The notes beneath the pieces are model-generated. The model saw only the letters and a program-made list of their open reading frames with translations. It had not been told where the DNA came from and searched no databases. The position numbers were made by a program, and so were the translations under genes. Shown here piece after piece: positions 1 to 64,000 of a stretch of 64,000 nucleotides of DNA (positions are counted from its first letter, which is position 1; the number at the start of each line of letters is the position of its first letter). Source of the DNA: Luteimonas padinae (GTDB lineage: Bacteria > Pseudomonadota > Gammaproteobacteria > Xanthomonadales > Xanthomonadaceae); contig NZ_BMZT01000008.1 in NCBI RefSeq assembly GCF_014652935.1, positions 62,001 to 126,000 of the forward strand, in the 5' to 3' direction.

Positions 1-1
1 C

Positions 2-298
2 AAGTCCGCGACCAGCGACCTGCGCGGCCTTGCACTCTGGTTGCGGTCTCCGATGGGGCGCAAGCTCCTTGACACCATTCGATCCGGTGCGGCGATTCAG
101 ATGCTGTCGATCAACGAGCTGAGGCGCCTCGGGTTCATCTCGGGGCTCGACTGGTGGAACGACGTGGCCGTTCAAGTGCTTGAGCAGGAAGACGAGCTAC
201 AGCATCAGATCGAAATCCTCCAGGACAAGCAGACCAGCATCGCGGAAGACCTTTGGGGAAAGCTCAGAACTTCTGCTAAAGAACTCGCGAGCAAGTAG
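2..298 (+). CDS. C-terminal end of a specificity-domain-like protein (5' truncated by the window)
   Basis: The frame is open from base 2 to a TAG at 296-298, so only the last 98 residues are present. They look like the end of a DNA target-recognition domain as in type I S subunits or N-6 methylases carrying such a domain: a segment reading [13 protein letters not shown], then [16 protein letters not shown], resembles the conserved half-domain usually written as LNSPxGR...GxxIxxLSxxxLxxL. A short C-terminal coiled coil follows (about residues 60-95, [18 protein letters not shown]). It ends 47 bases before hsdM in the same direction, so it probably belongs to the same operon. The family call is from recognition of this pattern only; the catalytic or main part lies outside the window. 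Confidence 0.5.
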
Positions 299-345
299 TC
301 GGCACCGCGGCCCGCACGACATCAACTAGAGAACAGAAAGAAGAC

Positions 346-2844
346 ATGCCTCTTACCCTGCCTCAGCTCGAACGACACCTCTTCAAGGCCGCTGACATCC
401 TGCGCGGCAAGATGGACGCCAGTGAGTTCAAGGAATACATCTTCGGCATGCTGTTCCTCAAGCGCTGTTCGGACGTATTCGACCAGCGCCGCGAAGAAGT
501 CGTCGCGGAACGCATGGCTGCAGGCGAATCCGACCAGCAAGCGCGAGAATCGGCCGAGAACCCCCGATGGTACCGGCGCGCCGGCTCGTTCTGGGTGCCG
601 CCGCAGTCGCGCTACCCCTACCTGCTCAATGAAGCCCACCAGAACGTCGGTGACTTCCTCAACAAGGCACTGACGGGCATCGAATCCGGCAACGTCAGCC
701 TGGCCGACGTGCTCGAGCACATCGACTTTACCCGCAAGGTTGGCCAGAGCAAGATTCCCGACCAAAAGCTGCGCCAACTGATCACGCACTTCGGCAAGTA
801 TCGGTTGCGCAATGAGGACTTCGAGTTTCCCGATCTGCTCGGCGCGGCCTACGAGTATCTGATCGGTGAGTTCGCTGACTCCGCCGGCAAGAAGGGCGGC
901 GAGTTCTACACTCCGCGCTCGGTGGTGCGGATGATGGTGCGCCTGCTCAAGCCGCAGGTGGAGCACCACATCTATGACCCCTGCGTCGGCTCAGGCGGCA
1001 TGCTGATCCTGGCCAAGGAATACATCGATGAACACGGCCAGGATGGTCGCAAGGCAAACCTGTACGGGCAGGAGTTCAACGGTACAGTCTGGTCTATCGC
1101 CAAGATGAACATGCTGCTGCACGGCATCGAGAACGCATCGCTTGAGAACGACGATACGCTGGAAACTCCGCGTCACGTTGTAAATGGGGAGTTGCAGCGC
1201 TTCGACCGCGTGCTCAGCAATCCACCGTTCTCGATTAACTGGGGCACCACGGACACTGGCGCGGACGGTCAGCCGGTGTGGGCGCCGAGGTTCCCGGAAC
1301 GCTTCCGCCATGGGCAGGTCAAGCTTGGCAGCAAGAAGGCCGACCTGATGTTCCTGCAGCACATGCTGGCGGTCACCCGTGACGGCGGCATGGTCGCCAC
1401 GGTGATGCCGCATGGCGTTCTGTTCCGCGGTGGCGAGGAAGCGGCCATTCGAAGGAGCATCGTTGAAGATGACCTGCTGGAAGCGGTGATTGGCGTAGCG
1501 CCCAACCTGTTCTACGGTACCGGCATCCCGGCCTGTATCCTGGTACTGCGCCAGCAGGTGGCGGAGGGTGCCAACCGGGTCAGCGGCAAGCCCGAAGCGC
1601 GACGGGGCAAGGTGCTTTTCATCAACGCCGACCGCGAGTTTTGCGAGGGGCGCGCGCAGAACTTCCTACTGCCGGAGCACATCGAGAAGGTCGTCAGCAC
1701 CTTCGACCAGTTCGCGGGAGTGCCTGGGTTCTCCGCCATTGTCGACAACACCACGCTGCTGGATAACGGCTGCAACCTCAATATCCGCCGCTATGCCGAC
1801 AACGCACCGGAGCCGGAACCGCACGATGTGCGCGCGCACCTGATCGGCGGAGTGCCGAAGGCGGAAGTGCAGTCCGAGGCCAAGGTAGCGTTGTTTCAGG
1901 CACATGGTCTCGATCCCACCGACATGTTCATCGAAGTCGACGCGAAATACTTTGATTTCCGACCCGAACTACAGAGGCGCGACGACCTCAAGCTCGCCAT
2001 CGATGGGAACGCTGGCGTGCTGGCCAAGGAACAGGAAATTCGCGACGCATTCGAGAGCTGGTGGGCGCAACACAGTCCACGCATCGTGTCATTGGCCGGG
2101 AAAGCGGAGGATGCGACCGGCCTCGTCAACCTGCGCAACGATCTGTTAACCAGCTTCAGCCAGTCGCTGGAGGAGGTGGGCATGCTCGACCCGTTCCAGG
2201 TGCGCGGCATCGTGGCCGGGTTCTGGAACCAGAGCCGATACGATCTTCTCACTCTGATGGCGCGCGGAAGCCGCGGGGTAGCCGATGCCTGGCGGACCAG
2301 TATCGTCACCGCACTGGAGGACAAGGCGAGCAAGGAGAACCCGCTGGAGCACAGGCTGGTGCGCTTCCTGATGGGCGACTTTGTTGCCGAACTCACCGAG
2401 CTGGAAGGAAAGAAGGCAGAGCTGGATGCCCAGATCAAGGCAGCGAGTCCTAAGGATCCAGACGAAAACGGCGAAGACGCGGAGGCTTCGGGGGATGAAG
2501 ACGGTGAAGAGCCCGTCAGCGAGGAGCAGTTGAAGGCGTGGAAAAAGGATCTTGCCGCAGTTAAGAAGGCGCTTAAGGCGAAGCGCGAAACATTCACCAC
2601 GGAGCTTGGTGCACAGGTGGATGGCTTGTCGGCGGAGGACGCTGGTACGTTGTTGTTAAGGATCCTGCATGACGATATGCGTGGAATCGTAGAGCGTTAT
2701 GTCACTTCGCAACGCAAGCTAGTGGTGGCGACGTTCGAGACCTGGTGGAACAAGTATCGTGTAACACTGACAGAGATCGAGCAGACGCGCGATGGCGCGG
2801 CGAAGAAGCTGCATGGATTCCTGAAGGGGTTGGCGTATGTCTGA
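346..2844 (+). CDS. hsdM: Type I restriction-modification system, DNA methyltransferase subunit HsdM
   Basis: N-6 adenine methyltransferase subunit of a type I restriction-modification complex; with HsdS it methylates host sites. An HsdM N-terminal helical domain (about residues 8-140) precedes the Rossmann-type N6_Mtase domain. SAM-binding motif I (DPCVGSGGM) is near residue 211 and catalytic motif IV (SNPPF) near 290. At 832 residues it is much longer than the E. coli enzyme (529): the last 280 residues form a helical extension with a very acidic linker (about 700-725) flanked by coiled-coil-like Lys/Glu stretches. ATG 346 follows an AGAAAGAAG ribosome site. It overlaps hsdS by 8 bases, indicating translational coupling. 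Confidence 0.95.
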
Positions 2845-4117
2845 TCTCGTTGCACTCGGGGATCACGCAACTGTTCAGAAGGGCAGGCCGCCAGCAGGCG
2901 AGGTCGGATACTCGGGCTGTGATGCACTGCCATACCTAAGTCCCGAGTATCTGCGTGGCAACGCAGGCGCGGAACTGGTCAAGCCTTCGTCGGATTCCGT
3001 TCTTGCTCAGGATGGCGAAACCATTTTGCTCTGGGATGGATCGAACGCAGGTGAGTTCTTCAAGGCCAAGCGTGGCATCGTTGCCTCGACCATGGCCCGG
3101 ATTACGCCTGATCAGACGTTCTCTCCAGCGTACTTCCTACACGTAGCGAAGCACTCGGAGCGACGTCTTAAGGGCAAGACGAACGGTACGGGAATACCCC
3201 ACGTCGATCGCGAGATTCTGGAGACTGCCCTTCTCTTCCGGCCGCAGTTGGACCAGCAGGTCAAGATCGCACAAGTACTCGACACCTTCGACATCGCGAT
3301 TGCGCAAACCGAGGCCATCATCGCCAAGCTCAAGCTGGTCAAACGGGGCCTGCTGCACGACCTGCTGACCCGCGGTATCGACGCAAATGGTGAACTGCGC
3401 CCGACGCAATGCGAGGCACCGCAGCTTTACCAACCGTCGCCATTGGGTTGGCTTCCTAGGGAGTGGGATACCAAGCAGATTGCAGAGTTGCTCGGCGATT
3501 TTGATCCGGCTATGCGTTCAGGCCCTTTCGGAAGTGCGCTACTAAAGCAGGAGTTGGTTGAAACTGGGATTCCACTTCTTGGAATCGACAACGTTCACAC
3601 CGAACGATTCGTTGCTAACTACACACGTTTCGTGACGCAAAGAAAGTTTACGCAGCTGGTGCGCTATGCCGTTCGCCCGAACGATCTGATGATCACGATC
3701 ATGGGAACAGTTGGGAGATGTTGTCTTGTGCCGGAGGGCATCGGTCACGCTCTTTCATCAAAACACACTTGGTCGCTCTCTCTCGATCAGAATGCGTACT
3801 CGCCGTACTTGGCGATGCTGCAAGTGAACTACTCACCTTGGGTAGTTGAACATTTTTCTAAAGATCAGCAGGGCGGAACCATGGCTGCTATTCGAGCTGA
3901 AACTCTAAGATCCACTCGGCTTCCTGTTCCCCCACGCGAGGAGCAGCGACTCATGGAGGAGCGACTTCGAGAACTGAGCAATCGGATTACTTCTGAGGTT
4001 GACTCTCTTGCAAAGCGTCAATTGCATAAAGCTGGTCTCATGGATGACCTCTTAACCGGCCGCGTCCGTGTCACGCCGCTGCTGGCGAAATTGGAACAAG
4101 CGACGGGGCGCCTCTGA
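2837..4117 (+). CDS. hsdS: Type I restriction-modification system, specificity subunit HsdS
   Basis: DNA-recognition subunit that sets the target sequence for HsdM and HsdR. The 426 residues show the usual two-part layout: a first target-recognition domain (about 1-130), a conserved spacer helix (about 135-185, [16 protein letters not shown] followed by a Lys/Leu-rich stretch), a second recognition domain (about 195-385) and a second helix ending [11 protein letters not shown]. The second domain begins with a PxGWLPxEWD-type phrase typical of this family. The start overlaps the end of hsdM and the TGA overlaps the ATG of hsdR by one base, so all three are one transcript. The recognition sequence cannot be read from the protein. 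Confidence 0.93.
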
Positions 4118-7100
4118 TGGGCTGGGAACTGGATTACGTCGAAAGGCCCTTTGTTGAACAGCTGAAGCTGCTTGGCTGGACCCACGTCGAAGGCGATCTC
4201 GATAACCCAGCCGCCACTGGTCGCAGTGACTTCCGGCAGGTTGTGCAGGAAGGCGCTTTGCGAGAATCACTTCGCGCCATCAACCTGGACAACAGTGATC
4301 AGCTTTGGCTGGACGACGAACGCCTGAGTGAAGCTGTCGCGGCCATCACTCGGTTCGGCGCGCGTACGCTCATCGAAGCGAATGAAAGGACCACCGAGCT
4401 ACTGACTCGCGGTATTACCGTGGACGGCCTCCCTGGCTGGGACGGCGGTCGCGGGCAGACCATCCAGTACATCGACTGGGCAAATCCGGCCAATAACCGT
4501 TTCGCCGTCGTGAACCAGTTCCGTGTCGACTGCCCGCCGGGCTACGACACAGGCAAGGGCTTTATCGTCCCAGATCTGGTGCTGCTGGTGAACGGAATTC
4601 CGCTGGTCGTGGTGGAGTGCAAGAGTCCCGCCTGCCAAGAGCCGCTTGCCGAGGCCGTGGATCAACTCCGCCGCTACAGCAATCAGCGCAAGGCTGCCCT
4701 CGAAGTGCAGGATAACGAAGGCAACGAAGCCCTGTTCGCCACCAACCAGCTGCTGGTCGCCACCAGCTTTGACGAAGCGCGCGTCGGTAGCATCGGTGCC
4801 GCCTTCGAGCACTACGCGCAGTGGAAGACCGTAGTCGGGCCTGATGGCAGTGGCAGCGAGCAGGCCGTGGCCGAAGCGTTGGGCAAGCAGACGTTGTCCG
4901 AGCAGGAGCGCCTGATCGCTGGCCTGCTGACGCCAGCGCACCTGCTGGACGTGATCTACAACTTTAGTCTGTTCATGCAGGCCGGCGGCCAGACCATCAA
5001 GACCGTCTGCCGGTACCAGCAGTACCGCGCGGTCAACAAGGCCATCACCCGGCTCAAGAACGGAAAGACCCGAGCGCAGCATGGTGAGCACGACGAGCGC
5101 GGCGGCATCGTCTGGCATACCCAAGGAAGTGGAAAGTCCCTGACCATGGTGTTCCTGGTGCGCAAGATGCGTGCGGACACGCAGCTGCGGAAGTTCAAGG
5201 TGATTGTAGTCACCGACCGCAAAGACCTGCAGAAGCAGTTGTCGCTTACCGCCAGCCTGACCGGAGAGATGGTCGAGGTCGCCGCCAGCACCGAAGGCGT
5301 TAAGGCGCTCGCTCGGCGCAAGGGACCGGGTCTGGTGTTCGCCACTATTCAAAAGTATCGCGAGCCCGACACTGAGAACGATGCTCCTCTGAAGGCCGAG
5401 GACCTGCCCACGGCCGCCATCTCTGAAACTGGCGGTGAAGAACCCTCCAAGTCGGCTGCAAAACCCAAAGATGGGCCGTTCGAGGTGCTGAATGAGGACG
5501 AAAGCATCCTGGTGCTGTTCGACGAGGCGCACCGTACCCAGGCCGGCGACCTTCATGCCAACCTGCGTGCAGGCCTGCCCAATTGTGCGCGCATCGGCTT
5601 CACTGGCACGCCGATCATCATGGGCGAAAAGAAGCGCACGCACGAAATCTTCGGCGAGTTCATCGACCGTTACACCATCAAGGAGGCCGAGGAGGACGGC
5701 GCGATCGTGCCGATCCTGTACGAGGGACGGACCGCGAAGGGCGCGGTGAAGGAAGGCGCGAGTCTCGACGAACTGTTCGAGGATCTGTTTCGCGAGCGCA
5801 GCAAGGAAGAGCTGGAAGCTATCAAGCAGAAGTACGCGACCCGAGGTCACATCTTCGACGCGCCCCGGCTGATCCAGGAGAAGGCGCGCGACATCATGCG
5901 TCACTACGTGACCAACATCCTGCCCAATGGTCTGAAGGCACAGGTGGTGGCCTATAGCCGCCTGGCGGCGGTCCGGTATTACAGTGCGCTGAAGACGGCG
6001 CGTGACGACCTGCTGGTCCAGGCGCATGCGCTTTCGCCAGAGGACAAGGCGATGGACGACGAAGCGCTGTGCCAGCGGCCACCAAGGGTGCAGGCCGCGG
6101 TTCAGGCTTGGCGTTATCGCGATCTGCTTGCGGGAATCGCCTTCGCGCCGATCATTTCCGGTAGCAACAATGATGACCCGGCGTGGAAAGCCTGGACCGA
6201 TGGCCGAAAGCAGGAGGCACTGATCGAGCGGTTCAAGAAACCGCTGAACCATCCCGATCAGGCCAAGGCCGATCCGTTGGCCTTTCTGATCGTGAAGTCG
6301 ATGCTGCTGACCGGATTCGATGCGCCGATCGAGGGCGTGATGTACTTGGATCGGCCTATCCGCGAGGCGGAGCTGCTGCAGGCCATCGCGCGCGTCAATC
6401 GTACCGGCCATGGCAAGACCTGCGGCATCGTGGTCGACTACTACGGCGTGGCCCGGCATTTGGGCGAGGCGCTGAAGGCCTATGCGGATGAGGATATCGA
6501 GGGCGCACTGAGCAGCCTGAGAGACCAGGTCCGGGTGCTTCAGGACCGACACCTGCGGGTGGTCGACGTGTTCCGTCAGCAGGGCATTGATTCCATCGAG
6601 GACACCGAGGCGTGCGTGCTGGCGCTGGCCGACGAGAAGCGGCGTGCGGAGTTCACGGTCAAGATGAAGGCGTTCATGTCCCTGCTGGACACGGTGCTAC
6701 CGCGGCCGGAGGGGCTGCCGTTCACGAAGGACGCCAAGAAGCTGGCCTACATCCACGCCCGCGCCCGCAACCGTTACAAGGACACGCCGGTGCTGGGCAA
6801 GGACGTAGGAGCCAAGGTACGCAAGTTGATCGACGACCATGTCATCTCGCTTGGTATCGACCCGAAGGTTCCGCCGATCCAACTGTCCGATGCGGATTTC
6901 GATCGTCACGTGGCTCGCGCGCCCAATACGCGAGCCAAGGCCTCCGAGATGGAGCACGCGATCCGGTCCCATGTCCGCAAGCATCAGGACAAGGACCCGG
7001 TTCTATACCGGAAGCTGTCGCAGCATCTGGAGCAGCTGCTCAAGACCTTGGACGGCAACTGGGATGAGCAGGTGAAGCAGCTGCAGGCGTTGATTGACCA

Positions 7101-7461
7101 GATTCGCGCCGGCACCTTGGGCGAAGAGCAAGCGCCGGCCGAGCTGCCCACGCACTACCTGCCGTTCCTGCGCACGCTTCTGACGGATGTCTGCGGTGAG
7201 AAGGAACCGACCCAGGAGCAGCTGATGCAGCTGAAGGATGCCACTGTGGACCTGGTCGACCTGCTGGTTCAGGAGCTCCAAGCCAACCCCAGCATCTGGC
7301 AATCGCATCGTCGCGCGGACCAGGAGGCGCTTAACGGCACGGTGTTCGAACACCTGATGGGCCTGCGGCCGCCGCTCGTGGATACACCTGGTGCAGAAGC
7401 GCTGGCTGACAAACTGCTGCAACAGGCACGGGCGAATCACGAAAGTTTGCTGCAGGCATGA
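4117..7461 (+). CDS. hsdR: Type I restriction-modification system, restriction subunit HsdR
   Basis: Motor and nuclease subunit that translocates DNA with ATP and cuts unmethylated DNA at a distance. The N-terminal nuclease motif is intact (PDLVLL near residue 151, VVVECKS near 165-171, giving D...ExK). The helicase part has Walker A (QGSGKS, about 338-343) and a DEAH box (LVLFDEAHRT, about 465-474), followed by the FTGTP motif and a late helicase motif ending QAIARVNRTG (about 755). The C-terminal 350 residues are the helical region that binds the methylase core. At 1114 residues it is full length for the family. It overlaps the next gene by four bases (ATGA), so that protease gene is probably cotranslated. 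Confidence 0.95.
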   Translation: MGWELDYVERPFVEQLKLLGWTHVEGDLDNPAATGRSDFRQVVQEGALRESLRAINLDNSDQLWLDDERLSEAVAAITRFGARTLIEANERTTELLTRGITVDGLPGWDGGRGQTIQYIDWANPANNRFAVVNQFRVDCPPGYDTGKGFIVPDLVLLVNGIPLVVVECKSPACQEPLAEAVDQLRRYSNQRKAALEVQDNEGNEALFATNQLLVATSFDEARVGSIGAAFEHYAQWKTVVGPDGSGSEQAVAEALGKQTLSEQERLIAGLLTPAHLLDVIYNFSLFMQAGGQTIKTVCRYQQYRAVNKAITRLKNGKTRAQHGEHDERGGIVWHTQGSGKSLTMVFLVRKMRADTQLRKFKVIVVTDRKDLQKQLSLTASLTGEMVEVAASTEGVKALARRKGPGLVFATIQKYREPDTENDAPLKAEDLPTAAISETGGEEPSKSAAKPKDGPFEVLNEDESILVLFDEAHRTQAGDLHANLRAGLPNCARIGFTGTPIIMGEKKRTHEIFGEFIDRYTIKEAEEDGAIVPILYEGRTAKGAVKEGASLDELFEDLFRERSKEELEAIKQKYATRGHIFDAPRLIQEKARDIMRHYVTNILPNGLKAQVVAYSRLAAVRYYSALKTARDDLLVQAHALSPEDKAMDDEALCQRPPRVQAAVQAWRYRDLLAGIAFAPIISGSNNDDPAWKAWTDGRKQEALIERFKKPLNHPDQAKADPLAFLIVKSMLLTGFDAPIEGVMYLDRPIREAELLQAIARVNRTGHGKTCGIVVDYYGVARHLGEALKAYADEDIEGALSSLRDQVRVLQDRHLRVVDVFRQQGIDSIEDTEACVLALADEKRRAEFTVKMKAFMSLLDTVLPRPEGLPFTKDAKKLAYIHARARNRYKDTPVLGKDVGAKVRKLIDDHVISLGIDPKVPPIQLSDADFDRHVARAPNTRAKASEMEHAIRSHVRKHQDKDPVLYRKLSQHLEQLLKTLDGNWDEQVKQLQALIDQIRAGTLGEEQAPAELPTHYLPFLRTLLTDVCGEKEPTQEQLMQLKDATVDLVDLLVQELQANPSIWQSHRRADQEALNGTVFEHLMGLRPPLVDTPGAEALADKLLQQARANHESLLQA

Positions 7462-8156
7462 GTACGACCCTGAAAATCGACGACCTGAGCTTTGAAGTGC
7501 GCCACAGTTCGCGTCGTAGAACCTTGCAGATCACCGTCGAGCGAGATGGCAGCCTGTTGCTAAGTGCCCCTTCGGGGATGGGTGAGGCCGCCTTGCGCGA
7601 GTTCGCCACCGAGAAGCGGCTCTGGATTTACACCAAGCTAGCGGAAAAGGAACTCATGCGTCGGGCTGTGCCGCGAAAGGAGTTTGTCGACGGCGAGGGC
7701 TTCCTGTACCTGGGTCGGAACTATCGGCTCAAGCTGGTTGAGGATCAGGATGTTCCCCTGAGGTTCTCAGGCGGCCGGTTCCGGCTCCGTCGTGACATGA
7801 TCGACTCCGGCCGAGATCACTTTGTGCGCTGGTACTCGGAACGGGCAAGGGAAAAGCTGAGCCTGTTTGTCGACGAATTGCAGGCCCGGATGGAGGTGCA
7901 GCCGTCTGCGGTGAAGGTCCAGGACCTGGGCTATCGCTGGGGGTCCTGCGGGAAGGGTAATTGCCTGTACTTCCACTGGAAAACCATCCTCCTTCCGTCG
8001 CGCATCGTCGAGTACGTGGCCGCCCACGAGATGGCTCACTTGCACGAGCCTCACCACACGCCGGAGTTCTGGCTGAGACTGGAACGTGCAATGCCTGATT
8101 ACGCCCAGCGCAAGGCATGGCTGGCGGAACGGGGCGTTTGTGTAGAGGGGTTGTGA
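7458..8156 (+). CDS. YgjP/DUF45-family zinc metalloprotease-like protein
   Basis: The 232-residue protein belongs to the YgjP/DUF45 (SprT-like, M48-related) group. The zinc site HEMAH lies at about residues 190-194, followed by the downstream HTPEFW segment expected in this family, and the preceding WGSC phrase (about 170) is also diagnostic. The N-terminal half is a basic beta-rich domain. Its start overlaps the hsdR stop as ATGA. Such proteins are often encoded at the end of type I restriction loci, but their role there is not established; processing of restriction subunits is one guess. The fold and metal site are confident, the substrate is unknown. Confidence 0.85.
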   Translation: MSTTLKIDDLSFEVRHSSRRRTLQITVERDGSLLLSAPSGMGEAALREFATEKRLWIYTKLAEKELMRRAVPRKEFVDGEGFLYLGRNYRLKLVEDQDVPLRFSGGRFRLRRDMIDSGRDHFVRWYSERAREKLSLFVDELQARMEVQPSAVKVQDLGYRWGSCGKGNCLYFHWKTILLPSRIVEYVAAHEMAHLHEPHHTPEFWLRLERAMPDYAQRKAWLAERGVCVEGL

Positions 8157-8204
8157 CAACAAGTGCGCCGCATGCGATGGGTCGCCAGCAGGTGGGTCGT
8201 CTAA

Positions 8205-8741
8205 GTGCTTGATTTACGTCGTTACGAGCGTTGTTTTTCTTCAGAAGTAGATGGGAGGATGCAGGTGGGGAGGGTGAAAGGTTGGAAGGCCGTGGGCTTC
8301 ATGCTGGCCCGGCCTGCATGGCTGTTGGTGGCGCCTACGGCGGTACTTGTCCCCCTCATCCTGTCCTACGTTCAACGAGGTGAGATGGCGGAAGGGGCGG
8401 CGCTCGGCTGGGGTATTGGCATTGTGCTGTTGGCGATGATGTCGGACAGCACTGAGGCAAAGCGAGGAACGACACACGGCGCGAGGTTTGAGTACGTCGG
8501 CATGCTGGCCATCATGGGAGGTTTCGTCGGTGTTCCAACGCTCCTACTTGGACTCCCGGTCCTCTGGCTATCTGGCATGCACTACAGCGAGCATGCGATG
8601 GCGATCAGCTCGGCGATGGGAGGAGTGATCGCATTTGTTGGACTCATCATCTACACATACAAGTATGGGGTCCGCCATGGGCGGAGGTCAGGCGGCGGCA
8701 CGAGTGTCTATTTTGACAACGGGTACGACGGGCGTGACTAG
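8205..8741 (+). CDS. Hypothetical membrane protein
   Basis: Unrecognised 178-residue protein. Four hydrophobic stretches are visible (about residues 33-52, 65-79, 99-121 and 134-155), the last followed by a basic, Gly-rich cytoplasmic-looking tail. The start is uncertain: GTG 8205 has an AGGTGG sequence at good distance, ATG 8259 is in frame but its GGGAGG touches the codon, and ATG 8301 would begin just before the first membrane segment. It lies 48 bases after the metalloprotease gene, so it may be the last gene of the restriction operon or an independent gene. No family was recognised. Confidence 0.55.
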   Translation: MLDLRRYERCFSSEVDGRMQVGRVKGWKAVGFMLARPAWLLVAPTAVLVPLILSYVQRGEMAEGAALGWGIGIVLLAMMSDSTEAKRGTTHGARFEYVGMLAIMGGFVGVPTLLLGLPVLWLSGMHYSEHAMAISSAMGGVIAFVGLIIYTYKYGVRHGRRSGGGTSVYFDNGYDGRD

Positions 8742-9029
8742 CTGACGCGTCATCTATGTGGTCTATGTGGGCGCAAGGATCGCGTTGCGAGTGGCCTTCT
8801 GGAAAGCTCTTACCGATCAATCCGGAGAAAGCCTACTCTGACGTGGGCAATCTCTGATCACTAAAGCCTGACTGATCGGAGATGCTGCTTCCGCGGTTCA
8901 GGCTAACTGCCCACCCGGGTGGGCCGGGAGATTGCCTTCTCCCCTTGTGCCGATAAGCCTTCAGCGCCCTCATTCTGGGGGCGTTCTCGTAGAGGCCTTA
9001 TCGGAACTGCTTGAGGAACGGCCAAGTCA
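8742..9029. other. Structured non-coding gap with three palindromes
   Basis: No gene is apparent. There is a hairpin at 8851-8882 (10-bp arms, TCTCTGATCA against TGATCGGAGA, one G-T pair), a perfect 14-bp palindrome CCCACCCGGGTGGG at 8911-8924, and a longer nested stem at 8952-9002 whose outer arms are GATAAG and CTTATC and whose inner arms are CGCCC and GGGCG. The first could end transcription of the membrane-protein gene; the last sits just beyond the stop codon of the convergent zinc-finger gene and could serve as its terminator, though neither has a clear T-run. Confidence 0.5.
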
Positions 9030-9428
9030 TCACCCTCTACGCCTTCGCCCAGCCACCGCAGCAATGACTTTGCGGCACCCGTCGGGATCCATCCGGCCTA
9101 TGTGAGCCTCGCTTTCAGACACTCCTAGTTCCTCCGCCAGCCACCGATACACCGACGAGCGGGACTCCTGTCCCCGTTGCCATAACGGGTCCAAGGCCCG
9201 GTGAGCCAAGTGGCGCCAGTGCCGCGTGTCGGCGTCGGCCAACATGCCCAAGGGGGTCACGGTGCCGTAATAGCAGCGAATGTAGGCATCACAGGATGCG
9301 CACTTCCATGCCGGGCCCCAATCGGCAGGGTAGGGATAACCAGCCTCCTGCCAGCGCAGCAACGAGGCCTGACGCTGGCAATAGGGGCACGCTACGCTCA
9401 AGGGCGCTGAATCAGCTGATCCGACCAT
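9030..9428 (-). CDS. Small zinc-finger protein (DUF3268-like)
   Basis: Small protein with two CxxC pairs (CPYC near residue 14 and CASC near 43) that should form one zinc ribbon, followed by a phrase YYGTVTPLGMLADADTRHWR and AHRALDPLW that resembles the DUF3268 zinc-finger family of phages and islands. The remaining C-terminal part looks helical and basic. Function is unknown. The coordinates use ATG 9428, which lies inside the upstream gene; an alternative TTG at 9401 overlaps that gene's TGA as TTGA and would give a protein nine residues shorter starting just before the first CxxC. The TTGA overlap suggests coupled translation of the two genes. Confidence 0.65.
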   Translation of the reverse strand: MVGSADSAPLSVACPYCQRQASLLRWQEAGYPYPADWGPAWKCASCDAYIRCYYGTVTPLGMLADADTRHWRHLAHRALDPLWQRGQESRSSVYRWLAEELGVSESEAHIGRMDPDGCRKVIAAVAGRRRRG

Positions 9429-9646
9429 TCAGGCGGCACCGCATATCCGGCGTCATCGCAGTCAGCAGTGAGTTCCAGAAGTTCGTCACGCAGCGCCTCT
9501 TCATCCTCGGATGAGGCCTGGGCCAGCAGGGCCTGCTCCTGTGCAGAGAACCACCGCCAGAACTCCCGGTAGGTCCTGCCATACCAGTGCTCATGTCGGG
9601 TGCCAAGCTGGAATGCGCGCAGCGCTGACTTGAGAGCGTCGTCCAT
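9398..9646 (-). CDS. Small acidic hypothetical protein
   Basis: An 82-residue acidic protein, not recognised. It is rich in aromatic residues in the middle (HWYGRTYREFWRWF, about 20-33) and in Glu/Asp/Leu after that, and is predicted mostly helical by eye. The stop codon overlaps a candidate TTG start of the zinc-finger gene downstream, so the two form a small operon. It is divergent from the gene starting at 9688, with 41 bases between the starts, so both promoters must overlap in that gap. ATG 9646 was chosen over an upstream in-frame start because it begins a plausible helix and leaves room for a promoter. Confidence 0.55.
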   Translation of the reverse strand: MDDALKSALRAFQLGTRHEHWYGRTYREFWRWFSAQEQALLAQASSEDEEALRDELLELTADCDDAGYAVPPEWSDQLIQRP

Positions 9647-9687
9647 ATGCCTACTATAGACCCGCAACCATCGCTTTGGAGGACCCT

Positions 9688-9924
9688 ATGGTCACGCTCG
9701 AGGCGCTCACGGCCCAACTTGACGAACTCGAAAACCGAATGCCTCAGCTCATCGAGGACTATCCCGATGACGGGGGCTTCTGGATGGCGTTCGCCGGCGA
9801 GGCCGACGTCATTGAAGACCAGGCGGGTGTGCATTCCCAGATGGTTGGGAAGCGACTGGAGGCGATGCTGGCTGAATACGGACGCTATATGTCTTACATG
9901 GAGCTTGGCGGCGAAGAGTCGTAA
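9688..9924 (+). CDS. Small acidic hypothetical protein
   Basis: A 78-residue acidic helical protein with no recognised family. ATG 9688 has a clear GGAGG five bases upstream, which decides the start. It is divergent from the small gene on the other strand and is followed after four bases by a basic protein gene in the same direction, which suggests a two-gene operon of an acidic and a basic partner. Nothing in the sequence indicates an enzymatic function. Confidence 0.6.
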   Translation: MVTLEALTAQLDELENRMPQLIEDYPDDGGFWMAFAGEADVIEDQAGVHSQMVGKRLEAMLAEYGRYMSYMELGGEES

Positions 9925-9928
9925 CGCA

Positions 9929-10435
9929 ATGCTGTCCGCGGGGGGCGGAATGGATGAGGTATTCGAGGGCCTGGTTCGAGAAGGAATGGCCCGGATGCGA
10001 TGGAGCCGGAAGAAGGCAGAAAAGGCTGCACACCGCTACCTGAAGCGGCGTGGGGAAGATAAGGCCAAGGCGGGGCTGAGTGCTCTGGCGGAGCAAGGAG
10101 TTCCAGCAATCAGGCCCGCGCGAAAGGTTCGTTTGGTCAAGGCCAATGCCAAGCCGACGGTGCGGCCAGTCCTTACACCAGAGGAGGCCGCCGAACGTGA
10201 GGCTGCCAAGGCAAAGCGTGTGCTGGGGAAGAGGCTGCGCAAGACGGCGAAGAAGGCTCGCGCCAAGCAAGTGGGTGTCGCCGCCACGGGCGTCCAGCCG
10301 GCTGCAAAGCCAAAGAAGAAGCCATTGACGCGCGCCCAACGCGTAGCACGGGCTCTGGGGCCGGACGACGGGCGCCGCCGTGGCGGCAGTCCGTTTCTCC
10401 AAGGAGGCAGTCCGGGACTGGGGCGGAGGCGCTGA
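9929..10435 (+). CDS. Lys/Ala/Arg-rich basic hypothetical protein
   Basis: A 168-residue protein. The N-terminal 45 residues look like a short helical domain; the rest is a low-complexity, strongly basic tail (repeated Lys/Ala/Arg/Pro, about residues 55-150) like histone H1-type bacterial tails, so nucleic-acid binding is a reasonable inference. No family was recognised. The start could also be ATG 9950. It follows the preceding small acidic gene by four bases. The tail composition may inflate apparent similarity to unrelated basic proteins. Confidence 0.55.
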   Translation: MLSAGGGMDEVFEGLVREGMARMRWSRKKAEKAAHRYLKRRGEDKAKAGLSALAEQGVPAIRPARKVRLVKANAKPTVRPVLTPEEAAEREAAKAKRVLGKRLRKTAKKARAKQVGVAATGVQPAAKPKKKPLTRAQRVARALGPDDGRRRGGSPFLQGGSPGLGRRR

Positions 10436-10487
10436 CACCTCGGCGTGGGCGCAGTAAGGTGGAGTCGGGTCCCTTCAGGCCGCCGCC

Positions 10488-11417
10488 ATGTGCTACTCCG
10501 CCCAGGTTCTAGCCGGGTTCCGCAAGTTCCAGCGCCAGACTGGCTCAAAGATGGCCATCCGGGACTACGTGAAGCTGTTTTGGCGGGATCTGGGCAAGGA
10601 TCCCCACGCCAAGCGCCCGAAGGTGCCCCGGGCCATGGAAATCGACTTCCTCCAGTCCGGGCCTGAGGAAATCGCGGAGCTCATTCGGGCCTGGGATGCG
10701 GACGAGATGACGGAACTGTCCCAGGAGTTGTTCAAACAGAAGAAGCGGGTGGCCGACGGGCAGCGCAAGCTGCTGGAAAAAGTCACCAAGAAAGCCCAAG
10801 AAGACGTACGCATTGGCACGGACAAGATGGCCCGGATCCAGGCTCGGATGGATGCCCTCAAGCGCACCGAGCCCAAGCCCAGCGACTCGCGGATCTTCCC
10901 CGGCTACTTCGTACCCGTCATGGTCATGGAAGACGGGCAGCGGATGGTCAAGCCCATGCGCTACCAGTGCCGGCCCGCCGGCAAGCCCGCGATCTACGAC
11001 ACCAAGTTCCCGGGCACCTACAACGCCCGGCGGGACAATCTCGACGGGTTCTGGAAGGATATCTTCGGCCAGCAGCACGCCATTATGGTGGCCGACGTGT
11101 TCTACGAGAATGTGGAGCTGGACGGAAAAAACCAGGTGCTGGCCTTCACCCCGCGCGACAACGAGCCCATGCTCATTGCTTGCCTGTGGTCGAAGTGGAC
11201 GGATCCGAAGGGCGAGCAGCCCGACCTGCTGTCGTTTGCCGCCATCACCGACGAACCTGAGCCCGAGGTGGCCGCGGCAGGCCATGATCGCACCATCATC
11301 AACATCCGGCCCGAGCACGTCAATGCCTGGCTCAACCCCAGCGGAGACCTAACGGCGATGCAGGCCATCTTCGATGACAAGCGGCACCCGTACTATGAAC
11401 ACCGAAAGGCGGCGTAA
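10488..11417 (+). CDS. SRAP-domain protein (HMCES/YedK-like abasic-site sensor) with a helical insert
   Basis: SRAP proteins form a covalent thiazolidine link to abasic sites in single-stranded DNA through the amino-terminal cysteine. Here Cys2 (MCYSA) is present, as are the partners expected from the family: Asn179 (TYNARR), Glu207 (VFYEN) and His266 (GHDRTI followed by RPEHVNAWL). The 309 residues exceed E. coli YedK (about 220) because residues 40-130 form an inserted, highly charged, coiled-coil-like region between the catalytic Cys and the rest of the domain. The usual MCGR opening is MCYS. It stands alone, 52 bases after a basic-protein gene, in a restriction-rich region. The domain call is strong; the role of the insert is unknown. 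Confidence 0.85.
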   Translation: MCYSAQVLAGFRKFQRQTGSKMAIRDYVKLFWRDLGKDPHAKRPKVPRAMEIDFLQSGPEEIAELIRAWDADEMTELSQELFKQKKRVADGQRKLLEKVTKKAQEDVRIGTDKMARIQARMDALKRTEPKPSDSRIFPGYFVPVMVMEDGQRMVKPMRYQCRPAGKPAIYDTKFPGTYNARRDNLDGFWKDIFGQQHAIMVADVFYENVELDGKNQVLAFTPRDNEPMLIACLWSKWTDPKGEQPDLLSFAAITDEPEPEVAAAGHDRTIINIRPEHVNAWLNPSGDLTAMQAIFDDKRHPYYEHRKAA

Positions 11418-11456
11418 TCGTCCCCTTGGTGCCGTTCCCGACGCGACGTTTGGTAC

Positions 11457-11882
11457 ATGACGAATATCGAGAATCTGAGCCTGTCAGAGATTGAATCGCT
11501 TTTACTCGCGGCGGAGAAGCGGAAAGCGTTCTTATCTCGTCGACGTCCGCCTTCTGTAGTCCGGAATGAACTCATTGCGCTGGCCGATTCCTATGGCTAT
11601 GCGATTTCTGAAGTATTTGACGTCTCTCATGCTCCTCGTGCAGTTGCAAAGCGCACCCGGACGCAGAAGCAACGGAAGGCTCCACCAAAGTACCGGGATC
11701 CAGAGAACAGGCGGAACACTTGGTCGGGCCGTGGGCGGGTGCCGCGCTGGCTTGCCGACAAGGTACGGCACGGCGCGCGGATTGCGGACTACCTCATCCC
11801 CGGGCTCGCGCGGCCGACTGTGAAGAATGTCAGATCGATCGGCCGGCGGACCGTCTACAAAGCAGAAGCGCATTCGGGTTGA
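11457..11882 (+). CDS. H-NS family histone-like DNA-binding protein
   Basis: A 141-residue nucleoid protein of the H-NS type. The C-terminal DNA-binding motif TWSGRGRVPRWL is at residues 88-99, preceded by the family phrase PPKYRDPENRRNTW; the N-terminal helical part (1-45) would be the oligomerisation domain. Members bind the minor groove of AT-rich DNA and silence acquired genes. A further C-terminal tail (100-141), basic and rich in Arg, extends past the usual end of the family. A gene of this type on an accessory region fits a self-silencing or xenogeneic-silencing role, which is an inference from context. Confidence 0.88.
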   Translation: MTNIENLSLSEIESLLLAAEKRKAFLSRRRPPSVVRNELIALADSYGYAISEVFDVSHAPRAVAKRTRTQKQRKAPPKYRDPENRRNTWSGRGRVPRWLADKVRHGARIADYLIPGLARPTVKNVRSIGRRTVYKAEAHSG

Positions 11883-12186
11883 TTTATGCCCGAATGCGTT
11901 GCAACAAGAGAGTGCGTGAACTTGGGATGTCTATCGGGGGCAGGGTATGGCAGCGTCCGACCTAAAGCGACAGTTCGTCGCAGTGATGCCGCCGCGCGAG
12001 CCCCAACCGCGTTGAAATCGCGACCACAATCGGTCCGCACCAAGTGCGAATGGTACCCGCTGCAGGTGCCTTCGCAGGAATGCATTGCTGAGCTCAGTTC
12101 ACTTCTCGCGGTGACTTGAGTCTGCCCAGGTAGGCCACAATACTTAGGGGGTGCCGCAGCGGCGGCACGACCGGGGACAAGACGAC
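11883..12186. repeat. Non-coding gap with a diverged copy of a dispersed repeat
   Basis: No gene is seen in these 300 bases. The stretch 11922-11972 (CTTGGGATGTCTATCGG, then GGCAGGGTATGGCAGCGTCC) aligns with copies at 15009-15051 and 20554-20612 over the pattern gattaggg-gc-ttatcg-gggtaggg-gc-gc-tccgacc. The rest of the gap, including the upstream region of the DUF2026 gene, shows no further recognisable element. Confidence 0.45.
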
Positions 12187-12834
12187 ATGGCAAAGGACAA
12201 GGCGGCTTCACCGAAGCTCCAGCTCACGCTGCCTGAGTACAATCGCATCTACGAAGTCATCTATTCCGTGCTTGAAGGAAGGGCAAACACACCCTTCGCG
12301 TGCACCTTCTTTGCTACCGCAGGGGCGCTGATCCTTAACAAGCACTATAAGATTCCAGCTCGTGCTGTAGCAGGCGCTTTCCTACTGTGCACTGATCCGG
12401 CGCCTTCGGTAATCAGCATTGCGAAGAACGAAAATGGCATGGTCGCGTCTGATCGTGATGGGTTCCATATGTGGGTCCAGACCGAAACCTATGTGATTGA
12501 CTTCATGGCACCGATCTTCCGCGAGTCCGTTGGTGGCAAGGGCTATTCCATCAGCGTGCCACGCAGAATGTTTCAGCGCCCGTTGTCTACGGAAGCGGAG
12601 TCCATCGACAAGCTACACGTGCCTGGCGACTACTTCACGATTCCCAGCATCGAGCTGACTGACGAACTTGTTGATTCACTACTTGATCGAGATGGAAGCG
12701 TGGATCTTCTGAAAACAGTCGATCGTTGGTTCAAGAAGTACCCAAAGAAGCTGGATGACATGAGCCTGTTGAATGATCTCGGGGAAGTGCACAGGCTGAC
12801 TTTGAGAGCACCCAGGATTTCGGGGGCTTGGTAA
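12187..12834 (+). CDS. DUF2026 family protein
   Basis: A 215-residue protein that I recognise as DUF2026: LTLPEYNRIYEVIYSVLE near the start, ACTFFATAGALIL near residue 34, and DGFHMWVQTETYVIDFMAP near 93-111. The order Cys (about 35), His (about 96) and Asp (about 106) is what a papain- or transglutaminase-like fold would use, so a thiol-hydrolase activity is possible but not shown. ATG 12187 begins the conserved region; a GTG at 12151 is in frame but adds only a charged leader. Four bases separate its stop from the next gene, so the two probably work together. Confidence 0.7.
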   Translation: MAKDKAASPKLQLTLPEYNRIYEVIYSVLEGRANTPFACTFFATAGALILNKHYKIPARAVAGAFLLCTDPAPSVISIAKNENGMVASDRDGFHMWVQTETYVIDFMAPIFRESVGGKGYSISVPRRMFQRPLSTEAESIDKLHVPGDYFTIPSIELTDELVDSLLDRDGSVDLLKTVDRWFKKYPKKLDDMSLLNDLGEVHRLTLRAPRISGAW

Positions 12835-12838
12835 ACGC

Positions 12839-13762
12839 ATGATCACACTCAACAGTGAGCGGGGTCTTGTTCGCATCATGTCTTGGGATGACATCGAGTC
12901 TGTCCCTGGATTCACTTCGGACATCGACCCCAAGACAGTGAAGCTCAAAGAGATTATCGGCAGCTACACGTTCGATGCTCTCATCCCATGTGGGCTTTCG
13001 ACTTGCCACCAGCCTCACGGTAACGGATTCCTTGTTGCGGCGGCAGACGGCAGAGTTACGAATATTGGGCGCATTTGCGGCAAGAAGCACTTCAACGTTG
13101 AGTTCACACATATGAGCCGCATCTTCCTTGCGGCTGTTAGGGCGCAGCAGAGCCGCGAGTTCCTGGGAGAGCTGAAGAATCGACTTCCCGGCATCTCAGC
13201 AGAAGTCGCCACAATCAAAAATGGGCAGCATGGCGCGGCGTGGATCAACGCCCGTGTTAATCAGCTCACTGGAAGTTCAGCCGCTCTTCCGACGTCGATC
13301 GTCAACGCGGTTCGCCAAGCGGTCCGGCGCGGCGATGGCACCCTTATTATTGAGCGGGCGGCGACCAAGAAAGAGCGCGAAGAACGATTTGCAGCAATGG
13401 ACGTAAAGGGTCTTGAGCATCTGCGCCGGAATGTCCCATTTGTTGTAGAGGATCGCGTCGGTCAGCTAGATGGATTCCCCGCGCTTGCCCCTGGCAATGG
13501 ACTTCGGGAAGTCCTCGGGACCATCGAGCCGTTCCTAACAGCTCTTAAGGAAGCGGATATTGAGAGCCTGTCGGATAAGCAGCTACGGGAGCTGACGAAG
13601 GCAGGCGGCGAGCTTGATGCGAACCTCGAGCGGCTTCGCAGCATTATCACCGCTGGAAGGCGCTTGCTGAAACGACGGAACATTCAGCAACTCACGCGGT
13701 TCGCCACTAGCAGTACGGACAATCGCTTGTTTGTGGCATTCCTTCGAGACCTTCCCAACTGA
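12839..13762 (+). CDS. Unrecognised protein with an N-terminal Cys/His metal-binding motif
   Basis: A 307-residue protein of no recognised family. The N-terminal part has a compact set of possible zinc ligands: PCGLSTCHQPHG (about residues 51-62) and, 18 residues on, GRICGKKHF (about 77-85). The middle and C-terminal parts (90-307) are helical, charged and contain several Leu/Glu-rich stretches. It starts four bases after the DUF2026 gene, so co-expression is likely. The layout suggests a metal-binding head with a long helical body. DNA or RNA binding is only a guess. Confidence 0.6.
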   Translation: MITLNSERGLVRIMSWDDIESVPGFTSDIDPKTVKLKEIIGSYTFDALIPCGLSTCHQPHGNGFLVAAADGRVTNIGRICGKKHFNVEFTHMSRIFLAAVRAQQSREFLGELKNRLPGISAEVATIKNGQHGAAWINARVNQLTGSSAALPTSIVNAVRQAVRRGDGTLIIERAATKKEREERFAAMDVKGLEHLRRNVPFVVEDRVGQLDGFPALAPGNGLREVLGTIEPFLTALKEADIESLSDKQLRELTKAGGELDANLERLRSIITAGRRLLKRRNIQQLTRFATSSTDNRLFVAFLRDLPN

Positions 13763-13907
13763 GTCATGATCGTAAAGATTCACGACGCATTGCTAGCCTC
13801 GCTCCTGAGGCCGCTTTCGACCCGAAGCAGACATGCGGTGCACTAGAACGGGTGCCTGAAGCGCGCGGGCGACGGGCACCGGCAAGCCTCGCTGAGAAAG
13901 GACGGCC

Positions 13908-14282
13908 TCAGGCGCGCTTTTCGGCGCGCAGCAGCGCGACCTGCAACTCGAGGCGCTTGAGTTCCCGCAGCATGCGGTTGGCCTGCATGTGGCTACCCAT
14001 GAAGCTCTTTGTCAGTGTGGTCATCTGGAAAAGAAGCAGCGCGCCCACGCCCCACTTCACGGCCGCCACTACGTCAGTCGTCGTGACCATTTGCCAGAAT
14101 GCGTAGGCACCCATGACAAAGGCGACTGCACCCGCGGCGTAGGCGACCCACAGCGCCCATGCCATCGGCCCCCGGAACATCCCAAATGCTTGCGCCACGT
14201 ATCCGGGCTCGCCGTGACGGGCAAGCAGTTCGCGGTCTTCCTCGGTCAGGGCCCGTCCGATCATTTCATCAAGCTTGTTCAT
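13908..14282 (-). CDS. Small two-pass membrane protein (DUF6768-like) paired with an ECF sigma factor
   Basis: A 124-residue protein with a short N-terminal soluble region (MNKLDEMIGRALTEEDRELL), two hydrophobic segments (about residues 45-66 and 75-93) and a helical C-terminus. The start ATG 14282 lies four bases after the stop of the ECF sigma-factor gene, so both are in one operon. This N-terminal phrase and position are typical of DUF6768 proteins next to ECF sigma factors, where an anti-sigma role has been supposed; I infer the same here without a recognisable anti-sigma zinc motif. Confidence 0.6.
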   Translation of the reverse strand: MNKLDEMIGRALTEEDRELLARHGEPGYVAQAFGMFRGPMAWALWVAYAAGAVAFVMGAYAFWQMVTTTDVVAAVKWGVGALLLFQMTTLTKSFMGSHMQANRMLRELKRLELQVALLRAEKRA

Positions 14283-14286
14283 GGCT

Positions 14287-14835
14287 TCATCCTTCCAGTA
14301 GAGCGCGAACCTTGCGCCGCGCGTGCATGAGCCGGGTCTTGACCGTTCCCGGCGGTATGTCGAGGGCAATGGCGATCTCCGCCACGCTGAGGTCCTCGGT
14401 ATAGAAGAGCGCGAGTGCAGAGCGCTGGGCAGCCGGAAGCGTTGCAACCGCCTCCATGACTCGCGAGAGCTCGAAAGCGAACTCGGCCGAATGGTGGTCG
14501 GGTGTCTGGATTGCGACGCCGTCGCCAGCCTCTTCTGGCTCGAATGGCTCCCGAGTCGATCGGTGGAATAGGCGCTGGCAGCGGCGGGTCACGATCCGGT
14601 AAGCCCAAGCCGGAAAAGCTGCCGGGTCGTCCAGTCCAGCCAAGCTGCGAAGGATCTCGACCCAAGCCTCCTGCGCCATGTCCCGTGCCCGCTCCGCGTC
14701 ACCGATGACGCGCCATGCATGACGCAGGAGACGGGGCTGCCACCGGGCGACGAGACGGGCGAGCGCGTCCCGGTCGCCAGCCTGGGCGGCTGTGACCAGG
14801 TACTCGTCGAAGATACGTTCACTATCGCGATTCAT
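14287..14835 (-). CDS. ECF-type RNA polymerase sigma factor
   Basis: A 182-residue alternative sigma factor. Region 2 is visible at about residues 25-90 (RDMAQEAWVEILRSL contains the polymerase-binding helix) and region 4 at about 120-175 (LPAAQRSALALFYTEDLS, then IPPGTVKTRLMHARRKV, the helix-turn-helix for the -35 element). ATG 14835 was chosen because it starts the conserved part and has GGATGGGGG upstream. The downstream small membrane protein is the likely regulator. The regulon is not visible; no repeat of a candidate promoter motif was found upstream of the operon. Confidence 0.9.
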   Translation of the reverse strand: MNRDSERIFDEYLVTAAQAGDRDALARLVARWQPRLLRHAWRVIGDAERARDMAQEAWVEILRSLAGLDDPAAFPAWAYRIVTRRCQRLFHRSTREPFEPEEAGDGVAIQTPDHHSAEFAFELSRVMEAVATLPAAQRSALALFYTEDLSVAEIAIALDIPPGTVKTRLMHARRKVRALLEG

Positions 14836-15394
14836 TGCCCACCGTCGCCCCCATCCTTCAATGCATCTTAGGTGCGCTGAAGCGGCGGATCGGTTCAAAG
14901 TGCGTGGGGGCGGCGCAGCCGGCAAGGTCTGATCGCCCGCCTTTTGTAGACGGACCGAAGTCCCGGTCCAGGTGTGTCCGCTTCTCGCCGAAAGGGGGCC
15001 CGGCAAGTGATTAGGGAGCATTATCGAGGGTAGGGAAAGCAGCGTCCGACCAATACGGATGAGGCAGATTCTGGGTTGACGTCACTACCTAGACGTCCGG
15101 CGATTGCATGACTTGACACTGTTGTTGAGCAGTCTGCATAGCGCGAGCTGAGATCTTCGCAGGAGGGGAGCTTGATGGCAAAGATTGACGGGTCCTTGCT
15201 GGGCGGACGTGCTGCAAGATCTTGAACGCGAGGTGGAGCGCCCGACCGCGACCGGAACCCTAGCGCGTTATGGACGAACTCGACGGTGAGGGTCTGCTTC
15301 ACGTCGGCCACGGTGGCCTGCGAGATCTTCCCGGCGCGCGGTGAATCAACCTAGCGCGATACACTGAACCCATCGGATTGAGGAATGTCAGCGC
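14836..15394. repeat. Long non-coding gap with a dispersed repeat and a possible gene remnant
   Basis: No intact gene is supported. Bases 14974-15051 contain a hairpin-like TGTCCGCTTCTCGCCGAAAG followed by the repeat also found near 11,922 and 20,554. On the minus strand, bases 15325 down to 15200 read KISQATVADVKQTL and then a segment ending FVHNALGFRSRSG; this looks more protein-like than its surroundings but has no start, no recognised family, and the frame becomes compositionally odd below 15,230, so it may be a decayed gene fragment. Confidence 0.4.
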
Positions 15395-16180
15395 ATGAGT
15401 GAACCCAACCAGCCGGCTGCGCTTTTTGGCTTACTGCTTATCACGGCTGTCGCCACTGCCTCGCATAGCAAGGAAGGTGAGCAAGCGGCCCTGACTGAGG
15501 TTGAGCGCTGTAGCGCTTGGCTAGCGCAACGTACATCGTCTGACCCGCCTGCGATCGAGGCCGTTGGGCTGCGCACCATATGCGCTGACCTTGGGAGTGG
15601 GATGAGTCGCGAGATCGCGCAGCGGTTCGTTGATCATATCAATCGCATTCCGCACGGCCACTCGCCGCAGGTTGTCGTGCGTTCCCTCGGCGGTGAGGTC
15701 GACAATGGTTTGAAGATGGGAGAGGCGGTTCTCAATCGTGGCGCCGCTGTTCACGTTTTCGACTTTTGCGCGTCGTCATGCGCAAATTACCTGTTCCTAG
15801 CCGGTTCAAAACGTTACGTCATGCCCGACTCTGTAGTGCTCTTTCACGGAGGGATAGTCGCGCAGAGCCTTCTTAGTGCAGAGCTAAGTGATGCTGGACG
15901 CGCAAAGCTAGGGCGATCGCTTGAGCGTCAATCGCAGTTTTTGAAGCGCGCAGGCATTAGTGCCGACTTCTTCGAGACGATGGACGGACTCAATGCAGAA
16001 GGCGTGGCGGCACGTGCTTGCCCTGAGAAGCACTCGATTGCAGCCGTGGTCTTGTCTGACGAGAAGCTCGCCGATGCTGGCGCACACGTTGCAAGCAACA
16101 TGGGCCCCCAGTCGCAGGATGAGGTTGAACGCGTCATGGTGCGCTACGGAATGGAGGAATCAACATGTTTCTGGCGTTAG
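15395..16180 (+). CDS. ClpP/crotonase-fold periplasmic protease-like protein (COG3904-type)
   Basis: A 261-residue protein with an N-terminal hydrophobic segment (about residues 8-24) consistent with export. The core resembles the ClpP-fold proteins grouped as COG3904: VVVRSLGGEVDNGLKMGEAV (about 87-106), then FCASSCANYLFLAG with the expected nucleophile serine at 127 or 128 and a His in VLFHGG (His151). Two cysteines (125 and 129) bracket the serine and could form a disulfide in the periplasm. The next genes encode two tiny exported peptides and an ABC transporter in the same direction, which makes a peptide-processing role worth testing. Activity and substrate are not known. Confidence 0.65.
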   Translation: MSEPNQPAALFGLLLITAVATASHSKEGEQAALTEVERCSAWLAQRTSSDPPAIEAVGLRTICADLGSGMSREIAQRFVDHINRIPHGHSPQVVVRSLGGEVDNGLKMGEAVLNRGAAVHVFDFCASSCANYLFLAGSKRYVMPDSVVLFHGGIVAQSLLSAELSDAGRAKLGRSLERQSQFLKRAGISADFFETMDGLNAEGVAARACPEKHSIAAVVLSDEKLADAGAHVASNMGPQSQDEVERVMVRYGMEESTCFWR

Positions 16181-16453
16181 TGGAGCGTGGAACATCTTGT
16201 GCAGTGGTGCATACGCAAAGAATGGCCATCACACTTTGGCAATCACGTTGCCTTCACTTGTGATGGGGCCCTCACAATCGCTTCTTCACGGTCCGTTTGC
16301 TCAGGCGATGTGATATCAGGGACATGCCTGATGCGGCGGTGGACTGATCACCGCATCCAGCGGCAATCTCAAGATGCGTCGCGGGAAGCAGGAAGCAGGT
16401 TCATGCACTTCGCATCAGTGCGTGGAATCCATTCTCAGAAAAGGAAGACGTAA

Positions 16454-16651
16454 ATGAAGAAGATGAAGATCGGTATGGCTGGTCTGCTCGCTGCGTGTGC
16501 ACTGGCAATCTCGGTCCCTGCGCTTGCTCAGGCTCCTGCAGCTGCGCCTGGTACAAATGCGCAGACAGACGCAGAAGCACAGGGGCGCGAAGTACGCTGC
16601 GGCGTCCGTTCCGACGGCGTTGTCTACTGTGAGATCGTTATCGTCTGGTAA
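16454..16651 (+). CDS. Very small secreted peptide
   Basis: A 65-residue precursor with a clear signal peptide: a basic start (MKKMKIGM), a hydrophobic core (about 9-24) and a cleavage motif ALA before QA at about residue 25. The mature part of about 40 residues is Ala/Pro/Thr-rich and ends REVRCGVRSDGVVYCEIVIVW, with two cysteines that could form one disulfide loop. A good ribosome site (AAGGAAGA) precedes ATG 16454. No family was recognised. It lies between a protease-like gene and an ABC transporter, and a strong RNA hairpin follows at once. Confidence 0.65.
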   Translation: MKKMKIGMAGLLAACALAISVPALAQAPAAAPGTNAQTDAEAQGREVRCGVRSDGVVYCEIVIVW

Positions 16652-16658
16652 GAAGCGT

Positions 16659-16687
16659 GGGGGTGCTTGGCGAGCGCCAAGCCCCCC
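16659..16687 (+). terminator. Strong GC hairpin between the two small peptide genes
   Basis: Arms GGGGG-T-GCTTGGC and GCCAAGC-CCCCC with a four-base loop GAGC. No T-run follows, so complete termination is unlikely; partial termination or protection of the upstream peptide message is more likely. Confidence 0.5.
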
Positions 16688-16740
16688 CACCATGCCGCTT
16701 TGCATCACGAAACGGTGTTTGGGAGAGGATGGTTTCCGAA

Positions 16741-16944
16741 ATGAAATTACTGAAACTTGTAGCTGCTTGTGGAGCCCTCGCCATTATGGGCGGATGCGCA
16801 ACCACAGACGGTCCTGAGACTGTCTTCATGCAAGACGCCACTGCGGACTGCCGGCCGAGCGCTGGGGCGAATGCACCGGTTTGTAAGACTACGTATTGGT
16901 CGTCTAAGGACGGTCGGCTCGATAAACCGCGCCGGGACGACTGA
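16741..16944 (+). CDS. Very small lipoprotein
   Basis: A 67-residue precursor starting MKLLKLVAACGALAIMGGC, a signal peptide ending in a lipobox-like MGGC (the lipidated Cys would be residue 19). The mature part of about 49 residues has two further cysteines (PSAGANAPVC and DCRP) and a charged C-terminus. ATG 16741 was preferred; ATG 16729 is in frame but touches the GGGAGAGG ribosome site. It precedes the permease gene by 43 bases. No family was recognised. Confidence 0.6.
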   Translation: MKLLKLVAACGALAIMGGCATTDGPETVFMQDATADCRPSAGANAPVCKTTYWSSKDGRLDKPRRDD

Positions 16945-16987
16945 GCGTGGCGATGCGTCCTAGTGTCAGCTTACGTCGCCAGTTCGC

Positions 16988-18124
16988 ATGAGGATCGCCT
17001 TGGGATTGGCGCTGATGCGCCTGCGCGAGAAGCCGTTTCGAATTATCTACCTGGTTGCCTCGCTCATCATCGCGGTGGTCAGCTGGATTATCTTACACAC
17101 CGTTGCTCAGCAGTTCTCCAATGCGAAAGGTGTGCAGCGCGACGCAATCACGGTGTCCGCTGAGCGGGTCGGACAGAGCCTGCCGATGCGATACGTCGAG
17201 CAAGTTCGGCACATGGATGGCGTTGCCGACGTAGCGTTCATGAACTTCCTGCCCGTCCTTTGCAATGCGCCATCGACCGCGGCGACGCTCAATGCCTGGT
17301 CCATCCCCCCTGGTCGCGCGCAGGCTCTTGGTCAATCAGTAGCACCAGGCGTTATGGACGCTTGGGCGAGTGGTGAAAGCAACATCCTTGTGGGTGCACA
17401 ACTTGCGCAGACCTGCGGCTGGGCGGAGGGCATGACTCTCGAACCGCTGGATCTTTTCAGTCAGCGCCCCGTACAAATCCATGTGGCCGGAATCCTGCCT
17501 CAGAGCGAGAGCGGGAGTGCGGATCACGTCGGCTTTGCACACTATGCCTATGTCAATCGCCTTCTTCCTCCGGAGAGTCAAGATCGCGTCCTGATGATGC
17601 GCGTTTATGGCGAAAGTGGCGTTGACCCGTCTGTGCTAGCGAACGAAATCGAACGGATGTTCGCGACTGACACGCAGCCGGTTGAGGCCAGTGAATCCGC
17701 TGAGGCTGAAAGCATGCTGAGCCGGTTCGGAAATGTCTCTGCATTGCTCTGGCTGGTGATGGCGGCGGTTAGCATCTGTGCGCTTTTGGTTTTTGTAAGC
17801 ACTTGGGCGCATTCCGCAGCCGAGCGCAGAGCGTCGATGGCAACGCTGCTCGCCATGGGATTTCAGCGATCCCAGATATTCTTTGGCTTGGCGATGGAGC
17901 TTGCGCTGGTCACGCTGGCTAGCGCCGTGTTAGGCGCGGCATTGGGGCAGGCGTTGATTCATTTCTTGGATCCTCAGGTTTCCCTGTATTTGGGGCGCCT
18001 TCGCACCGCTGCCGACTCCTACTTCATGTTGGGAGGGGGGCTGCTCTTCCTGGTCATCGCGTCTGCGGCGCTACCAGCCCGCACAATTGCACGCGTCTCG
18101 CCGCACGATCGCCATGCGCTGTGA
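16988..18124 (+). CDS. FtsX/MacB-like ABC transporter permease
   Basis: A 378-residue integral membrane protein with the FtsX/LolC/MacB layout: one membrane helix near the N-terminus (about residues 18-38), a large periplasmic domain (about 40-250) and three helices at the end (about 252-275, 297-325 and 343-365). This family acts on substrates in or at the outer face of the inner membrane instead of classical import or export. It is followed after seven bases by a second permease and then by an ATPase gene. The start ATG 16988 leaves a short, positively charged N-terminus as expected. Confidence 0.85.
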   Translation: MRIALGLALMRLREKPFRIIYLVASLIIAVVSWIILHTVAQQFSNAKGVQRDAITVSAERVGQSLPMRYVEQVRHMDGVADVAFMNFLPVLCNAPSTAATLNAWSIPPGRAQALGQSVAPGVMDAWASGESNILVGAQLAQTCGWAEGMTLEPLDLFSQRPVQIHVAGILPQSESGSADHVGFAHYAYVNRLLPPESQDRVLMMRVYGESGVDPSVLANEIERMFATDTQPVEASESAEAESMLSRFGNVSALLWLVMAAVSICALLVFVSTWAHSAAERRASMATLLAMGFQRSQIFFGLAMELALVTLASAVLGAALGQALIHFLDPQVSLYLGRLRTAADSYFMLGGGLLFLVIASAALPARTIARVSPHDRHAL

Positions 18125-18131
18125 GTGAACT

Positions 18132-19301
18132 ATGAAGCAAGTCCTCTCACTCCTTGCGTTGTCAGTCCGGACTAGTTTGGCCCGGCCTCGAGATCCGGTG
18201 CTGATCGCGGCTGGATTTTTCCTCTCGGCTGTTGTTCTGACCGTGCTGCTCGCGGTTCCCACGGGTCTTCGATCGCTGGCGACGAGCACAGGGCGAGATG
18301 ACGTAGCAATGGTCCTGAGTGCAAGTGCACTTGATGAAGGCAGCAGCAGCATAGGGCCCCAGGAACTCCACCTCATCCGCACGCTGCCGTTGGTGGCGAA
18401 GAATACTCTGGGCGAGCCTGCGATTGCTGCACAGCTCATCGGCACTGCAAAGTTCGAGCGACCAAAGGGCCCACCCGCCACCGTGCAGGTACGAGGCGTT
18501 GATTCGGCGAGTTGGGAAATGCTTGGCGTCGAGCGGTCAGGCGTGCTGGCGGGCGACGGCGATGTGCGGGGGATCTGGGTTGGGGCGTTTGCGGCACGTC
18601 ATATCTCGGAACTATCTGCGGAGACGGCTCGGTTTAGAAATGCGGACTGGAACGTCTTGGGACAGTTCTCAGACGGAGGCTCTCTCTGGGACTCTGAGAT
18701 CTGGGCAGAACTCCCAACGCTAAAGGCGTCCTACCAAGCGGAATCGCGCTGGTCCACGGTGCTCGTCAAGCTCGAACAACCCGAAAGCTTTGAATCCTTC
18801 CGGGACGCTTTGGAGGCAGACCCGCGCCTCAACGGCGTGCGCACGATTCGTCAGAGCGATTACTACCGCTTGCATACGGGCTGGATCGCGGACTTGATGT
18901 TCAAGGCTGCATTGGCCATATCAGTGCTTCTTGGTGCAGGGGCAGTCCTCACGATCGCAAATGCGCTCAGCGCCTCGCTTGAGCGCCGCCGGGGGGAAGC
19001 CGCCACGTTGCGTGCGCTTGGCTTCGGGAGCAGGAGCGTCGCAGGCGCCTCATTGCTGGAGGTAGTGATGATTGGCCTTGCCGCAAGCGGAGTCGCGGTG
19101 GTGGGGCTTGTTCTCATCCTGAACGGAAGAGAATTTGGAACCTCGTCGGGAACGCACATCATCTACGCCCAGTTTCGAATGGACCTCTACGTCGTGCTCA
19201 CGGTGTTGGGGTACAGCTTGGTTCTCGGCGTCATCGCGTCGCTGTGGCCAGTGCGTCAATTGGCGTACGGGAAGCTGATCGATGGACTCCGGGCAGACTA
19301 G
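18132..19301 (+). CDS. FtsX/MacB-like ABC transporter permease (second subunit)
   Basis: A 389-residue permease of the same type as its upstream neighbour: N-terminal membrane helix (about residues 20-45), periplasmic domain (about 50-255), and three C-terminal helices (about 258-285, 305-332 and 352-375). The segment SLERRRGEAATLRALGF (about 280-296) matches the coupling region of FtsX-like permeases. With the preceding gene it would form a heterodimer, as LolC and LolE do. The following ATPase gene starts 88 bases downstream. Confidence 0.85.
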   Translation: MKQVLSLLALSVRTSLARPRDPVLIAAGFFLSAVVLTVLLAVPTGLRSLATSTGRDDVAMVLSASALDEGSSSIGPQELHLIRTLPLVAKNTLGEPAIAAQLIGTAKFERPKGPPATVQVRGVDSASWEMLGVERSGVLAGDGDVRGIWVGAFAARHISELSAETARFRNADWNVLGQFSDGGSLWDSEIWAELPTLKASYQAESRWSTVLVKLEQPESFESFRDALEADPRLNGVRTIRQSDYYRLHTGWIADLMFKAALAISVLLGAGAVLTIANALSASLERRRGEAATLRALGFGSRSVAGASLLEVVMIGLAASGVAVVGLVLILNGREFGTSSGTHIIYAQFRMDLYVVLTVLGYSLVLGVIASLWPVRQLAYGKLIDGLRAD

Positions 19302-19389
19302 GTCGGCAAAGCAGCGACATGCGGCGCTGCCGAACGCGCCGGCAGGCGGGTCAGAGGTACTCCGTAGCAATGCAAGTGAGGATTTGTGC

Positions 19390-20085
19390 ATGTCAATGGT
19401 CTCCGTTCAGCGCCTCAGCAAGTCGTATCGAAGGGGGCCTGAGAAAGTCGAGGTGCTACACGGCGTCGATCTGGAAGTCCCGGAGGGCGACTTCCTGGCG
19501 CTGATGGGGCCCTCTGGCTCGGGTAAGACGACGCTGCTAAATCTGATCGGCGGACTCGACTTGCCCAGTGCGGGCGAGATCAGCGTTTCAGGCGAGCGCA
19601 TCGATCGTATGGATGGCGGCCAGCTTTCCTCTTGGAGAAGCCGAACGGTCGGCTACATTTTTCAGTTCTACAACCTCATGCCAGCGCTCACGGCGCAAAA
19701 GAACGTCGAGTTGCCGCTTCTCCTAACGAAGCTTTCGGGGAGCCAGCGCAAGCAGAACGCGCGAATAGCACTTGAGCTCGTTGGATTGGCGGACCGTAGG
19801 GCACACAAGCCCAATGAGCTCTCAGGAGGGCAGCAGCAGAGAGTTGCGATTGCCCGCGCCATTGTCTCGGACCCGAGCATTCTCATCTGCGATGAGCCAA
19901 CGGGTGATCTGGATCGTCAGTCCTCAGAGGAGATCATGGGGCTACTGCGCACCCTGAATCGCGACCAGGGAAAGACGATCGTCATGGTGACCCATGACCC
20001 CAGGGCGGCGGAATATGCGAGTCGCACGTTGCACTTGGATAAGGGCACCTTAGTCGACGGGGGAGGGGTTGCCGCCCGGTGCTAG
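19390..20085 (+). CDS. LolD/MacB-like ABC transporter ATP-binding protein
   Basis: A 231-residue ATPase with all motifs: Walker A GPSGSGKTT (about residues 41-49), Q-loop FQFYNLMP (about 94-101), signature LSGGQQQR (about 144-151), Walker B ILICDEPTGDLD (about 163-174) and the H-loop THD (about 201). These match the LolD/MacB/FtsE class that partners with FtsX-like permeases. ATG 19390 is chosen because the domain begins directly after it, although the frame is open further upstream. It completes a two-permease plus ATPase set whose likely cargo or target is encoded upstream. Confidence 0.9.
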   Translation: MSMVSVQRLSKSYRRGPEKVEVLHGVDLEVPEGDFLALMGPSGSGKTTLLNLIGGLDLPSAGEISVSGERIDRMDGGQLSSWRSRTVGYIFQFYNLMPALTAQKNVELPLLLTKLSGSQRKQNARIALELVGLADRRAHKPNELSGGQQQRVAIARAIVSDPSILICDEPTGDLDRQSSEEIMGLLRTLNRDQGKTIVMVTHDPRAAEYASRTLHLDKGTLVDGGGVAARC

Positions 20086-20764
20086 CGGATTTTCGTGAAG
20101 TGATCGCTTCGCATCAGTGAACTAAACTGACGTGAAGTGTCGCAAACATTGGCCGGGTGATACGTCATCCTTTGTCAAACAGACGCGTTCGGCGCTAGTG
20201 GCCCGCTCATTGGAGATGCGGAGCTGATGGGCACCAAGCTGCACGGTGCGCCATAGCCCTCCGCCGCCCTGCGTGCCCTTAGCGTGGAAGCGTTTCAAAG
20301 CGATCGCCAGAGCGCCAACCCGGTCGCTAGCGAGCGCAGAACAGCGCTTGGATGCCGGCAGTGGCTGCGTCAGGCGTGGCGTCTCCAGCCACTGGATCCT
20401 CTTCCACGAGGGGCGATTCTGTAGGCACGACCTGGGCAGAGGGATTTCAAGTCCCGGGGAATCTCGACGTCCGCCTGCACCCCGGGCATGTAGCGTCCGC
20501 ATCCTTCCGCATTTGCGTGGCAGCGGGCGGCATTCCGAACTGGGTACGGAGAAGATTAGGGGCCGTTATCGCGGGTAGGGCAGATGGCTGCTTCCGACCC
20601 GAAGCGGACATCCAATGCGGAACTGTGCGGCACGCCGACTTGCAGACCGACGTGGACGACCTGGCCGCCGCACGGCTGAAAGCCCGGCAGGGGAGGCTGC
20701 ATGGATGCTTCCAGCAGGCGTGTCTACTATCATGGCTCAGCCCAAATTTCGATAACTGGCGATC
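20086..20764. repeat. Long non-coding gap with a dispersed repeat copy
   Basis: No gene is supported in these 680 bases. Bases 20554-20612 hold the clearest copy of the dispersed repeat (GATTAGGGGCCGTTATCG, then GCTTCCGACCCGAAGCGGAC). An open frame on the minus strand from about 20,500 to 20,122 has no ribosome site, skewed composition and no recognisable domain, so it is left out. No transcription terminator is obvious after the ABC ATPase. Confidence 0.45.
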
Positions 20765-21643
20765 ATGGAAAGCGACAAAAAGCGCGTCGCCAAGTGGCGG
20801 ACCAAGCAACAGCACCGACGAAACGATGATCGGGCCCAAGCCGCCAAGCAGACCTATCGAAGCCTGTTCGCCATCGACGATGACGAGCTGATCGATCCCC
20901 CTGAGCTCCAGGAATACCTGGTCCGCCAAAACTTGGCCAAGGGCAACCTCTCCCGCCGGATGAGCAGCGGTGAGGTCCGGTTGGCACTGAACACTTGGGG
21001 CTTGGACGAACTGAATCAGCTCTGGAGCATGCGCCGAGAAAAGCTCACTTACGTCGAAGACGCTGCACTGCTGCTGGCCCACATCCGCCACCGGTCCCGG
21101 ATTGATGCGCACCTGCGCCCAGTTGCAGAGCTCCTTGAGTACGACGCCATCCGAACCCTCCAAGGCGTTCTGGAAGAGAATGGACGGTCGCAGGTTGAGG
21201 AGCCGTTGCCTCCAACGGTGGAAGCGGTAGCGACCGAGGGCAAACGCGTGGAGCAAGTGCTCCGGGTCATCCGCGAGGGTCAAGCGGAGTTCCGCAAGCG
21301 CTTGGTAGCCCATTATGGAGCGGTGTGCATGGTAACGGGGACCGCCCATGCGAGCGTCATCGACGCAGCCCACATCCTCCCTTACAACGGGGCGGCCACC
21401 AACACGCTGACCAACGGGCTGCTACTGCGAAAGGACATCCACGCATTGTTCGATGCGGGCTTGCTGATCATCGGGCCGGACTTGGTCGTCTACGTCGGCG
21501 CAGGGCTTGAGGATCCGTTCTACCGCTCCCTGGATGGCAAGGAGCTGACGCTGACAGCCGCGCCCAAGATGTCGCAGAAAGCTCTGCGGCGGCGACTAGC
21601 CGGCGATGAATGGTCCGAGCTGAGAGTGAGTTCAACGCCGTAG
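20765..21643 (+). CDS. HNH endonuclease-domain protein
   Basis: A 292-residue protein whose C-terminal third is an HNH_2-type nuclease domain: CMVTGTAHASVIDAAHILPYN (first His 203), then an Asn-containing NTLTNGLLLR and KDIHALFDAGLL (His226). The N-terminal 180 residues are basic at first (Lys/Arg-rich, 1-35) and then helical. Proteins of this layout occur as stand-alone nucleases in islands and phages and as putative restriction enzymes. The start ATG 20765 leads straight into the basic segment. It converges with the OLD-family gene on the other strand, with 257 bases between them. Confidence 0.85.
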   Translation: MESDKKRVAKWRTKQQHRRNDDRAQAAKQTYRSLFAIDDDELIDPPELQEYLVRQNLAKGNLSRRMSSGEVRLALNTWGLDELNQLWSMRREKLTYVEDAALLLAHIRHRSRIDAHLRPVAELLEYDAIRTLQGVLEENGRSQVEEPLPPTVEAVATEGKRVEQVLRVIREGQAEFRKRLVAHYGAVCMVTGTAHASVIDAAHILPYNGAATNTLTNGLLLRKDIHALFDAGLLIIGPDLVVYVGAGLEDPFYRSLDGKELTLTAAPKMSQKALRRRLAGDEWSELRVSSTP

Positions 21644-21900
21644 GATTGCTCCGCACATCTCTGCCTTCCCGTGCATGGTCTCGTAGATCTAGGCGCTCTG
21701 TCACTCAGTACTGAGAGCCACTCCTCACCTCGCGCCTCGAAAGCATGCTCAAAGGTCATGGGCTTGATGGGTGCTCGTTCTTGGCCGAAGGCGGACATCG
21801 GTGGCCGTGTTCCGCCTTTCGCGCCCAGAGCCTGCGCAGTCGGGGAGCGTCAAGGCGACGTTCGCGTGGTGCAGCTAGGGCCACCCCGAAGCCCTTGCCG

Positions 21901-23862
21901 CTACTTGGGCGACAGGAGTGCGTTCAATGCCTTGAAGGCTTGCTCAAAGCGATCAAGCGATTCATTTACTGCGGCTGTGTCTTTCGACAACAGATCTTGA
22001 TTGTTGAGCAGCCAAGACGCAGGAGTGAAGTGATCGAATTCAGGAGTGGAGCTGTCCATCAAGTTGAACAGCGCTTCGGCTTGCTTGACCTGCCTTTCAA
22101 GTGCGCCTTCCTTCGTGAAGTCTCCCACCTTCAGAGTTGCTTTTCCCTTCAGTCCATATGCGCCGTTCACAACGTCGGCGAACAACTCAGGACTGAAGAA
22201 GTCTTCGATGTCGCTTTCATTCTTTCCTGTGTAGTCGGTCGCAACAAGAATCCCTTCAGACTTCAAGATCTGCGATGTGCGCAGGCGCTGAACCTTGCTC
22301 TTGTCGCCGCTACCGTAGTCACAAAGTGCAGCGATGTTGATTCCTTTTCCACTAAACAGCGATGCGAACGACTGCACCTTGTCGATGCCACCAGACGGAC
22401 AGATCGTCCATCGGGTATCCAAACCTTCGCGCTTGCGTGTTTTCAGCGCATGTGAAGCCACTTGTAGGTACAGAATGTCTGATGGTCCCTCGACCAGTAG
22501 AGTGTTCGCGCCGACGAATAGCGCTTGAGTAACTTCGTAACCGAGGTGGGCTTGGAGCGGGAATAAGGTGTCCTTGTCAACAGTAAGTACGTCTGCTGAT
22601 ACCTTCGTACCCTTGATAACCGGCCTGTTGCGCTCGTCGCGTTCAACAACGTCTTCAACCACGCGAACATCCTCAAGTCGATCCGCGGGCACCATGAACG
22701 GCGAGTGCGTGCTGTAGATGACCTGATGTTGCGGGAGAAGTCGTTCAATGATGTAGCGGAGCAGGTCGGCTTGTGCCTTGCCGTGCAGCGTGAGCCCCGG
22801 CTCGTCTAGAAGAATGACGGCGCCCGGAGCCTTCTTGCGCATCTGCTTGAACTGGGCAAGGAAGGAAAAGAACCAAACGAATCCGGCGCTGCGCTCAGAC
22901 AGCGGCACGTCGACCTTGTGATTGGCATTGTTAATACGAATCTTGACCACGGTGCCACTGTTGAACGGAGGTGGGTCGTTCTTCAAGCCTTGCGCCATTT
23001 CGATATTCACGGCCAGCGCATCGTTCTGACTCCAGAACTCAAAAATCTCGTCCGTAATATCGTTCGACGCGCCCTGACACTTCGCCTTCAGCTCCTCCAG
23101 CCGCGTGCTTGCCTGTAGCTCGTCAATTGACGTGCCCGCGTATTCCAAGAAGTCCAAGAAAATCTGGTCTCCCGGTGAGACCTTACGACCGTGTTGTTTA
23201 TCGTCCTGTAGTTTGACGACAGAAATCTCGCCGGACATGCGGTCGTAGTGTGACGTGTAGAAAAACTTCGGCTGCCTCTTGTGGAGTACATCGATGGCCA
23301 CAAGTGTCGGGCGGCCATCTCTGTATGTAGCAATTTCCGCGCGAACCGCCTTCAGAGCATCTGAAGCTTCTGGCGTGGCATCGATCTCGACTGCAAGGTT
23401 CTTGAATTCAACCTTGCCGAACTTGGTGAGTTCAGGACCTTTGACTCCATGCTTGGCGAGCAGGTGTTTTGCAACCTTCGCATCGTCAACCTGGATGGTC
23501 CAAGTGTTCCTGGACGTGTCGAATCGACTCTCAATGGCAACTTTATCGGAAGTAAGGCTTCCGTCACCAATCTTGAGTGCTACTTGCCGCTTGTCTTCGG
23601 CCGACAACTGCCATTCGGTTGATGCTACTGGAGCTTCACCATCTTCGTGTCGTTCGTCATAACGAACGAGGTGACGGCGCGGGTAGTCACGAATCCTGTC
23701 GTACTCAAAATCAGTGAACGAATTGACTCCATGCAGGGCTGACAGCACTGCGGTCTTTCCGGCCTCATTCTTGCCCACAAGACAGGTGAGCTGCCCGATC
23801 TCGAACCAGCCCGTGTCCTCGGCAGAGCGAAAATTGCGTACCCTCGCTTTGATCAGCTTCAT
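21901..23862 (-). CDS. OLD-family ATP-dependent endonuclease (AAA ATPase with TOPRIM domain)
   Basis: A 653-residue protein of the OLD family. The ABC-type ATPase has Walker A GKNEAGKTA (about residues 30-38), a signature-like ERSAGFVWF (about 327) and Walker B AVILLDEPG (about 354-362), followed by a His switch VIYSTHSPF (about 390). The C-terminal part is a TOPRIM nuclease domain: LLVEGPSD (Glu near 469) and ALCDYGSGDKSK (about 519-530). No UvrD-like helicase gene is adjacent, so it is not a Gabija pair but a stand-alone OLD nuclease, a class with phage-exclusion members. Neighbouring nuclease genes support a defence role, which remains inference. Confidence 0.9.
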   Translation of the reverse strand: MKLIKARVRNFRSAEDTGWFEIGQLTCLVGKNEAGKTAVLSALHGVNSFTDFEYDRIRDYPRRHLVRYDERHEDGEAPVASTEWQLSAEDKRQVALKIGDGSLTSDKVAIESRFDTSRNTWTIQVDDAKVAKHLLAKHGVKGPELTKFGKVEFKNLAVEIDATPEASDALKAVRAEIATYRDGRPTLVAIDVLHKRQPKFFYTSHYDRMSGEISVVKLQDDKQHGRKVSPGDQIFLDFLEYAGTSIDELQASTRLEELKAKCQGASNDITDEIFEFWSQNDALAVNIEMAQGLKNDPPPFNSGTVVKIRINNANHKVDVPLSERSAGFVWFFSFLAQFKQMRKKAPGAVILLDEPGLTLHGKAQADLLRYIIERLLPQHQVIYSTHSPFMVPADRLEDVRVVEDVVERDERNRPVIKGTKVSADVLTVDKDTLFPLQAHLGYEVTQALFVGANTLLVEGPSDILYLQVASHALKTRKREGLDTRWTICPSGGIDKVQSFASLFSGKGINIAALCDYGSGDKSKVQRLRTSQILKSEGILVATDYTGKNESDIEDFFSPELFADVVNGAYGLKGKATLKVGDFTKEGALERQVKQAEALFNLMDSSTPEFDHFTPASWLLNNQDLLSKDTAAVNESLDRFEQAFKALNALLSPK

Positions 23863-23951
23863 GTAGCCCCCTGTGGGATATTCGGTCGTCGTGACTTCCC
23901 CTGTTCCCTTTCAAGGTAGGGTTGGTCGTGGAGGTATTCAACAGCGGGCGG

Positions 23952-23968
23952 GTCTCACCTTGTGAGAC
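23952..23968. promoter_or_regulatory. Candidate operator dyad between divergent genes
   Basis: A perfect dyad GTCTCAC-CTT-GTGAGAC lies in the 155-base gap between the OLD-family gene and the small membrane zinc-ribbon gene. Its position and symmetry fit a regulator binding site; no regulator is known. Confidence 0.4.
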
Positions 23969-24017
23969 AGCTTGTGGACATGCTCAAAGTTTCTTGGATG
24001 CGGGGGGAGGGGTGGGT

Positions 24018-24353
24018 ATGAATCGCTGGGACTGGATGGCGGTGCGGGCGTTCGTTCCCGCCGCTTTTGCGCTTGTCTTGTCGCTGGGGTCGATGTGGAT
24101 TGTTTCCGGCTGGCAGTCCAGTCCGTACTTGGCGGGCATAGTGCCCACGGCTCGGTGGATACCCGTGGCGGCGATCGCGTTCGCCGTGGTGCATGGCGCA
24201 TGGGTCAGCTATCGCCTGTGGCAGGCAGAACGTGGCGAGGGGCTGCTGTGCGAGTGCGGCGGCCTGCTGAGTGCAGAGCGTGACGGGCGCTATGGCCCCT
24301 ACAGGCGTTGCCTTGCCTGCTCGCGCAACGTCGCGCGCCGCCACTACGAGTAG
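24018..24353 (+). CDS. Small membrane protein with a C-terminal zinc ribbon
   Basis: A 111-residue protein. Two membrane segments (about residues 10-28 and 40-60) are followed by a short soluble tail carrying CECGG (about 77-81) and CLAC (about 100-103), a likely single zinc ribbon. ATG 24018 has a strong GGGGGGAGG ribosome site; longer in-frame starts upstream lack one. No family was recognised. It is divergent from the OLD-family gene and is followed by a terminator-like hairpin. Confidence 0.6.
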   Translation: MNRWDWMAVRAFVPAAFALVLSLGSMWIVSGWQSSPYLAGIVPTARWIPVAAIAFAVVHGAWVSYRLWQAERGEGLLCECGGLLSAERDGRYGPYRRCLACSRNVARRHYE

Positions 24354-24395
24354 CATCGCGTAGCGGCCGCTACGGGTGGTGGCCGACTGCGCAAG

Positions 24396-24432
24396 ACAAA
24401 AGGCTAGGCAGCGAAGCCTAACCTTTTGTTTT
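24396..24432. terminator. Bidirectional rho-independent terminator
   Basis: A 14-bp stem (ACAAAAGGCTAGGC against GCCTAACCTTTTGT, one mismatch that becomes a G-U pair on the minus strand) with a six-base loop, followed on the plus strand by TTTTT. It sits immediately beyond the CCA end of the tRNA-Leu remnant and also ends the preceding plus-strand gene. Confidence 0.75.
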
Positions 24433-24435
24433 TAC

Positions 24436-24495
24436 TGGTGCCGGAAGAGGAACTCGAACCCTCGCGGGGATTAATCCGGCGGATATTGAGTCCGA
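24436..24495 (-). tRNA. Truncated tRNA-Leu(CAA): 3' half only
   Basis: Read on the minus strand this is the 3' half of a tRNA-Leu: the anticodon loop with CAA, a long variable arm with stem GGAT/ATCC, a T-arm GAGGG-TTCGAGT-TCCTC, the acceptor strand TTCCGGC, a discriminator A and an encoded CCA. The D-arm, 5' acceptor strand and the outermost base pair of the anticodon stem are missing; the base after the anticodon is T where a purine is expected. Upstream of the break the sequence changes into a dispersed repeat (24497-24526). It cannot be a working tRNA and is best read as an integration scar or decayed gene. Confidence 0.75.
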
Positions 24496-24496
24496 T

Positions 24497-25121
24497 CTGT
24501 CCGCTTCTGGCCGACAGCGGACGATGCGGCCTGGAATCCCTCCTTCAACGTAGCGACCATGTGGCTGCTTGATTGGAAGGAGCCGCTCCTTTTACATGAG
24601 TCTGTAAATTTACGAATCCGTGTAAATTGCTGTAAACGCGCATCTGCAACCGCTTCAATCCGCGCAGAGATCGCCTCAAGGAGCACCAGCGTCACCCGGC
24701 CCGGGTGGATCGCGTGAAATTCAGCGCGTTGGCGATCTGCGACTCGTGAAAGGCCAAGGCCCGTGGCGGACCCACCAACCAGCCACAGCCCCAGGTCTCA
24801 GCTAGGGGCGACGCCGCACCATCATCGACATCAAGCCCGAGAAGGTCTTGGTAATGGGCAGCCGGCTCGATCATTCACCAGCGCGAGGACTGGGTTGCTG
24901 CGTCAACCGGAGGGATGTCGTTCGACTACGCGGCCCAGGACCGGGGTCAACGGAATTGGCACGGATCTCGATCCCTCTCGCTAAGTTCTAGCTCGACGCA
25001 GCTAGGTCCATGAATTTAATCAAGTTTCGGCGCGTGCCGCGCTGTGGTGCCCGCGTGGGTCTAGCGAGGCGACGCGCAGAGGGGCGATTCAGGCGCCCGC
25101 GGGGACGAGACGGCTCTAAAA
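24497..25121. other. Non-coding boundary region between accessory and core DNA
   Basis: No gene is supported with confidence. The first 30 bases form a TGTCCGCTTCTGGCCGACAGCGGAC palindrome-like repeat related to the other dispersed copies. On the minus strand two short frames overlap as GTGA at 24692-24695 (about 60 and 74 residues), and the second has a plausible helix, but neither is recognised nor has a good ribosome site. A small CTAGCT/AGCTAG dyad is at 24988-25005. Base composition rises toward that of the core half to the right. Confidence 0.4.
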
Positions 25122-25160
25122 AACACCGAAGTCTGTGTTTTGAGCACAAACTTCGGTGTT
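25122..25160. terminator. Long hairpin 50 bases before ntrB
   Basis: Sixteen-base arms (25122-25137 and 25145-25160) starting AACACCGAAGT, with one mismatch and loop TTTTGAG. On the minus strand the stem is followed by TTTTTT, so it has the form of a rho-independent terminator for leftward transcription, though no minus-strand gene lies to its right. On the plus strand it would be a hairpin upstream of, or within, the ntrB leader. Confidence 0.55.
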
Positions 25161-25210
25161 GTGCCCAACATGCCAGGTCGCGATGGGCGGGACTGACAGG
25201 ATGCACGCCT

Positions 25211-25227
25211 TGCACTAGATTGGTGCA
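25211..25227. promoter_or_regulatory. NtrC-binding site at the ntrB start
   Basis: TGCACTAGATTGGTGCA is a full match to the NtrC consensus TGCACY-N5-GGTGCA, and it ends one base before the ntrB ATG. In enteric bacteria a similarly placed NtrC site at the glnL promoter represses ntrBC; by analogy this would be autoregulation. The position also overlaps where a ribosome site would be, so ntrB may lack a normal one. Confidence 0.85.
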
Positions 25228-26449
25228 ATGTCGCCCACCTTCGATCCTGCCTTCGACCAGCTGAGCACGCCGCTGCTCGCGGTTTCGCCCGTGGGAACGG
25301 TCGAGGCCGGCAACCTGGCCAGCGGCCAGTGGTTCGGGGTCTCGCTGCGCCGGCTGGCGGGACTGCCGCTGGCGGCACTGGAAGTGGACGGGGAGGCGCT
25401 GGCCGGCGCGCTGTCGCTGGATGCCGGTGCAGCGGCGACGCCGGGGTCCGCTGCGTCCGTGGCGGCGCCGGAAGCATTCGGCGTCCTGTGCCTGCCGCGC
25501 CTGGCGCTGGCCTGTCCGGGAGGCCCCGTGCGCTTCGCCGAGGCTTGGCTGACCCCGCGCGCGGACGGCGGCTGGCTGCTCGAGCTGCATCCGGTCGACG
25601 AGTTCCCCGGCGGCGATCCGCTGGCGGCGCTGCCGCTGGCGCTGTCGGCCGCGCTCAAGGGCCTGGCCCACGAGCTGCGCAATCCGCTCGCCGGCCTGAA
25701 GGGTGCGGCCCAGCTGCTGGCGCGGCGCATTCCCGGCGACGACGCCTCCGCGCGCGAGCTGGTCGCGCTGGTCGATTCCGAGGTCGCGCGCCTGGCGCAG
25801 CTCGTCGACCGCCTGCTGGATCCGGCGCCGCCGAATCCTCACATCCGGCTCAACCTCCACGCCGTGCTAGAACGCGTGCTGCGCCTGGCCGAGGCCGACG
25901 CCGGCTGGGCGGTGAAGCTGGTGCGCGACTACGATCCCAGCCTGCCGGAGCTGCAGGGCGACGCCGACCGCCTGGTCCAGGCGGTCTGGAACCTGGTGCG
26001 CAACGCCATCGAGGCCGGCGCCGGCGAGGTGGCGCTGCGCACCCGCGCCGAACACGGCGTCCGGATCGGCAGCGAGCTGCATGCGCTGGCGCTGCGCCTG
26101 GACATCGTCGACGACGGCCGTGGCGTGCCCGACGAGCTGGCCGGGCAGGTGTTCGTGCCGCTGGTGTCGGGGCGCGCGGACGGCAGCGGCCTCGGCCTGG
26201 CGATGGCGCAGCAGGTCGCGCGCGAGCACCGCGGCAGCATCGCCTTCCGCTCGCGCCCGGGGCACACGGTGTTCACCCTGCTGCTGCCGTACGCGGCTGC
26301 GGCCGCAGCGGATGCGATTCCAGCCGAGGCCGAGGCCGGCACCGAAGCCAGCCCCGAAGCCGTCGCGCATGACATGGACAATGGCGCTGCGGCGGGCGGC
26401 TCCGGTGGCAACGCCGGCAGGCGGCGTGACGACAGGAAGGAGTCCGGCG

Positions 26450-26463
<14 letters not shown>
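25228..26463 (+). CDS. ntrB: Nitrogen regulation sensor histidine kinase NtrB (GlnL)
   Basis: Sensor of the nitrogen-status two-component system; with PII it phosphorylates or dephosphorylates NtrC. An N-terminal PAS-like domain (about residues 10-130) is followed by the dimerisation box HELRNPLAGLKGAAQLL with phospho-acceptor His148, then the N box NLVRNAIEAG (about 256), G1 DDGRGVPD (about 295) and G2 GLGLAMAQQ (about 322). The 411 residues include an Ala/Glu-rich tail of about 50 residues after the kinase domain. ATG 25228 follows directly on the NtrC site. It overlaps ntrC by 14 bases. Confidence 0.93.
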
Positions 26464-27928
<1,465 letters not shown>

Positions 27929-27995
27929 CATGGCTCACGCATCCGCAACCCCGGCGAGGCTACCCTTGTCGTTCCACCGGATCCCATCGGAAGGC

Positions 27996-28538
27996 ATGCG
28001 ACGCATCTCTGCCGCCCTGGCGGCCACCACGCTGCTGGCCGCCTGCGCCAGCGCCCCGCCGGCGCCGCGCGCGCCTGGCCCTGCAGCGCCACCTCCGCGC
28101 GCCGAGGCCGGCACCGCCACCGCCGCGCGCGCCAACCTCGCCGCCGCCTCCGCCACCCTCGCCAGTGGCCGCATCGACCTGCGGGCCGAGTCCGGCGGGG
28201 TGCGCCTGTCGGGCGAAATCGGCGGCCTCAGCCGCCACGGCGCCCACGTACTGCAGGTGCATGCGCGCGGCGACTGCAGCGCGGTCGACGCCTCCAGCGC
28301 CGGTCCGTATTTCGACGCCAGCGGCCAGGGCGCGCCCGACGGCGGCAGCGACCGGATCGTCGCCGACGCACGCGGCGTGGCCCGGGTCGACCAGCTTGTC
28401 CGCGGCGCCGTGCTCGGCGGCGGCGCCGGCAACGACATCGCCGGGCGTTCGCTCGTCGTGCTCGGTTCCACCCCCGGTGCGACCGGCGCGCGGATCGCCT
28501 GTGGCGTCATCACCCTTGCGCCCGACGGCGCGCCCTAG
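27996..28538 (+). CDS. Degenerate Cu/Zn superoxide dismutase-like lipoprotein
   Basis: A 180-residue lipoprotein precursor (lipobox LLAAC, Cys17) with the SodC fold but without its metal site. Aligned to the next gene, the copper pair HGFHVHE reads HVLQVHA (first ligand His to Gln), the bridging GGHFNP reads AGPYFDA (His to Tyr), the zinc loop with its His and Asp ligands is shortened and lacks them, and the last copper ligand VIVH reads LVVL. The two disulfide cysteines (GDC and IACGVI) remain. It lies 15 bases before the intact sodC, indicating a tandem duplication with one copy turned into a non-enzymatic protein. The start ATG 27996 gives the signal peptide. Confidence 0.75.
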   Translation: MRRISAALAATTLLAACASAPPAPRAPGPAAPPPRAEAGTATAARANLAAASATLASGRIDLRAESGGVRLSGEIGGLSRHGAHVLQVHARGDCSAVDASSAGPYFDASGQGAPDGGSDRIVADARGVARVDQLVRGAVLGGGAGNDIAGRSLVVLGSTPGATGARIACGVITLAPDGAP

Positions 28539-28553
28539 GAAGGAGTAGCACCC

Positions 28554-29210
28554 ATGCGCACGATTCCCATGACCCTGCTGGCCGCGTCGCTGGCCCTTGC
28601 CCTGGCGGCCTGTGCCGACCGCAGCGACGACGCCGGCGCGTCCACCACGCCGTCGGCCGATGCCGCCACCGCGGCCGGCGCCGTCGACGCGCCGGCGGAC
28701 GGCATGCCGCCCCCCGCGGCGTCCGACATGACCACCACGCCGGCGCCGCACACCGTCGCGGTGCTGGCGGCCACCGAAGGCAATTCGGTCACTGGCGAGC
28801 TGGCGTTCGAGGCCGTGGACGGCGGCGTCGCCATCACCGGCCAGGTCAACGGCCTGACGCCGGGCAGCGAGCACGGCTTCCACGTGCACGAGACCGGTGA
28901 CTGCAGCGCGCCCGACGGCACCAGCGCCGGCGGCCACTTCAACCCGGTGGGGACCGCGCACGGCCGCGTCGGCTCCGGCGAGCACCACGTGGGCGATACC
29001 GACAACATCACCGCCGACGACACCGGCGTGGCGGTGGTCAACACCCGCCTCGAAGGCGCGACGCTGGCCGATGGCGCGCCGACCGACGTCCTTGGCCGCG
29101 GCGTCATCGTGCACGCCGATCCCGACGACTACGCCACCCAGCCCACCGGCAACGCCGGCGCGCGCCTGGCGTGCGGCGTGATCACCCAGTCCGGCGCCCA
29201 GGCGCAGTAA
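28554..29210 (+). CDS. sodC: Periplasmic Cu/Zn superoxide dismutase, lipoprotein type
   Basis: Converts superoxide to oxygen and peroxide in the periplasm. The 218-residue precursor has a lipobox LAAC (Cys18), an Ala/Thr/Pro-rich linker (20-65) and the full dismutase domain. Copper and zinc ligands are all visible: HGFHVHE, the bridging His in GGHFNP, AHG, the EHH-VGD segment with the zinc Asp, and VIVHADPDDY. The cysteines GDC and LACGVI form the conserved disulfide. A good AAGGAG site precedes ATG 28554. It follows its degenerate paralogue in the same operon. Confidence 0.92.
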   Translation: MRTIPMTLLAASLALALAACADRSDDAGASTTPSADAATAAGAVDAPADGMPPPAASDMTTTPAPHTVAVLAATEGNSVTGELAFEAVDGGVAITGQVNGLTPGSEHGFHVHETGDCSAPDGTSAGGHFNPVGTAHGRVGSGEHHVGDTDNITADDTGVAVVNTRLEGATLADGAPTDVLGRGVIVHADPDDYATQPTGNAGARLACGVITQSGAQAQ

Positions 29211-29220
29211 CCGGGCGCCG

Positions 29221-30147
29221 TCAGCGCGCGGGCAGGGCCGCCAGCTCCGCCCGCGCGTCGTCCCGGCAGTGGATGAACTCCACCGCCAGGCCATGCGCGC
29301 GCAGCAGGCTGGCGAGCTGGCGCTGGCGCGCCTCGAAGTGGGCGTAGAGGCGTTCGAGGCGGGCAAGTGACGCCGCGTCCCCGTCTTCGGCGGACGCGCC
29401 TGGCGCGTAGTGCGCATGCCAGGCCGCCGGCGCGAACAGCGCCATGCGTACCTGGCCGCCGCCCGCGTAGTGCAGCAGCGGTTCCGGCGGCGCATCCATC
29501 CAGGCCTCGCGCGCCGGCGACAGCAGCGCGGTCTCCAGCAGCGGCCACAGCGCCTCAAGGCCGGCATGTTCGTACTGCATCGCGGTCATCGCGCACAGGT
29601 CGTGCACGGTGAGGTAGCGCGCGTGCTCGACCCGCATGCCGAAGGCTTCCTGCGCCGCCAGCGCGGTGCCGGCGCCGGCCATGCCTTCTTCCATCAGGTC
29701 GGCTTCGAAGCGCGCGGAGACGCGGGCCACGACCGCGGCATCGCCGTCGAGCACGAAGGGCAGCAGGCGCAGCGGCCCGTCGGCATGTTCCGGTGCCGGC
29801 GACAGCGCGCCGGGCAGCTGGCCCTCGTGGCTGCCGAACGCGAGGATCCGGGCGCCGCCGCCGGGCGCGCGCGGCGCCTTGGCCGCGAGCTGCCACAGCT
29901 CCTGGTGCAGCGGCCAGCCGGGCCGCAGCAGCTCCACCGGATCGAAGTGCGCGGCGACCAGGGTGCAGTCCAGGCCCGCGGCCTCGGGTGCGAAGCCGGC
30001 CAGGTCGGCCGCGACCAGCGCGGCCAGCGCTCCGGCGTCGGCCTGTGCGATCGCATCGCGGCCGATGCCGCTGCCCGGCGAACGTTCCAGTGCGAGCGCG
30101 CCGAGCACGCGCGCGGGTCCCTGTCTGCTGGTCGTGGTCTGGTTCAT
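29221..30147 (-). CDS. Conserved hypothetical protein of unknown function
   Basis: A 308-residue cytoplasmic-looking protein with high Ala/Leu content, no signal peptide and no membrane segment. Recognisable only as a type seen in related genomes, not as a functional family. Notable segments are AAHFDPVELLRPGWPLH (about 65-81), ARILAFGSHEGQLPG (about 99-113) and a helical run around 155-215 containing MEEGMAGAGTALAAQEAFG. It converges with sodC (10 bases between stops) and is divergent from the thiolase gene. Codon use matches the core. I do not assign an activity. Confidence 0.7.
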   Translation of the reverse strand: MNQTTTSRQGPARVLGALALERSPGSGIGRDAIAQADAGALAALVAADLAGFAPEAAGLDCTLVAAHFDPVELLRPGWPLHQELWQLAAKAPRAPGGGARILAFGSHEGQLPGALSPAPEHADGPLRLLPFVLDGDAAVVARVSARFEADLMEEGMAGAGTALAAQEAFGMRVEHARYLTVHDLCAMTAMQYEHAGLEALWPLLETALLSPAREAWMDAPPEPLLHYAGGGQVRMALFAPAAWHAHYAPGASAEDGDAASLARLERLYAHFEARQRQLASLLRAHGLAVEFIHCRDDARAELAALPAR

Positions 30148-30224
30148 TGGCCCTGCGCATGAGCGGCGCTAAACTCGGATCCATTATGCCTGCCACGGTC
30201 GGCGGGCCGCCTGCGAGGTTCCCG

Positions 30225-31502
30225 ATGCTGCATGGTCGTCCCGTCGCCGTCCTCGGCGGCGTCCGCATCCCCTTCTGCCGCCAGAACACCGCCTATGCGG
30301 ACGTCGGCAACCTCGGCATGTCGGTGCGCACGCTCGGTGCCCTGGTGGAGAAGTTCGGCCTGCACGGCCAGCGCTTGGGCGAGGTCGCGATGGGGGCGGT
30401 GATCAAGCACTCCAGCGACTGGAACCTCGGCCGCGAGGCGGCGCTGTCGTCCGGGCTGTCGCCGCTGACGCCGGGCATCACCCTGCAGCGCGCCTGCGGC
30501 ACCTCGCTGGATTCGATCATCACCATCGGCAACAAGATCGCCGCCGGCCAGATCGACAGCGGCATCGGCGGCGGCAGCGACACCACCTCCGACGTGCCGA
30601 TCGTGTACGGCAAGTCGCTGCGCCGCCGCCTGCTGGCGGCCAATGTGGCCAAGACCCCGCGCGACCGGCTGGCGCAGTTCCGCGGCTTCCGCCTGCGCGA
30701 ACTGAAGCCTGAATTCCCCGGCGTGGCCGAGCCGCGCACCGGCAAGTCGATGGGCGAGCACTGCGAGGACATGGCCAAGGAGTGGAGCATCTCGCGCGAC
30801 TCGCAGGACGAGCTGGCGGTGGCCTCGCACCACAGGCTGGCCGCGGCCTACGAGCGCGGCTTCTTCGACGACCTGGTGGTGGCTTTCCGCGGGGTCTCGC
30901 GCGACAACATCCTGCGCGCCGATTCCACGCTGGAGAAGCTGGCGACGCTGAAGCCGGCCTTCGACAAGGTCTCCGGCCGCGGCACGCTCACCGCCGGCAA
31001 TTCCACGCCGCTGACCGACGGCGCCGCCGCCTGCCTGCTGTCCACCGACGAATGGGCCGCCGCGCACGGCCACGAAGTGCTGTGCCACATCCGCGACGCG
31101 CACGTGGCCGCGGTCGACTTCGTCCATGGCGAAGGCCTGCTGATGGCGCCGACCGTGGCCGTGGCCGAAATGCTGGCGCGCAACGGCCTCACCCTGCAGG
31201 ACTTCGACATCTACGAGATCCACGAGGCCTTCGCCGCCCAGGTGCTGTGCACGCTGCGCGCCTGGGAGAGCGAGGGCTACTGCCGCAACCGCCTTGGCCT
31301 GGACGCGCCGCTGGGCCGCATCGACCCGGCGAAGATCAACCCGGTCGGCTCGTCGCTGGCCACCGGCCACCCCTTCGCCGCCACCGGCGCGCGCGTGGTG
31401 GCCACCGCCGCCCGCCAGCTGCAGGAACGCGGCGGCGGCCGCGCCCTGGTGTCCATCTGCACCGCCGGCGGCATGGGCGTGGTGGCGATCCTCGAGCGCT
31501 GA
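30225..31502 (+). CDS. Acetyl-CoA C-acyltransferase (thiolase, FadI-like)
   Basis: Thiolase of the fatty-acid degradation type. Visible catalytic residues are the nucleophilic Cys in LQRACGTSLDS (about residue 89), His in EIHEAFAAQ (about 333-341) and the second Cys in CTAGGMG near the C-terminus, plus NPVGSSLATGHPFAATGAR. The 425 residues are a usual length, and the extended N-terminal phrase VAVLGGVRIPFCRQNTAYAD is typical of FadI-like forms. ATG 30225 has GAGG seven bases upstream; ATG 30186 is an in-frame alternative with a poorer site. No dehydrogenase partner gene is adjacent, so the pathway role (beta-oxidation or acetoacetyl-CoA metabolism) is open. Confidence 0.9.
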   Translation: MLHGRPVAVLGGVRIPFCRQNTAYADVGNLGMSVRTLGALVEKFGLHGQRLGEVAMGAVIKHSSDWNLGREAALSSGLSPLTPGITLQRACGTSLDSIITIGNKIAAGQIDSGIGGGSDTTSDVPIVYGKSLRRRLLAANVAKTPRDRLAQFRGFRLRELKPEFPGVAEPRTGKSMGEHCEDMAKEWSISRDSQDELAVASHHRLAAAYERGFFDDLVVAFRGVSRDNILRADSTLEKLATLKPAFDKVSGRGTLTAGNSTPLTDGAAACLLSTDEWAAAHGHEVLCHIRDAHVAAVDFVHGEGLLMAPTVAVAEMLARNGLTLQDFDIYEIHEAFAAQVLCTLRAWESEGYCRNRLGLDAPLGRIDPAKINPVGSSLATGHPFAATGARVVATAARQLQERGGGRALVSICTAGGMGVVAILER

Positions 31503-31531
31503 GGGTTCTGCGCTCCGGGTGGGGCAGGTGG

Positions 31532-31760
31532 TTTTGCCACGGATTTACGCGGATGGGCGCGGATTTACGCGGATCTGGCCGAGGCCAGTGCACGGACCAC
31601 GCCTTGCACGGGGCCTCTCGTTCCGAGAGGTGTTCCCCCGCGAGGCGGAAGATCCGGTCAGTTGTTGAAAGGATCCGTACGAGCCGCGGATCCATACTTC
31701 TGCTTCGCGTTTGCTCTATCCGTGTAAATCCGCGCCCATCCGCGTAAATCCGTGGCAAAA
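31532..31760. repeat. Long inverted repeat in a tail-to-tail gap (family shared with 60.7 kb)
   Basis: Arms 31532-31574 and 31718-31760 are complementary over 43 bases with one mismatch; each contains two copies of a GGATTTACGCGGAT unit after TTTTGCCAC. About 143 bases lie between. The gap is between the ends of the thiolase and hemY genes. The same arm sequence (GCCACGGATTTRCGCGGAT) recurs in the 60,694-60,944 element. Confidence 0.8.
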
Positions 31761-31786
31761 GCTTTTCCGCCCAGCCCCCCGTCGCC

Positions 31787-32983
31787 TTACAGCGGCGGAG
31801 GCAAGGACGCGGCGGGTTCGACGAAGGGGGCGGGCGGCTCGCCGCGCTGCATGCGCAGGGCGTTGGCGTAGGCGATGCGGGCGCGGCTGTCGTCGCCGGC
31901 GGTGGCGTAGCCGTCGCCCAGTTCCTCCCAGGCGTCGGGGCCGGCGCCCTGGGCGATCGCGCGCTGCAGGTGGTCCTGGGCCTGCGGCCAGTCGCCGCGG
32001 GCGCGGGCCAGGCGGGCGAGGGTGAGCAGCAGGGCCGGGCTGCCCGGATGCTGCTGCAGCCAGCGCCGGGCGGTGGCTTCGCGGTGCTCGACGCGCTCGA
32101 TGGGCAGGCGGCCGTAACGGTTGGCCAGGGTTTCGTCCCAGCGCTCGTCCAGGGCGTTCTCGATGCTCGAGGTGGCGGCTTCTTCCCAGCGCAGGTCGGC
32201 GGCGCGGTCGGCGTAGGCGGCGACCACCCGGGGCTCGCTGCGCAGCGGCTTGGGCAGGGTTTCCCAGCGGTCGGCCAGGGCGTTGCCGTCGGCGGCTTCG
32301 GCCAGGGCCAGCGCGGCCCAGTCGCGCTCGCGCTCGGCGAGCACGGCCTCGGGCAGGGCCTGCTGCTGGCGCAGGGCGCCGAGCAGGGCATAGGCCTCGG
32401 CGGACTGGCGCGAGGCGGCCAGGGCGTCGGCACGCAGGGCCAGGCCGCGCGGTGACAGCGGCTGGGCGGCGGGGTCGTCCAGCGCGACCAGCGCGTCGGT
32501 GGGGCGATCCTCGGCCAGCGCCAGTTCGGCGCGGCCGATGGCGCGGGTCAGCGCGTGGCTGGCGTCGATCGCGTCGAGGTGGCTGCGCGCGGCGGCGTGG
32601 TCGCCGCGCGCCATGGCGGCGCGGGCGGCGGCCAGGCGCGCGACCGCGGCATCGCTGTCCTCGGCCGCCTGCGGCAGCAGCTTCTCCGCGCGGGCGTAGT
32701 GGCCCTGGTGCAGGGCCTCGAGGCCGGTGCCCAGGCGCTCGCGCGACTGGCGCTCGCGGCGGCTGCGCCAGGCGCGCAGCGGCAGCGCCACCAGCGACCA
32801 CAGCAGCCACAGCACGAGCAGCCCGGCCACGACGGCCACCGAGACCCACAGCAGGTTGGTGGTGTAGTCCCAGCCGCGGTAGCGCACCAGCACATAGCCG
32901 GGATCCTGCGCGAGCAGGTGCCAGGCCATGGCGCCGATGATCGCCAGCAGGATCCAGACAAGCAGGTTTCGGAACAGGTTCAT
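31787..32983 (-). CDS. hemY: HemY protein of haem biosynthesis (TPR membrane protein)
   Basis: Inner-membrane TPR protein encoded at the end of the hemDXY operon in proteobacteria; required for full protohaem synthesis, exact role unsettled. Two N-terminal membrane helices (about residues 5-22 and 40-63) are separated by DPGYVLVRYRGWDYTTNLLW, a diagnostic HemY phrase. The rest (about 80-385) is a series of helical TPR-like repeats rich in Ala and Leu. The 398-residue length fits. ATG 32983 starts the first membrane helix. It lies 52 bases after hemX. This is the oxygen-independent TPR HemY, unrelated to the Bacillus oxidase of the same name. Confidence 0.9.
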   Translation of the reverse strand: MNLFRNLLVWILLAIIGAMAWHLLAQDPGYVLVRYRGWDYTTNLLWVSVAVVAGLLVLWLLWSLVALPLRAWRSRRERQSRERLGTGLEALHQGHYARAEKLLPQAAEDSDAAVARLAAARAAMARGDHAAARSHLDAIDASHALTRAIGRAELALAEDRPTDALVALDDPAAQPLSPRGLALRADALAASRQSAEAYALLGALRQQQALPEAVLAERERDWAALALAEAADGNALADRWETLPKPLRSEPRVVAAYADRAADLRWEEAATSSIENALDERWDETLANRYGRLPIERVEHREATARRWLQQHPGSPALLLTLARLARARGDWPQAQDHLQRAIAQGAGPDAWEELGDGYATAGDDSRARIAYANALRMQRGEPPAPFVEPAASLPPPL

Positions 32984-33035
32984 GGCAGCCTCCGATGTCG
33001 CCGCCACCCTAGCGGCGGCGATGTCGCGGCCGTGT

Positions 33036-34082
33036 TCACATTGGCGCGCGGGCGTCGTCGCGGCGGCCGCGCTGCAGGCGCAGCTGGTCGAGCGTGGTGC
33101 CCAGCGTCGGCAGTTCGACCGCCAGCGGCAGCGCGGCGATGGCGTCCAGCTCGCGCAGGCGGGCGTCGCGCGCCGCCGACCGCGGCCACAGCCGCGGCAC
33201 CAGGGCGCGGACGCGGGCGAGGGCGGCGGCGTAGCCGGCGTGGTCGCGGCGTTCGGCCGCCATGCGCGCCAGCGACAGCTCCAGGCGCAGCGAGGCCAGG
33301 CCGGCCGCCCGCTCGCCGGCGTCGACCACCAGCACCTGGTCGCTGCGCCGGACATGGACGATGCGGCTGGCCACGCGCTGCCACCAGGGCTGCGCCGACG
33401 TCGTGGCGCCGCGCTCCGGCGTGGCCGCGGCCACGACGGGCGCGCCGGCCGCGGCGTCGAGGCCCGCCTCGAACGCGTCCAGGCGCGCGACCGCGGCGAC
33501 GCGCGGGTCCGCGCCGAGTGCGTCGAGCATGGCGCGCTCGTCGGCCAGCACCTGGCGCAGGTCGATGTCGGCCGGGGCGTCGAGGGCGTCGAGCAGGCGC
33601 GCGGCCAGTGCATAGGCGCTGCGCGCGCCCTGCAGGTCGCCGGCGAGCAGCAGCCGCTGCCGGCCCTGCGCCAGCAGCAGTTCGATCTCGTCCAGGCGCA
33701 GCGCGCGCGCGGCATCCTGCGCCGGGTCGGCCAGGCGCTGCACGCTGTCCTCGAGCAGCGCCGCGCGCTGGCCCATCGCCAGCAGCTCGTCGCGCAGCAG
33801 GCGGTTGGTGGCCTCGGCCTGCTGCAGGCGCATGCCCTGGGCCTGCTGGCCCTGGCGCAGGGTGGCCACGCGCTGCTGCAGGGCCTCGATGCGCACGGTT
33901 TCCTCGGCGTCCGCGGCGCGGCGTTCGTCGCGCTCGGACTGCCACGCCCGCCAGCCCAGCGCACCGGCCAGCGGCAGCGCCACCAGCAGGAGCAGCCAGG
34001 CCAGTGCGGAGGTGCGGCGGCGGGGTGCCGCGGAAGACTCGGGGGCGTTCAAGGGCGCGCGCGGAAAGGAGCCGGGGCGCAC
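33036..34082 (-). CDS. hemX: HemX-family membrane-anchored protein of haem biosynthesis
   Basis: HemX-like protein (often labelled uroporphyrinogen-III C-methyltransferase, although the family lacks a methylase domain). It has a short cytoplasmic start, one membrane helix (about residues 26-44), then a long coiled coil (about 50-110) and a helical periplasmic domain containing WWQRVASRIVHVRR (about 230-243), which is characteristic. The 348-residue length is normal. The start is GTG 34082, three bases after the hemD stop, so translation is probably coupled. It lies between hemD and hemY as in other gammaproteobacteria. Confidence 0.85.
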   Translation of the reverse strand: MRPGSFPRAPLNAPESSAAPRRRTSALAWLLLLVALPLAGALGWRAWQSERDERRAADAEETVRIEALQQRVATLRQGQQAQGMRLQQAEATNRLLRDELLAMGQRAALLEDSVQRLADPAQDAARALRLDEIELLLAQGRQRLLLAGDLQGARSAYALAARLLDALDAPADIDLRQVLADERAMLDALGADPRVAAVARLDAFEAGLDAAAGAPVVAAATPERGATTSAQPWWQRVASRIVHVRRSDQVLVVDAGERAAGLASLRLELSLARMAAERRDHAGYAAALARVRALVPRLWPRSAARDARLRELDAIAALPLAVELPTLGTTLDQLRLQRGRRDDARAPM

Positions 34083-34085
34083 ATG

Positions 34086-34862
34086 TTAGGGCGTCGCGGA
34101 CGCCTCCGTGCAGGCCGCGAGCATGTCCGGGATGCGCGCGCTGGCGGCGACCGCGGCCACGTGCAGGCCGTGGTCGCGTGCCAGGTCCGCGAGGCGGTCG
34201 CTGGCCGCGACCACGCGGGCGCGGCGGAGGCCGGCCAGAGCGTCGGCGGGCAGGGTCGTGAGCACCCTTTCCAGCGCTTCGCCGCTGCTCGCCAGCAGCC
34301 ATGCCGGCGCGTCCAGCGCACGCAGCGCCGCGATTGCGCGCGGCGAAGGTGGCACCGGCACGCGCGCGTAGACGTTGGCGCGCAGCACCCGCGCGCCGCG
34401 CCCGGCCAGGGTGGCGGCGATCACGCCGCGACCGCCGGGCGCGGTCACCAGGCCGACGTCGAGGCCGTCGACGTCCTGCAGCTGCGGCAGCGCCAGCAGC
34501 CCCTCGCTGTCCATGCGCTGCGGCGAGGCGACATCACCCGCGCCCGCGCGGCGCAGCGCACGCGCGGTGCCGGCGCCAACCGCCACCCACGCCTGCCCAT
34601 CGGCTGGCCGCAGCGCCTGCAGGCGGCGCGCGGACGCCACCGCGGCCGGACTGGTGAACACCACCTTGGGCGCCGCCAGTGACCGTTCCAGCGCGCGTCG
34701 TGCGTCGTCGTCATCGAGATCCTCGATGCGCCAGGGCGACAGCGCGAGGGTGCGCGCGCCCAGCGCGGCAGCGGCACGCCGCACGCCGCCGTGGCCGCCG
34801 ACCGGCCGCAGCGAGATCACGTAGCATCCGGACAGCGGCCCGGTGGAGGCGTGCGCAGGCAT
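34086..34862 (-). CDS. hemD: Uroporphyrinogen-III synthase
   Basis: Cyclises hydroxymethylbilane with ring-D inversion to uroporphyrinogen III. The 258-residue protein shows the two-lobed family pattern: ISLRPVGGHGGVRRAAAALGA at the start, the LDDDDARRALERSL and PKVVFTSPAAV phrases (about 62-80), AWVAVGAGTARALRRAG (about 95-111) and a C-terminal ASSGEALERVL (about 180). Sequence conservation in this family is weak, but the operon with hemX and hemY is decisive. ATG 34862 starts the gene, divergent from a thioesterase gene with 69 bases between them. Confidence 0.88.
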   Translation of the reverse strand: MPAHASTGPLSGCYVISLRPVGGHGGVRRAAAALGARTLALSPWRIEDLDDDDARRALERSLAAPKVVFTSPAAVASARRLQALRPADGQAWVAVGAGTARALRRAGAGDVASPQRMDSEGLLALPQLQDVDGLDVGLVTAPGGRGVIAATLAGRGARVLRANVYARVPVPPSPRAIAALRALDAPAWLLASSGEALERVLTTLPADALAGLRRARVVAASDRLADLARDHGLHVAAVAASARIPDMLAACTEASATP

Positions 34863-34931
34863 CGCGCCAGCTTGGTGCCTGGCGCCCGCACCCGCAAGGC
34901 ACCGGCCCCCGAAGACACTGGAACGCGACAC

Positions 34932-35396
34932 ATGCAACTGGACGACGAACTCCGCGCGCTGGATGCGCACTACCGCTCGATGCCGCCGGTGGCGGCCATG
35001 GACATCGCCATCGCCGGCCGCGACGTCGAGGCCGACACGCTGACCCTGCGCGCGCCGCTGGCGCTCAACGTCAACGACAAGGCCTGCGCCTTCGGCGGCA
35101 GCCTGGTGTCGCTGCTGACGCTGGCCGGCTGGGGCCTGGTGACCCTGCGCTGCCACCAGCTGGGCATCGACGCCGACGTCTTCGTGGCCGACAGCGAGAT
35201 CCGCTACCTGGCCCCGCTCTACGCCGACCTGCGCGCCACCGCGGCGCTGGCCGACGGCAGCGGCTGGGCGCCGTTCGACCAGGCGCTGCGCAGCCGCGGC
35301 CGCGCCCGCGTGCGCATCGCCGCCAGCGTGCCGCTGCCCGATGGCGGCATCGCCACCACCCTGCGCGCCGGCTACGCCGCGATCGCCAGGGGTTAG
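34932..35396 (+). CDS. YiiD-type thioesterase (hotdog fold)
   Basis: A 154-residue protein of the putative thioesterase family found at the C-terminus of YiiD. The hotdog-type core is visible: PLALNVNDKACAFGGSLVSLLTLAGWG (about 40-66) contains the long central helix with the preceding N-x-N-D-K loop, and later strands include ADSEIRYLAPLYADLRATA (about 85-103). Acyl-CoA thioester hydrolysis is the expected activity, substrate unknown. It is monocistronic or cotranscribed with the lipoprotein gene 31 bases downstream and is divergent from hemD. Confidence 0.8.
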   Translation: MQLDDELRALDAHYRSMPPVAAMDIAIAGRDVEADTLTLRAPLALNVNDKACAFGGSLVSLLTLAGWGLVTLRCHQLGIDADVFVADSEIRYLAPLYADLRATAALADGSGWAPFDQALRSRGRARVRIAASVPLPDGGIATTLRAGYAAIARG

Positions 35397-35427
35397 GATG
35401 GCCGCCGCCATCCCCGGGAACCCCGAC

Positions 35428-35859
35428 ATGCGACCGATGCACGCCCGCAACGCCCTCGTCCTCCTCGCGCTGCTGGCCTGCGCGCTGCTGCTGCCCGGCT
35501 GCGCCAGCACCGGCAAGGGCGAGGCGCTGCAGCGCGCGCAGTATGCCTGGTCGGCGGCGATCCGCTGGGGCGACTTCGAGGGCGCCTGGAACCTGGTCGA
35601 CCCGGAGTTCCGCGAGCAGCACCCGCTGACCGACGTCGAGCTGGAGCGCTATGCCCAGGTGCAGGTGTCCCATTACCGCGAGCTCGGCGTGCAGCCGGCC
35701 ACGGACGGCACGGCTGTCCGCGACATCGACATCGGCGTGATCAACCGCCACACCATGGCCGAGCGCGGCATGCGCTACCGCGAATCCTGGCGCTGGGACG
35801 AGGCCGCGGGCACCTGGTGGAACACCGGCGGCCTGCCCGACTTCTGGCGCGGCGAGTAG
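35428..35859 (+). CDS. Small lipoprotein of unknown function
   Basis: A 143-residue lipoprotein precursor with signal peptide MRPMHARNALVLLALLACALLLPGC; the lipobox LPGC puts the lipidated Cys near residue 25. The mature domain (30-143) has a pattern like small NTF2-like folds: RAQYAWSAAIRWGDFEGAWNLVDPEFR, then VSHYRELG and a C-terminal run of aromatic residues (ESWRWDEAAGTWWNTGGLPDFW). No family was assigned. ATG 35428 is the start that gives a normal signal peptide; ATG 35398 would add ten residues. Confidence 0.7.
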   Translation: MRPMHARNALVLLALLACALLLPGCASTGKGEALQRAQYAWSAAIRWGDFEGAWNLVDPEFREQHPLTDVELERYAQVQVSHYRELGVQPATDGTAVRDIDIGVINRHTMAERGMRYRESWRWDEAAGTWWNTGGLPDFWRGE

Positions 35860-35929
35860 CCGCCGCGCGCTTTGCGCCGCCGGCGGCACTGGGAGACAAT
35901 CGCCGCCCGCCGCAGGATGGCCGACCAAC

Positions 35930-36370
35930 GTGAACTTCGAAGAACTGTGGGCCTTCCTCGGCCGCAACCCCATGCTGTCGCTGGCCCTGGCCGGCATCAC
36001 CGTGGCGATCGTCTACACCGAGCTCATGCGCGTGTTCCGCGGCTTCAAGGGCCTGCGCCCGGCCGAGCTCACCGCGCTGGTGAACCGCGAGGACGCGCTG
36101 GTGGTCGACCTGCGCCCGGCCGCCGAGTTCGAGAAGGGCCACATCCCCGGCTCGAAGAACGTGCAGATGGCCCAGTTCGATCCCGAGAACAAGGCCCTGG
36201 CCGGCGCGAAGTCGCTGCCGGTGGTGGCCGTGTGCAAGACCGGCGTGACCGCGGTCGACGCTGCCAAGCGCCTGCGCAAGGCCGGCTTCGAGAAGGTCTA
36301 CGTGCTCGAAGGTGGCATCGGCGCGTGGCAGCAGGCCGACCTGCCGCTGGCCAAGGGGCGCGGCAAGTAG
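35930..36370 (+). CDS. Membrane-anchored rhodanese-like protein (YibN-type)
   Basis: A 146-residue protein with one N-terminal membrane helix (about 13-30) and a rhodanese domain (about 45-140). The active-site loop [10 protein letters not shown] has the catalytic Cys near residue 104, and the domain contains [19 protein letters not shown] (about 60-78). Such proteins transfer sulfur from a persulfide; YibN of E. coli has the same layout and lies near secB too. The start is GTG 35930. It is followed by secB 58 bases downstream; the glutaredoxin gene often found between them in relatives is absent here. Confidence 0.88.
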
Positions 36371-36428
36371 CCGTCGGCCCCGTGCGATAATCCTCTCCTT
36401 AACCCGAATTCCGCTGGAGCAACACGAG

Positions 36429-36959
36429 ATGTCCGACCAGGAAGCCACCAACGCCAACGGCGCCGCCGGTGCGCAGCAGCCGAACGGCCCGCAGTTCACC
36501 GTCGAGAAGATCTACGTCAAGGACGTCTCCTTCGAGGCCCCGAAGACCCCGCAGGCCTTCGGCGAGCAGGGCCAGCCGCAGCTGCAGATGAACCTCAACC
36601 AGCGGGTCACCCGCATCGCCGACAACTCGTTCGAGGTGGTGCTGGGCATCAACCTGACCTGCAAGCTGTCGGACGAGAAGACCGTGTACCTGGTCGAAGT
36701 GCAGCAGGCCGGCCTGTTCAACCTCTCCGGCTTCGACGACCAGTCGCTGGACGCGATGCTCGGCACCCACTGCCCGACCATCCTGTATCCCTACGCGCGC
36801 CAGATCGTCGGCGACCTGATCCAGGCCGGTGGCTTCGCGCCCTTCCTGCTGCAGCCGATCAACTTCGAAGCGCTGTACGCCGAAGGCCTGCGCCAGCGCG
36901 CGCAGCAGTCCGCGCAGGGCGTCGACCTGGCCAGCGGCGAGACCAGCGGCAACGCCTGA
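36429..36959 (+). CDS. secB: Protein-export chaperone SecB
   Basis: Cytosolic tetrameric chaperone that keeps preproteins unfolded and hands them to SecA. The 176-residue sequence has the family core [16 protein letters not shown] (about 22-37), [12 protein letters not shown] (about 116-127) and [17 protein letters not shown] (about 138-154), and an acidic profile. The N- and C-terminal tails (1-20 and 160-176) are Ala/Gln/Ser-rich and variable. ATG 36429 follows a GGAGCAAC ribosome site. The stop codon is directly followed by the gpsA start with no gap, so the two are cotranscribed. Confidence 0.96.
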
Positions 36960-38006
36960 GTGTCCGCGAAGCTTTCCATCGCACCGCCGGGCAAGCCGGC
37001 GGTCGCGGTGCTCGGTGCGGGCTCCTGGGGAACCGCGCTCGCGGCGCTGATCGCGCGCCACGAACATCCGACCCTGCTGTGGGGTCGCGACCAGGCGGTG
37101 GCCGATGCCGTCAATGCCGGCGGTGGCAATCCGCGCTACCTGCCGGGCATCGACCTGCCGACGGCGCTGCGCGCGACCACCAGCCTGGCCGAGGCCCTGG
37201 CCGGCGCGGACCTGGTGCTGGTCGTGGTGCCGTCGCATGCGTTCACCGACACCCTGCAGGCGCTGGCGCCGCTGCGCCCGGCGCACGCCGGCGTGGCCTG
37301 GGCAACCAAGGGCTTCGAGCCCGGCTCCGGCCGCTTCCTGCATGAGGTCGCGGGCGAGGTGCTGGGGCCCGACGTGCCGCTGGCGGTGGTCACCGGGCCG
37401 TCGTTCGCGAAGGAGGTCGCGGCCGGCATGCCGACCGCCGTCACCGTCCATGGCGATGACGAAGGCTTCGCGCAGTCGGTCGCCGACGTGCTGCACGGGC
37501 CGGCCTTCCGCGCCTATACCGGCAGCGACATGCGCGGCGCCGAACTCGGCGGCGCGATGAAGAACGTGCTGGCCGTGGCCACCGGCGTGGCCGACGGCAT
37601 GGGCCTGGGGCTCAACGCCCGCGCCGGCCTGATCACGCGCGGGCTCAACGAGATGCTGCGCCTGAACATCGCCATCGGTGGCCAGCCGGAAACCCTGATG
37701 GGCCTGGCCGGCCTCGGCGACCTGGTGCTGACCTGCACCGGCGACCTGTCGCGCAACCGCCGCCTGGGCCTGGCGCTTGGCCGCGGCCAGAGCCTGGACG
37801 ACGCCGTGCGCGGGATCGGACAGGTGGTGGAATCGGTGCAGACCGCGGACGAGGTGATGCGCCAGGCCGACGCCCACGGCGTGGAGCTGCCGATCTCCAG
37901 CAACGTCCGTGACGTGCTGCACGGCGACATCACCCCGGCCGAAGGCCTGGCCCGGCTGCTCGCGCGCGAGCAGAAGGCCGAGTACGCCGGCAAGCTGATC
38001 GCCTGA
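36960..38006 (+). CDS. gpsA: Glycerol-3-phosphate dehydrogenase [NAD(P)+]
   Basis: Reduces dihydroxyacetone phosphate to sn-glycerol-3-phosphate for phospholipid synthesis. The N-terminal Rossmann motif [12 protein letters not shown] (about residues 14-25) binds NAD(P)H; the catalytic Lys is in [13 protein letters not shown] (about 200), and [11 protein letters not shown] (about 250) is typical. The 348 residues are usual. The start is GTG 36960, which directly abuts the secB stop, an arrangement common in this order of genes. Its stop codon lies inside the first unit of a seven-base tandem repeat. Confidence 0.95.
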
Positions 38007-38040
38007 CGCCTGACGCCTGACGCCTGACGCCTGACGCCTG
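38001..38040. repeat. Seven-base tandem repeat at the gpsA stop codon
   Basis: Five full copies and a partial sixth of GCCTGAC. The first unit carries the last codons and TGA of gpsA, so slippage would leave the protein unchanged unless the first unit itself is altered. Confidence 0.9.
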
Positions 38041-38070
38041 TGCTGCACGCGGGTAGGGAAAAAAAAGAAA

Positions 38071-38537
38071 GGTTCTTCTCCCAACTGCGGGGAAGAACGC
38101 GGGCGGGGGCATCGCCGCGCTTCGACGCATGGCCTGCTGCCGCTCATGTCCCCCGATGCCGGCCCGCCGGGCCGGCATCTCCTCCTTGACTTCCCGTCAG
38201 CAGGCCACGCGCCGAAGCCGTGCAGGGTTCTGGCGGCCCGTTGCAAAAAGAGCAGCCGCGCGTCGTTGGCACTGCATGACCCGCAACGTACAACAACGTT
38301 CCGCCGCCTTTCTCCAGTGGTTGCAGGTGGACCGCTTCCACCTTCCCTCCAGCAACCGACACCCGTCCGGACTGCGGTGCGATGCCTGCTGGCGGGAAGT
38401 CAAGGAGGAGGCTGTGGCCGCAGGCCGCAGCCGGGGGACATGAGCGGCAGCAGGCATCGCACCGCAGCACGACCACCCTCCCGCCGGCCGCGTCCGGGAT
38501 CAGCGCAGCGCGCGATCCCTCACTTGGGAGAAGAACC
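38071..38537. repeat. Large palindromic element between gpsA and the Ax21 gene
   Basis: Three nested pairs of arms are visible: 38071-38084 with 38524-38537 (14 bases, perfect), 38133-38154 with 38433-38454 (22 bases, perfect) and 38179-38205 with 38384-38410 (26 of 27). The whole can fold into one cruciform or RNA of about 470 bases. No convincing protein is encoded. It could be a non-autonomous mobile element, a remnant of one, or a structured RNA. Confidence 0.75.
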
Positions 38538-38542
38538 AAAAG

Positions 38543-38566
38543 AAAACCCCGGCCTTGCGGCCGGGG
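38543..38566 (-). terminator. Rho-independent terminator of the Ax21 gene
   Basis: Read on the minus strand: perfect stem CCCCGGCC/GGCCGGGG with loop GCAA, followed by TTTTCTTTT. It lies 54 bases after the stop codon of the Ax21-family gene. Confidence 0.85.
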
Positions 38567-38619
38567 TCATGTCGCGGAGCGGGGAGAGAGGTCGCCCCGC
38601 GACCCGGGGACTACCCGTG

Positions 38620-39186
38620 TTACCAGGTGAAGCGCGGGCCGATGAACCACTCGGTCACGTCGCCGTTGAACTTGACGTCGCCGTTGAGGCCCCAGTTGGC
38701 GTTGAAGGCCACGTTGGCACCCAGGCGGCCGTAGAAGTCACCGTCGATGCCGCCGTCGTAGTCCTCATAGCCGACCAGCGCGTAGCCGTCGAAGTTGCGC
38801 GCCAGCAGGCCGCGCACGCCGACCTCGGTGCTCCAGCCGTCGAAATCCAGCTCCTGGCCGAGCACGCGGCCGGCATCGAGCTTCTGGTAGGCCACGCGTG
38901 CGAGCAGGTCGGTGCGCGGCGCGATCTCGAGGTTGTAGCCGACGCCGATGCGGTAGTCGTCGATGTCGAGGTTGGTGTTGTCGATCTCCTGGCTGCCGAA
39001 GCCGCCGAAGACGTGGAAGTTGGGGTGGAAGGCGACCGAGCCGTTGACGTCGTAGCCGTCGGCGTCGACATCGCCGCTGGTGGCCTGGTAGCCGGCCTGC
39101 AGGTAGTTGTAGGTGACGCCTTCGGCGGCATTCGCGGCGAACGGCATCGATGCCGCCAGCGCCATGGCGATCAGGGAACGCTTCAT
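38620..39186 (-). CDS. Ax21-family outer-membrane beta-barrel protein
   Basis: Small porin-like protein of the Ax21 (Omp) family known from Xanthomonas and Stenotrophomonas. The 188-residue precursor has a signal peptide (MKRSLIAMALAASMPFAANA, cleaved before AEGVTYNYLQ), then eight or so amphipathic strands with family phrases such as NGSVAFHPNFHVFGGFG, RIGVGYNLEIAPRTDLLARVAYQ and a C-terminal aromatic residue (PRFTW) as needed for barrel assembly. In relatives its expression is linked to diffusible-signal-factor signalling and biofilm; that is family knowledge and not seen here. Its leader DNA contains a 13-base inverted repeat. Confidence 0.88.
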   Translation of the reverse strand: MKRSLIAMALAASMPFAANAAEGVTYNYLQAGYQATSGDVDADGYDVNGSVAFHPNFHVFGGFGSQEIDNTNLDIDDYRIGVGYNLEIAPRTDLLARVAYQKLDAGRVLGQELDFDGWSTEVGVRGLLARNFDGYALVGYEDYDGGIDGDFYGRLGANVAFNANWGLNGDVKFNGDVTEWFIGPRFTW

Positions 39187-39225
39187 CAGGGGGGATCCTC
39201 TGTTTCGTTCTTGCTTTAGGAAGAG

Positions 39226-39293
39226 GACCGGCCACGGGGGCAGGGGAGGGGAGAGAACCGATCGGGGAAATCGGATACCGCCCGTGGCCGGTC
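39226..39293. promoter_or_regulatory. Nested inverted repeats upstream of the Ax21 gene
   Basis: Perfect 13-base arms GACCGGCCACGGG (39226-39238) and CCCGTGGCCGGTC (39281-39293) enclose a smaller dyad CCGAT/ATCGG (39258-39262 and 39270-39274). The block starts 40 bases upstream of the start codon, so it is either a structured 5' leader or a regulator target. Confidence 0.55.
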
Positions 39294-39397
39294 CGAGCAT
39301 TCTCCCAGCGTGAAGGCAACGCCACCTGAATATTGAACCGTCTGGTGCAGGAACCTTTTGCGATGCTGCGTGTCGCGCATGCAACGACGACGCGCCC

Positions 39398-39862
39398 TCA
39401 GCCCGCGCCGGGAAAATCCGCCTGCCGCCAGGCCTCGTACGCCACCACCGCCACCGCGTTCGACAGGTTGAGGCTGCGGTTGCCGGGCCGCATCGGCAGC
39501 CGCAGGCGGCGTCCGGCGGGGATGGTGTCGAGCACCGCGTCCGGCAGCCCGCGCGTCTCGCAGCCGAACAGGAAGGCGTCGCCGTCGGCGTAGCGCGGCA
39601 GGTCGTAGCGCACCTGGCCGCGCGCGCTGAGCGCGAACAGCCGCGCCGGTGCGATCGCCGCCAGCGCCGCGTCCAGGCCGTCGTGCACCGCGACGCGGGC
39701 GTACTCGTGGTAGTCGAGGCCGGCGCGCCGCAGCTGCCGGTCCTCCATGTCGAAGCCCAGCGGCCGCACCAGGTGCAGGCGCGCGCCGGTGTTGGCGCAC
39801 AGGCGGATCACGTTGCCGGTGTTGGGCGGGATCTCCGGCTGGTGGAGGATGATGTCGATCAT
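39398..39862 (-). CDS. trmL: tRNA (cytidine/uridine(34)-2'-O)-methyltransferase TrmL
   Basis: SPOUT-class methylase that modifies the wobble base of two tRNA-Leu species. The 154-residue protein begins MIDIILHQPEIPPNTGNVIR and has the knot motifs FLFGCETRGLPD (about 97-108) and PMRPGNRSLNLSNAVAVVAYE (about 121-141), all characteristic. The length matches E. coli TrmL (157). ATG 39862 is unambiguous. It lies between the SDR gene and the Ax21 gene on the same strand, 49 bases after the SDR gene. Confidence 0.93.
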   Translation of the reverse strand: MIDIILHQPEIPPNTGNVIRLCANTGARLHLVRPLGFDMEDRQLRRAGLDYHEYARVAVHDGLDAALAAIAPARLFALSARGQVRYDLPRYADGDAFLFGCETRGLPDAVLDTIPAGRRLRLPMRPGNRSLNLSNAVAVVAYEAWRQADFPGAG

Positions 39863-39911
39863 CGGGCGCTGGTGGCTGCGGCGGGCGGGAAGGATAGCCG
39901 GCCGGCCCGGC

Positions 39912-40625
39912 TCACCAGGGCAGCGCGGCCCCGCGCCAGTCGAGGAAGCGCCCGCTGTCGCCTTCGACGAGGCCGTCGATGACGTCGAGCAGGCCGGCGG
40001 CGGACTCGCCGACGCTTTCGGTGGCCTGCTCCCCGCCCATCTCTGTCTGCACCCAGCCTGGATGCAGCGCGACCACCGTGATGCCGCGGTCGGCCAGCGC
40101 ATGCGCCAGCAGCGCGGTCGCCATGTTCTGCGCCGCCTTGCTGATGTTGTAGCTGGGGGTGCCGAAGCGGCCGCAGCCGGCGATCGAACCCAGCTGCGAG
40201 GACAGGTTGGCGACCGTGGCGCCGTCGGCCAGCAGCGGCGCCAGCGCCTGCGCGAGCAGCAGCGGGCCCATCGCGTTGACCCGGAAGCTGTGCTCGAGGT
40301 TGGCCTCGCCCAGGTGTCCGAAGCGTTCGCCGGAATGCAGCACGCCGGCGTTGTTCACCAGCAGGTCGATGCCGCCGGCCTCGCCCAGCACCAGCGGCAG
40401 TTCGGCGGCGAACGCCGCGCGGGAGCGGGCGTCGGCCACGTCCAGCGGCAGGACGTGCAGGCGCCCGGGATGCTCGCCGGCGAGACCGTTGAGCGCGGTG
40501 GCGCGGCCCGGGATGCGGCATGCGGCGACGACGTGGTCGCCGCGGTCGAGCAGGCGGCGGGCCAGCTCCAGGCCCAGGCCGCGGTTGGCGCCGGTGACGA
40601 TCGAGGTGCGGATGCGGGTGTCCAT
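39912..40625 (-). CDS. Short-chain dehydrogenase/reductase
   Basis: A 237-residue SDR with the cofactor motif TGANRGLG (about residues 11-18), the NNAGV motif (about 89-93), a catalytic Ser in NLSSQLGS (about 137) and YNISK with Tyr and Lys (about 157-161). The phrase LHPGWVQTEMGG (about 192) resembles CsgA/C-factor-like SDRs. Substrate is unknown. The start ATG 40625 is divergent from the M16 protease gene. Codon use and neighbours are core-like. Confidence 0.85.
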   Translation of the reverse strand: MDTRIRTSIVTGANRGLGLELARRLLDRGDHVVAACRIPGRATALNGLAGEHPGRLHVLPLDVADARSRAAFAAELPLVLGEAGGIDLLVNNAGVLHSGERFGHLGEANLEHSFRVNAMGPLLLAQALAPLLADGATVANLSSQLGSIAGCGRFGTPSYNISKAAQNMATALLAHALADRGITVVALHPGWVQTEMGGEQATESVGESAAGLLDVIDGLVEGDSGRFLDWRGAALPW

Positions 40626-40739
40626 GCCCCGAGGATGCACCAGTCGCGGTGGCGGCGCCGTGCGGACCGGGACCAATGACCCGCTCGGGCGGCCCCGCGG
40701 CGCGCCTACCATGGCGGTTTCGATCCCGCAGGAAGCCCC

Positions 40740-43604
40740 ATGCCGACCTCCAAGCCCCAACCGCGCCGCGCCACCGTCCTCGCCATCGCGCTTGCCGCCG
40801 CCCTCGGCGTGGCGGCGCCCCTGGCCTGGGCCGCGGCGCCGCCGGCACCCGCGGAGGCCGGCGTCGACATCGCCTACGAGGAATTCACCCTGCCCAACGG
40901 CCTGCGCGTGGTGGTGCATACCGACCGCAAGGCGCCGATCGTGGCGGTGAACCTCTGGTACCACGTCGGCAGCAAGGACGAGCCCTCCGGGCGCAGCGGC
41001 TTCGCGCACCTGTTCGAGCACCTGATGTTCCAGGCGTCCGAGAACCATGACGGCGAATACTTCGCGCCCTTCAAGCAGGTCGGCGTGACCGACCAGAACG
41101 GCACCACCAACACCGACCGCACCAACTACTTCCAGAACGTGCCCACCACCGCGCTCGACACCGCGCTGTGGATGGAGTCCGACCGCATGGGCCACCTGCT
41201 GGGCGCGGTCACGCAGGCGGCGCTGGACGAGCAGCGCGGCGTGGTCCAGAACGAGAAGCGCCAGGGCGAGAACCAGCCCTACGGCCAGGCCTGGACCAGG
41301 CTCATGAAGGCCCTGTACCCGGCCGGCCATCCGTACAACCACACCGTGATCGGCTCGATGAACGACCTCGACGCCGCCGCGCTCGAGGACGTGCACGCCT
41401 GGTTCCGCGCCTGGTACGGGCCGAACAACGCGGTGCTGGTGCTGGCCGGCGACATCGACCTGGCCACCGCGAAGGAGAAGGTGGCGAAGTACTTCGGCCA
41501 CATCCCTGCCGGCCCTGACATGGCGCAGCCGGAGGTGGACGTGGCGCGCCGCGCGGAATCGACGCGCGAGATGATGGAGGACAAGGTGCCGCAGCCGCGC
41601 ATCTACCGCGTGTGGAACGTGGCCGAAGTGGGCAACCCGGACCTCGACCGCCTGCAGCTGCTGGCCCAGGTGCTGGGCGGCAGCCGCTCCTCGCGCCTGG
41701 ACGCGCGCCTGCTGCACCGCGACCAGCTGGTCGACAGCATCAGCGCCGGCACCTACGGCAAGCAGCTGGGCTCGAACTTCATGGTCATCGCCAACGTCAA
41801 GCAGGGCGTGGACCCGGCGAAGGTGGAGGCCGCGATCGACGAGGAGATCACGCGCCTGCTGGCCGAAGGCCCGACCGCCGAAGAGCTGGAGCGCGCGCGC
41901 GCCGTGTTCCGCGCCGGCTTCGTCCGCGGCATCGAGCGCATCGGCGGCTTCGGTGGCAAGGCCGATGCGCTGGCCGAGTGCGCGGTGTACGCCGGCGACC
42001 CGGGCTGCTTCCGCGAGTCGCTGCGCATCATCGACACCGCCACCGCCGCCGAGCTGCAGGCCACCGGCCGCGAATGGCTGGGCAAGGGCGAGCACACCCT
42101 GGTGGTGATGCCCGGCGAACGCACGCCGCTGGCCGAGGAGCCCGCGGGCGTCCCGCAGCCCTGGGACCTGCCGGAGGTCGATGCCCGCTACTCCACGCTC
42201 GCCCCCGCGGTCGACCGCAGCCAGGGCGTGCCGATGCCCGAGGCCTTTCCCGAGCTCAAGTTCCCGGCCGTCGAGCGCGCCACCCTGTCCAACGGCAGCA
42301 CGGTGGTGCTGGCGCGGCGCAGCGGCGTGCCGGTGGTGCAGCTCGACTACCAGTTCCCGGGCGCGGGCTACAGCGCGGACGGCGAAGGCCGCATGGGCAC
42401 CGCCAGCTTCGCGATGGGCATGCTCGACGAGGGTGCCGCCGGCGTCGGCCCGCTGGAGTTCGCCGAGCGCGCCGAAGCGCTGGGTGCGCAGCTGGGCGCG
42501 GGCGCGTCACTGGATGCCGGCACCGCCTGGCTGTCGGCGCTGAGCGACCGGCTCGACGCGTCGGTGGCGCTGTTCGCCGACATGCTGCGCCGGCCGGACT
42601 TCGCGGCCTCCGAGATCGAGCGCGTGCGCGCGACCTGGATCGCCAACATCGCCCAGGAGAAGGCGCGGCCGCAGACCGCGGCGCTGCGCGTGCTGCCGCC
42701 GCTGCTGTACGGCGAGGGCCACCCCTATGCGATGCCGTTCACCGGCAGCGGCACCGAGGCCTCGATCGCGGCGCTCGATCGCGACGACCTCGTGGCCTTC
42801 CACCGGGCCAGCGTCCGTCCCGAGGGCGCGACCCTGGTCGTGGTCGGCGACACCACCCTGGGCGAGCTCGTGCCGGTGCTGGAGAAGCATCTCGGCGACT
42901 GGCGCGGCAGCGGCACGGTGCCGGCCGCCGCCGCGGCGATCCCGGAGGTGGCGCGCCCCGCGAAGGCGCGCGTGTTCCTGATCGACCAGCCCGGCGCGGT
43001 GCAGGCCAACATCTACGCCGGCCTGCTGGTGCCGCCGAGCACCGATGCCGGCGCGGTGCGCCTGGACATCGCCAACGGCGTGATCGGCGGCGACTTCACC
43101 GCGCGGCTCAACATGAACCTGCGCGAGGACAAGCACTGGTCCTACGGCGCGCGCAGCGGCGCGTCCGGTGCCCTGGGCCAACGCCCGTGGCTGGCCTCGG
43201 CGCCGGTGCAGATCGACCGCACGGCCGACGCCATGGCCGAGATGCAGCGCGAGATCGCCGCGTTTGCCGGCGGCGAGGCGCCGCCGACGGCCGAAGAGGT
43301 CGACCGCATCCGCGCGATCAACACCCTGAGCCTGCCCGGCGCCTACGAGACCGCGGCGTCGGTGGCGTCCACCATCGCCGGCAACGTGATGTACGGGCGC
43401 CCGGACGACTACGTGGCGCGCCGCAAGGCCGAGATCGAGGCCATGACCCCGGCGCAGGTGGCCGCGGCCGCGAAGGCCCTCGATCCGGACGCCCTGACCT
43501 GGGTGGTGGTCGGCGACCTGTCGCAGATCGAGGCCCCGGTGCGCGCGCTGGGGCTGGGCGAAGTGACCATCCTCGACGCCGACGGTCAGCCCGTCGCGCG
43601 CTGA
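40740..43604 (+). CDS. Two-domain M16 family zinc metalloprotease, exported
   Basis: A 954-residue insulinase-type (pitrilysin) protease with a signal peptide (about residues 1-32, cleavage after AWA). The first M16 domain has the inverted zinc motif HLFEH (His90, Glu93, His94) and a downstream Glu in LDEQRGVVQNEKRQ (about 160-173) as third ligand. The second half (about 505-954) is a related domain without the zinc motif, as is usual, and includes the phrase NLREDKHWSYGARSG. It probably degrades peptides in the periplasm. ATG 40740 gives the signal peptide. It is monocistronic, followed by a repeat-rich gap. Confidence 0.92.
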   Translation: MPTSKPQPRRATVLAIALAAALGVAAPLAWAAAPPAPAEAGVDIAYEEFTLPNGLRVVVHTDRKAPIVAVNLWYHVGSKDEPSGRSGFAHLFEHLMFQASENHDGEYFAPFKQVGVTDQNGTTNTDRTNYFQNVPTTALDTALWMESDRMGHLLGAVTQAALDEQRGVVQNEKRQGENQPYGQAWTRLMKALYPAGHPYNHTVIGSMNDLDAAALEDVHAWFRAWYGPNNAVLVLAGDIDLATAKEKVAKYFGHIPAGPDMAQPEVDVARRAESTREMMEDKVPQPRIYRVWNVAEVGNPDLDRLQLLAQVLGGSRSSRLDARLLHRDQLVDSISAGTYGKQLGSNFMVIANVKQGVDPAKVEAAIDEEITRLLAEGPTAEELERARAVFRAGFVRGIERIGGFGGKADALAECAVYAGDPGCFRESLRIIDTATAAELQATGREWLGKGEHTLVVMPGERTPLAEEPAGVPQPWDLPEVDARYSTLAPAVDRSQGVPMPEAFPELKFPAVERATLSNGSTVVLARRSGVPVVQLDYQFPGAGYSADGEGRMGTASFAMGMLDEGAAGVGPLEFAERAEALGAQLGAGASLDAGTAWLSALSDRLDASVALFADMLRRPDFAASEIERVRATWIANIAQEKARPQTAALRVLPPLLYGEGHPYAMPFTGSGTEASIAALDRDDLVAFHRASVRPEGATLVVVGDTTLGELVPVLEKHLGDWRGSGTVPAAAAAIPEVARPAKARVFLIDQPGAVQANIYAGLLVPPSTDAGAVRLDIANGVIGGDFTARLNMNLREDKHWSYGARSGASGALGQRPWLASAPVQIDRTADAMAEMQREIAAFAGGEAPPTAEEVDRIRAINTLSLPGAYETAASVASTIAGNVMYGRPDDYVARRKAEIEAMTPAQVAAAAKALDPDALTWVVVGDLSQIEAPVRALGLGEVTILDADGQPVAR

Positions 43605-43645
43605 GCCTCCGTCATCTCCTCCTCCCCTCCGCCTCCCCTGCACTG

Positions 43646-43756
43646 CCCTGACCTGTAGGAGCAGCTACAGCTGCGACCCGCAAACCCGCAAACCCGCGAA
43701 TCCTGAACCGGGCTCGCACACCGGGTCGCAGCTGTAGCTGCTCCTACAGGTCAGGG
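43646..43756. repeat. Pair of REP-like palindromes, inverted
   Basis: Bases 43646-43680 and 43722-43756 are perfect 35-base inverted copies of the TGTAGGAGCAGCTACAGCTGCGACCCG repeat and its flanks, with a 41-base spacer containing short CAAACCCG repeats. This pairing resembles the REP doublets mobilised by RAYT transposases; no such transposase is in the window. Confidence 0.9.
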
Positions 43757-43795
43757 CAGGGCAGGGCAGGGCAGGACAGGGCAGGACAGGACAGA
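43753..43795. repeat. Five-base tandem repeat
   Basis: About nine units of GGGCA or GGACA in a row between the REP doublet and the DUF4156 gene, entirely intergenic. Confidence 0.85.
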
Positions 43796-43856
43796 GGGGA
43801 TGGGGAGCGGCGGGGTGATTCTTGGCACAATCGGGTATTCGCCACGGAGCTGATCC

Positions 43857-44165
43857 ATGCGTCCACTGCTGCTGATTCCCCTGCTCGCCACGCTGTCCGC
43901 CTGCACCTGGGTGCACATGGCGCCCGGTGCGTCCTCGGTGCGGGTGGCGGCCTCGCCGCCGGCCGGCTGCGAGAAGCGCGGGGAAGTGGAGGTGGCGGTG
44001 AAGCACAGCATCGCCTTCATCGACCGCAACCCGCTGCGGGTGCGCGAGGAGCTGGAAACACTGGCCCGCAACGAAGCCCCCGGCCTGGGCGCCGACACCA
44101 TCCACGCGCTGGGCGATCCGCTGCGCGGGGCGCAGCGCTGGGCCGCCTGGCGCTGCGGCGGCTGA
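43857..44165 (+). CDS. DUF4156-family lipoprotein
   Basis: A 102-residue lipoprotein precursor: signal peptide MRPLLLIPLLATLSAC with lipobox LSAC (Cys16), followed by a small domain with the DUF4156 pattern: VRVAA, then GCEKRGEVEVAV (about 38-49), ELETLARNEAPGLGADTI (about 66-83) and a final Cys in WRCGG that may pair with the earlier one. Function is unknown. It is followed by a GC-rich hairpin (44191-44217) and then oleA, so it is likely a separate transcript. Confidence 0.75.
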   Translation: MRPLLLIPLLATLSACTWVHMAPGASSVRVAASPPAGCEKRGEVEVAVKHSIAFIDRNPLRVREELETLARNEAPGLGADTIHALGDPLRGAQRWAAWRCGG

Positions 44166-44190
44166 GCCCAGGCCCCCGGAAAGGGCCTCC

Positions 44191-44217
44191 GGCCCCGGAA
44201 AAGTGCGCGCCGGGGCC
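44191..44217 (+). terminator. GC-rich hairpin after the DUF4156 gene
   Basis: Perfect eight-base arms GGCCCCGG and CCGGGGCC with an 11-base loop, 26 bases after the stop codon. There is no T-run, so termination is only probable. Confidence 0.45.
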
Positions 44218-44267
44218 GAAGCCGGTACCCTAGGAAATCTTTTGTTCCTGTTACTGGCGGCACGCCC

Positions 44268-45284
44268 ATGTTGTTCCAGCACGTAGCCATCGCCGGCCTC
44301 GCCCACATCGACGCCCCGCGTCGCCTGTCCTCGGACGAGATCAACGCCCGCCTGAAGCCGACGCTCGACCGCCTCGGCATCAAGACCGATGTCCTCAAGG
44401 ACATCGCCGGCATCCACGCCCGCCGGCTGTGGGACGGCGACATGCAGGCCTCCGATGCCGCCACCCTCGCAGGCGTCAAGGCGCTGGCCGACGCCGGCAT
44501 CGACCCGGACAAGGTCGGCCTGCTGGTCAACACCTCGGTCAGCCGCGACTACCTCGAGCCGTCCACGGCCTCGATCGTCAGCGGCAACCTGGGCCTGCCC
44601 GACACCTGCCAGAACTTCGACGTCGCCAACGCGTGCCTCGCCTTCATCAACGGCATGGACATCGCCAGCCGCATGATCGAGCGCGGCGAGATCGACTACG
44701 CCCTGGTGGTGGACGGCGAGACCGCCGACCTCGCCTACGAGAAGACCATCGAGCGCATGACCCGCGCCGACGTCACCGACGAGGACTTCCGCAACGAGCT
44801 GGCCACGCTCACGCTGGGCTCCGGCGCCGCCGCCATGGTGCTGGCCCGCGCCGAACTCGCCCCCGGCGCTCCGCGCTACAGGGGCGGCGTGACCCGCGCG
44901 GCCACCGAGTGGAACAAGCTCTGCCGCGGCAACCTCGACGGCATGATCACCGACACCCGCCTGCTGCTGATCGAGGGCATCAAGCTCGCCACCAAGACCT
45001 TCGAGGTCGCCAAGCAGAAGCTGGGCTGGGTGGCGAGCGAGCTCGACGAGTTCGTGATCCACCAGGTCAGCAAGGTGCACACCGCGGCCTTCACCAAGGC
45101 CATGGGCATCGACCCGAAGAAGGTCATGACCATCTTCGGCGAGCACGGCAACATCGGCCCGGCCTCGGTGCCGATCGTGCTGTCGAAGCTGCGCGAGGAG
45201 GGCCGCCTGAAGAAGGGCAACCGCATCGCGCTGCTGGGCATCGGATCGGGGCTGAACTGCTCGATGGCCGAGGTGGTCTGGTAA
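44268..45284 (+). CDS. oleA: OleA, thiolase-like beta-keto acid synthase of olefin biosynthesis
   Basis: Condenses two long-chain acyl-CoAs head to head to a 2-alkyl-3-ketoacid, the first step of long-chain olefin synthesis. The 338-residue protein has Cys123 (VANACLAF), Glu97 (SRDYLEPST), His265 (FVIHQVS) and Asn295 (EHGNIGPAS). From memory the published Xanthomonas residues are E117, C143, H285 and N315; all four differ from mine by exactly 20, consistent with a tag in the published numbering, so the catalytic set is complete. ATG 44268 is the start of the conserved MLFQ. The other ole genes follow only after four unrelated genes. A terminator hairpin lies 25 bases downstream. Confidence 0.95.
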   Translation: MLFQHVAIAGLAHIDAPRRLSSDEINARLKPTLDRLGIKTDVLKDIAGIHARRLWDGDMQASDAATLAGVKALADAGIDPDKVGLLVNTSVSRDYLEPSTASIVSGNLGLPDTCQNFDVANACLAFINGMDIASRMIERGEIDYALVVDGETADLAYEKTIERMTRADVTDEDFRNELATLTLGSGAAAMVLARAELAPGAPRYRGGVTRAATEWNKLCRGNLDGMITDTRLLLIEGIKLATKTFEVAKQKLGWVASELDEFVIHQVSKVHTAAFTKAMGIDPKKVMTIFGEHGNIGPASVPIVLSKLREEGRLKKGNRIALLGIGSGLNCSMAEVVW

Positions 45285-45309
45285 GTCCGGGCCACATCGC
45301 AGCGTGACC

Positions 45310-45330
45310 GGGGCCGGCCTGTCCGGCCCC
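45310..45330 (+). terminator. Terminator-like hairpin after oleA
   Basis: Perfect arms GGGGCCGG and CCGGCCCC with loop CCTGT, then GCGTCGTTTC. This separates oleA transcriptionally from the following genes. Confidence 0.65.
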
Positions 45331-45425
45331 GCGTCGTTTCAGGGGCGCGCGTGCGCCGCATCGACTGGCACCGCGGCATGGGGGTGGCGCCGGCCATCAC
45401 TGCGTCGGAGAGGCCAAGGTCTGCC

Positions 45426-46217
45426 ATGGAATTCGGTTTCGAGGTCTTCGCCCTGCTGGCGCTGGCGGCGTTCGTCGCCGGCACCATCGACGCGCTGGCC
45501 GGCGGCGGCGGGCTGATCACCATCCCCGCGCTGATGGCTGCCGGCATCCCGCCGGTGCAGGCCATCGCCACCAACAAGCTGCAATCGAGCTTCGGCACCA
45601 CCAGCGCCGTGCTGGCGTTCGCGCGCCAGGGGCGCATCGACTTCCGGCGCTTCCTGTGGCCCGCGGTGGGCGCGTTCGCCGGCTCGGTGGGCGGCGCGAT
45701 CGCAATCCAGCTGGTGGATCCCTCGTTCCTGGCCGGCCTGGTGCCGGTACTGCTGGTGGCGATGGCGTCCTACTTCCTGCTGGGCCCGAAGGCCAGCGAA
45801 GCCGAACGCCACGCGCGCCTGGGGCAGGCGGCGCTGGTCACGATCATGTTCGCGCTGGGTTTCTACGATGGCTTCTTCGGCCCCGGCACCGGCTCGTTCA
45901 TGGCGACCATGCTGGTGGCGCTGTTCGGCTTCGGCCTGGTGTCGGCCACGGCGCATACCAAGCTGCTGAACCTGTCGAGCAACATCGCGGCCCTGGCGAC
46001 CCTGGTCATCGGCGGCCAGGTGCTGTGGACGGTGGGCCTGGTGATGGCGGTGGCGAGCATTGCCGGCGGCCAGTTGGGTGCGCACCTGGCGCTTGGCAAG
46101 GCCGGCGCCCGCCTGATCCGGCCGTTGCTGGTGGTGATGTCGCTGGCGCTGACGGCGAAGCTGCTGATGGAGCCGGGGAATCCGCTGGTGGGGTGGGTGA
46201 GGGGGCTGGTGGGCTGA
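45426..46217 (+). CDS. TSUP family (TauE/SafE) membrane transporter
   Basis: A 263-residue permease with seven or eight membrane helices. The N-terminal phrase FVAGTIDALAGGGGLITIPAL (about residues 13-33) and the repeat in the second half, MFALGFYDGFFGPGTGSFM (about 142-160), are the paired signatures of this family, which exports sulfite or organosulfur anions. Substrate here is unknown. ATG 45426 is preferred because longer in-frame starts add a charged, unconserved leader. Its position between oleA and the rest of the ole genes has no obvious metabolic reason. Confidence 0.87.
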   Translation: MEFGFEVFALLALAAFVAGTIDALAGGGGLITIPALMAAGIPPVQAIATNKLQSSFGTTSAVLAFARQGRIDFRRFLWPAVGAFAGSVGGAIAIQLVDPSFLAGLVPVLLVAMASYFLLGPKASEAERHARLGQAALVTIMFALGFYDGFFGPGTGSFMATMLVALFGFGLVSATAHTKLLNLSSNIAALATLVIGGQVLWTVGLVMAVASIAGGQLGAHLALGKAGARLIRPLLVVMSLALTAKLLMEPGNPLVGWVRGLVG

Positions 46218-46245
46218 GGGCGGTTTGTGCCGGATTCCGGCCAAC

Positions 46246-46321
46246 CGTTACCTAGCCGGATCCGCGTCCGGCTAAGTAACGCTGCGAGTCACTTTGACAA
46301 CAGATGTTGATCTAAGTAACG
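46246..46321 (+). promoter_or_regulatory. Promoter of the Fic gene with three copies of a 10-base motif
   Basis: CTARGTAACG occurs three times: inverted at 46246-46255, direct at 46272-46281 and direct at 46312-46321. The first two form an imperfect hairpin or dyad of 15-base arms. A TTGACA (46294-46299) and, 17 bases on, TAACGA (46317-46322) make a plausible promoter, and the third motif overlaps that -10 element. The gene downstream encodes a C-terminal winged helix that could bind here. Confidence 0.6.
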
Positions 46322-46353
46322 ATTCAGCGACTATCAGTTCCCTGGAGGGCTCC

Positions 46354-47514
46354 ATGGTCAGGAAGACCGGGCATTACGTCACCAGCACACTGAATGGGCA
46401 GTCGTACCAGGCATTCGTACCTGCGCCCTTGCCGCCCGATCCACCGCTCCAGCTCAACCACGATCTGGCCAACCTGCGCGACAAGGCCCTGGTGGCGCTG
46501 GGCGAGCTCAAAGGCATCACGCGCATCCTCCCGGACGCACGACTGTTCCTTTACCAGTACGTGCGCAAGGAAGCCCTCCTGTCCTCGCAGATCGAGGGCA
46601 CGCAATCCTCGCTGTCGGACCTGCTGCTGTTCGAGTTGGATGAAGCGCCGGGCGTACCGCTCGACGATGTGCGCGAAGTTTCGAATTACATCGATGCCCT
46701 GGAACATGCGTTGCAGCGCGTGCGCGATGGTTTCCCGCTGTCCCTGCGCCTGCTGCTGGAGATGCACGAGCACCTGCTCCGTCGTGGGCGCGGGGCAGGA
46801 AAGGCGCCCGGACAGTTCCGGCGCACGCAGGTGTGGCTGGGAGGACCCAGCCCGGACCGCGCGCAATTCGTGCCCCCGCCCGCCAATCATCTCGACACAT
46901 GCCTTGGCGAGCTGGAACGGTTCCTGCACGCGACCGAGGACGGCATATCACCGCTGGCGCGCGCTGCCCTTGCGCACGTGCAGTTCGAGACGATCCATCC
47001 CTTCCTGGACGGCAACGGCCGGCTTGGGCGTTTGTTGATCGTGCTGATGCTCTTCGATGCCGGACTGCTGGAGGAGCCCTCCCTCTATCTCAGCCTCTAT
47101 TTCAAATCCCGTCGTGAGGAGTACTACCAGCGACTGGACGCCGTCAGGACGCAGGGTGACTGGGAAGGGTGGCTCGGTTTCTTCTTCGATGGCGTGGCCG
47201 CGACCTCGGGCCAGGCCGTGGATACGGCGCAACGGCTGCTGCGCCTGTTCCAGGACGATCGCGACCGTCTCCGCGGTGCCGGCCGCATCGCCGGCACCGC
47301 GTTGCAGCTGCATGAAGCGTTCACGCGCAATCCCCTGAGGACAACGGCGCGGCTGTTGCAGGAAACCGGTCTGTCGAAACCGGCGATCGCCCGAGGGCTG
47401 GACGCGATGCAGGCACAGGGCGTGATCCGCGAGATCACCGGGAAGCAGCGCTACAGGATCTTTGCCTACCAGCCCTATCTCGACATCCTCAGCGAAGGCG
47501 CGCAACCGCTGTGA
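46354..47514 (+). CDS. Fic family protein with C-terminal winged helix
   Basis: A 386-residue Fic protein, expected to transfer AMP to a protein hydroxyl. The catalytic motif HPFLDGNGRLGR is at 215-226, and the N-terminal inhibitory motif (S/T)xxxE(G/N) is present as SSQIEG (77-82), so it is a class II, self-inhibited enzyme. A DUF4172-like N-terminal part precedes the Fic core; the last 70 residues form a winged helix-turn-helix (TARLLQETGLSKPAIARGLDAMQAQGVI). ATG 46354 has TGGAGGG upstream. The promoter carries a repeated motif, so self-regulation is likely. Confidence 0.88.
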   Translation: MVRKTGHYVTSTLNGQSYQAFVPAPLPPDPPLQLNHDLANLRDKALVALGELKGITRILPDARLFLYQYVRKEALLSSQIEGTQSSLSDLLLFELDEAPGVPLDDVREVSNYIDALEHALQRVRDGFPLSLRLLLEMHEHLLRRGRGAGKAPGQFRRTQVWLGGPSPDRAQFVPPPANHLDTCLGELERFLHATEDGISPLARAALAHVQFETIHPFLDGNGRLGRLLIVLMLFDAGLLEEPSLYLSLYFKSRREEYYQRLDAVRTQGDWEGWLGFFFDGVAATSGQAVDTAQRLLRLFQDDRDRLRGAGRIAGTALQLHEAFTRNPLRTTARLLQETGLSKPAIARGLDAMQAQGVIREITGKQRYRIFAYQPYLDILSEGAQPL

Positions 47515-47627
47515 GCAACGTCAAGGTCAGCCTGTAGGGCCCGTGCCTTGGGCGTTTGCGCATCGTTGGGCCATGCAGATGATAACGCTGGTCCGAGGCT
47601 CTGCTTGAACCCGTCGCATGCTACTGC

Positions 47628-48656
47628 TCAACGCGAAAGCTCCCGCAGCAAATCCCGATGGAACCGCGCCGGGTCCTGGATATGCGGCGAATGCCCCAGA
47701 TCCTCGTACTCCACCAGCACGGCGCCGGGGATTTCTTCCGCGGCCCGACGTCCCAGCGCCCGGTAATCCCCAAGCTTCGCCTGCACCTCCGGCGCCGCCG
47801 CGCCCTTGCCCAGCGCGGTCCGGTCATGCACCCCGATGAACAGCGTCGTCGGAACCCGCAGCAACGGAAGCTCGTACACCACCGGTTGCCCCATCAGCAT
47901 GTCGAACGTCAGCGCCTGGTGCCATGCGACGACCTCGCGGCCCGGGCCCGCGTACATGCCGGCCTGCATCCTCGCCCAGCGCTCGAACTCCGGGCGCCAT
48001 TCGCCTGCGTAATACACCGTGGTCTGGTAGTCGCGGATGCTGTCGTAGCTCGTGCGCAGTTCCGATGCGTAGACCTGCTCCACCGGCTGGTAGGGCACGC
48101 CCTCCGCCTTCCAGTCCTCCAGGCCGATGGGGCCGACGAGGGCCAGGTGTTCGACGGTGTCTGGATACATCAGCGCGTAGCGCATCGCCAGCATCCCGCC
48201 CATGGAGTGGCCGACCACCACGCTGCGCTCGATCCCGAGCGATGCGAGCAGGCCGCGGGTGTTGTGCGCCAGGCCCGCGAGCGCGTACTGGTAGCCGTCG
48301 GGCTTGCTGGATTTGCAGAAGCCGATCTGGTCGGGCGCGATCACGCGGTAGCCGGCGTCCGCCAGCGCGGCGATGGTCTGCTCCCAGGTGGCGGCGCAGA
48401 AGTTCTTGCCATGCAGCAGCAGCGCGGTGCGGCCGTTGGCCTCGCCGGTCGGCGGCACGTCGAGGTAGGCCATCTCCACCTGCTGGCGCTGCGACGCGAA
48501 CGCGTGCGTGCGCACCGGATGCGGGTAGTCGAAGCCTTCCAGCCGCGGGCCGTAGCCCGCGGCGTCGTCAGCCGTCGCGGCGGCGGCGATGCCGACCGTA
48601 CCGAGGAGACTGGCGATCAGGATCACCGCGCTGCTCATCCGGACCCGCTTGCCCAT
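47628..48656 (-). CDS. Exported alpha/beta hydrolase
   Basis: A 342-residue hydrolase with a signal peptide (about residues 1-27, ending AAA-T). The nucleophile elbow GHSMGGM (Ser near 152) follows the oxyanion motif LLLHGKNF (about 80-87); a catalytic Asp is likely in FIGVHDRTALG (about 290) and the His in LGHSPHIQDP (about 321-330). This matches epoxide-hydrolase or haloperoxidase-like sequences, but the substrate is unknown. It is transcribed with the SEC-C protein gene upstream (33 bases between them). Confidence 0.85.
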   Translation of the reverse strand: MGKRVRMSSAVILIASLLGTVGIAAAATADDAAGYGPRLEGFDYPHPVRTHAFASQRQQVEMAYLDVPPTGEANGRTALLLHGKNFCAATWEQTIAALADAGYRVIAPDQIGFCKSSKPDGYQYALAGLAHNTRGLLASLGIERSVVVGHSMGGMLAMRYALMYPDTVEHLALVGPIGLEDWKAEGVPYQPVEQVYASELRTSYDSIRDYQTTVYYAGEWRPEFERWARMQAGMYAGPGREVVAWHQALTFDMLMGQPVVYELPLLRVPTTLFIGVHDRTALGKGAAAPEVQAKLGDYRALGRRAAEEIPGAVLVEYEDLGHSPHIQDPARFHRDLLRELSR

Positions 48657-48688
48657 GTCCTTCTCCTGGTCGATGGCGCTACCGGGCG

Positions 48689-49456
48689 TCAGTGCGTCCC
48701 GCAGCACTTCTTGTACTTCTTCCCGCTGCCGCAGGGGCAGGAGGCGTTGCGCTCCGGTGCCGCGTCGCGGCGGATCGGCGTGCGCGGGGTCAGCGCCTCC
48801 ACCCGGTGGTGGTTGAGGTCGGCCATCATCCCGGGGATGTCGATGACGATGCCCAGGCGTTCGCGGTAGCCGACGGGCATCGCTTCGGCGGTGGGGTCCT
48901 CGGGATTGATGGCTTCGCCGCTGGCCAGCCGGTCCAGGCCGTCGAAGATGTCCTCGATCCACTCGTGTCCATCCAGCCATGCATCCCACTCGGCTTCGCG
49001 CAGCATCACCGCGGAGAAGAAGCCCTGGGCCCAGTCGGCGCCGACGTCGAGTTCGTCTTCGTGCAGCGCGTCCTCGCCGGTCAGCTCGGGGTCCTCGGGC
49101 AGCCACATCAGCGGCGCCAGGTGGTCGGGCAGGTCGCCTTCGTCGTAGCGCACGCGCGCGGTGCACATGTTCAGGTGGCCAAGCAGCAGCTGCTGGACCT
49201 CGTCCGCCTCGGCGGCGTCGTCCCAGGTCGGCGCCTTGCCGCCCCAGACCACGGGCTGCCATTCCTCCGGCGGCACGGCCGAAGGCGAGACCGCCAGCGC
49301 GGTCAGGAAGCCGTCCAGCGCTTCGAGGTTGAAGCCCTTGAATGGCACGGCGCGCCGGTCGAGGAGGTCGGACAGGCGCTCGATGTCGGCTTCGTCGAGA
49401 TACGTCTTGGCGTGGGATGGGGACATGGACGTCGGGTGCGGGAAGTGAACGTGCAT
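48689..49456 (-). CDS. UPF0149/YecA-type protein with C-terminal SEC-C motif
   Basis: A 255-residue protein: an acidic, helical UPF0149 (YgfB/YecA) domain (about 30-200, containing LDGFLTALAVSP and EWQPVVWGG) followed by the zinc-binding SEC-C motif CPCGSGKKYKKCC at the very C-terminus, like the end of SecA. YecA-like proteins are metal-binding and may contact ribosomes or SecB; the exact role is unknown. ATG 49456 has GAAGGGG upstream and is preferred to 49426. It is divergent from oleB, with 95 bases between starts. Confidence 0.85.
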   Translation of the reverse strand: MHVHFPHPTSMSPSHAKTYLDEADIERLSDLLDRRAVPFKGFNLEALDGFLTALAVSPSAVPPEEWQPVVWGGKAPTWDDAAEADEVQQLLLGHLNMCTARVRYDEGDLPDHLAPLMWLPEDPELTGEDALHEDELDVGADWAQGFFSAVMLREAEWDAWLDGHEWIEDIFDGLDRLASGEAINPEDPTAEAMPVGYRERLGIVIDIPGMMADLNHHRVEALTPRTPIRRDAAPERNASCPCGSGKKYKKCCGTH

Positions 49457-49551
49457 GGTAGTCGCCCCTTCGCGCGCCCGGGACGCATCGGGCATCAGCC
49501 CCCGGCGACCGCGGCCTACAATGGCGGCCGCCGTCCGCCAAGGTGTCCACG

Positions 49552-50469
49552 ATGCAGTTTCCGGGCTATCCCGCCACCCGCCACCGCTTCCAGGTCCGCC
49601 CCGGCATCGAGCTGAGCTATCTCGACGAAGGCCCGCGCGATGGCGAGGTCGTGGTCATGGTCCACGGCAATCCGTCGTGGAGCTATTACTGGCGCACGCT
49701 GGTGGCCGGCCTCTCGGACCGCTACCGCTGCATCGTGCCGGACCACGTCGGCATGGGGCTTTCCGACAAGCCCGACGACGCGCCCGACGCGATCCCGCGC
49801 TACGACTACACCCTGCAGTCACGGGTCGATGACCTCTCCGCGCTGCTCGAGCACCTGGGCATCGACGGCCCGGTGACGCTGGCGGTGCACGACTGGGGCG
49901 GGATGATCGGCTTCGGCTGGGCGCTGTCGCACCAGGCGCAGGTGCAGCGGCTGGTGGTGCTCAACACCGCGGCCTTCCCGATGCCCGAGGCCAAGGCTAT
50001 GCCCTGGCAGATCGCGCTGGGCCGCGACTACACCATCGGCGAGATGGTGATCCGCGGCTTCAACGCGTTCTCGTCCGGCGCGTCGTGGCTGGGCGTGGAG
50101 CGCAGGATGCCGGCCGCGGTGCGCCGCGCCTACGTGGCGCCCTACGACAGCTGGAAGAACCGTATTTCCACGGTGCGCTTCATGCAGGACATCCCGCTGT
50201 CGCCGAAGGACCGGGCGTGGCCGCTGCTGGAGGAATCCGGCCGGCGGCTGCACGAGTACGCGGGCCTGCCGGCCTTTATCGGCTGGGGGCTGAAGGACTT
50301 CGTGTTCGACCATCACTTCCTCGAGCGCTTCCAGGCCGAACTGCCGGGTGCCGAGGTCATGGCGTTCGACGATGCCGGGCACTACGTGCTGGAGGACAGG
50401 CACGAGGTGCTGGTGCCCGCGATCCGCGACTTCCTCGACCGCAATCCCATTCCGTCCCCCAGCCCCTGA
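49552..50469 (+). CDS. oleB: OleB, beta-lactone decarboxylase of olefin biosynthesis
   Basis: Alpha/beta hydrolase related to haloalkane dehalogenases that removes CO2 from the beta-lactone made by OleC, giving the cis-olefin. Starting at ATG 49552, the nucleophile is Asp114 (AVHDWGG) and the general base His277 (DDAGHYVLED), which equal the numbers I remember for the Xanthomonas enzyme, so this start is favoured over GTG 49543. The oxyanion segment VHGNPSWSYYW is at 38-48. Length 305 residues. It is separated from oleC by a REP doublet and two genes on the other strand. Confidence 0.93.
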   Translation: MQFPGYPATRHRFQVRPGIELSYLDEGPRDGEVVVMVHGNPSWSYYWRTLVAGLSDRYRCIVPDHVGMGLSDKPDDAPDAIPRYDYTLQSRVDDLSALLEHLGIDGPVTLAVHDWGGMIGFGWALSHQAQVQRLVVLNTAAFPMPEAKAMPWQIALGRDYTIGEMVIRGFNAFSSGASWLGVERRMPAAVRRAYVAPYDSWKNRISTVRFMQDIPLSPKDRAWPLLEESGRRLHEYAGLPAFIGWGLKDFVFDHHFLERFQAELPGAEVMAFDDAGHYVLEDRHEVLVPAIRDFLDRNPIPSPSP

Positions 50470-50492
50470 AGCCTCCCCGCCCCTGCCCCTCT

Positions 50493-50552
50493 TGTAGGAG
50501 CAGCTATAGCTGCGACCCGGGGCATCTGGTCGCAGCTATAGCTGCTCCTACA
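50493..50552. repeat. REP-like doublet between convergent oleB and ykgJ-type genes
   Basis: Perfect 25-base inverted copies at 50493-50517 and 50528-50552 with a 10-base loop; the internal variant is AGCTATAGCT. It probably also works as a bidirectional terminator. Confidence 0.9.
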
Positions 50553-50616
50553 GGAGGGTGGCGGGGTCGGGTGGCGCGGGTCAGGGGGCGTCGGTCAGAC
50601 GGCCATCAGACGGCGA

Positions 50617-51069
50617 TCAGGCCGCGATCGGCGGCGGCAGCGCGGGCGGCGGGGTGCCGCGGTCGTTGGGGTTGTCGCTGCCGTCGGGATTGCCGTCGCG
50701 GTCGTTGGCCGCGGCTTCGCGCCAGATCCAGTCGGCCGGGGTCAGCGGCGGCAGGCCGTGGGCGAGGCGGGCCTGGTCGCACTGGCGGCTGGGCTGGCCG
50801 GATTCCCAGGAGGCCGCCACGTCGCGGCAGGCCTGCGGACGCACCGGGTGGATGCTGCAGCGCGAATATCGGCCGATGTCCGCATCCAGGGCCACGCAGC
50901 GCGGATCGCCGCCGCCTTCGGTGCCGTGCATGGCGCGTTCGTGGCTGCGCAGCGGGACGGTCAGCTCCGCGGGCACCAGGCCGCCCAGCGCGGGCTCGGC
51001 TTCGGACCAGTGGAAGCTGACGCGGTAGTGGGCGCAGCAGGCGCCGCAGCTGAGGCAGGGATGGGGCAC
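50617..51069 (-). CDS. YkgJ-family cysteine cluster protein
   Basis: A 150-residue protein of the UPF0153/YkgJ type, a proposed metal or Fe-S binding family. The N-terminal cysteines PCLSCGACC (residues 4-10) pair with later ones in DPRCVAL (about 58) and YSRCSIHPVRPQACR (about 71-83) as in relatives. The C-terminal 45 residues are Asn/Asp/Pro-rich and probably disordered. The start is GTG 51069, three codons before the first Cys. It is downstream of the tenA gene on the same strand, with 185 bases and one REP copy between them. Confidence 0.82.
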   Translation of the reverse strand: MPHPCLSCGACCAHYRVSFHWSEAEPALGGLVPAELTVPLRSHERAMHGTEGGGDPRCVALDADIGRYSRCSIHPVRPQACRDVAASWESGQPSRQCDQARLAHGLPPLTPADWIWREAAANDRDGNPDGSDNPNDRGTPPPALPPPIAA

Positions 51070-51220
51070 GCGGGCGATTCGCGGGGCGGCGGGCGCGGAA
51101 TTCTTCGGCAAGCCGCGGTGGTGTGCAAGGGGAGGACGTTCGCCGGTGCCGCTCGGCAGCGGCGACACCTCGCCCAACCCATGTGCCTGGTGCCGTCCGC
51201 GCTGGTCGCTTCCCGGCTTC

Positions 51221-51247
51221 CTGTAGGAGCAGCTACAGCTGCGACCC
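51221..51247. repeat. Single REP-like palindrome
   Basis: One copy of CTGTAGGAGCAGCTACAGCTGCGACCCC directly after the tenA stop codon (minus strand); written here as the same repeat listed at 43.7 kb. Confidence 0.9.
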
Positions 51248-51254
51248 CCTGGAC

Positions 51255-51929
51255 TCAGGCACCAGCGCGCGCCGCCTCCAGGCCCTGCTGCCAGAAGTCC
51301 GCCTCGAGGCGGGCGGCCTTGCCGAAGATGCCGACCAGCTCGCCGAAGCGGGCGTCGCTGCCGTAGCGGCGCCCCAGGTCCTCCAGCCAGTCGTGCGCAG
51401 CCTTGCCGGCCTGCTGGAAGGCGTCGCCGGAATACTCCGCGATCCAGTCGCGGTAGGGATGGTCGGCGCGGACCGCATCGATGCCGTCGGGCGCGAGCCT
51501 GCGTCCGATCTCGGCGTAGCCCAGGGTGCAGGGGATCAGCGCCACCTGCAGGTCGAGCAGGTCGCCGGACATGCCGACGTCCAGCACGTAGCGGGTGTAG
51601 GCCACGGTGGCCTGCTGTTCTTCGGTGGCTTCGACGTCGGCGGCCGACAGGCCCCAGCGCTCGCAGACGCGCAGGTGCAGGCCCATTTCGTCCAGGATCG
51701 CGGCCAGGCCGCCGCGCGCGGCCTGCATGTCGGCCAGGGTGCGGCTCTTGTATGCGGCCAGCGCATGCGCGCGCGCGAACTGGATCAGGAACAGGTAGTC
51801 CTGCACCAGGTAGTTCCGGAACGCGGCCTGCGGCAGGCTGCCATCGCCTAGGCCGCGGACGAAGGCGTGGTCGACGTAGGCGTTCCAGTCCTCGGGGGCG
51901 GCGGACTTCAGGCGCTCGAGCAGTGACAT
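51255..51929 (-). CDS. tenA: TenA family thiaminase II
   Basis: A 224-residue helical protein of the TenA/thiaminase II family, which salvages degraded thiamine pyrimidines. Family features include YLVQDYLFLIQFARAHALAAYKS (about 40-62, with the pyrimidine-contact Asp), the nucleophile Cys in ALIPCTLGYAEIG (about 132-144) and a helical C-terminus ending in ARLEADFWQQGLE (the last Glu acid). ATG 51929 is divergent from oleC with 116 bases between starts. No other thiamine gene is nearby, so its place among the ole genes looks incidental. Confidence 0.88.
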   Translation of the reverse strand: MSLLERLKSAAPEDWNAYVDHAFVRGLGDGSLPQAAFRNYLVQDYLFLIQFARAHALAAYKSRTLADMQAARGGLAAILDEMGLHLRVCERWGLSAADVEATEEQQATVAYTRYVLDVGMSGDLLDLQVALIPCTLGYAEIGRRLAPDGIDAVRADHPYRDWIAEYSGDAFQQAGKAAHDWLEDLGRRYGSDARFGELVGIFGKAARLEADFWQQGLEAARAGA

Positions 51930-52045
51930 GGACGGACTCCGGAGCGCGGCGCCAGCCGCGGGGGCCGGCGATTGTCGGCCATCGCCGCGGACGCGGCCAG
52001 GGTCGCGGCATGAACCCGACGCGGCTGACGGGCGATAATCCAGGC

Positions 52046-53734
52046 ATGACCGACGCCTGCAACATCGCCGCGGCCCTGCCGCGCATGGCCGCCGAGGTGC
52101 CCGAGCGGATCGCCATGCGCTGCCCCGGCCGCGATGGCCGCTACGACGTGGCGATCAGCTACCGCGAACTCGACCGCCGCAGCGATGCCATCGCCGCCGG
52201 CCTTGCGAAGCGCGGCATCGGCCGCGGCAGCCGCTCGGTGGTGATGGTGCGGCCGACGCCGGAGTTCTTCCTGCTGATGTTCGCGCTGTTCAAGGCCGGC
52301 GCGGTGCCGGTGCTGGTGGACCCGGGCATCGACAAGCGCGCGCTGAAGCAGTGCCTGGACGAGGCGCGGCCGGACGCCTTCATCGGCGTGCCGCTGGCGA
52401 TGTTCGCGCGCGTGCTGCTGGGCTGGGCGAAGTCGGCGCGGCTGCGCATCGGCACCCGCCGCGCGCTGTTCGCCGATGCCACCCTGGCCGAAATCGAGCG
52501 CGAGGGGCAGGGCGCAGGCCCGCAGCTCACCGCCACCGCGCCCGACGACGTCGCCGGAATCCTGTTCACCAGCGGCTCCACCGGCGTACCCAAGGGCGTG
52601 GTCTACCGCCACCGCCACTTCGTCGCCCAGGTCGACATGCTGCGCGAGGCGCTCGGCATCACCGCCGACGGCGGCGTCGACCTGCCGACCTTCCCGCCGT
52701 TCGCGCTGTTCGATCCGGCGCTGGGCATGACCTCGATCATCCCCGACATGGATCCCACGCGGCCGGCGAAGGCCGATCCGCGCAAGCTGCACGCCGCCAT
52801 CGAGCGCTTCGGCGTGACCCAGCTGTTCGGCTCGCCGGCGCTGATGCGGGTCCTGGCCGACCATGGCCAGCCGCTGTCGACCGTCGCCCGCGTGACCTCG
52901 GCCGGCGCGCCGGTGCCAGCCGACGTGGTGGCGAAGATGCGCATGCTCCTGCCTGCCGACGCCGGGTTCTGGACGCCCTACGGCGCCACCGAGTGCCTGC
53001 CTGTGGCGGTGATCGAGGGCCGCGAGCTGGTGACCCTGCGCGAGCGCACCGCGACCGGCGCCGGTACCTGCGTCGGCCGCCCGGTGCCGCCGAACGAGGT
53101 CCGCATCATCCGGATCACCGACGAGGCGATTCCCGAATGGTCCGATGCGCTGCTGGTGAAGCCCGGCCAGGTCGGCGAGATCACCGTGGCCGGGCCCAGC
53201 GCCACCGACACCTATTTCAGGCGCGAGGCGCAGACGCGGCTGGCGAAGATCGCGGAAACGCAGCCGGCGGCGGCCGGTGGCGAAGGCGCCCGCCGCATCG
53301 TCCACCGCATGGGCGACCTCGGCTATGTCGACGCCGAAGGCCGCCTCTGGTTCTGCGGGCGCAAGTCGCAGCGCGTGGTCACCGCGGCGCGCACGCTGTG
53401 CACCGAACAGGTCGAGCCGGTGTTCGATACCCATCCCGAAGTCCGCCGCACGGCGCTGGTCGGCATCGGCGAGCGTGGCGCCCAGCGGCCGCTGCTGTGC
53501 GTGGAGTTGAACGCCGGCATCGCGAAGGCCGAGCGCGCGCGCATCGCCGACGAGCTGCGCCACCTCGGCGAAGGCTTCGTGCACACCGCGCACGTCGACA
53601 CCTTCGCCTTCCACCCCGCGTTCCCGGTCGACATCCGCCACAATGCGAAGATCGGCCGCGAGAAGCTGGCCGTCTGGGCCGCGCGCGAACTCCGCGCCGG
53701 CAGGGCTTTCGAACCGGCGACCGCGCCGGACTGA
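52046..53734 (+). CDS. oleC: OleC, beta-lactone synthetase of olefin biosynthesis
   Basis: AMP-forming ligase homologue that cyclises the 2-alkyl-3-hydroxy acid made by OleD to a beta-lactone. The ATP-binding P-loop motif [13 protein letters not shown] is at about residues 172-184, the YGATE motif near 312, and the later [22 protein letters not shown] at about 424-445. The 562-residue length fits. Relative to normal ligases, the C-terminal domain ends with an ole-type phrase [19 protein letters not shown] 52046 starts the conserved region. It is followed 17 bases later by oleD. Confidence 0.93.
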
Positions 53735-53751
53735 CGGCAGCGAGGAACGAG

Positions 53752-54756
53752 GTGCGGGTACTGGTCACCGGCGGCGGCGGATTCCTGGGGCAGGCGCTGT
53801 GCCGCGGCCTGGTCGAGCGCGGCCACGATGTCTCGAGCTTCAACCGCGGCCACTATCCGGAGCTCGACGCCATCGGCGTGCGCCAGCTCCGCGGCGACCT
53901 TGCCGATCGCGACGCCGTGATCGCCGCCTGCGCCGGCATGGACGCGGTGCTGCACAACGCCGCCAGGGCCGGCGCCTGGGGCAGCTACGACAGCTACCAC
54001 CGCGCCAACGTCATGGGCACCGGCCACGTGCTGGCCGGCTGCCGCGAGCACTTCGTGCCGAAGCTGGTCTACACGTCCACGCCCAGCGTGACCCACCGCG
54101 CCACCCATCCGGTCGAGGGCGGTACCGCCGACACCGTGCCCTACGGCGAAGACCTGAAGGCTCCGTACGCCGCGACCAAGCTGATCGCCGAGAAGATCGT
54201 GCTGGCCGCCAACGACGAGTCGCTCGCCACCGTCGCGCTGCGTCCGCGGCTGATCTGGGGCCCCGGCGACAACCAGCTGGTGCCGCGCCTGGCAGAGCGC
54301 GCGCGCGCCGGGCGCCTGCGCTTCGTCGGCGACGGCCTCAACCGCATCGACACCACCTATATCGACAATGCCGCCCAAGCGCATTTCGACGCGCTGGAGC
54401 ACCTCGGCATCGGGGCCGCCTGCGCCGGACGCGCCTACTTCATCAGCAATGGCGAGCCGATGCCGATGCGCGACATCCTCAACGGCCTGCTGCGCGCGAT
54501 GGGCGCGCCCGAGGTCACGGCCACGCTGCCGTTCCCGGTGGCCTACGCGATCGGCGCGGCCTGCGAGGCGGCCTGGCCGCTGCTGCGCCTGCGCTCGGAG
54601 CCGCCGCTGACCCGCTTCCTGGCCGAACAGCTCAGCACCACGCACTGGTACGACATGGCGCCGGCCACGCGTGACTTCGGCTATGTGCCGCGGGTGTCGA
54701 TTGCCGAGGGGCTCGAGCAGCTGGCGGCGTCGCAGCGCGGTACCGTCACTTCCTGA
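53752..54756 (+). CDS. oleD: OleD, NADPH-dependent 2-alkyl-3-ketoacid reductase
   Basis: Extended short-chain dehydrogenase that reduces the OleA product before OleC acts. The Rossmann motif [12 protein letters not shown] opens the protein, the catalytic Tyr and Lys are in YAATK (about residues 140-144), and [17 protein letters not shown] (about 164-180) is typical of this branch. The 334 residues match the family. The start is GTG 53752 with a GAGGAACGAG ribosome site. With oleC it forms a two-gene operon; the order C-D after B is the usual one. Confidence 0.92.
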
Positions 54757-54817
54757 CGACCGCGGCTTGGCAACCATGGTCCCAGCCGTCCGCGTTCCGA
54801 CGGACTGGAGAACCGAC

Positions 54818-54976
54818 ATGCTCAGCTATGCCGTCATCTTCCTGGTCATCGCCGTCATCGCCGCCGTCCTCGGCTTCAGCGGCATCGCCGGCGCCGCCAG
54901 CAACATCGCCTGGATCCTGTTCCTGGTGTTCCTGGTGCTGGCCGCGATCTCGTTCTTCCGCGGCCGGAAGGTCTGA
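54818..54976 (+). CDS. DUF1328 (YtjA-type) small membrane protein
   Basis: A 52-residue protein of two hydrophobic helices (about 5-20 and 28-45) with the DUF1328 phrase [22 protein letters not shown] and a short basic tail FFRGRKV. The function of this widespread family is unknown. ATG 54818 has GGAG at a good distance. It is 61 bases after oleD and directly followed by a strong hairpin, so it may be the last gene of that transcript. Confidence 0.9.
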
Positions 54977-54980
54977 ACCA

Positions 54981-55016
54981 CGCCGCCGCGACGGCCATCG
55001 TGCCGTCGCGGCGGCG
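54981..55016 (+). terminator. Strong GC hairpin after the DUF1328 gene
   Basis: Perfect 15-base arms starting CGCCGCCGCGACGGC with a six-base loop CATCGT, four bases after the stop codon. It has no T-run but should be very stable. Confidence 0.65.
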
Positions 55017-55045
55017 GCGCGGGGCGGGCCGCTACAATGCCGGCC

Positions 55046-55702
55046 ATGGCCCCATCCCCATCTCCCCTGTCCGGCTTGACGCCGCTGGCCGGCCGCGCGC
55101 TGGAGTCGGCGCTCAACCGCGCACTGTCCCTCGATGACGACACCCGCCAGGCGCTTTCGCGGCTGGACGGACGCCGCGTCGCCCTGCACCTGGCCTCGCC
55201 GCCGCTGGCGATGTCGATCCGCGTGGACGGCGAGGCGCTGCGCGTCGGCCCCGCCGACGGGGCCGGCGAACCGGACCTCGCCGTGCGCACCACGCTGGGC
55301 GGCCTGCTGGGCCAGCTCCGCGGCCTGCTGGCGCCCGGCGACGACCACCACGCCACGCCCAGCGGGCGCCTGCGCATCGAGGGCGACGCCGAACTCGCGC
55401 GCGCGCTGCAGCGGCTCGCCCAGCGCTTCGATCCCGACTGGCAGCGGCCCTTCGTCGCCGCCTTCGGCGAGGTGGTGGGCGTGCAGGTGGCCAACGCCGC
55501 CGCGTCCGCGCTGAAGGGCGCGCGCCGTGCCGGCCAGGGGTTCGCGTCCACCGCCGCCGAATACGTGGTGGAAGAGTCGCGCGACGTGGTCGGCCGCCTC
55601 GAGCTGGAAGCCTTCCACGACGACGTCGACGTGCTGCGGGACGACGTCGAACGCCTGGCCGCGCGCGTGGCCCGCCTGGCCGTGGCCGGGGGCGCGCGGT
55701 GA
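55046..55702 (+). CDS. ubiJ: Ubiquinone biosynthesis accessory factor UbiJ (SCP2 domain)
   Basis: A 218-residue protein of the SCP2/UbiJ family that binds lipid intermediates within the soluble Ubi complex. The SCP2-like lipid-binding domain occupies about residues 10-120 ([14 protein letters not shown], then [17 protein letters not shown] and [15 protein letters not shown]), and the C-terminal helix pair ends in a coiled coil ([17 protein letters not shown]). ATG 55046 is chosen; ATG 55037 is equally in frame. The GTG of ubiB overlaps its TGA (GTGA). The ubiE gene that often precedes it is not here. Confidence 0.85.
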
Positions 55703-57369
55703 GGTCGGCGCTGCACGCGCTGAAGATCGGGCGCGTCCTGCTCCGCTACCGCCTGCACACCCTGGCCGAGGGCACCCCTGCCGGCCGCTGGCTGTGGCTG
55801 CTGCGGCCCTTCGTGCCGCGCGCCAGCCGCGAGGTCGCCGACCTGCCGCGCGGCGCGCGCGTGCGCCTGGCGCTGCAGGAGCTGGGGCCGATCTTCGTCA
55901 AGTTCGGCCAGGTACTGTCCACGCGCCGCGACCTGGTACCGCCCGATGTCGCCGACGAGCTGGCGCTGCTGCAGGACCAGGTGGCGCCGTTCGACGGCGA
56001 GCTGGCGCGCGCGATCGTCGAGCGCGAACTCGGCCGCCCGGTGGCCGAGGCCTTCGCGCGCTTCGACACCGTGCCGCTGGCGTCGGCCTCGGTGGCGCAG
56101 GTGCATGCCGCGTTGCTGCCAGTCACCGGCGACGCACCCGCGCGCGAGGTCGTGGTGAAGGTGCTGCGCCCCGGCATCGACGCCCGCATCGACGCCGACA
56201 TCCGCCTGCTGTCGCACATCGCCGGCTTCGTCGAGCGCACGCATCCGAACGCCGACAGGATCCGCCCGCGCGAAGTGGTGGACGAGGTCGCGACCACGCT
56301 GGCCGCGGAGCTCGACCTGCAGCGTGAGGGCGCCAATGCCTCGGTGCTGCGCCGCCACTGGGACGGCTCGCCCGACCTGTACGTGCCGGCGCCGGTGTGG
56401 TCGCACAGCACCGAGCGCATCCTCACCCTCGAGCGCGTGAGCGGCATTCCCAGCGACGACCTGGCGGCGATCGAAGCCGCGGGCATCGACCGGAAACTGC
56501 TCGCGGCCAAGGCCGTGCGCGTGTTCTACACCCAGGTCTTCCGCGACAACTTCTTCCACGCCGATGCGCACGCCGGCAACATCTGGGTCGACGACAACCC
56601 GTCGCGGCGGCTCAACCCGCGCTTCATCGCGCTGGACTTCGGCATCGTCGGCCAGCTCTCCGGCGACGACCAGTACTACCTCGCCGAAAACTTCATGGCG
56701 ATCTTCAACAAGGACTATCGCCGCATCGCCGAACTGCACGTGCAGGCCGGATGGATGCCGTCGGAGCTGCGCCTGGACGAGCTCGAGGCCGCGGTGCGCG
56801 GCGTCTGCGAGCCCTATTTCACGCGGCCGCTGTCGGAGTTCTCGCTGGGCGAGGTGCTGTTGAAGCTGTTCCGCACCGCGCAGCGCTACCAGTTGACCCT
56901 GCAGCCGCAGCTGATCCTGATGCAGAAGACGCTGCTCAACGTGGAAGGCGTGAGTCGCCACCTGGATCCGGAGATCGACATCTGGGCGGTGGCGCGGCCG
57001 GTGCTGGAGCGGATCCTGGCCGAGCGCTACAGCCCGCAGCGGCTGGCCAGCGAGTTCCGCAAGCGGCTGCCGGAACTGGCCACGCGCACTCCGGAGATGC
57101 CCGGCCTGGTGCACGCCTGGCTGACCCAGCAGGTGCAGGGCCGGCACCTGCTGGGCATGCATTCGAAGGAGATGGCCGAGCTGGTGGAAGTGATGCGCGC
57201 GATGCAGCGCCGCACCGTGGCCGCGATCCTGGGCGTGGGCCTGCTGGTGGTGGCCGCGGTGCTGTATGGCCTCGAGGCCGGTGGCCCGCGGCTGTGGTCG
57301 GTGCCGGTGACGGCGTGGATTGCCGGCATCGGCGGCCTCTGGGCGCTCATCGCCGCCCGCCCGCGCTGA
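55699..57369 (+). CDS. ubiB: Ubiquinone biosynthesis protein UbiB
   Basis: ADCK/ABC1-type atypical kinase required for ubiquinone synthesis. The 556-residue protein has the family KxGQ motif ([17 protein letters not shown], about residues 67-83), an Ala-rich nucleotide loop ([13 protein letters not shown], about 126), the catalytic loop [14 protein letters not shown] (about 287-300) and [10 protein letters not shown] (about 312-321), and ends with two membrane helices (about 508-530 and 534-552). The start is GTG 55699, overlapping ubiJ. The next frame begins eight bases after the stop codon. Confidence 0.93.
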
Positions 57370-57493
57370 CCGCGGCCATGGCCGATCCCGGAAACACCGT
57401 GCCGCCGGATTCTCCCTCGGCGCCAACCCGCTTGCCGCAAGTTTCCTCGGCGCCGACTTCCTCGCCGCCAACTCCCTCGCCACAAACTTCCTC

Positions 57494-57588
57494 CTGTAGG
57501 AGCAGCTATAGCTGCGACCCGCAGCAGGTCGCAGCTGTAGCTGCTCCTACAAGGGGGCGCGAGGTCGCAGCTATAGCTGCTCCTACAG
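57494..57588. repeat. Three REP-like palindromes in front of, or inside, truC
   Basis: Copies at 57494-57520 (direct), 57527-57551 (inverted) and 57563-57588 (inverted). They stay in frame with truC, so they are either a leader or translated as Cys-Arg-Ser-Ser-Tyr-Ser-Cys and Val-Ala-Ala-Ile-Ala-Ala-Pro units. Confidence 0.9.
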
Positions 57589-57605
57589 GGCACGAGGTAC
57601 GGACG

Positions 57606-58307
57606 GTGGAGACGCAGGCACTGGACGTGCTGCATCTGGAAGAAGGATTCGCGGTCGTCGACAAGCCCGCCGGCCTGATGGTCCACGACAGCGAGCTCGC
57701 CCGCGGCGAGGACGACTTCGCCGCCGATCGTCTGCGCGAACAGTTCGGCCGCCCGATCTTCCTGGTGCATCGCCTCGATCGCGCCACCAGCGGCTGCCTG
57801 CTGCTGGCCTTCGACCGCGACACCGCCTCCGCACTCGGCAAGTCCCTGATGGCGGGCGATGTCGACAAGGCCTACCTCGCCGTCTGCCGCGGCTGGCCGG
57901 CCGAAGCGGCCTTCACCGTCGACCATCCGCTCGACGGCGGCCCGGGCAAGCCGCAGAAGAAGCCGGCGGTCACCCGCTTCGAGCGCCTCGCCACCGCCGA
58001 GCTGCCGATCCCCTCGGCGGGCTTCGAGACCTCGCGCTACGCCGTGCTGCGCGCCTGGCCGCACACCGGCCGCTTCCGCCAGATCCGCCGCCACCTCAAG
58101 CACCTCTCGCACCACCTGATCGGCGACACCAGCCACGGCGACGGCCGCCACAACCGCAGCTTCCGCATGATGGGCATCCACCGGATGCTGCTGCACGCCG
58201 AGCAGCTGGCCTTCCCGCATCCGCACGATGCGACCAGGCGCGTGCAGGTGACCGCGCCGCCGGACGACGACTTCGCGCGCGCTCTGGCATTCTTCGCGCA
58301 GTCCTGA
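57606..58307 (+). CDS. truC: tRNA pseudouridine synthase C (TruC)
   Basis: RluA-family enzyme that makes pseudouridine 65 in tRNA. With start GTG 57606 the protein has 233 residues: VVDKPAGLMVHDSE (about 17-30), the catalytic Asp in LVHRLDRATSGCLL (about 55-68) and HTGRFRQIRRHLKHLSHHLIGDTSHGDG, the TruC-type C-terminal signature. The reading frame is open much further upstream, to ATG 57378 just eight bases after ubiB, across three REP-like repeats; that start would add 76 low-complexity residues. The conserved part begins after residue 5 of the shorter form, so I prefer it, but the longer product cannot be excluded. Confidence 0.85.
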   Translation: METQALDVLHLEEGFAVVDKPAGLMVHDSELARGEDDFAADRLREQFGRPIFLVHRLDRATSGCLLLAFDRDTASALGKSLMAGDVDKAYLAVCRGWPAEAAFTVDHPLDGGPGKPQKKPAVTRFERLATAELPIPSAGFETSRYAVLRAWPHTGRFRQIRRHLKHLSHHLIGDTSHGDGRHNRSFRMMGIHRMLLHAEQLAFPHPHDATRRVQVTAPPDDDFARALAFFAQS

Positions 58308-58371
58308 CCGCAGCGTCCTGCCGCCGCTGCCGCGAGCCGGCGATGATCGTCAGGCCACCGGATCCCGACGC

Positions 58372-58791
58372 ATGACCGCCACGCCGAATCCCATCGAAAT
58401 CCCCGAAAGCGAGCTTGTCGAGCGCTTCGTGCGCGCGTCCGGCCCCGGCGGCCAGAACGTCAACAAGGTCGCGACCGCGGTCGAGCTGCGCTTCGACATC
58501 GCGAACTCGCCGTCGCTGCCCGATCCGGTGCGCGAGCGCCTGCTCGCCCGGCGCGACCGCCGTGTCACCGATGACGGCGTACTGGTGATCAGCGCCCAGC
58601 GCTTCCGCACCCAGGACCGCAACCGCCAGGACGCACGCGAGCGCCTGGCGGCGTTCATCGAGGCGGGTCTGCGGGTCCCGAAGCCGCGCGTCGCCACGAA
58701 GCCCTCGCGCGCATCGAAGGCGCGGCGCCTGGATGCCAAGCGCGAGCGTAGTACGATCAAGCGTGGACGCGCCGGGCGCGACTGGGACTGA
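58372..58791 (+). CDS. arfB: Alternative ribosome-rescue factor ArfB (peptidyl-tRNA hydrolase)
   Basis: A 139-residue release-factor-like protein (YaeJ/ICT1 type) that hydrolyses peptidyl-tRNA on stalled ribosomes. The GGQ motif is in ASGPGGQNVNKVATAVELRFD (about residues 22-42), and the C-terminal tail is Lys/Arg-rich (about 105-135, RVATKPSRASKARRLDAKRER), as needed to enter the empty mRNA channel. Length and both features are typical. ATG 58372 starts directly before the conserved helix. It is 21 bases upstream of the acyltransferase gene, perhaps in the same operon. Confidence 0.92.
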   Translation: MTATPNPIEIPESELVERFVRASGPGGQNVNKVATAVELRFDIANSPSLPDPVRERLLARRDRRVTDDGVLVISAQRFRTQDRNRQDARERLAAFIEAGLRVPKPRVATKPSRASKARRLDAKRERSTIKRGRAGRDWD

Positions 58792-58812
58792 CAGCGCCAC
58801 CGGGGGGAGGCC

Positions 58813-59418
58813 ATGACCGCAACCAGCGACGACATCCTGCCGGGGCTCCCGCCCGGGGTGCCGCGGGTGAAGCCGAACCGTTTCACGCGCTGGTTCGGCC
58901 GCAGCATCCTCCGCCTCGGCGGCTGGCGCCTGGTCGGCGAGTTCCCCGACGAGCCGCGCGTGGTCCTGATCGGCGCGCCGCACAGCTCGAACTGGGACGG
59001 CATCTGGGGCTTCGCCGCCAAGCTGGGGCTCGGCCTGGACATCAAGATCCTCGGCAAGCGCGAGCTGTTCTGGTGGCCGCTGAGCCTGCTGCTGGACGCG
59101 CTGGGCGTGATCGCGATCGACCGCGGGCGCTCGTCCGGCGTGGTCGAGCAGGCGGCCGCGATGCTGCGCGGCCACGAGCGGTTCTGGTTCGGCCTCGCGC
59201 CCGAAGGCACGCGCAAGCCGGTGGAGCACTGGAAGAGCGGTTTCCTGAAGATCGCGCGCGCGGCCGACGTGCCGGTGCTGCCGGTGTATTTCCACTATCC
59301 CCACAGGGTCATCGGCGTTGGCCCGCTGTTCCACGTCGGCGACGACACCGAGGCCGACATGCGCCGCATCCGCGAGTGGTACCGGCCGTGGCAAGGACGC
59401 AATCGCGGTACGGTCTGA
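58813..59418 (+). CDS. Lysophospholipid acyltransferase family protein
   Basis: A 201-residue PlsC-type acyltransferase. The catalytic HX4D motif appears as PHSSNWDG (about residues 60-67), and the substrate-binding EGTR motif is in APEGTRKPVEHWKSGF (about 138-153). The PlsC domain fills almost the whole protein, with only a weak N-terminal hydrophobic region, so it may be peripheral to the inner membrane. It probably acylates lysophosphatidic acid or another lysolipid; the real acceptor is unknown. It starts 21 bases after arfB. Confidence 0.88.
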   Translation: MTATSDDILPGLPPGVPRVKPNRFTRWFGRSILRLGGWRLVGEFPDEPRVVLIGAPHSSNWDGIWGFAAKLGLGLDIKILGKRELFWWPLSLLLDALGVIAIDRGRSSGVVEQAAAMLRGHERFWFGLAPEGTRKPVEHWKSGFLKIARAADVPVLPVYFHYPHRVIGVGPLFHVGDDTEADMRRIREWYRPWQGRNRGTV

Positions 59419-59475
59419 GGTTTTTGCGGCGGGGTCCCCGCGCTGTCGCCGCATGATGCATTCCAGGAGCAGGGC

Positions 59476-60693
59476 ATGAAGCGATTCGATCGAGTGCGTG
59501 CGACCGTTGCGGTGCTGGCCGGGGCAGTGCTGCTGGGATGTGCCGCAGTCGCGGGAGCAAGCACGGGTACCGGTGCCGATGCGCCAGGCAAGGCGAATGT
59601 GGATACGGTGCACGCGCAGGGTGCCGATGCATCCACGACCCCCGGTCCTGGCGCGGATTCGCGAACGGGCCCGGCCGCAGCGCCGGTGCTCGCCATCCAC
59701 GGCGGCGCGGGCGTGGTGCGTGCCGGGCTTTCGGACGAGGACCAGGCTGCCGCGCGCGCGGGCCTCGAACGCGCCCTGCTGGCCGGCCACGCGAAGCTCC
59801 GGACCGGCGCGCCGGCGCTGGATGCCGTGGTCGCGGCGATCACCGTGCTCGAGGACGATCCCGCCTTCAACGCCGGCCGCGGGGCGGTGTTCACCCACGA
59901 GGGCCGCAACGAACTCGATGCCTCGCTGATGGACGGGCGCGACCGCAATGCCGGCGCCATCGCCGGCGTGCAGCGCGTGCGCAACCCGATCCTGCTGGCG
60001 CGCGCGGTGATGGAACGGTCGCCGCACGTGATGCTGGCCGGCCGCGGCGCGGAGGCCTTCGCCGAAGGGCAGGGCATCGAGCTGGTCGATCCCTCGTACT
60101 TCCGCACCGAGCGCCGCTGGGAGCAGCTGCAGCGCGCGCTGCGCAAGGAGGCCGCGGACGGTGCGGAAGCTGGTGCCGGCCTGGGCATCGACGCGGATGC
60201 CGGCGCCGATGCCGTCACTGCGGGCGTGCCCGCGGCGGATCGCGAAGGCCTCAAGTACGTCGGCACGGTCGGCGCCGTGGCGCTCGACGCGGGCGGTCAC
60301 CTGGCGGCCGGCACCTCCACCGGCGGTATGACCAACAAGCGCTGGGGCCGCATCGGCGACTCACCGGTCATCGGCGCCGGCACCTGGGCCGACGAAGGCT
60401 GCGCGGTGTCCGGCACCGGCTGGGGCGAGTTCTACCTCCGCACCGCCGCCGCGCACGAAGTCTGCGCCCGCGTGCGCCATCGCGGCGAGGACATCGCCAC
60501 CGCCGCGGAGGCCGTGATCAATGGCGAGGTGGTGCAAGCCGGTGGCGATGGCGGCGCGATCGCCCTCGACGCGAAGGGTCGCGTCGCCTTCCCCTTCAAC
60601 ACCGAAGGCATGTACCGCGGCTGGATCGGCGCAGACGGCGTGCCGCGCGTCGCGGTGTTCGCCGACGAAGCACTGGTGATGCCGGGGGATTAG
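59476..60693 (+). CDS. Isoaspartyl peptidase / type III L-asparaginase, exported
   Basis: N-terminal nucleophile hydrolase that matures by self-cleavage before a Thr. The 405-residue precursor has a signal peptide with a lipobox-like LLGC (Cys17 or nearby), an Ala/Thr/Asp-rich linker (20-68) and the enzyme domain starting LAIHGGAGVV. The catalytic Thr is 264 in YVGTVGAVALD, followed by AGTSTGGMTNKRWGRIGDSPVIGAG, all diagnostic. It cleaves isoaspartyl dipeptides and asparagine. An insertion of Ala/Gly/Asp-rich residues before the cleavage site (about 232-255) is longer than in E. coli IaaA. It converges with the LysR gene across a palindromic element. Confidence 0.92.
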   Translation: MKRFDRVRATVAVLAGAVLLGCAAVAGASTGTGADAPGKANVDTVHAQGADASTTPGPGADSRTGPAAAPVLAIHGGAGVVRAGLSDEDQAAARAGLERALLAGHAKLRTGAPALDAVVAAITVLEDDPAFNAGRGAVFTHEGRNELDASLMDGRDRNAGAIAGVQRVRNPILLARAVMERSPHVMLAGRGAEAFAEGQGIELVDPSYFRTERRWEQLQRALRKEAADGAEAGAGLGIDADAGADAVTAGVPAADREGLKYVGTVGAVALDAGGHLAAGTSTGGMTNKRWGRIGDSPVIGAGTWADEGCAVSGTGWGEFYLRTAAAHEVCARVRHRGEDIATAAEAVINGEVVQAGGDGGAIALDAKGRVAFPFNTEGMYRGWIGADGVPRVAVFADEALVMPGD

Positions 60694-60944
60694 GCGTTTC
60701 GCCACGGATTTGCGCGGATGGGCCGCAGGTCTGCGCCGATAGAGCAGGGGCGGGGAGAGCTTTTGGCCACGGATTTGCGCGGATTACGCGGATCTCGCCG
60801 AGGCAAGCCTGTTGCAAAGTCCATTGTGGAAAAGGCACGTGCAGGGCGTTTGGCCCGGGTCCGCCGCGGCCTGATCTGCGTAATCCGCGTAAATCCGTGG
60901 CAATAAACGCTTTTTCTCTATCGGCACAAATCCGCGGGAAACGC
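60694..60944. repeat. Nested inverted-repeat element in a tail-to-tail gap (family shared with 31.5 kb)
   Basis: Nested arms: 60694-60700 with 60938-60944 (GCGTTTC), 60735-60744 with 60916-60925 (GCCGATAGAG), and 60766-60794 with 60873-60901 (27 of 29 bases, starting GCCACGGATTTGCGCGGATT). The last is the same sequence as the arms of the 31.5-kb element. It lies between the ends of the isoaspartyl peptidase and LysR genes. Confidence 0.8.
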
Positions 60945-60955
60945 TTCTCCCGGCC

Positions 60956-61918
60956 TCAGCGCTCCGAATGCCCGGGATCCTCATGGCTCCTGCGCACGAA
61001 CAGGTCCGGCCCGATCAGGTCGATGAAGGCGCGCGCCTGCGGGGACAGCACCTTGCCCTTGCGCACCAGCACGCCGTAGCTGCGCGCCGGGAACCAGGCG
61101 TCGAGCGGCCTGATCGCGAGCTGCGCCGCGTCGGCCTCGTCCAGGCAGATCGAACTGACGATCGAGATGCCCAGCCCCATCGCCACGTACTGCTTGATCA
61201 CCTCCCAACCGCCGACTTCCAGCGACACCGTGTAGGGCACGCGCGCCTGCTGGAACACCAGGTCGACCAGGCGCCAGGTCACCTGGCGCTGCGGCGGCAG
61301 GATCAGGCCGTGCTTCGAGATGGCTTCGAGGGTCAGCTGCGGCATGGTCGCCAGCGGGTGGTCGCGCGGCGTGATCAGCATCGGGGTGAACGAGTACACC
61401 GGCACGTAGCTGAGGTCGGCCGGGACGTCGAGCATCGAGCCGACAACCAGTTCCACCGTGTCCGCGCGCAGCAGGTCGGTGCCGTCGGCGCTGATGGTGT
61501 TGTGCAGGCGCAGGCGCACCTCGGGGTGCTGGTCGCGATACGCGCCGACGATCCGCGGCAGCAGGTAGAGGATGGTCGAGCTGTTGGCGGCGATTTCAAG
61601 TTCGCCGGCGTCCATGCCCGCCAGCTGGCGGCGGAAGGTGGCGGGCAGGGCGTCGATGCCCTCGACCAGGGGGCGGGCGAGTTCGTACAGGGCTTCACCC
61701 TCCGCGGTCGGCAGCAGGCGGCGGCCGCTGCGCTCGAACAGGCGCACGCCCATCTCGCGCTCCAGGGCCTGGAGCTGCTGGCTGACGGCGGGCTGGCTGA
61801 CGTAGAGCGCCTCCGCCGCGCGCGACACCGAGCCCAGGCGCGCGACCTGGCAGAAGGCCCGCAGCGGCTTCAGGCGGTCGCCCTTGTAGGCGAAACGAGG
61901 CGTGGAAGATGGGCTCAA
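60956..61918 (-). CDS. LysR-type transcriptional regulator, divergent from aceBA
   Basis: A 320-residue LysR regulator. The winged helix (about residues 22-80) contains GSVSRAAEALYVSQPAVSQQLQALEREMGVRLFER, and the effector-binding domain fills about 105-305. It is divergent from aceB with 114 bases between starts, and a dyad with LysR-type geometry (ATAAG-N5-CTTAT) sits between them. Control of the glyoxylate shunt, plus autoregulation, is the natural inference; the inducer is unknown. This contrasts with enteric bacteria, where IclR controls these genes. Confidence 0.9.
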   Translation of the reverse strand: MSPSSTPRFAYKGDRLKPLRAFCQVARLGSVSRAAEALYVSQPAVSQQLQALEREMGVRLFERSGRRLLPTAEGEALYELARPLVEGIDALPATFRRQLAGMDAGELEIAANSSTILYLLPRIVGAYRDQHPEVRLRLHNTISADGTDLLRADTVELVVGSMLDVPADLSYVPVYSFTPMLITPRDHPLATMPQLTLEAISKHGLILPPQRQVTWRLVDLVFQQARVPYTVSLEVGGWEVIKQYVAMGLGISIVSSICLDEADAAQLAIRPLDAWFPARSYGVLVRKGKVLSPQARAFIDLIGPDLFVRRSHEDPGHSER

Positions 61919-61938
61919 GACCGCGTTCCGCCTTGGAT

Positions 61939-61953
61939 ATAAGCCAGCCTTAT
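61939..61953. promoter_or_regulatory. Candidate LysR operator between the regulator and aceB
   Basis: ATAAG-CCAGC-CTTAT is a perfect dyad with a T-N11-A core, the usual LysR geometry, 21 bases upstream of the regulator start codon and 80 bases before aceB. Confidence 0.6.
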
Positions 61954-62032
61954 CAATTCCATTGTTATATCTGTTTTGTCAAATACTCCGGGTGCGGGGA
62001 TGGTGGCTGCCCGACCCGCCTCCGGAGCCGAC

Positions 62033-63649
<1,617 letters not shown>

Positions 63650-63745
63650 CGGTTCCACCCGAATCCCCCTGACGGCCTCCCCCGAACTCTTTCCCTGGCG
63701 GCGTCATCCGAATCCTCCCCTGACGGCCTCACCCGAAATCTCTCC

Positions 63746-63772
63746 CTGTAGGAGCGGCTACAGCCGCGACCC
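63746..63772. repeat. REP-like palindrome between aceB and aceA (variant form)
   Basis: A variant of the REP-like repeat with GGAGCGGCTACAGCCGCGACC in place of the usual GGAGCAGCTACAGCTGCGACC. The region before it (63650-63745) has three imperfect copies of a CTGACGGCCTCACCCGAA unit. Confidence 0.85.
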
Positions 63773-63838
63773 GGACCCCCGATCGCCGCCACGGCGGCCC
63801 CGCAGGGTGACCCACCCGAACCCCACCGGAGATCCCGC

Positions 63839-64000
63839 ATGAGCACGAAGCTTCCGACCGCCGACCAGCTCCGCCACCAATGGAGCACCGACCCGCGCTG
63901 GGCCGGCATCGCCCGCAACTACTTCGCCGATGACGTGGTGCGCCTGCGCGGCACCGTGCACGTCGAGCACTCGCTCGCCCGCCTTGGCGCGGAGAAGCTC
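63839..64000 (+). CDS. aceA: Isocitrate lyase, N-terminal part (runs off the window)
   Basis: The first 54 residues of isocitrate lyase, which splits isocitrate into succinate and glyoxylate, the first step of the glyoxylate shunt. The start STKLPTADQLRHQWSTDPRW and the phrase YFADDVVRLRGTVHVEHSLARLGAEKL are characteristic of AceA. ATG 63839 has GGAG eight bases upstream. It lies downstream of aceB in the same direction and is separated from it by a REP-like repeat, which may set different message levels for the two. The rest of the gene is beyond the window. Confidence 0.93.
   Translation, partial: MSTKLPTADQLRHQWSTDPRWAGIARNYFADDVVRLRGTVHVEHSLARLGAEKL

Follow-up and report, generated by a model that had tools for sequence, protein, structure and literature searches.

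The window, that is, the whole stretch of 64 kb of Luteimonas padinae DNA that was analysed, carries a gene for a SoFic-type Fic protein (hereafter fic) that lies between genes resembling oleA and oleB and is preceded by a cluster of short repeated sites. The features are listed below; those with no source named were read from the sequence, and the ole names are what we take these genes to be from similarity and gene order.

44268-45284: 3-oxoacyl-ACP synthase III gene, oleA-like
45351-46217: permease-like gene, between the oleA-like gene and fic
46246-46255, minus strand: half-site 1 (CTAGGTAACG), exact match; outer inverted site, -108 to -99; kept in Pseudoxanthomonas japonensis
46272-46281, plus strand: half-site 2 (CTAAGTAACG), exact match; opens the 40-bp direct repeat; kept in P. 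japonensis
46288-46296, minus strand: possible degenerate half-site (GTCACTTTG), 2/9 mismatches, overlapping TTGACA; weak
46294-46299, plus strand: TTGACA, a -35-like hexamer
46312-46321, plus strand: half-site 3 (CTAAGTAACG), exact match; 40 bp past half-site 2; kept in P. japonensis
46344-46349, plus strand: GGAGGG, likely ribosome-binding site, 4 bases before the ATG at 46354
46354-47514, plus strand: fic, SoFic-type class II Fic protein of 386 aa (Pfam Fic_N and Fic, PADLOC SoFic, structure matches)
46582-46599, plus strand: inhibitory motif SSQIEG, residues 77-82
46996-47031, plus strand: Fic catalytic motif HPFLDGNGRLGR (residues 215-226), for the most part invariant across 81 homologues
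47281-47469, plus strand: predicted winged helix, residues 310-372 (AlphaFold2 model)
47377-47415, plus strand: predicted recognition helix, residues 342-354 (model); variable in the family, co-varying with the operator
49543-50469: haloalkane-dehalogenase-like gene, oleB-like

The best start codon of fic is the ATG at 46354, behind GGAGGG. The encoded protein displays the class II motif (S/T)xxxE(G/N) as S77-SQI-E81-G82, N-terminal to the Fic motif at residue 215 in the same chain, and HPFLDGNGRLGR follows the catalytic consensus HPFx(D/E)GNGRxxR. In an alignment of 81 homologues S77, S78, I80, E81 and G82 were invariant and the Fic core was strongly conserved, with variable residues in the recognition helix. 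An AlphaFold2 model of the product (mean pLDDT 88.9) carries the inhibitory motif on a predicted helix at residues 62-81, with a pLDDT of only 56-76 per block between residues 61 and 110. At the C-terminus the same model predicts a winged helix, with a wing and a three-helix bundle (310-325, 331-338 and 342-354, the last being the recognition helix) at a block pLDDT of 91-96 (301-360) and 77-89 (361-380); no Pfam wHTH family matched the product. The two parts that the earlier note had described, an N-terminal inhibitory element and a C-terminal winged helix, are thus both present, the latter as a prediction.

The PADLOC SoFic profile PDLC03963, listed in the PADLOC table without a curated cut-off, matched residues 17-381 over profile positions 5-360 of 361 (E 4e-114, 379.8 bits). 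The NCBIfam equivalog NF046030 (SoFic) gave 140.8 bits, below its curated cut-off of 550, and we therefore regard the protein as SoFic-like and outside NCBI's strict SoFic. In structure match lists that are weighted to the Fic domain and barely test residues past 309, the nearest solved structures were SoFic and a Fic protein of Mycobacterium marinum. The latter (PDB 7cb8, solved with CDP going by its title) was the best match, with a Z of 38.0 and 2.7 A over 368 residues, and the SoFic structures (Shewanella SO_4266; PDB 3eqx, 3zcn and 3zec), which share with the fic product the order Fic_N, Fic and C-terminal winged helix as well as the class II motif, were alike over nearly the whole length (Z ~36 over 347-351 residues) at 25% identity in the structural alignment. 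CbFic2 of Coxiella burnetii (PDB 8cil), likewise a class II protein with a DNA-binding C-terminal winged helix (PMC10628234), gave a Z of 22.9 and 8.1 A over 330 residues.

Judging from its motifs and family, the fic product is probably an AMP-transferring anti-phage toxin restrained by its own N-terminal helix, a defence role at this locus being taken over by analogy from the SoFic family. SoFic proteins have been described as defences that act by abortive infection from a single gene, their regulation being called an open question (PMC12249575), and in S. thermophilus a group of systems that includes SoFic did little against the phages used (PMC11514479). The locus is not a class I Fic pair of the FicT/FicA or VbhT/VbhA kind, the inhibitory motif lying within the toxin chain itself. 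Sofic-AS1 of E. coli H397, a SoFic-type toxin with a class II inhibitory helix like that of the fic product, is followed by a gene for a 47-aa antitoxin (PMC12249575); of the short frames listed here none made a convincing antitoxin gene, the one noted being a 48-aa TTG frame that overlaps the end of fic, and a counterpart may still be present.

The three copies of CTARGTAACG that the earlier note had reported upstream of fic are real and exact. Position 46246, where that note began, is the first of these sites and lies upstream of the start codon, and copy 1 has the opposite orientation to the other two, a point the note had not made. Allowing up to one mismatch, these copies are the sole matches in the window. 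In shuffled sequences such matches numbered 1.24 per 64 kb, and three were reached in 17 of 100 shuffles. The number of copies is thus unremarkable by itself, unlike the presence of three exact ones inside 76 bp. A search of the 3.1-Mb genome for the further targets that had been anticipated yielded no exact copy outside the fic promoter and 15 further single sites with one mismatch. The core TARGTAAC occurs four times in the genome, three of them at the fic promoter; around the other (C20:2239) no further site with at most 2 mismatches was found in the 701 surrounding bases, and a site with 3 mismatches lies 37 bp away. The closest named relative, a P. japonensis protein 86% identical to the fic product, has an upstream region in which 27 of the 30 site bases are identical, compared to 40 of 95 aligned bases outside the sites, and its promoter has a fourth copy of the word. 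The degenerate site GTCACTTTG, which lies between copies 2 and 3 in agreement with the spacing seen in the family, is lost in P. japonensis (3/9 bases) and was for that reason graded weak. Taken as a 10-mer it has 3 mismatches, and sites of that quality are common in the window (0.35 per 160 bp).

Copies 1 and 2 could also pair in RNA: 46246-46281 folds by prediction into a strong hairpin (-26.1 kcal/mol and a z of -4.52 for 46240-46300) that begins 28 bases past the stop of the upstream frame, as would be expected if the first inverted pair served the upstream gene or a fic leader as terminator or attenuator and were not an operator. However, the hairpin has no T tract and a terminator scan found none, P. 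japonensis keeps the outer half-site bases and loses the stem extension, and a hairpin leaves the copy at 46312 and the 40-bp direct repeat unexplained. On the lack of a T tract and of conservation in the stem extension we rejected the terminator or attenuator reading, and we consider an RNA role in place of an operator extremely unlikely.

The TTGACA hexamer stands, whereas the -10 element that the earlier note had placed 17 bp from it, overlapping the third copy, is poor: the hexamer there, TAACGA, fits TATAAT in only 2/6 positions and that at 18 bp, AACGAT, in 3/6. No good -10 was found at 15-19 bp from TTGACA and a consensus scan predicted no promoter; we rejected the overlapping -10 as a good promoter element on the poor hexamer and the scan. 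With no good sigma-70 promoter in the window, repression by polymerase blocking would therefore rest on the position of the sites. Operators and promoter-like hexamers were both placed in 38 related loci and overlapped in 29, by a mean of 4.2 bases against 2.6 for slid promoters, a moderate excess only.

The earlier note held that absence of the motif copies upstream of homologous fic genes would speak against the proposal. Taken literally the word is kept in few: at least two copies of TARGTAAC within 110 bp were found in 3 of 104 promoters (the window's fic, P. japonensis and Denitrovibrio, L069), a single copy in a member of the Hyphomicrobiales (L091), and TAAGTAAC-like words were missing upstream of most homologues. 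This poor conservation of the literal word first seemed to refute an operator; repeats of other spelling were then found. The upstream regions of relatives carry other repeated words, which among the upstream sequences listed differ even within one bacterial family, and it is the architecture that recurs in many. As a side observation, the Denitrovibrio fic promoter (upstream of position 2989) bears seven TAAGTAAC-like sites, four exact and three with one mismatch, of which those on the minus strand lie 40 bp apart at -143, -103, -63 and -23.

In order to describe this architecture we used 104 non-redundant fic upstream regions out of 110, dropping those that were redundant or short (L019, L042, L049, L066, L098 and L118); start codons in all locus sets were chosen by rule. 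The occurrence of at least one repeat pair (102/104 loci) was discarded as a worthless statistic, since shuffles give 83.65. By spacing, direct 9-mer repeats occurred at 41 bp in 31 of the 104 loci, against 1.15 expected from shuffles, at 40 bp in 16 (0.95 expected), at 30 bp in 14 (0.9 expected) and at 31 bp in 10 (1.15 expected), and inverted repeats at 23 bp in 37 (1.4 expected). We then scored triples made of a half-site, an inverted half-site and a direct repeat, with free spacing, a direct lag of 28-45 and a maximum score of 27. Scores of at least 22 were reached by 50 of the 104 fic promoters as compared to 8 of 401 control segments taken at these loci. The triple of the window's fic promoter scored 23, with lags of 16 and 40, and none of 30 shuffles was as good; the best triple in P. 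japonensis scored 21, has a non-matching middle word and was matched or beaten by 1 of 30 shuffles. All 30 shuffles were beaten at 57 of the 104 loci, with direct lags of 41 (33 loci), 40 (12), 42 (2), 31 (6) and 30 (4), and a convincing triple was lacking in 33 of the 104 promoters (more than 1/30 shuffles as good).

The layout was found again in further sets. Among viral contigs, for which 59 of 80 loci were used (the 21 dropped comprised 15 redundant within the set, 4 redundant with earlier sets and 2 short ones, all clades being kept), a triple score of at least 22 was obtained in 33 of 59 loci vs 2 of 117 control segments, and the 39 loci beating all shuffles had direct lags of 30-31 (20), 40-42 (18) or 33 (1). 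Held-out genomes of the phylum beat all shuffles in 10 of 28 cases (28 of 29 loci, the redundant L184 being dropped). With the NCBI SoFic model 30 loci were found and 24 used, there being no start or motif in L124, L138, L142, L143, L144 and L147; 8 of these 24 beat all 30 shuffles, none of them among the five over the model's cut-off. Those five have a repeated upstream word of their own, TGTCGA/TCGACA, present 4-7 times in ~220 bp upstream and 0-1 times in 500 bp of coding sequence. By triple score no operator was found in nine relatives of 40-43% identity (L200-L208). The genome also has a second fic gene (G000:C1:258740-259822, L179), 42% identical, upstream of which no operator was apparent by eye.

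We asked whether operator spelling follows the recognition helix. Operator similarity correlated with recognition-helix identity once Fic-domain identity had been removed (partial r 0.268, a value reached in 0 of 500 permutations) and hardly with the remainder of the winged helix (0.076, reached in 3 of 500); the loci in all co-variation tests are related to one another, and the p-values are therefore too small. In helix classes drawn up after inspection of the data, PAT[VI][NG]K went with TATTTTA in 12 of 14 loci (others 2/90), PTIR with TAAGGAAA-like words in 7 of 9 (others 0/95), PTIAKS with AAAGGAT in 3 of 3 (others 3/101) and S[KL]P[AT][IV].R, to which the window's fic product belongs, with at least two TARGTAAC in 3 of 4 (others 0/100), and the SFP class was weakly tied to its word (14/36 vs 14/68, p 0.04). 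The code is thus partly readable, PATVNK going with TTATTTTAG and SKPAI.R with TAAGTAAC. Its PAT[VI][NG]K rule also applied outside the loci from which it was drawn: on held-out loci this helix went with at least two TATTTTA in 7 of 9, other helices in 0 of 19. Operators were also predicted by borrowing the operator of the training locus whose helix was closest; 71 of the 104 loci, those in which no more than 1/30 shuffles did as well, formed the training set. The prediction was above the median in all 19 held-out loci (the percentile averaged 0.84; a control with the most similar Fic domain and another helix gave 0.44), 9 of 28 having been left out by a threshold set after the clade of 40-43% identity showed no operator. 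For viral loci the same prediction was above the median in 52 of 59, with 0.72 vs 0.49 for the Fic-domain control.

These data also bear on whether the repeats might be operators of another host regulator, for instance one of several defence genes, with the winged helix controlling the enzyme only. The C-terminal domain of E. coli Sofic touches the AMPylase domain and is required for toxicity (PMC12249575), and the domain therefore has another job; moreover, no demonstration of SoFic autoregulation was found in the literature searched. A regulator of this kind fits poorly with the different words found within one bacterial family, with a second exact operator being absent from the genome, and with a word that tracks the recognition helix more than the Fic domain and is shared by distant bacteria with a similar helix (the window locus and P. 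japonensis, Denitrovibrio L069 and Hyphomicrobiales L091). We consider an unrelated regulator very unlikely.

The best explanation, and very probably the correct one, is that fic encodes a SoFic-type class II Fic protein which, through its winged helix, binds a private operator in the fic promoter and represses its own gene. Self-repression had been called plausible in the earlier note and is now backed by the comparison of related fic promoters and recognition helices: binding of the sites and control of the own gene are very probable because related fic genes share the layout and its spelling follows the recognition helix. We infer that the C-terminal winged helix would bind the half-sites CTAAGTAACG, set 40 bp or four DNA turns apart in a direct repeat, and an outer inverted copy, perhaps joined by the degenerate inverted copy between the direct repeats, and that dimers would bridge the repeats on one face of the DNA. 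The bound protein would cover the TTGACA region and repress fic, holding a toxic enzyme at a low set level, and the promoter would open once the protein has been consumed, modified or drawn off. In this reading the layout stays the same across the family, with direct repeats at 40-42 or 30-31 bp and an inverted partner between them, and the spelling shifts with the recognition helix.

This arrangement has a precedent in CccR of Yersinia pseudotuberculosis, also a class II protein; it has a DNA-binding domain at the C-terminus, the promoter of its gene holds inverted sites, and its self-repression was shown in 2022 by footprint, EMSA and a lacZ fusion, promoter activity rising 3.3-fold upon deletion (PMC9755527). 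The view that such an arrangement sets fic apart from the usual Fic proteins is unsupported; given CccR, Fic self-repression is not new, and our result is best seen as a strong generalisation, less as a new principle. Inverted repeat sites in the own promoter are common to both genes and the geometry differs: CccR has a single pair of 10-bp boxes, inverted and separated by 26 bp (PMC9755527), whereas fic has three clear half-sites and a 40-bp direct repeat. CccR, which we compared with the fic product by description only, is moreover a secreted T6SS effector (PMC9755527). DNA binding by SoFic was undemonstrated as of PMC10628234, the part available of a 2026 review names CccR and not Sofic (PMC12894286), and in a literature search largely without subscription papers we found no report of operators of SoFic-type genes or of a family-wide code. 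The comparison offers a concrete hypothesis, that the SoFic 'CTD' binds DNA in a sequence-specific manner at its own promoter; if true, operators of SoFic-type genes could be predicted from the protein sequence and the 'CTD' would become a testable regulator.

The sites could instead serve mainly to switch enzyme activity, operator DNA acting as inhibitor or trigger and repression being secondary. DNA binding by the C-terminal domain of CbFic2 induces dimers and a switch from AMPylation to deAMPylation was proposed (PMC10628234), and E. coli Sofic requires dimerisation for toxicity (PMC12249575). The CbFic2 tests, however, used random DNA, its specific site not being known, and the protein is reported to modify host histone H3 (PMC10628234); in CccR a dimer mutation lowered DNA affinity 148-fold with marginal effects on toxicity (PMC9755527). 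A primary role in activity switching thus appears unlikely to us, and self-repression remains our preferred reading. We regard as quite improbable the broader proposal that SoFic-type genes on chromosomes and (pro)phages make up one large family of one-gene toxins, every member having a private operator that its own recognition helix spells, and that the enzyme differs in activity between its operator-bound and free forms. If it were true, the operator would be the missing sensor or antidote of SoFic-type toxins, and any event in infection that strips the sites or competes for them (such as degradation of DNA, a halt in transcription or the arrival of an element bearing this operator) would both induce the gene and release the toxin.

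Relatives of the fic product are also found on viral contigs and plasmids. They are encoded by 329 candidate viral-contig stretches in IMG/VR (of which L209-L288 were sampled), many of which may be prophage or plasmid DNA; no relatives were found in annotated phage records at E 1e-30. Relatives occur in addition on 123 plasmid records, mostly from Sinorhizobium, Rhizobium and Agrobacterium and 87 of them predicted conjugative, at 54-55% identity among the matches listed (H1-H25).

No fixed gene partner of fic emerged and its neighbours are diverse. The most frequent families are restriction-modification and helicase ones, which account for no more than 4 of 73 upstream and 3 of 76 downstream neighbours (best 25 of 109 and of 95 families, respectively), the neighbours having been picked as longest frames, of which some are surely wrong. 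A SoFic-like fic gene behind an oleA-like gene is nevertheless recurrent in this bacterial family: a Fic match downstream of the latter, on the same strand, was observed in 11 of 60 genomes examined, at 55-354 bp in ten of them and at 1.07 kb in the window, where the permease-like gene lies between. The copies behind oleA-like genes belong to different Fic lineages, with 63-66% or 31-37% identity to the window's fic product. Among the ten, the copy in G040 is a fragment and that in G017 is split: at G017:C1:363524-364265 two matches lie in different frames behind the oleA-like gene, the second piece being 53% identical to the window's fic product, and the gene looks disrupted.
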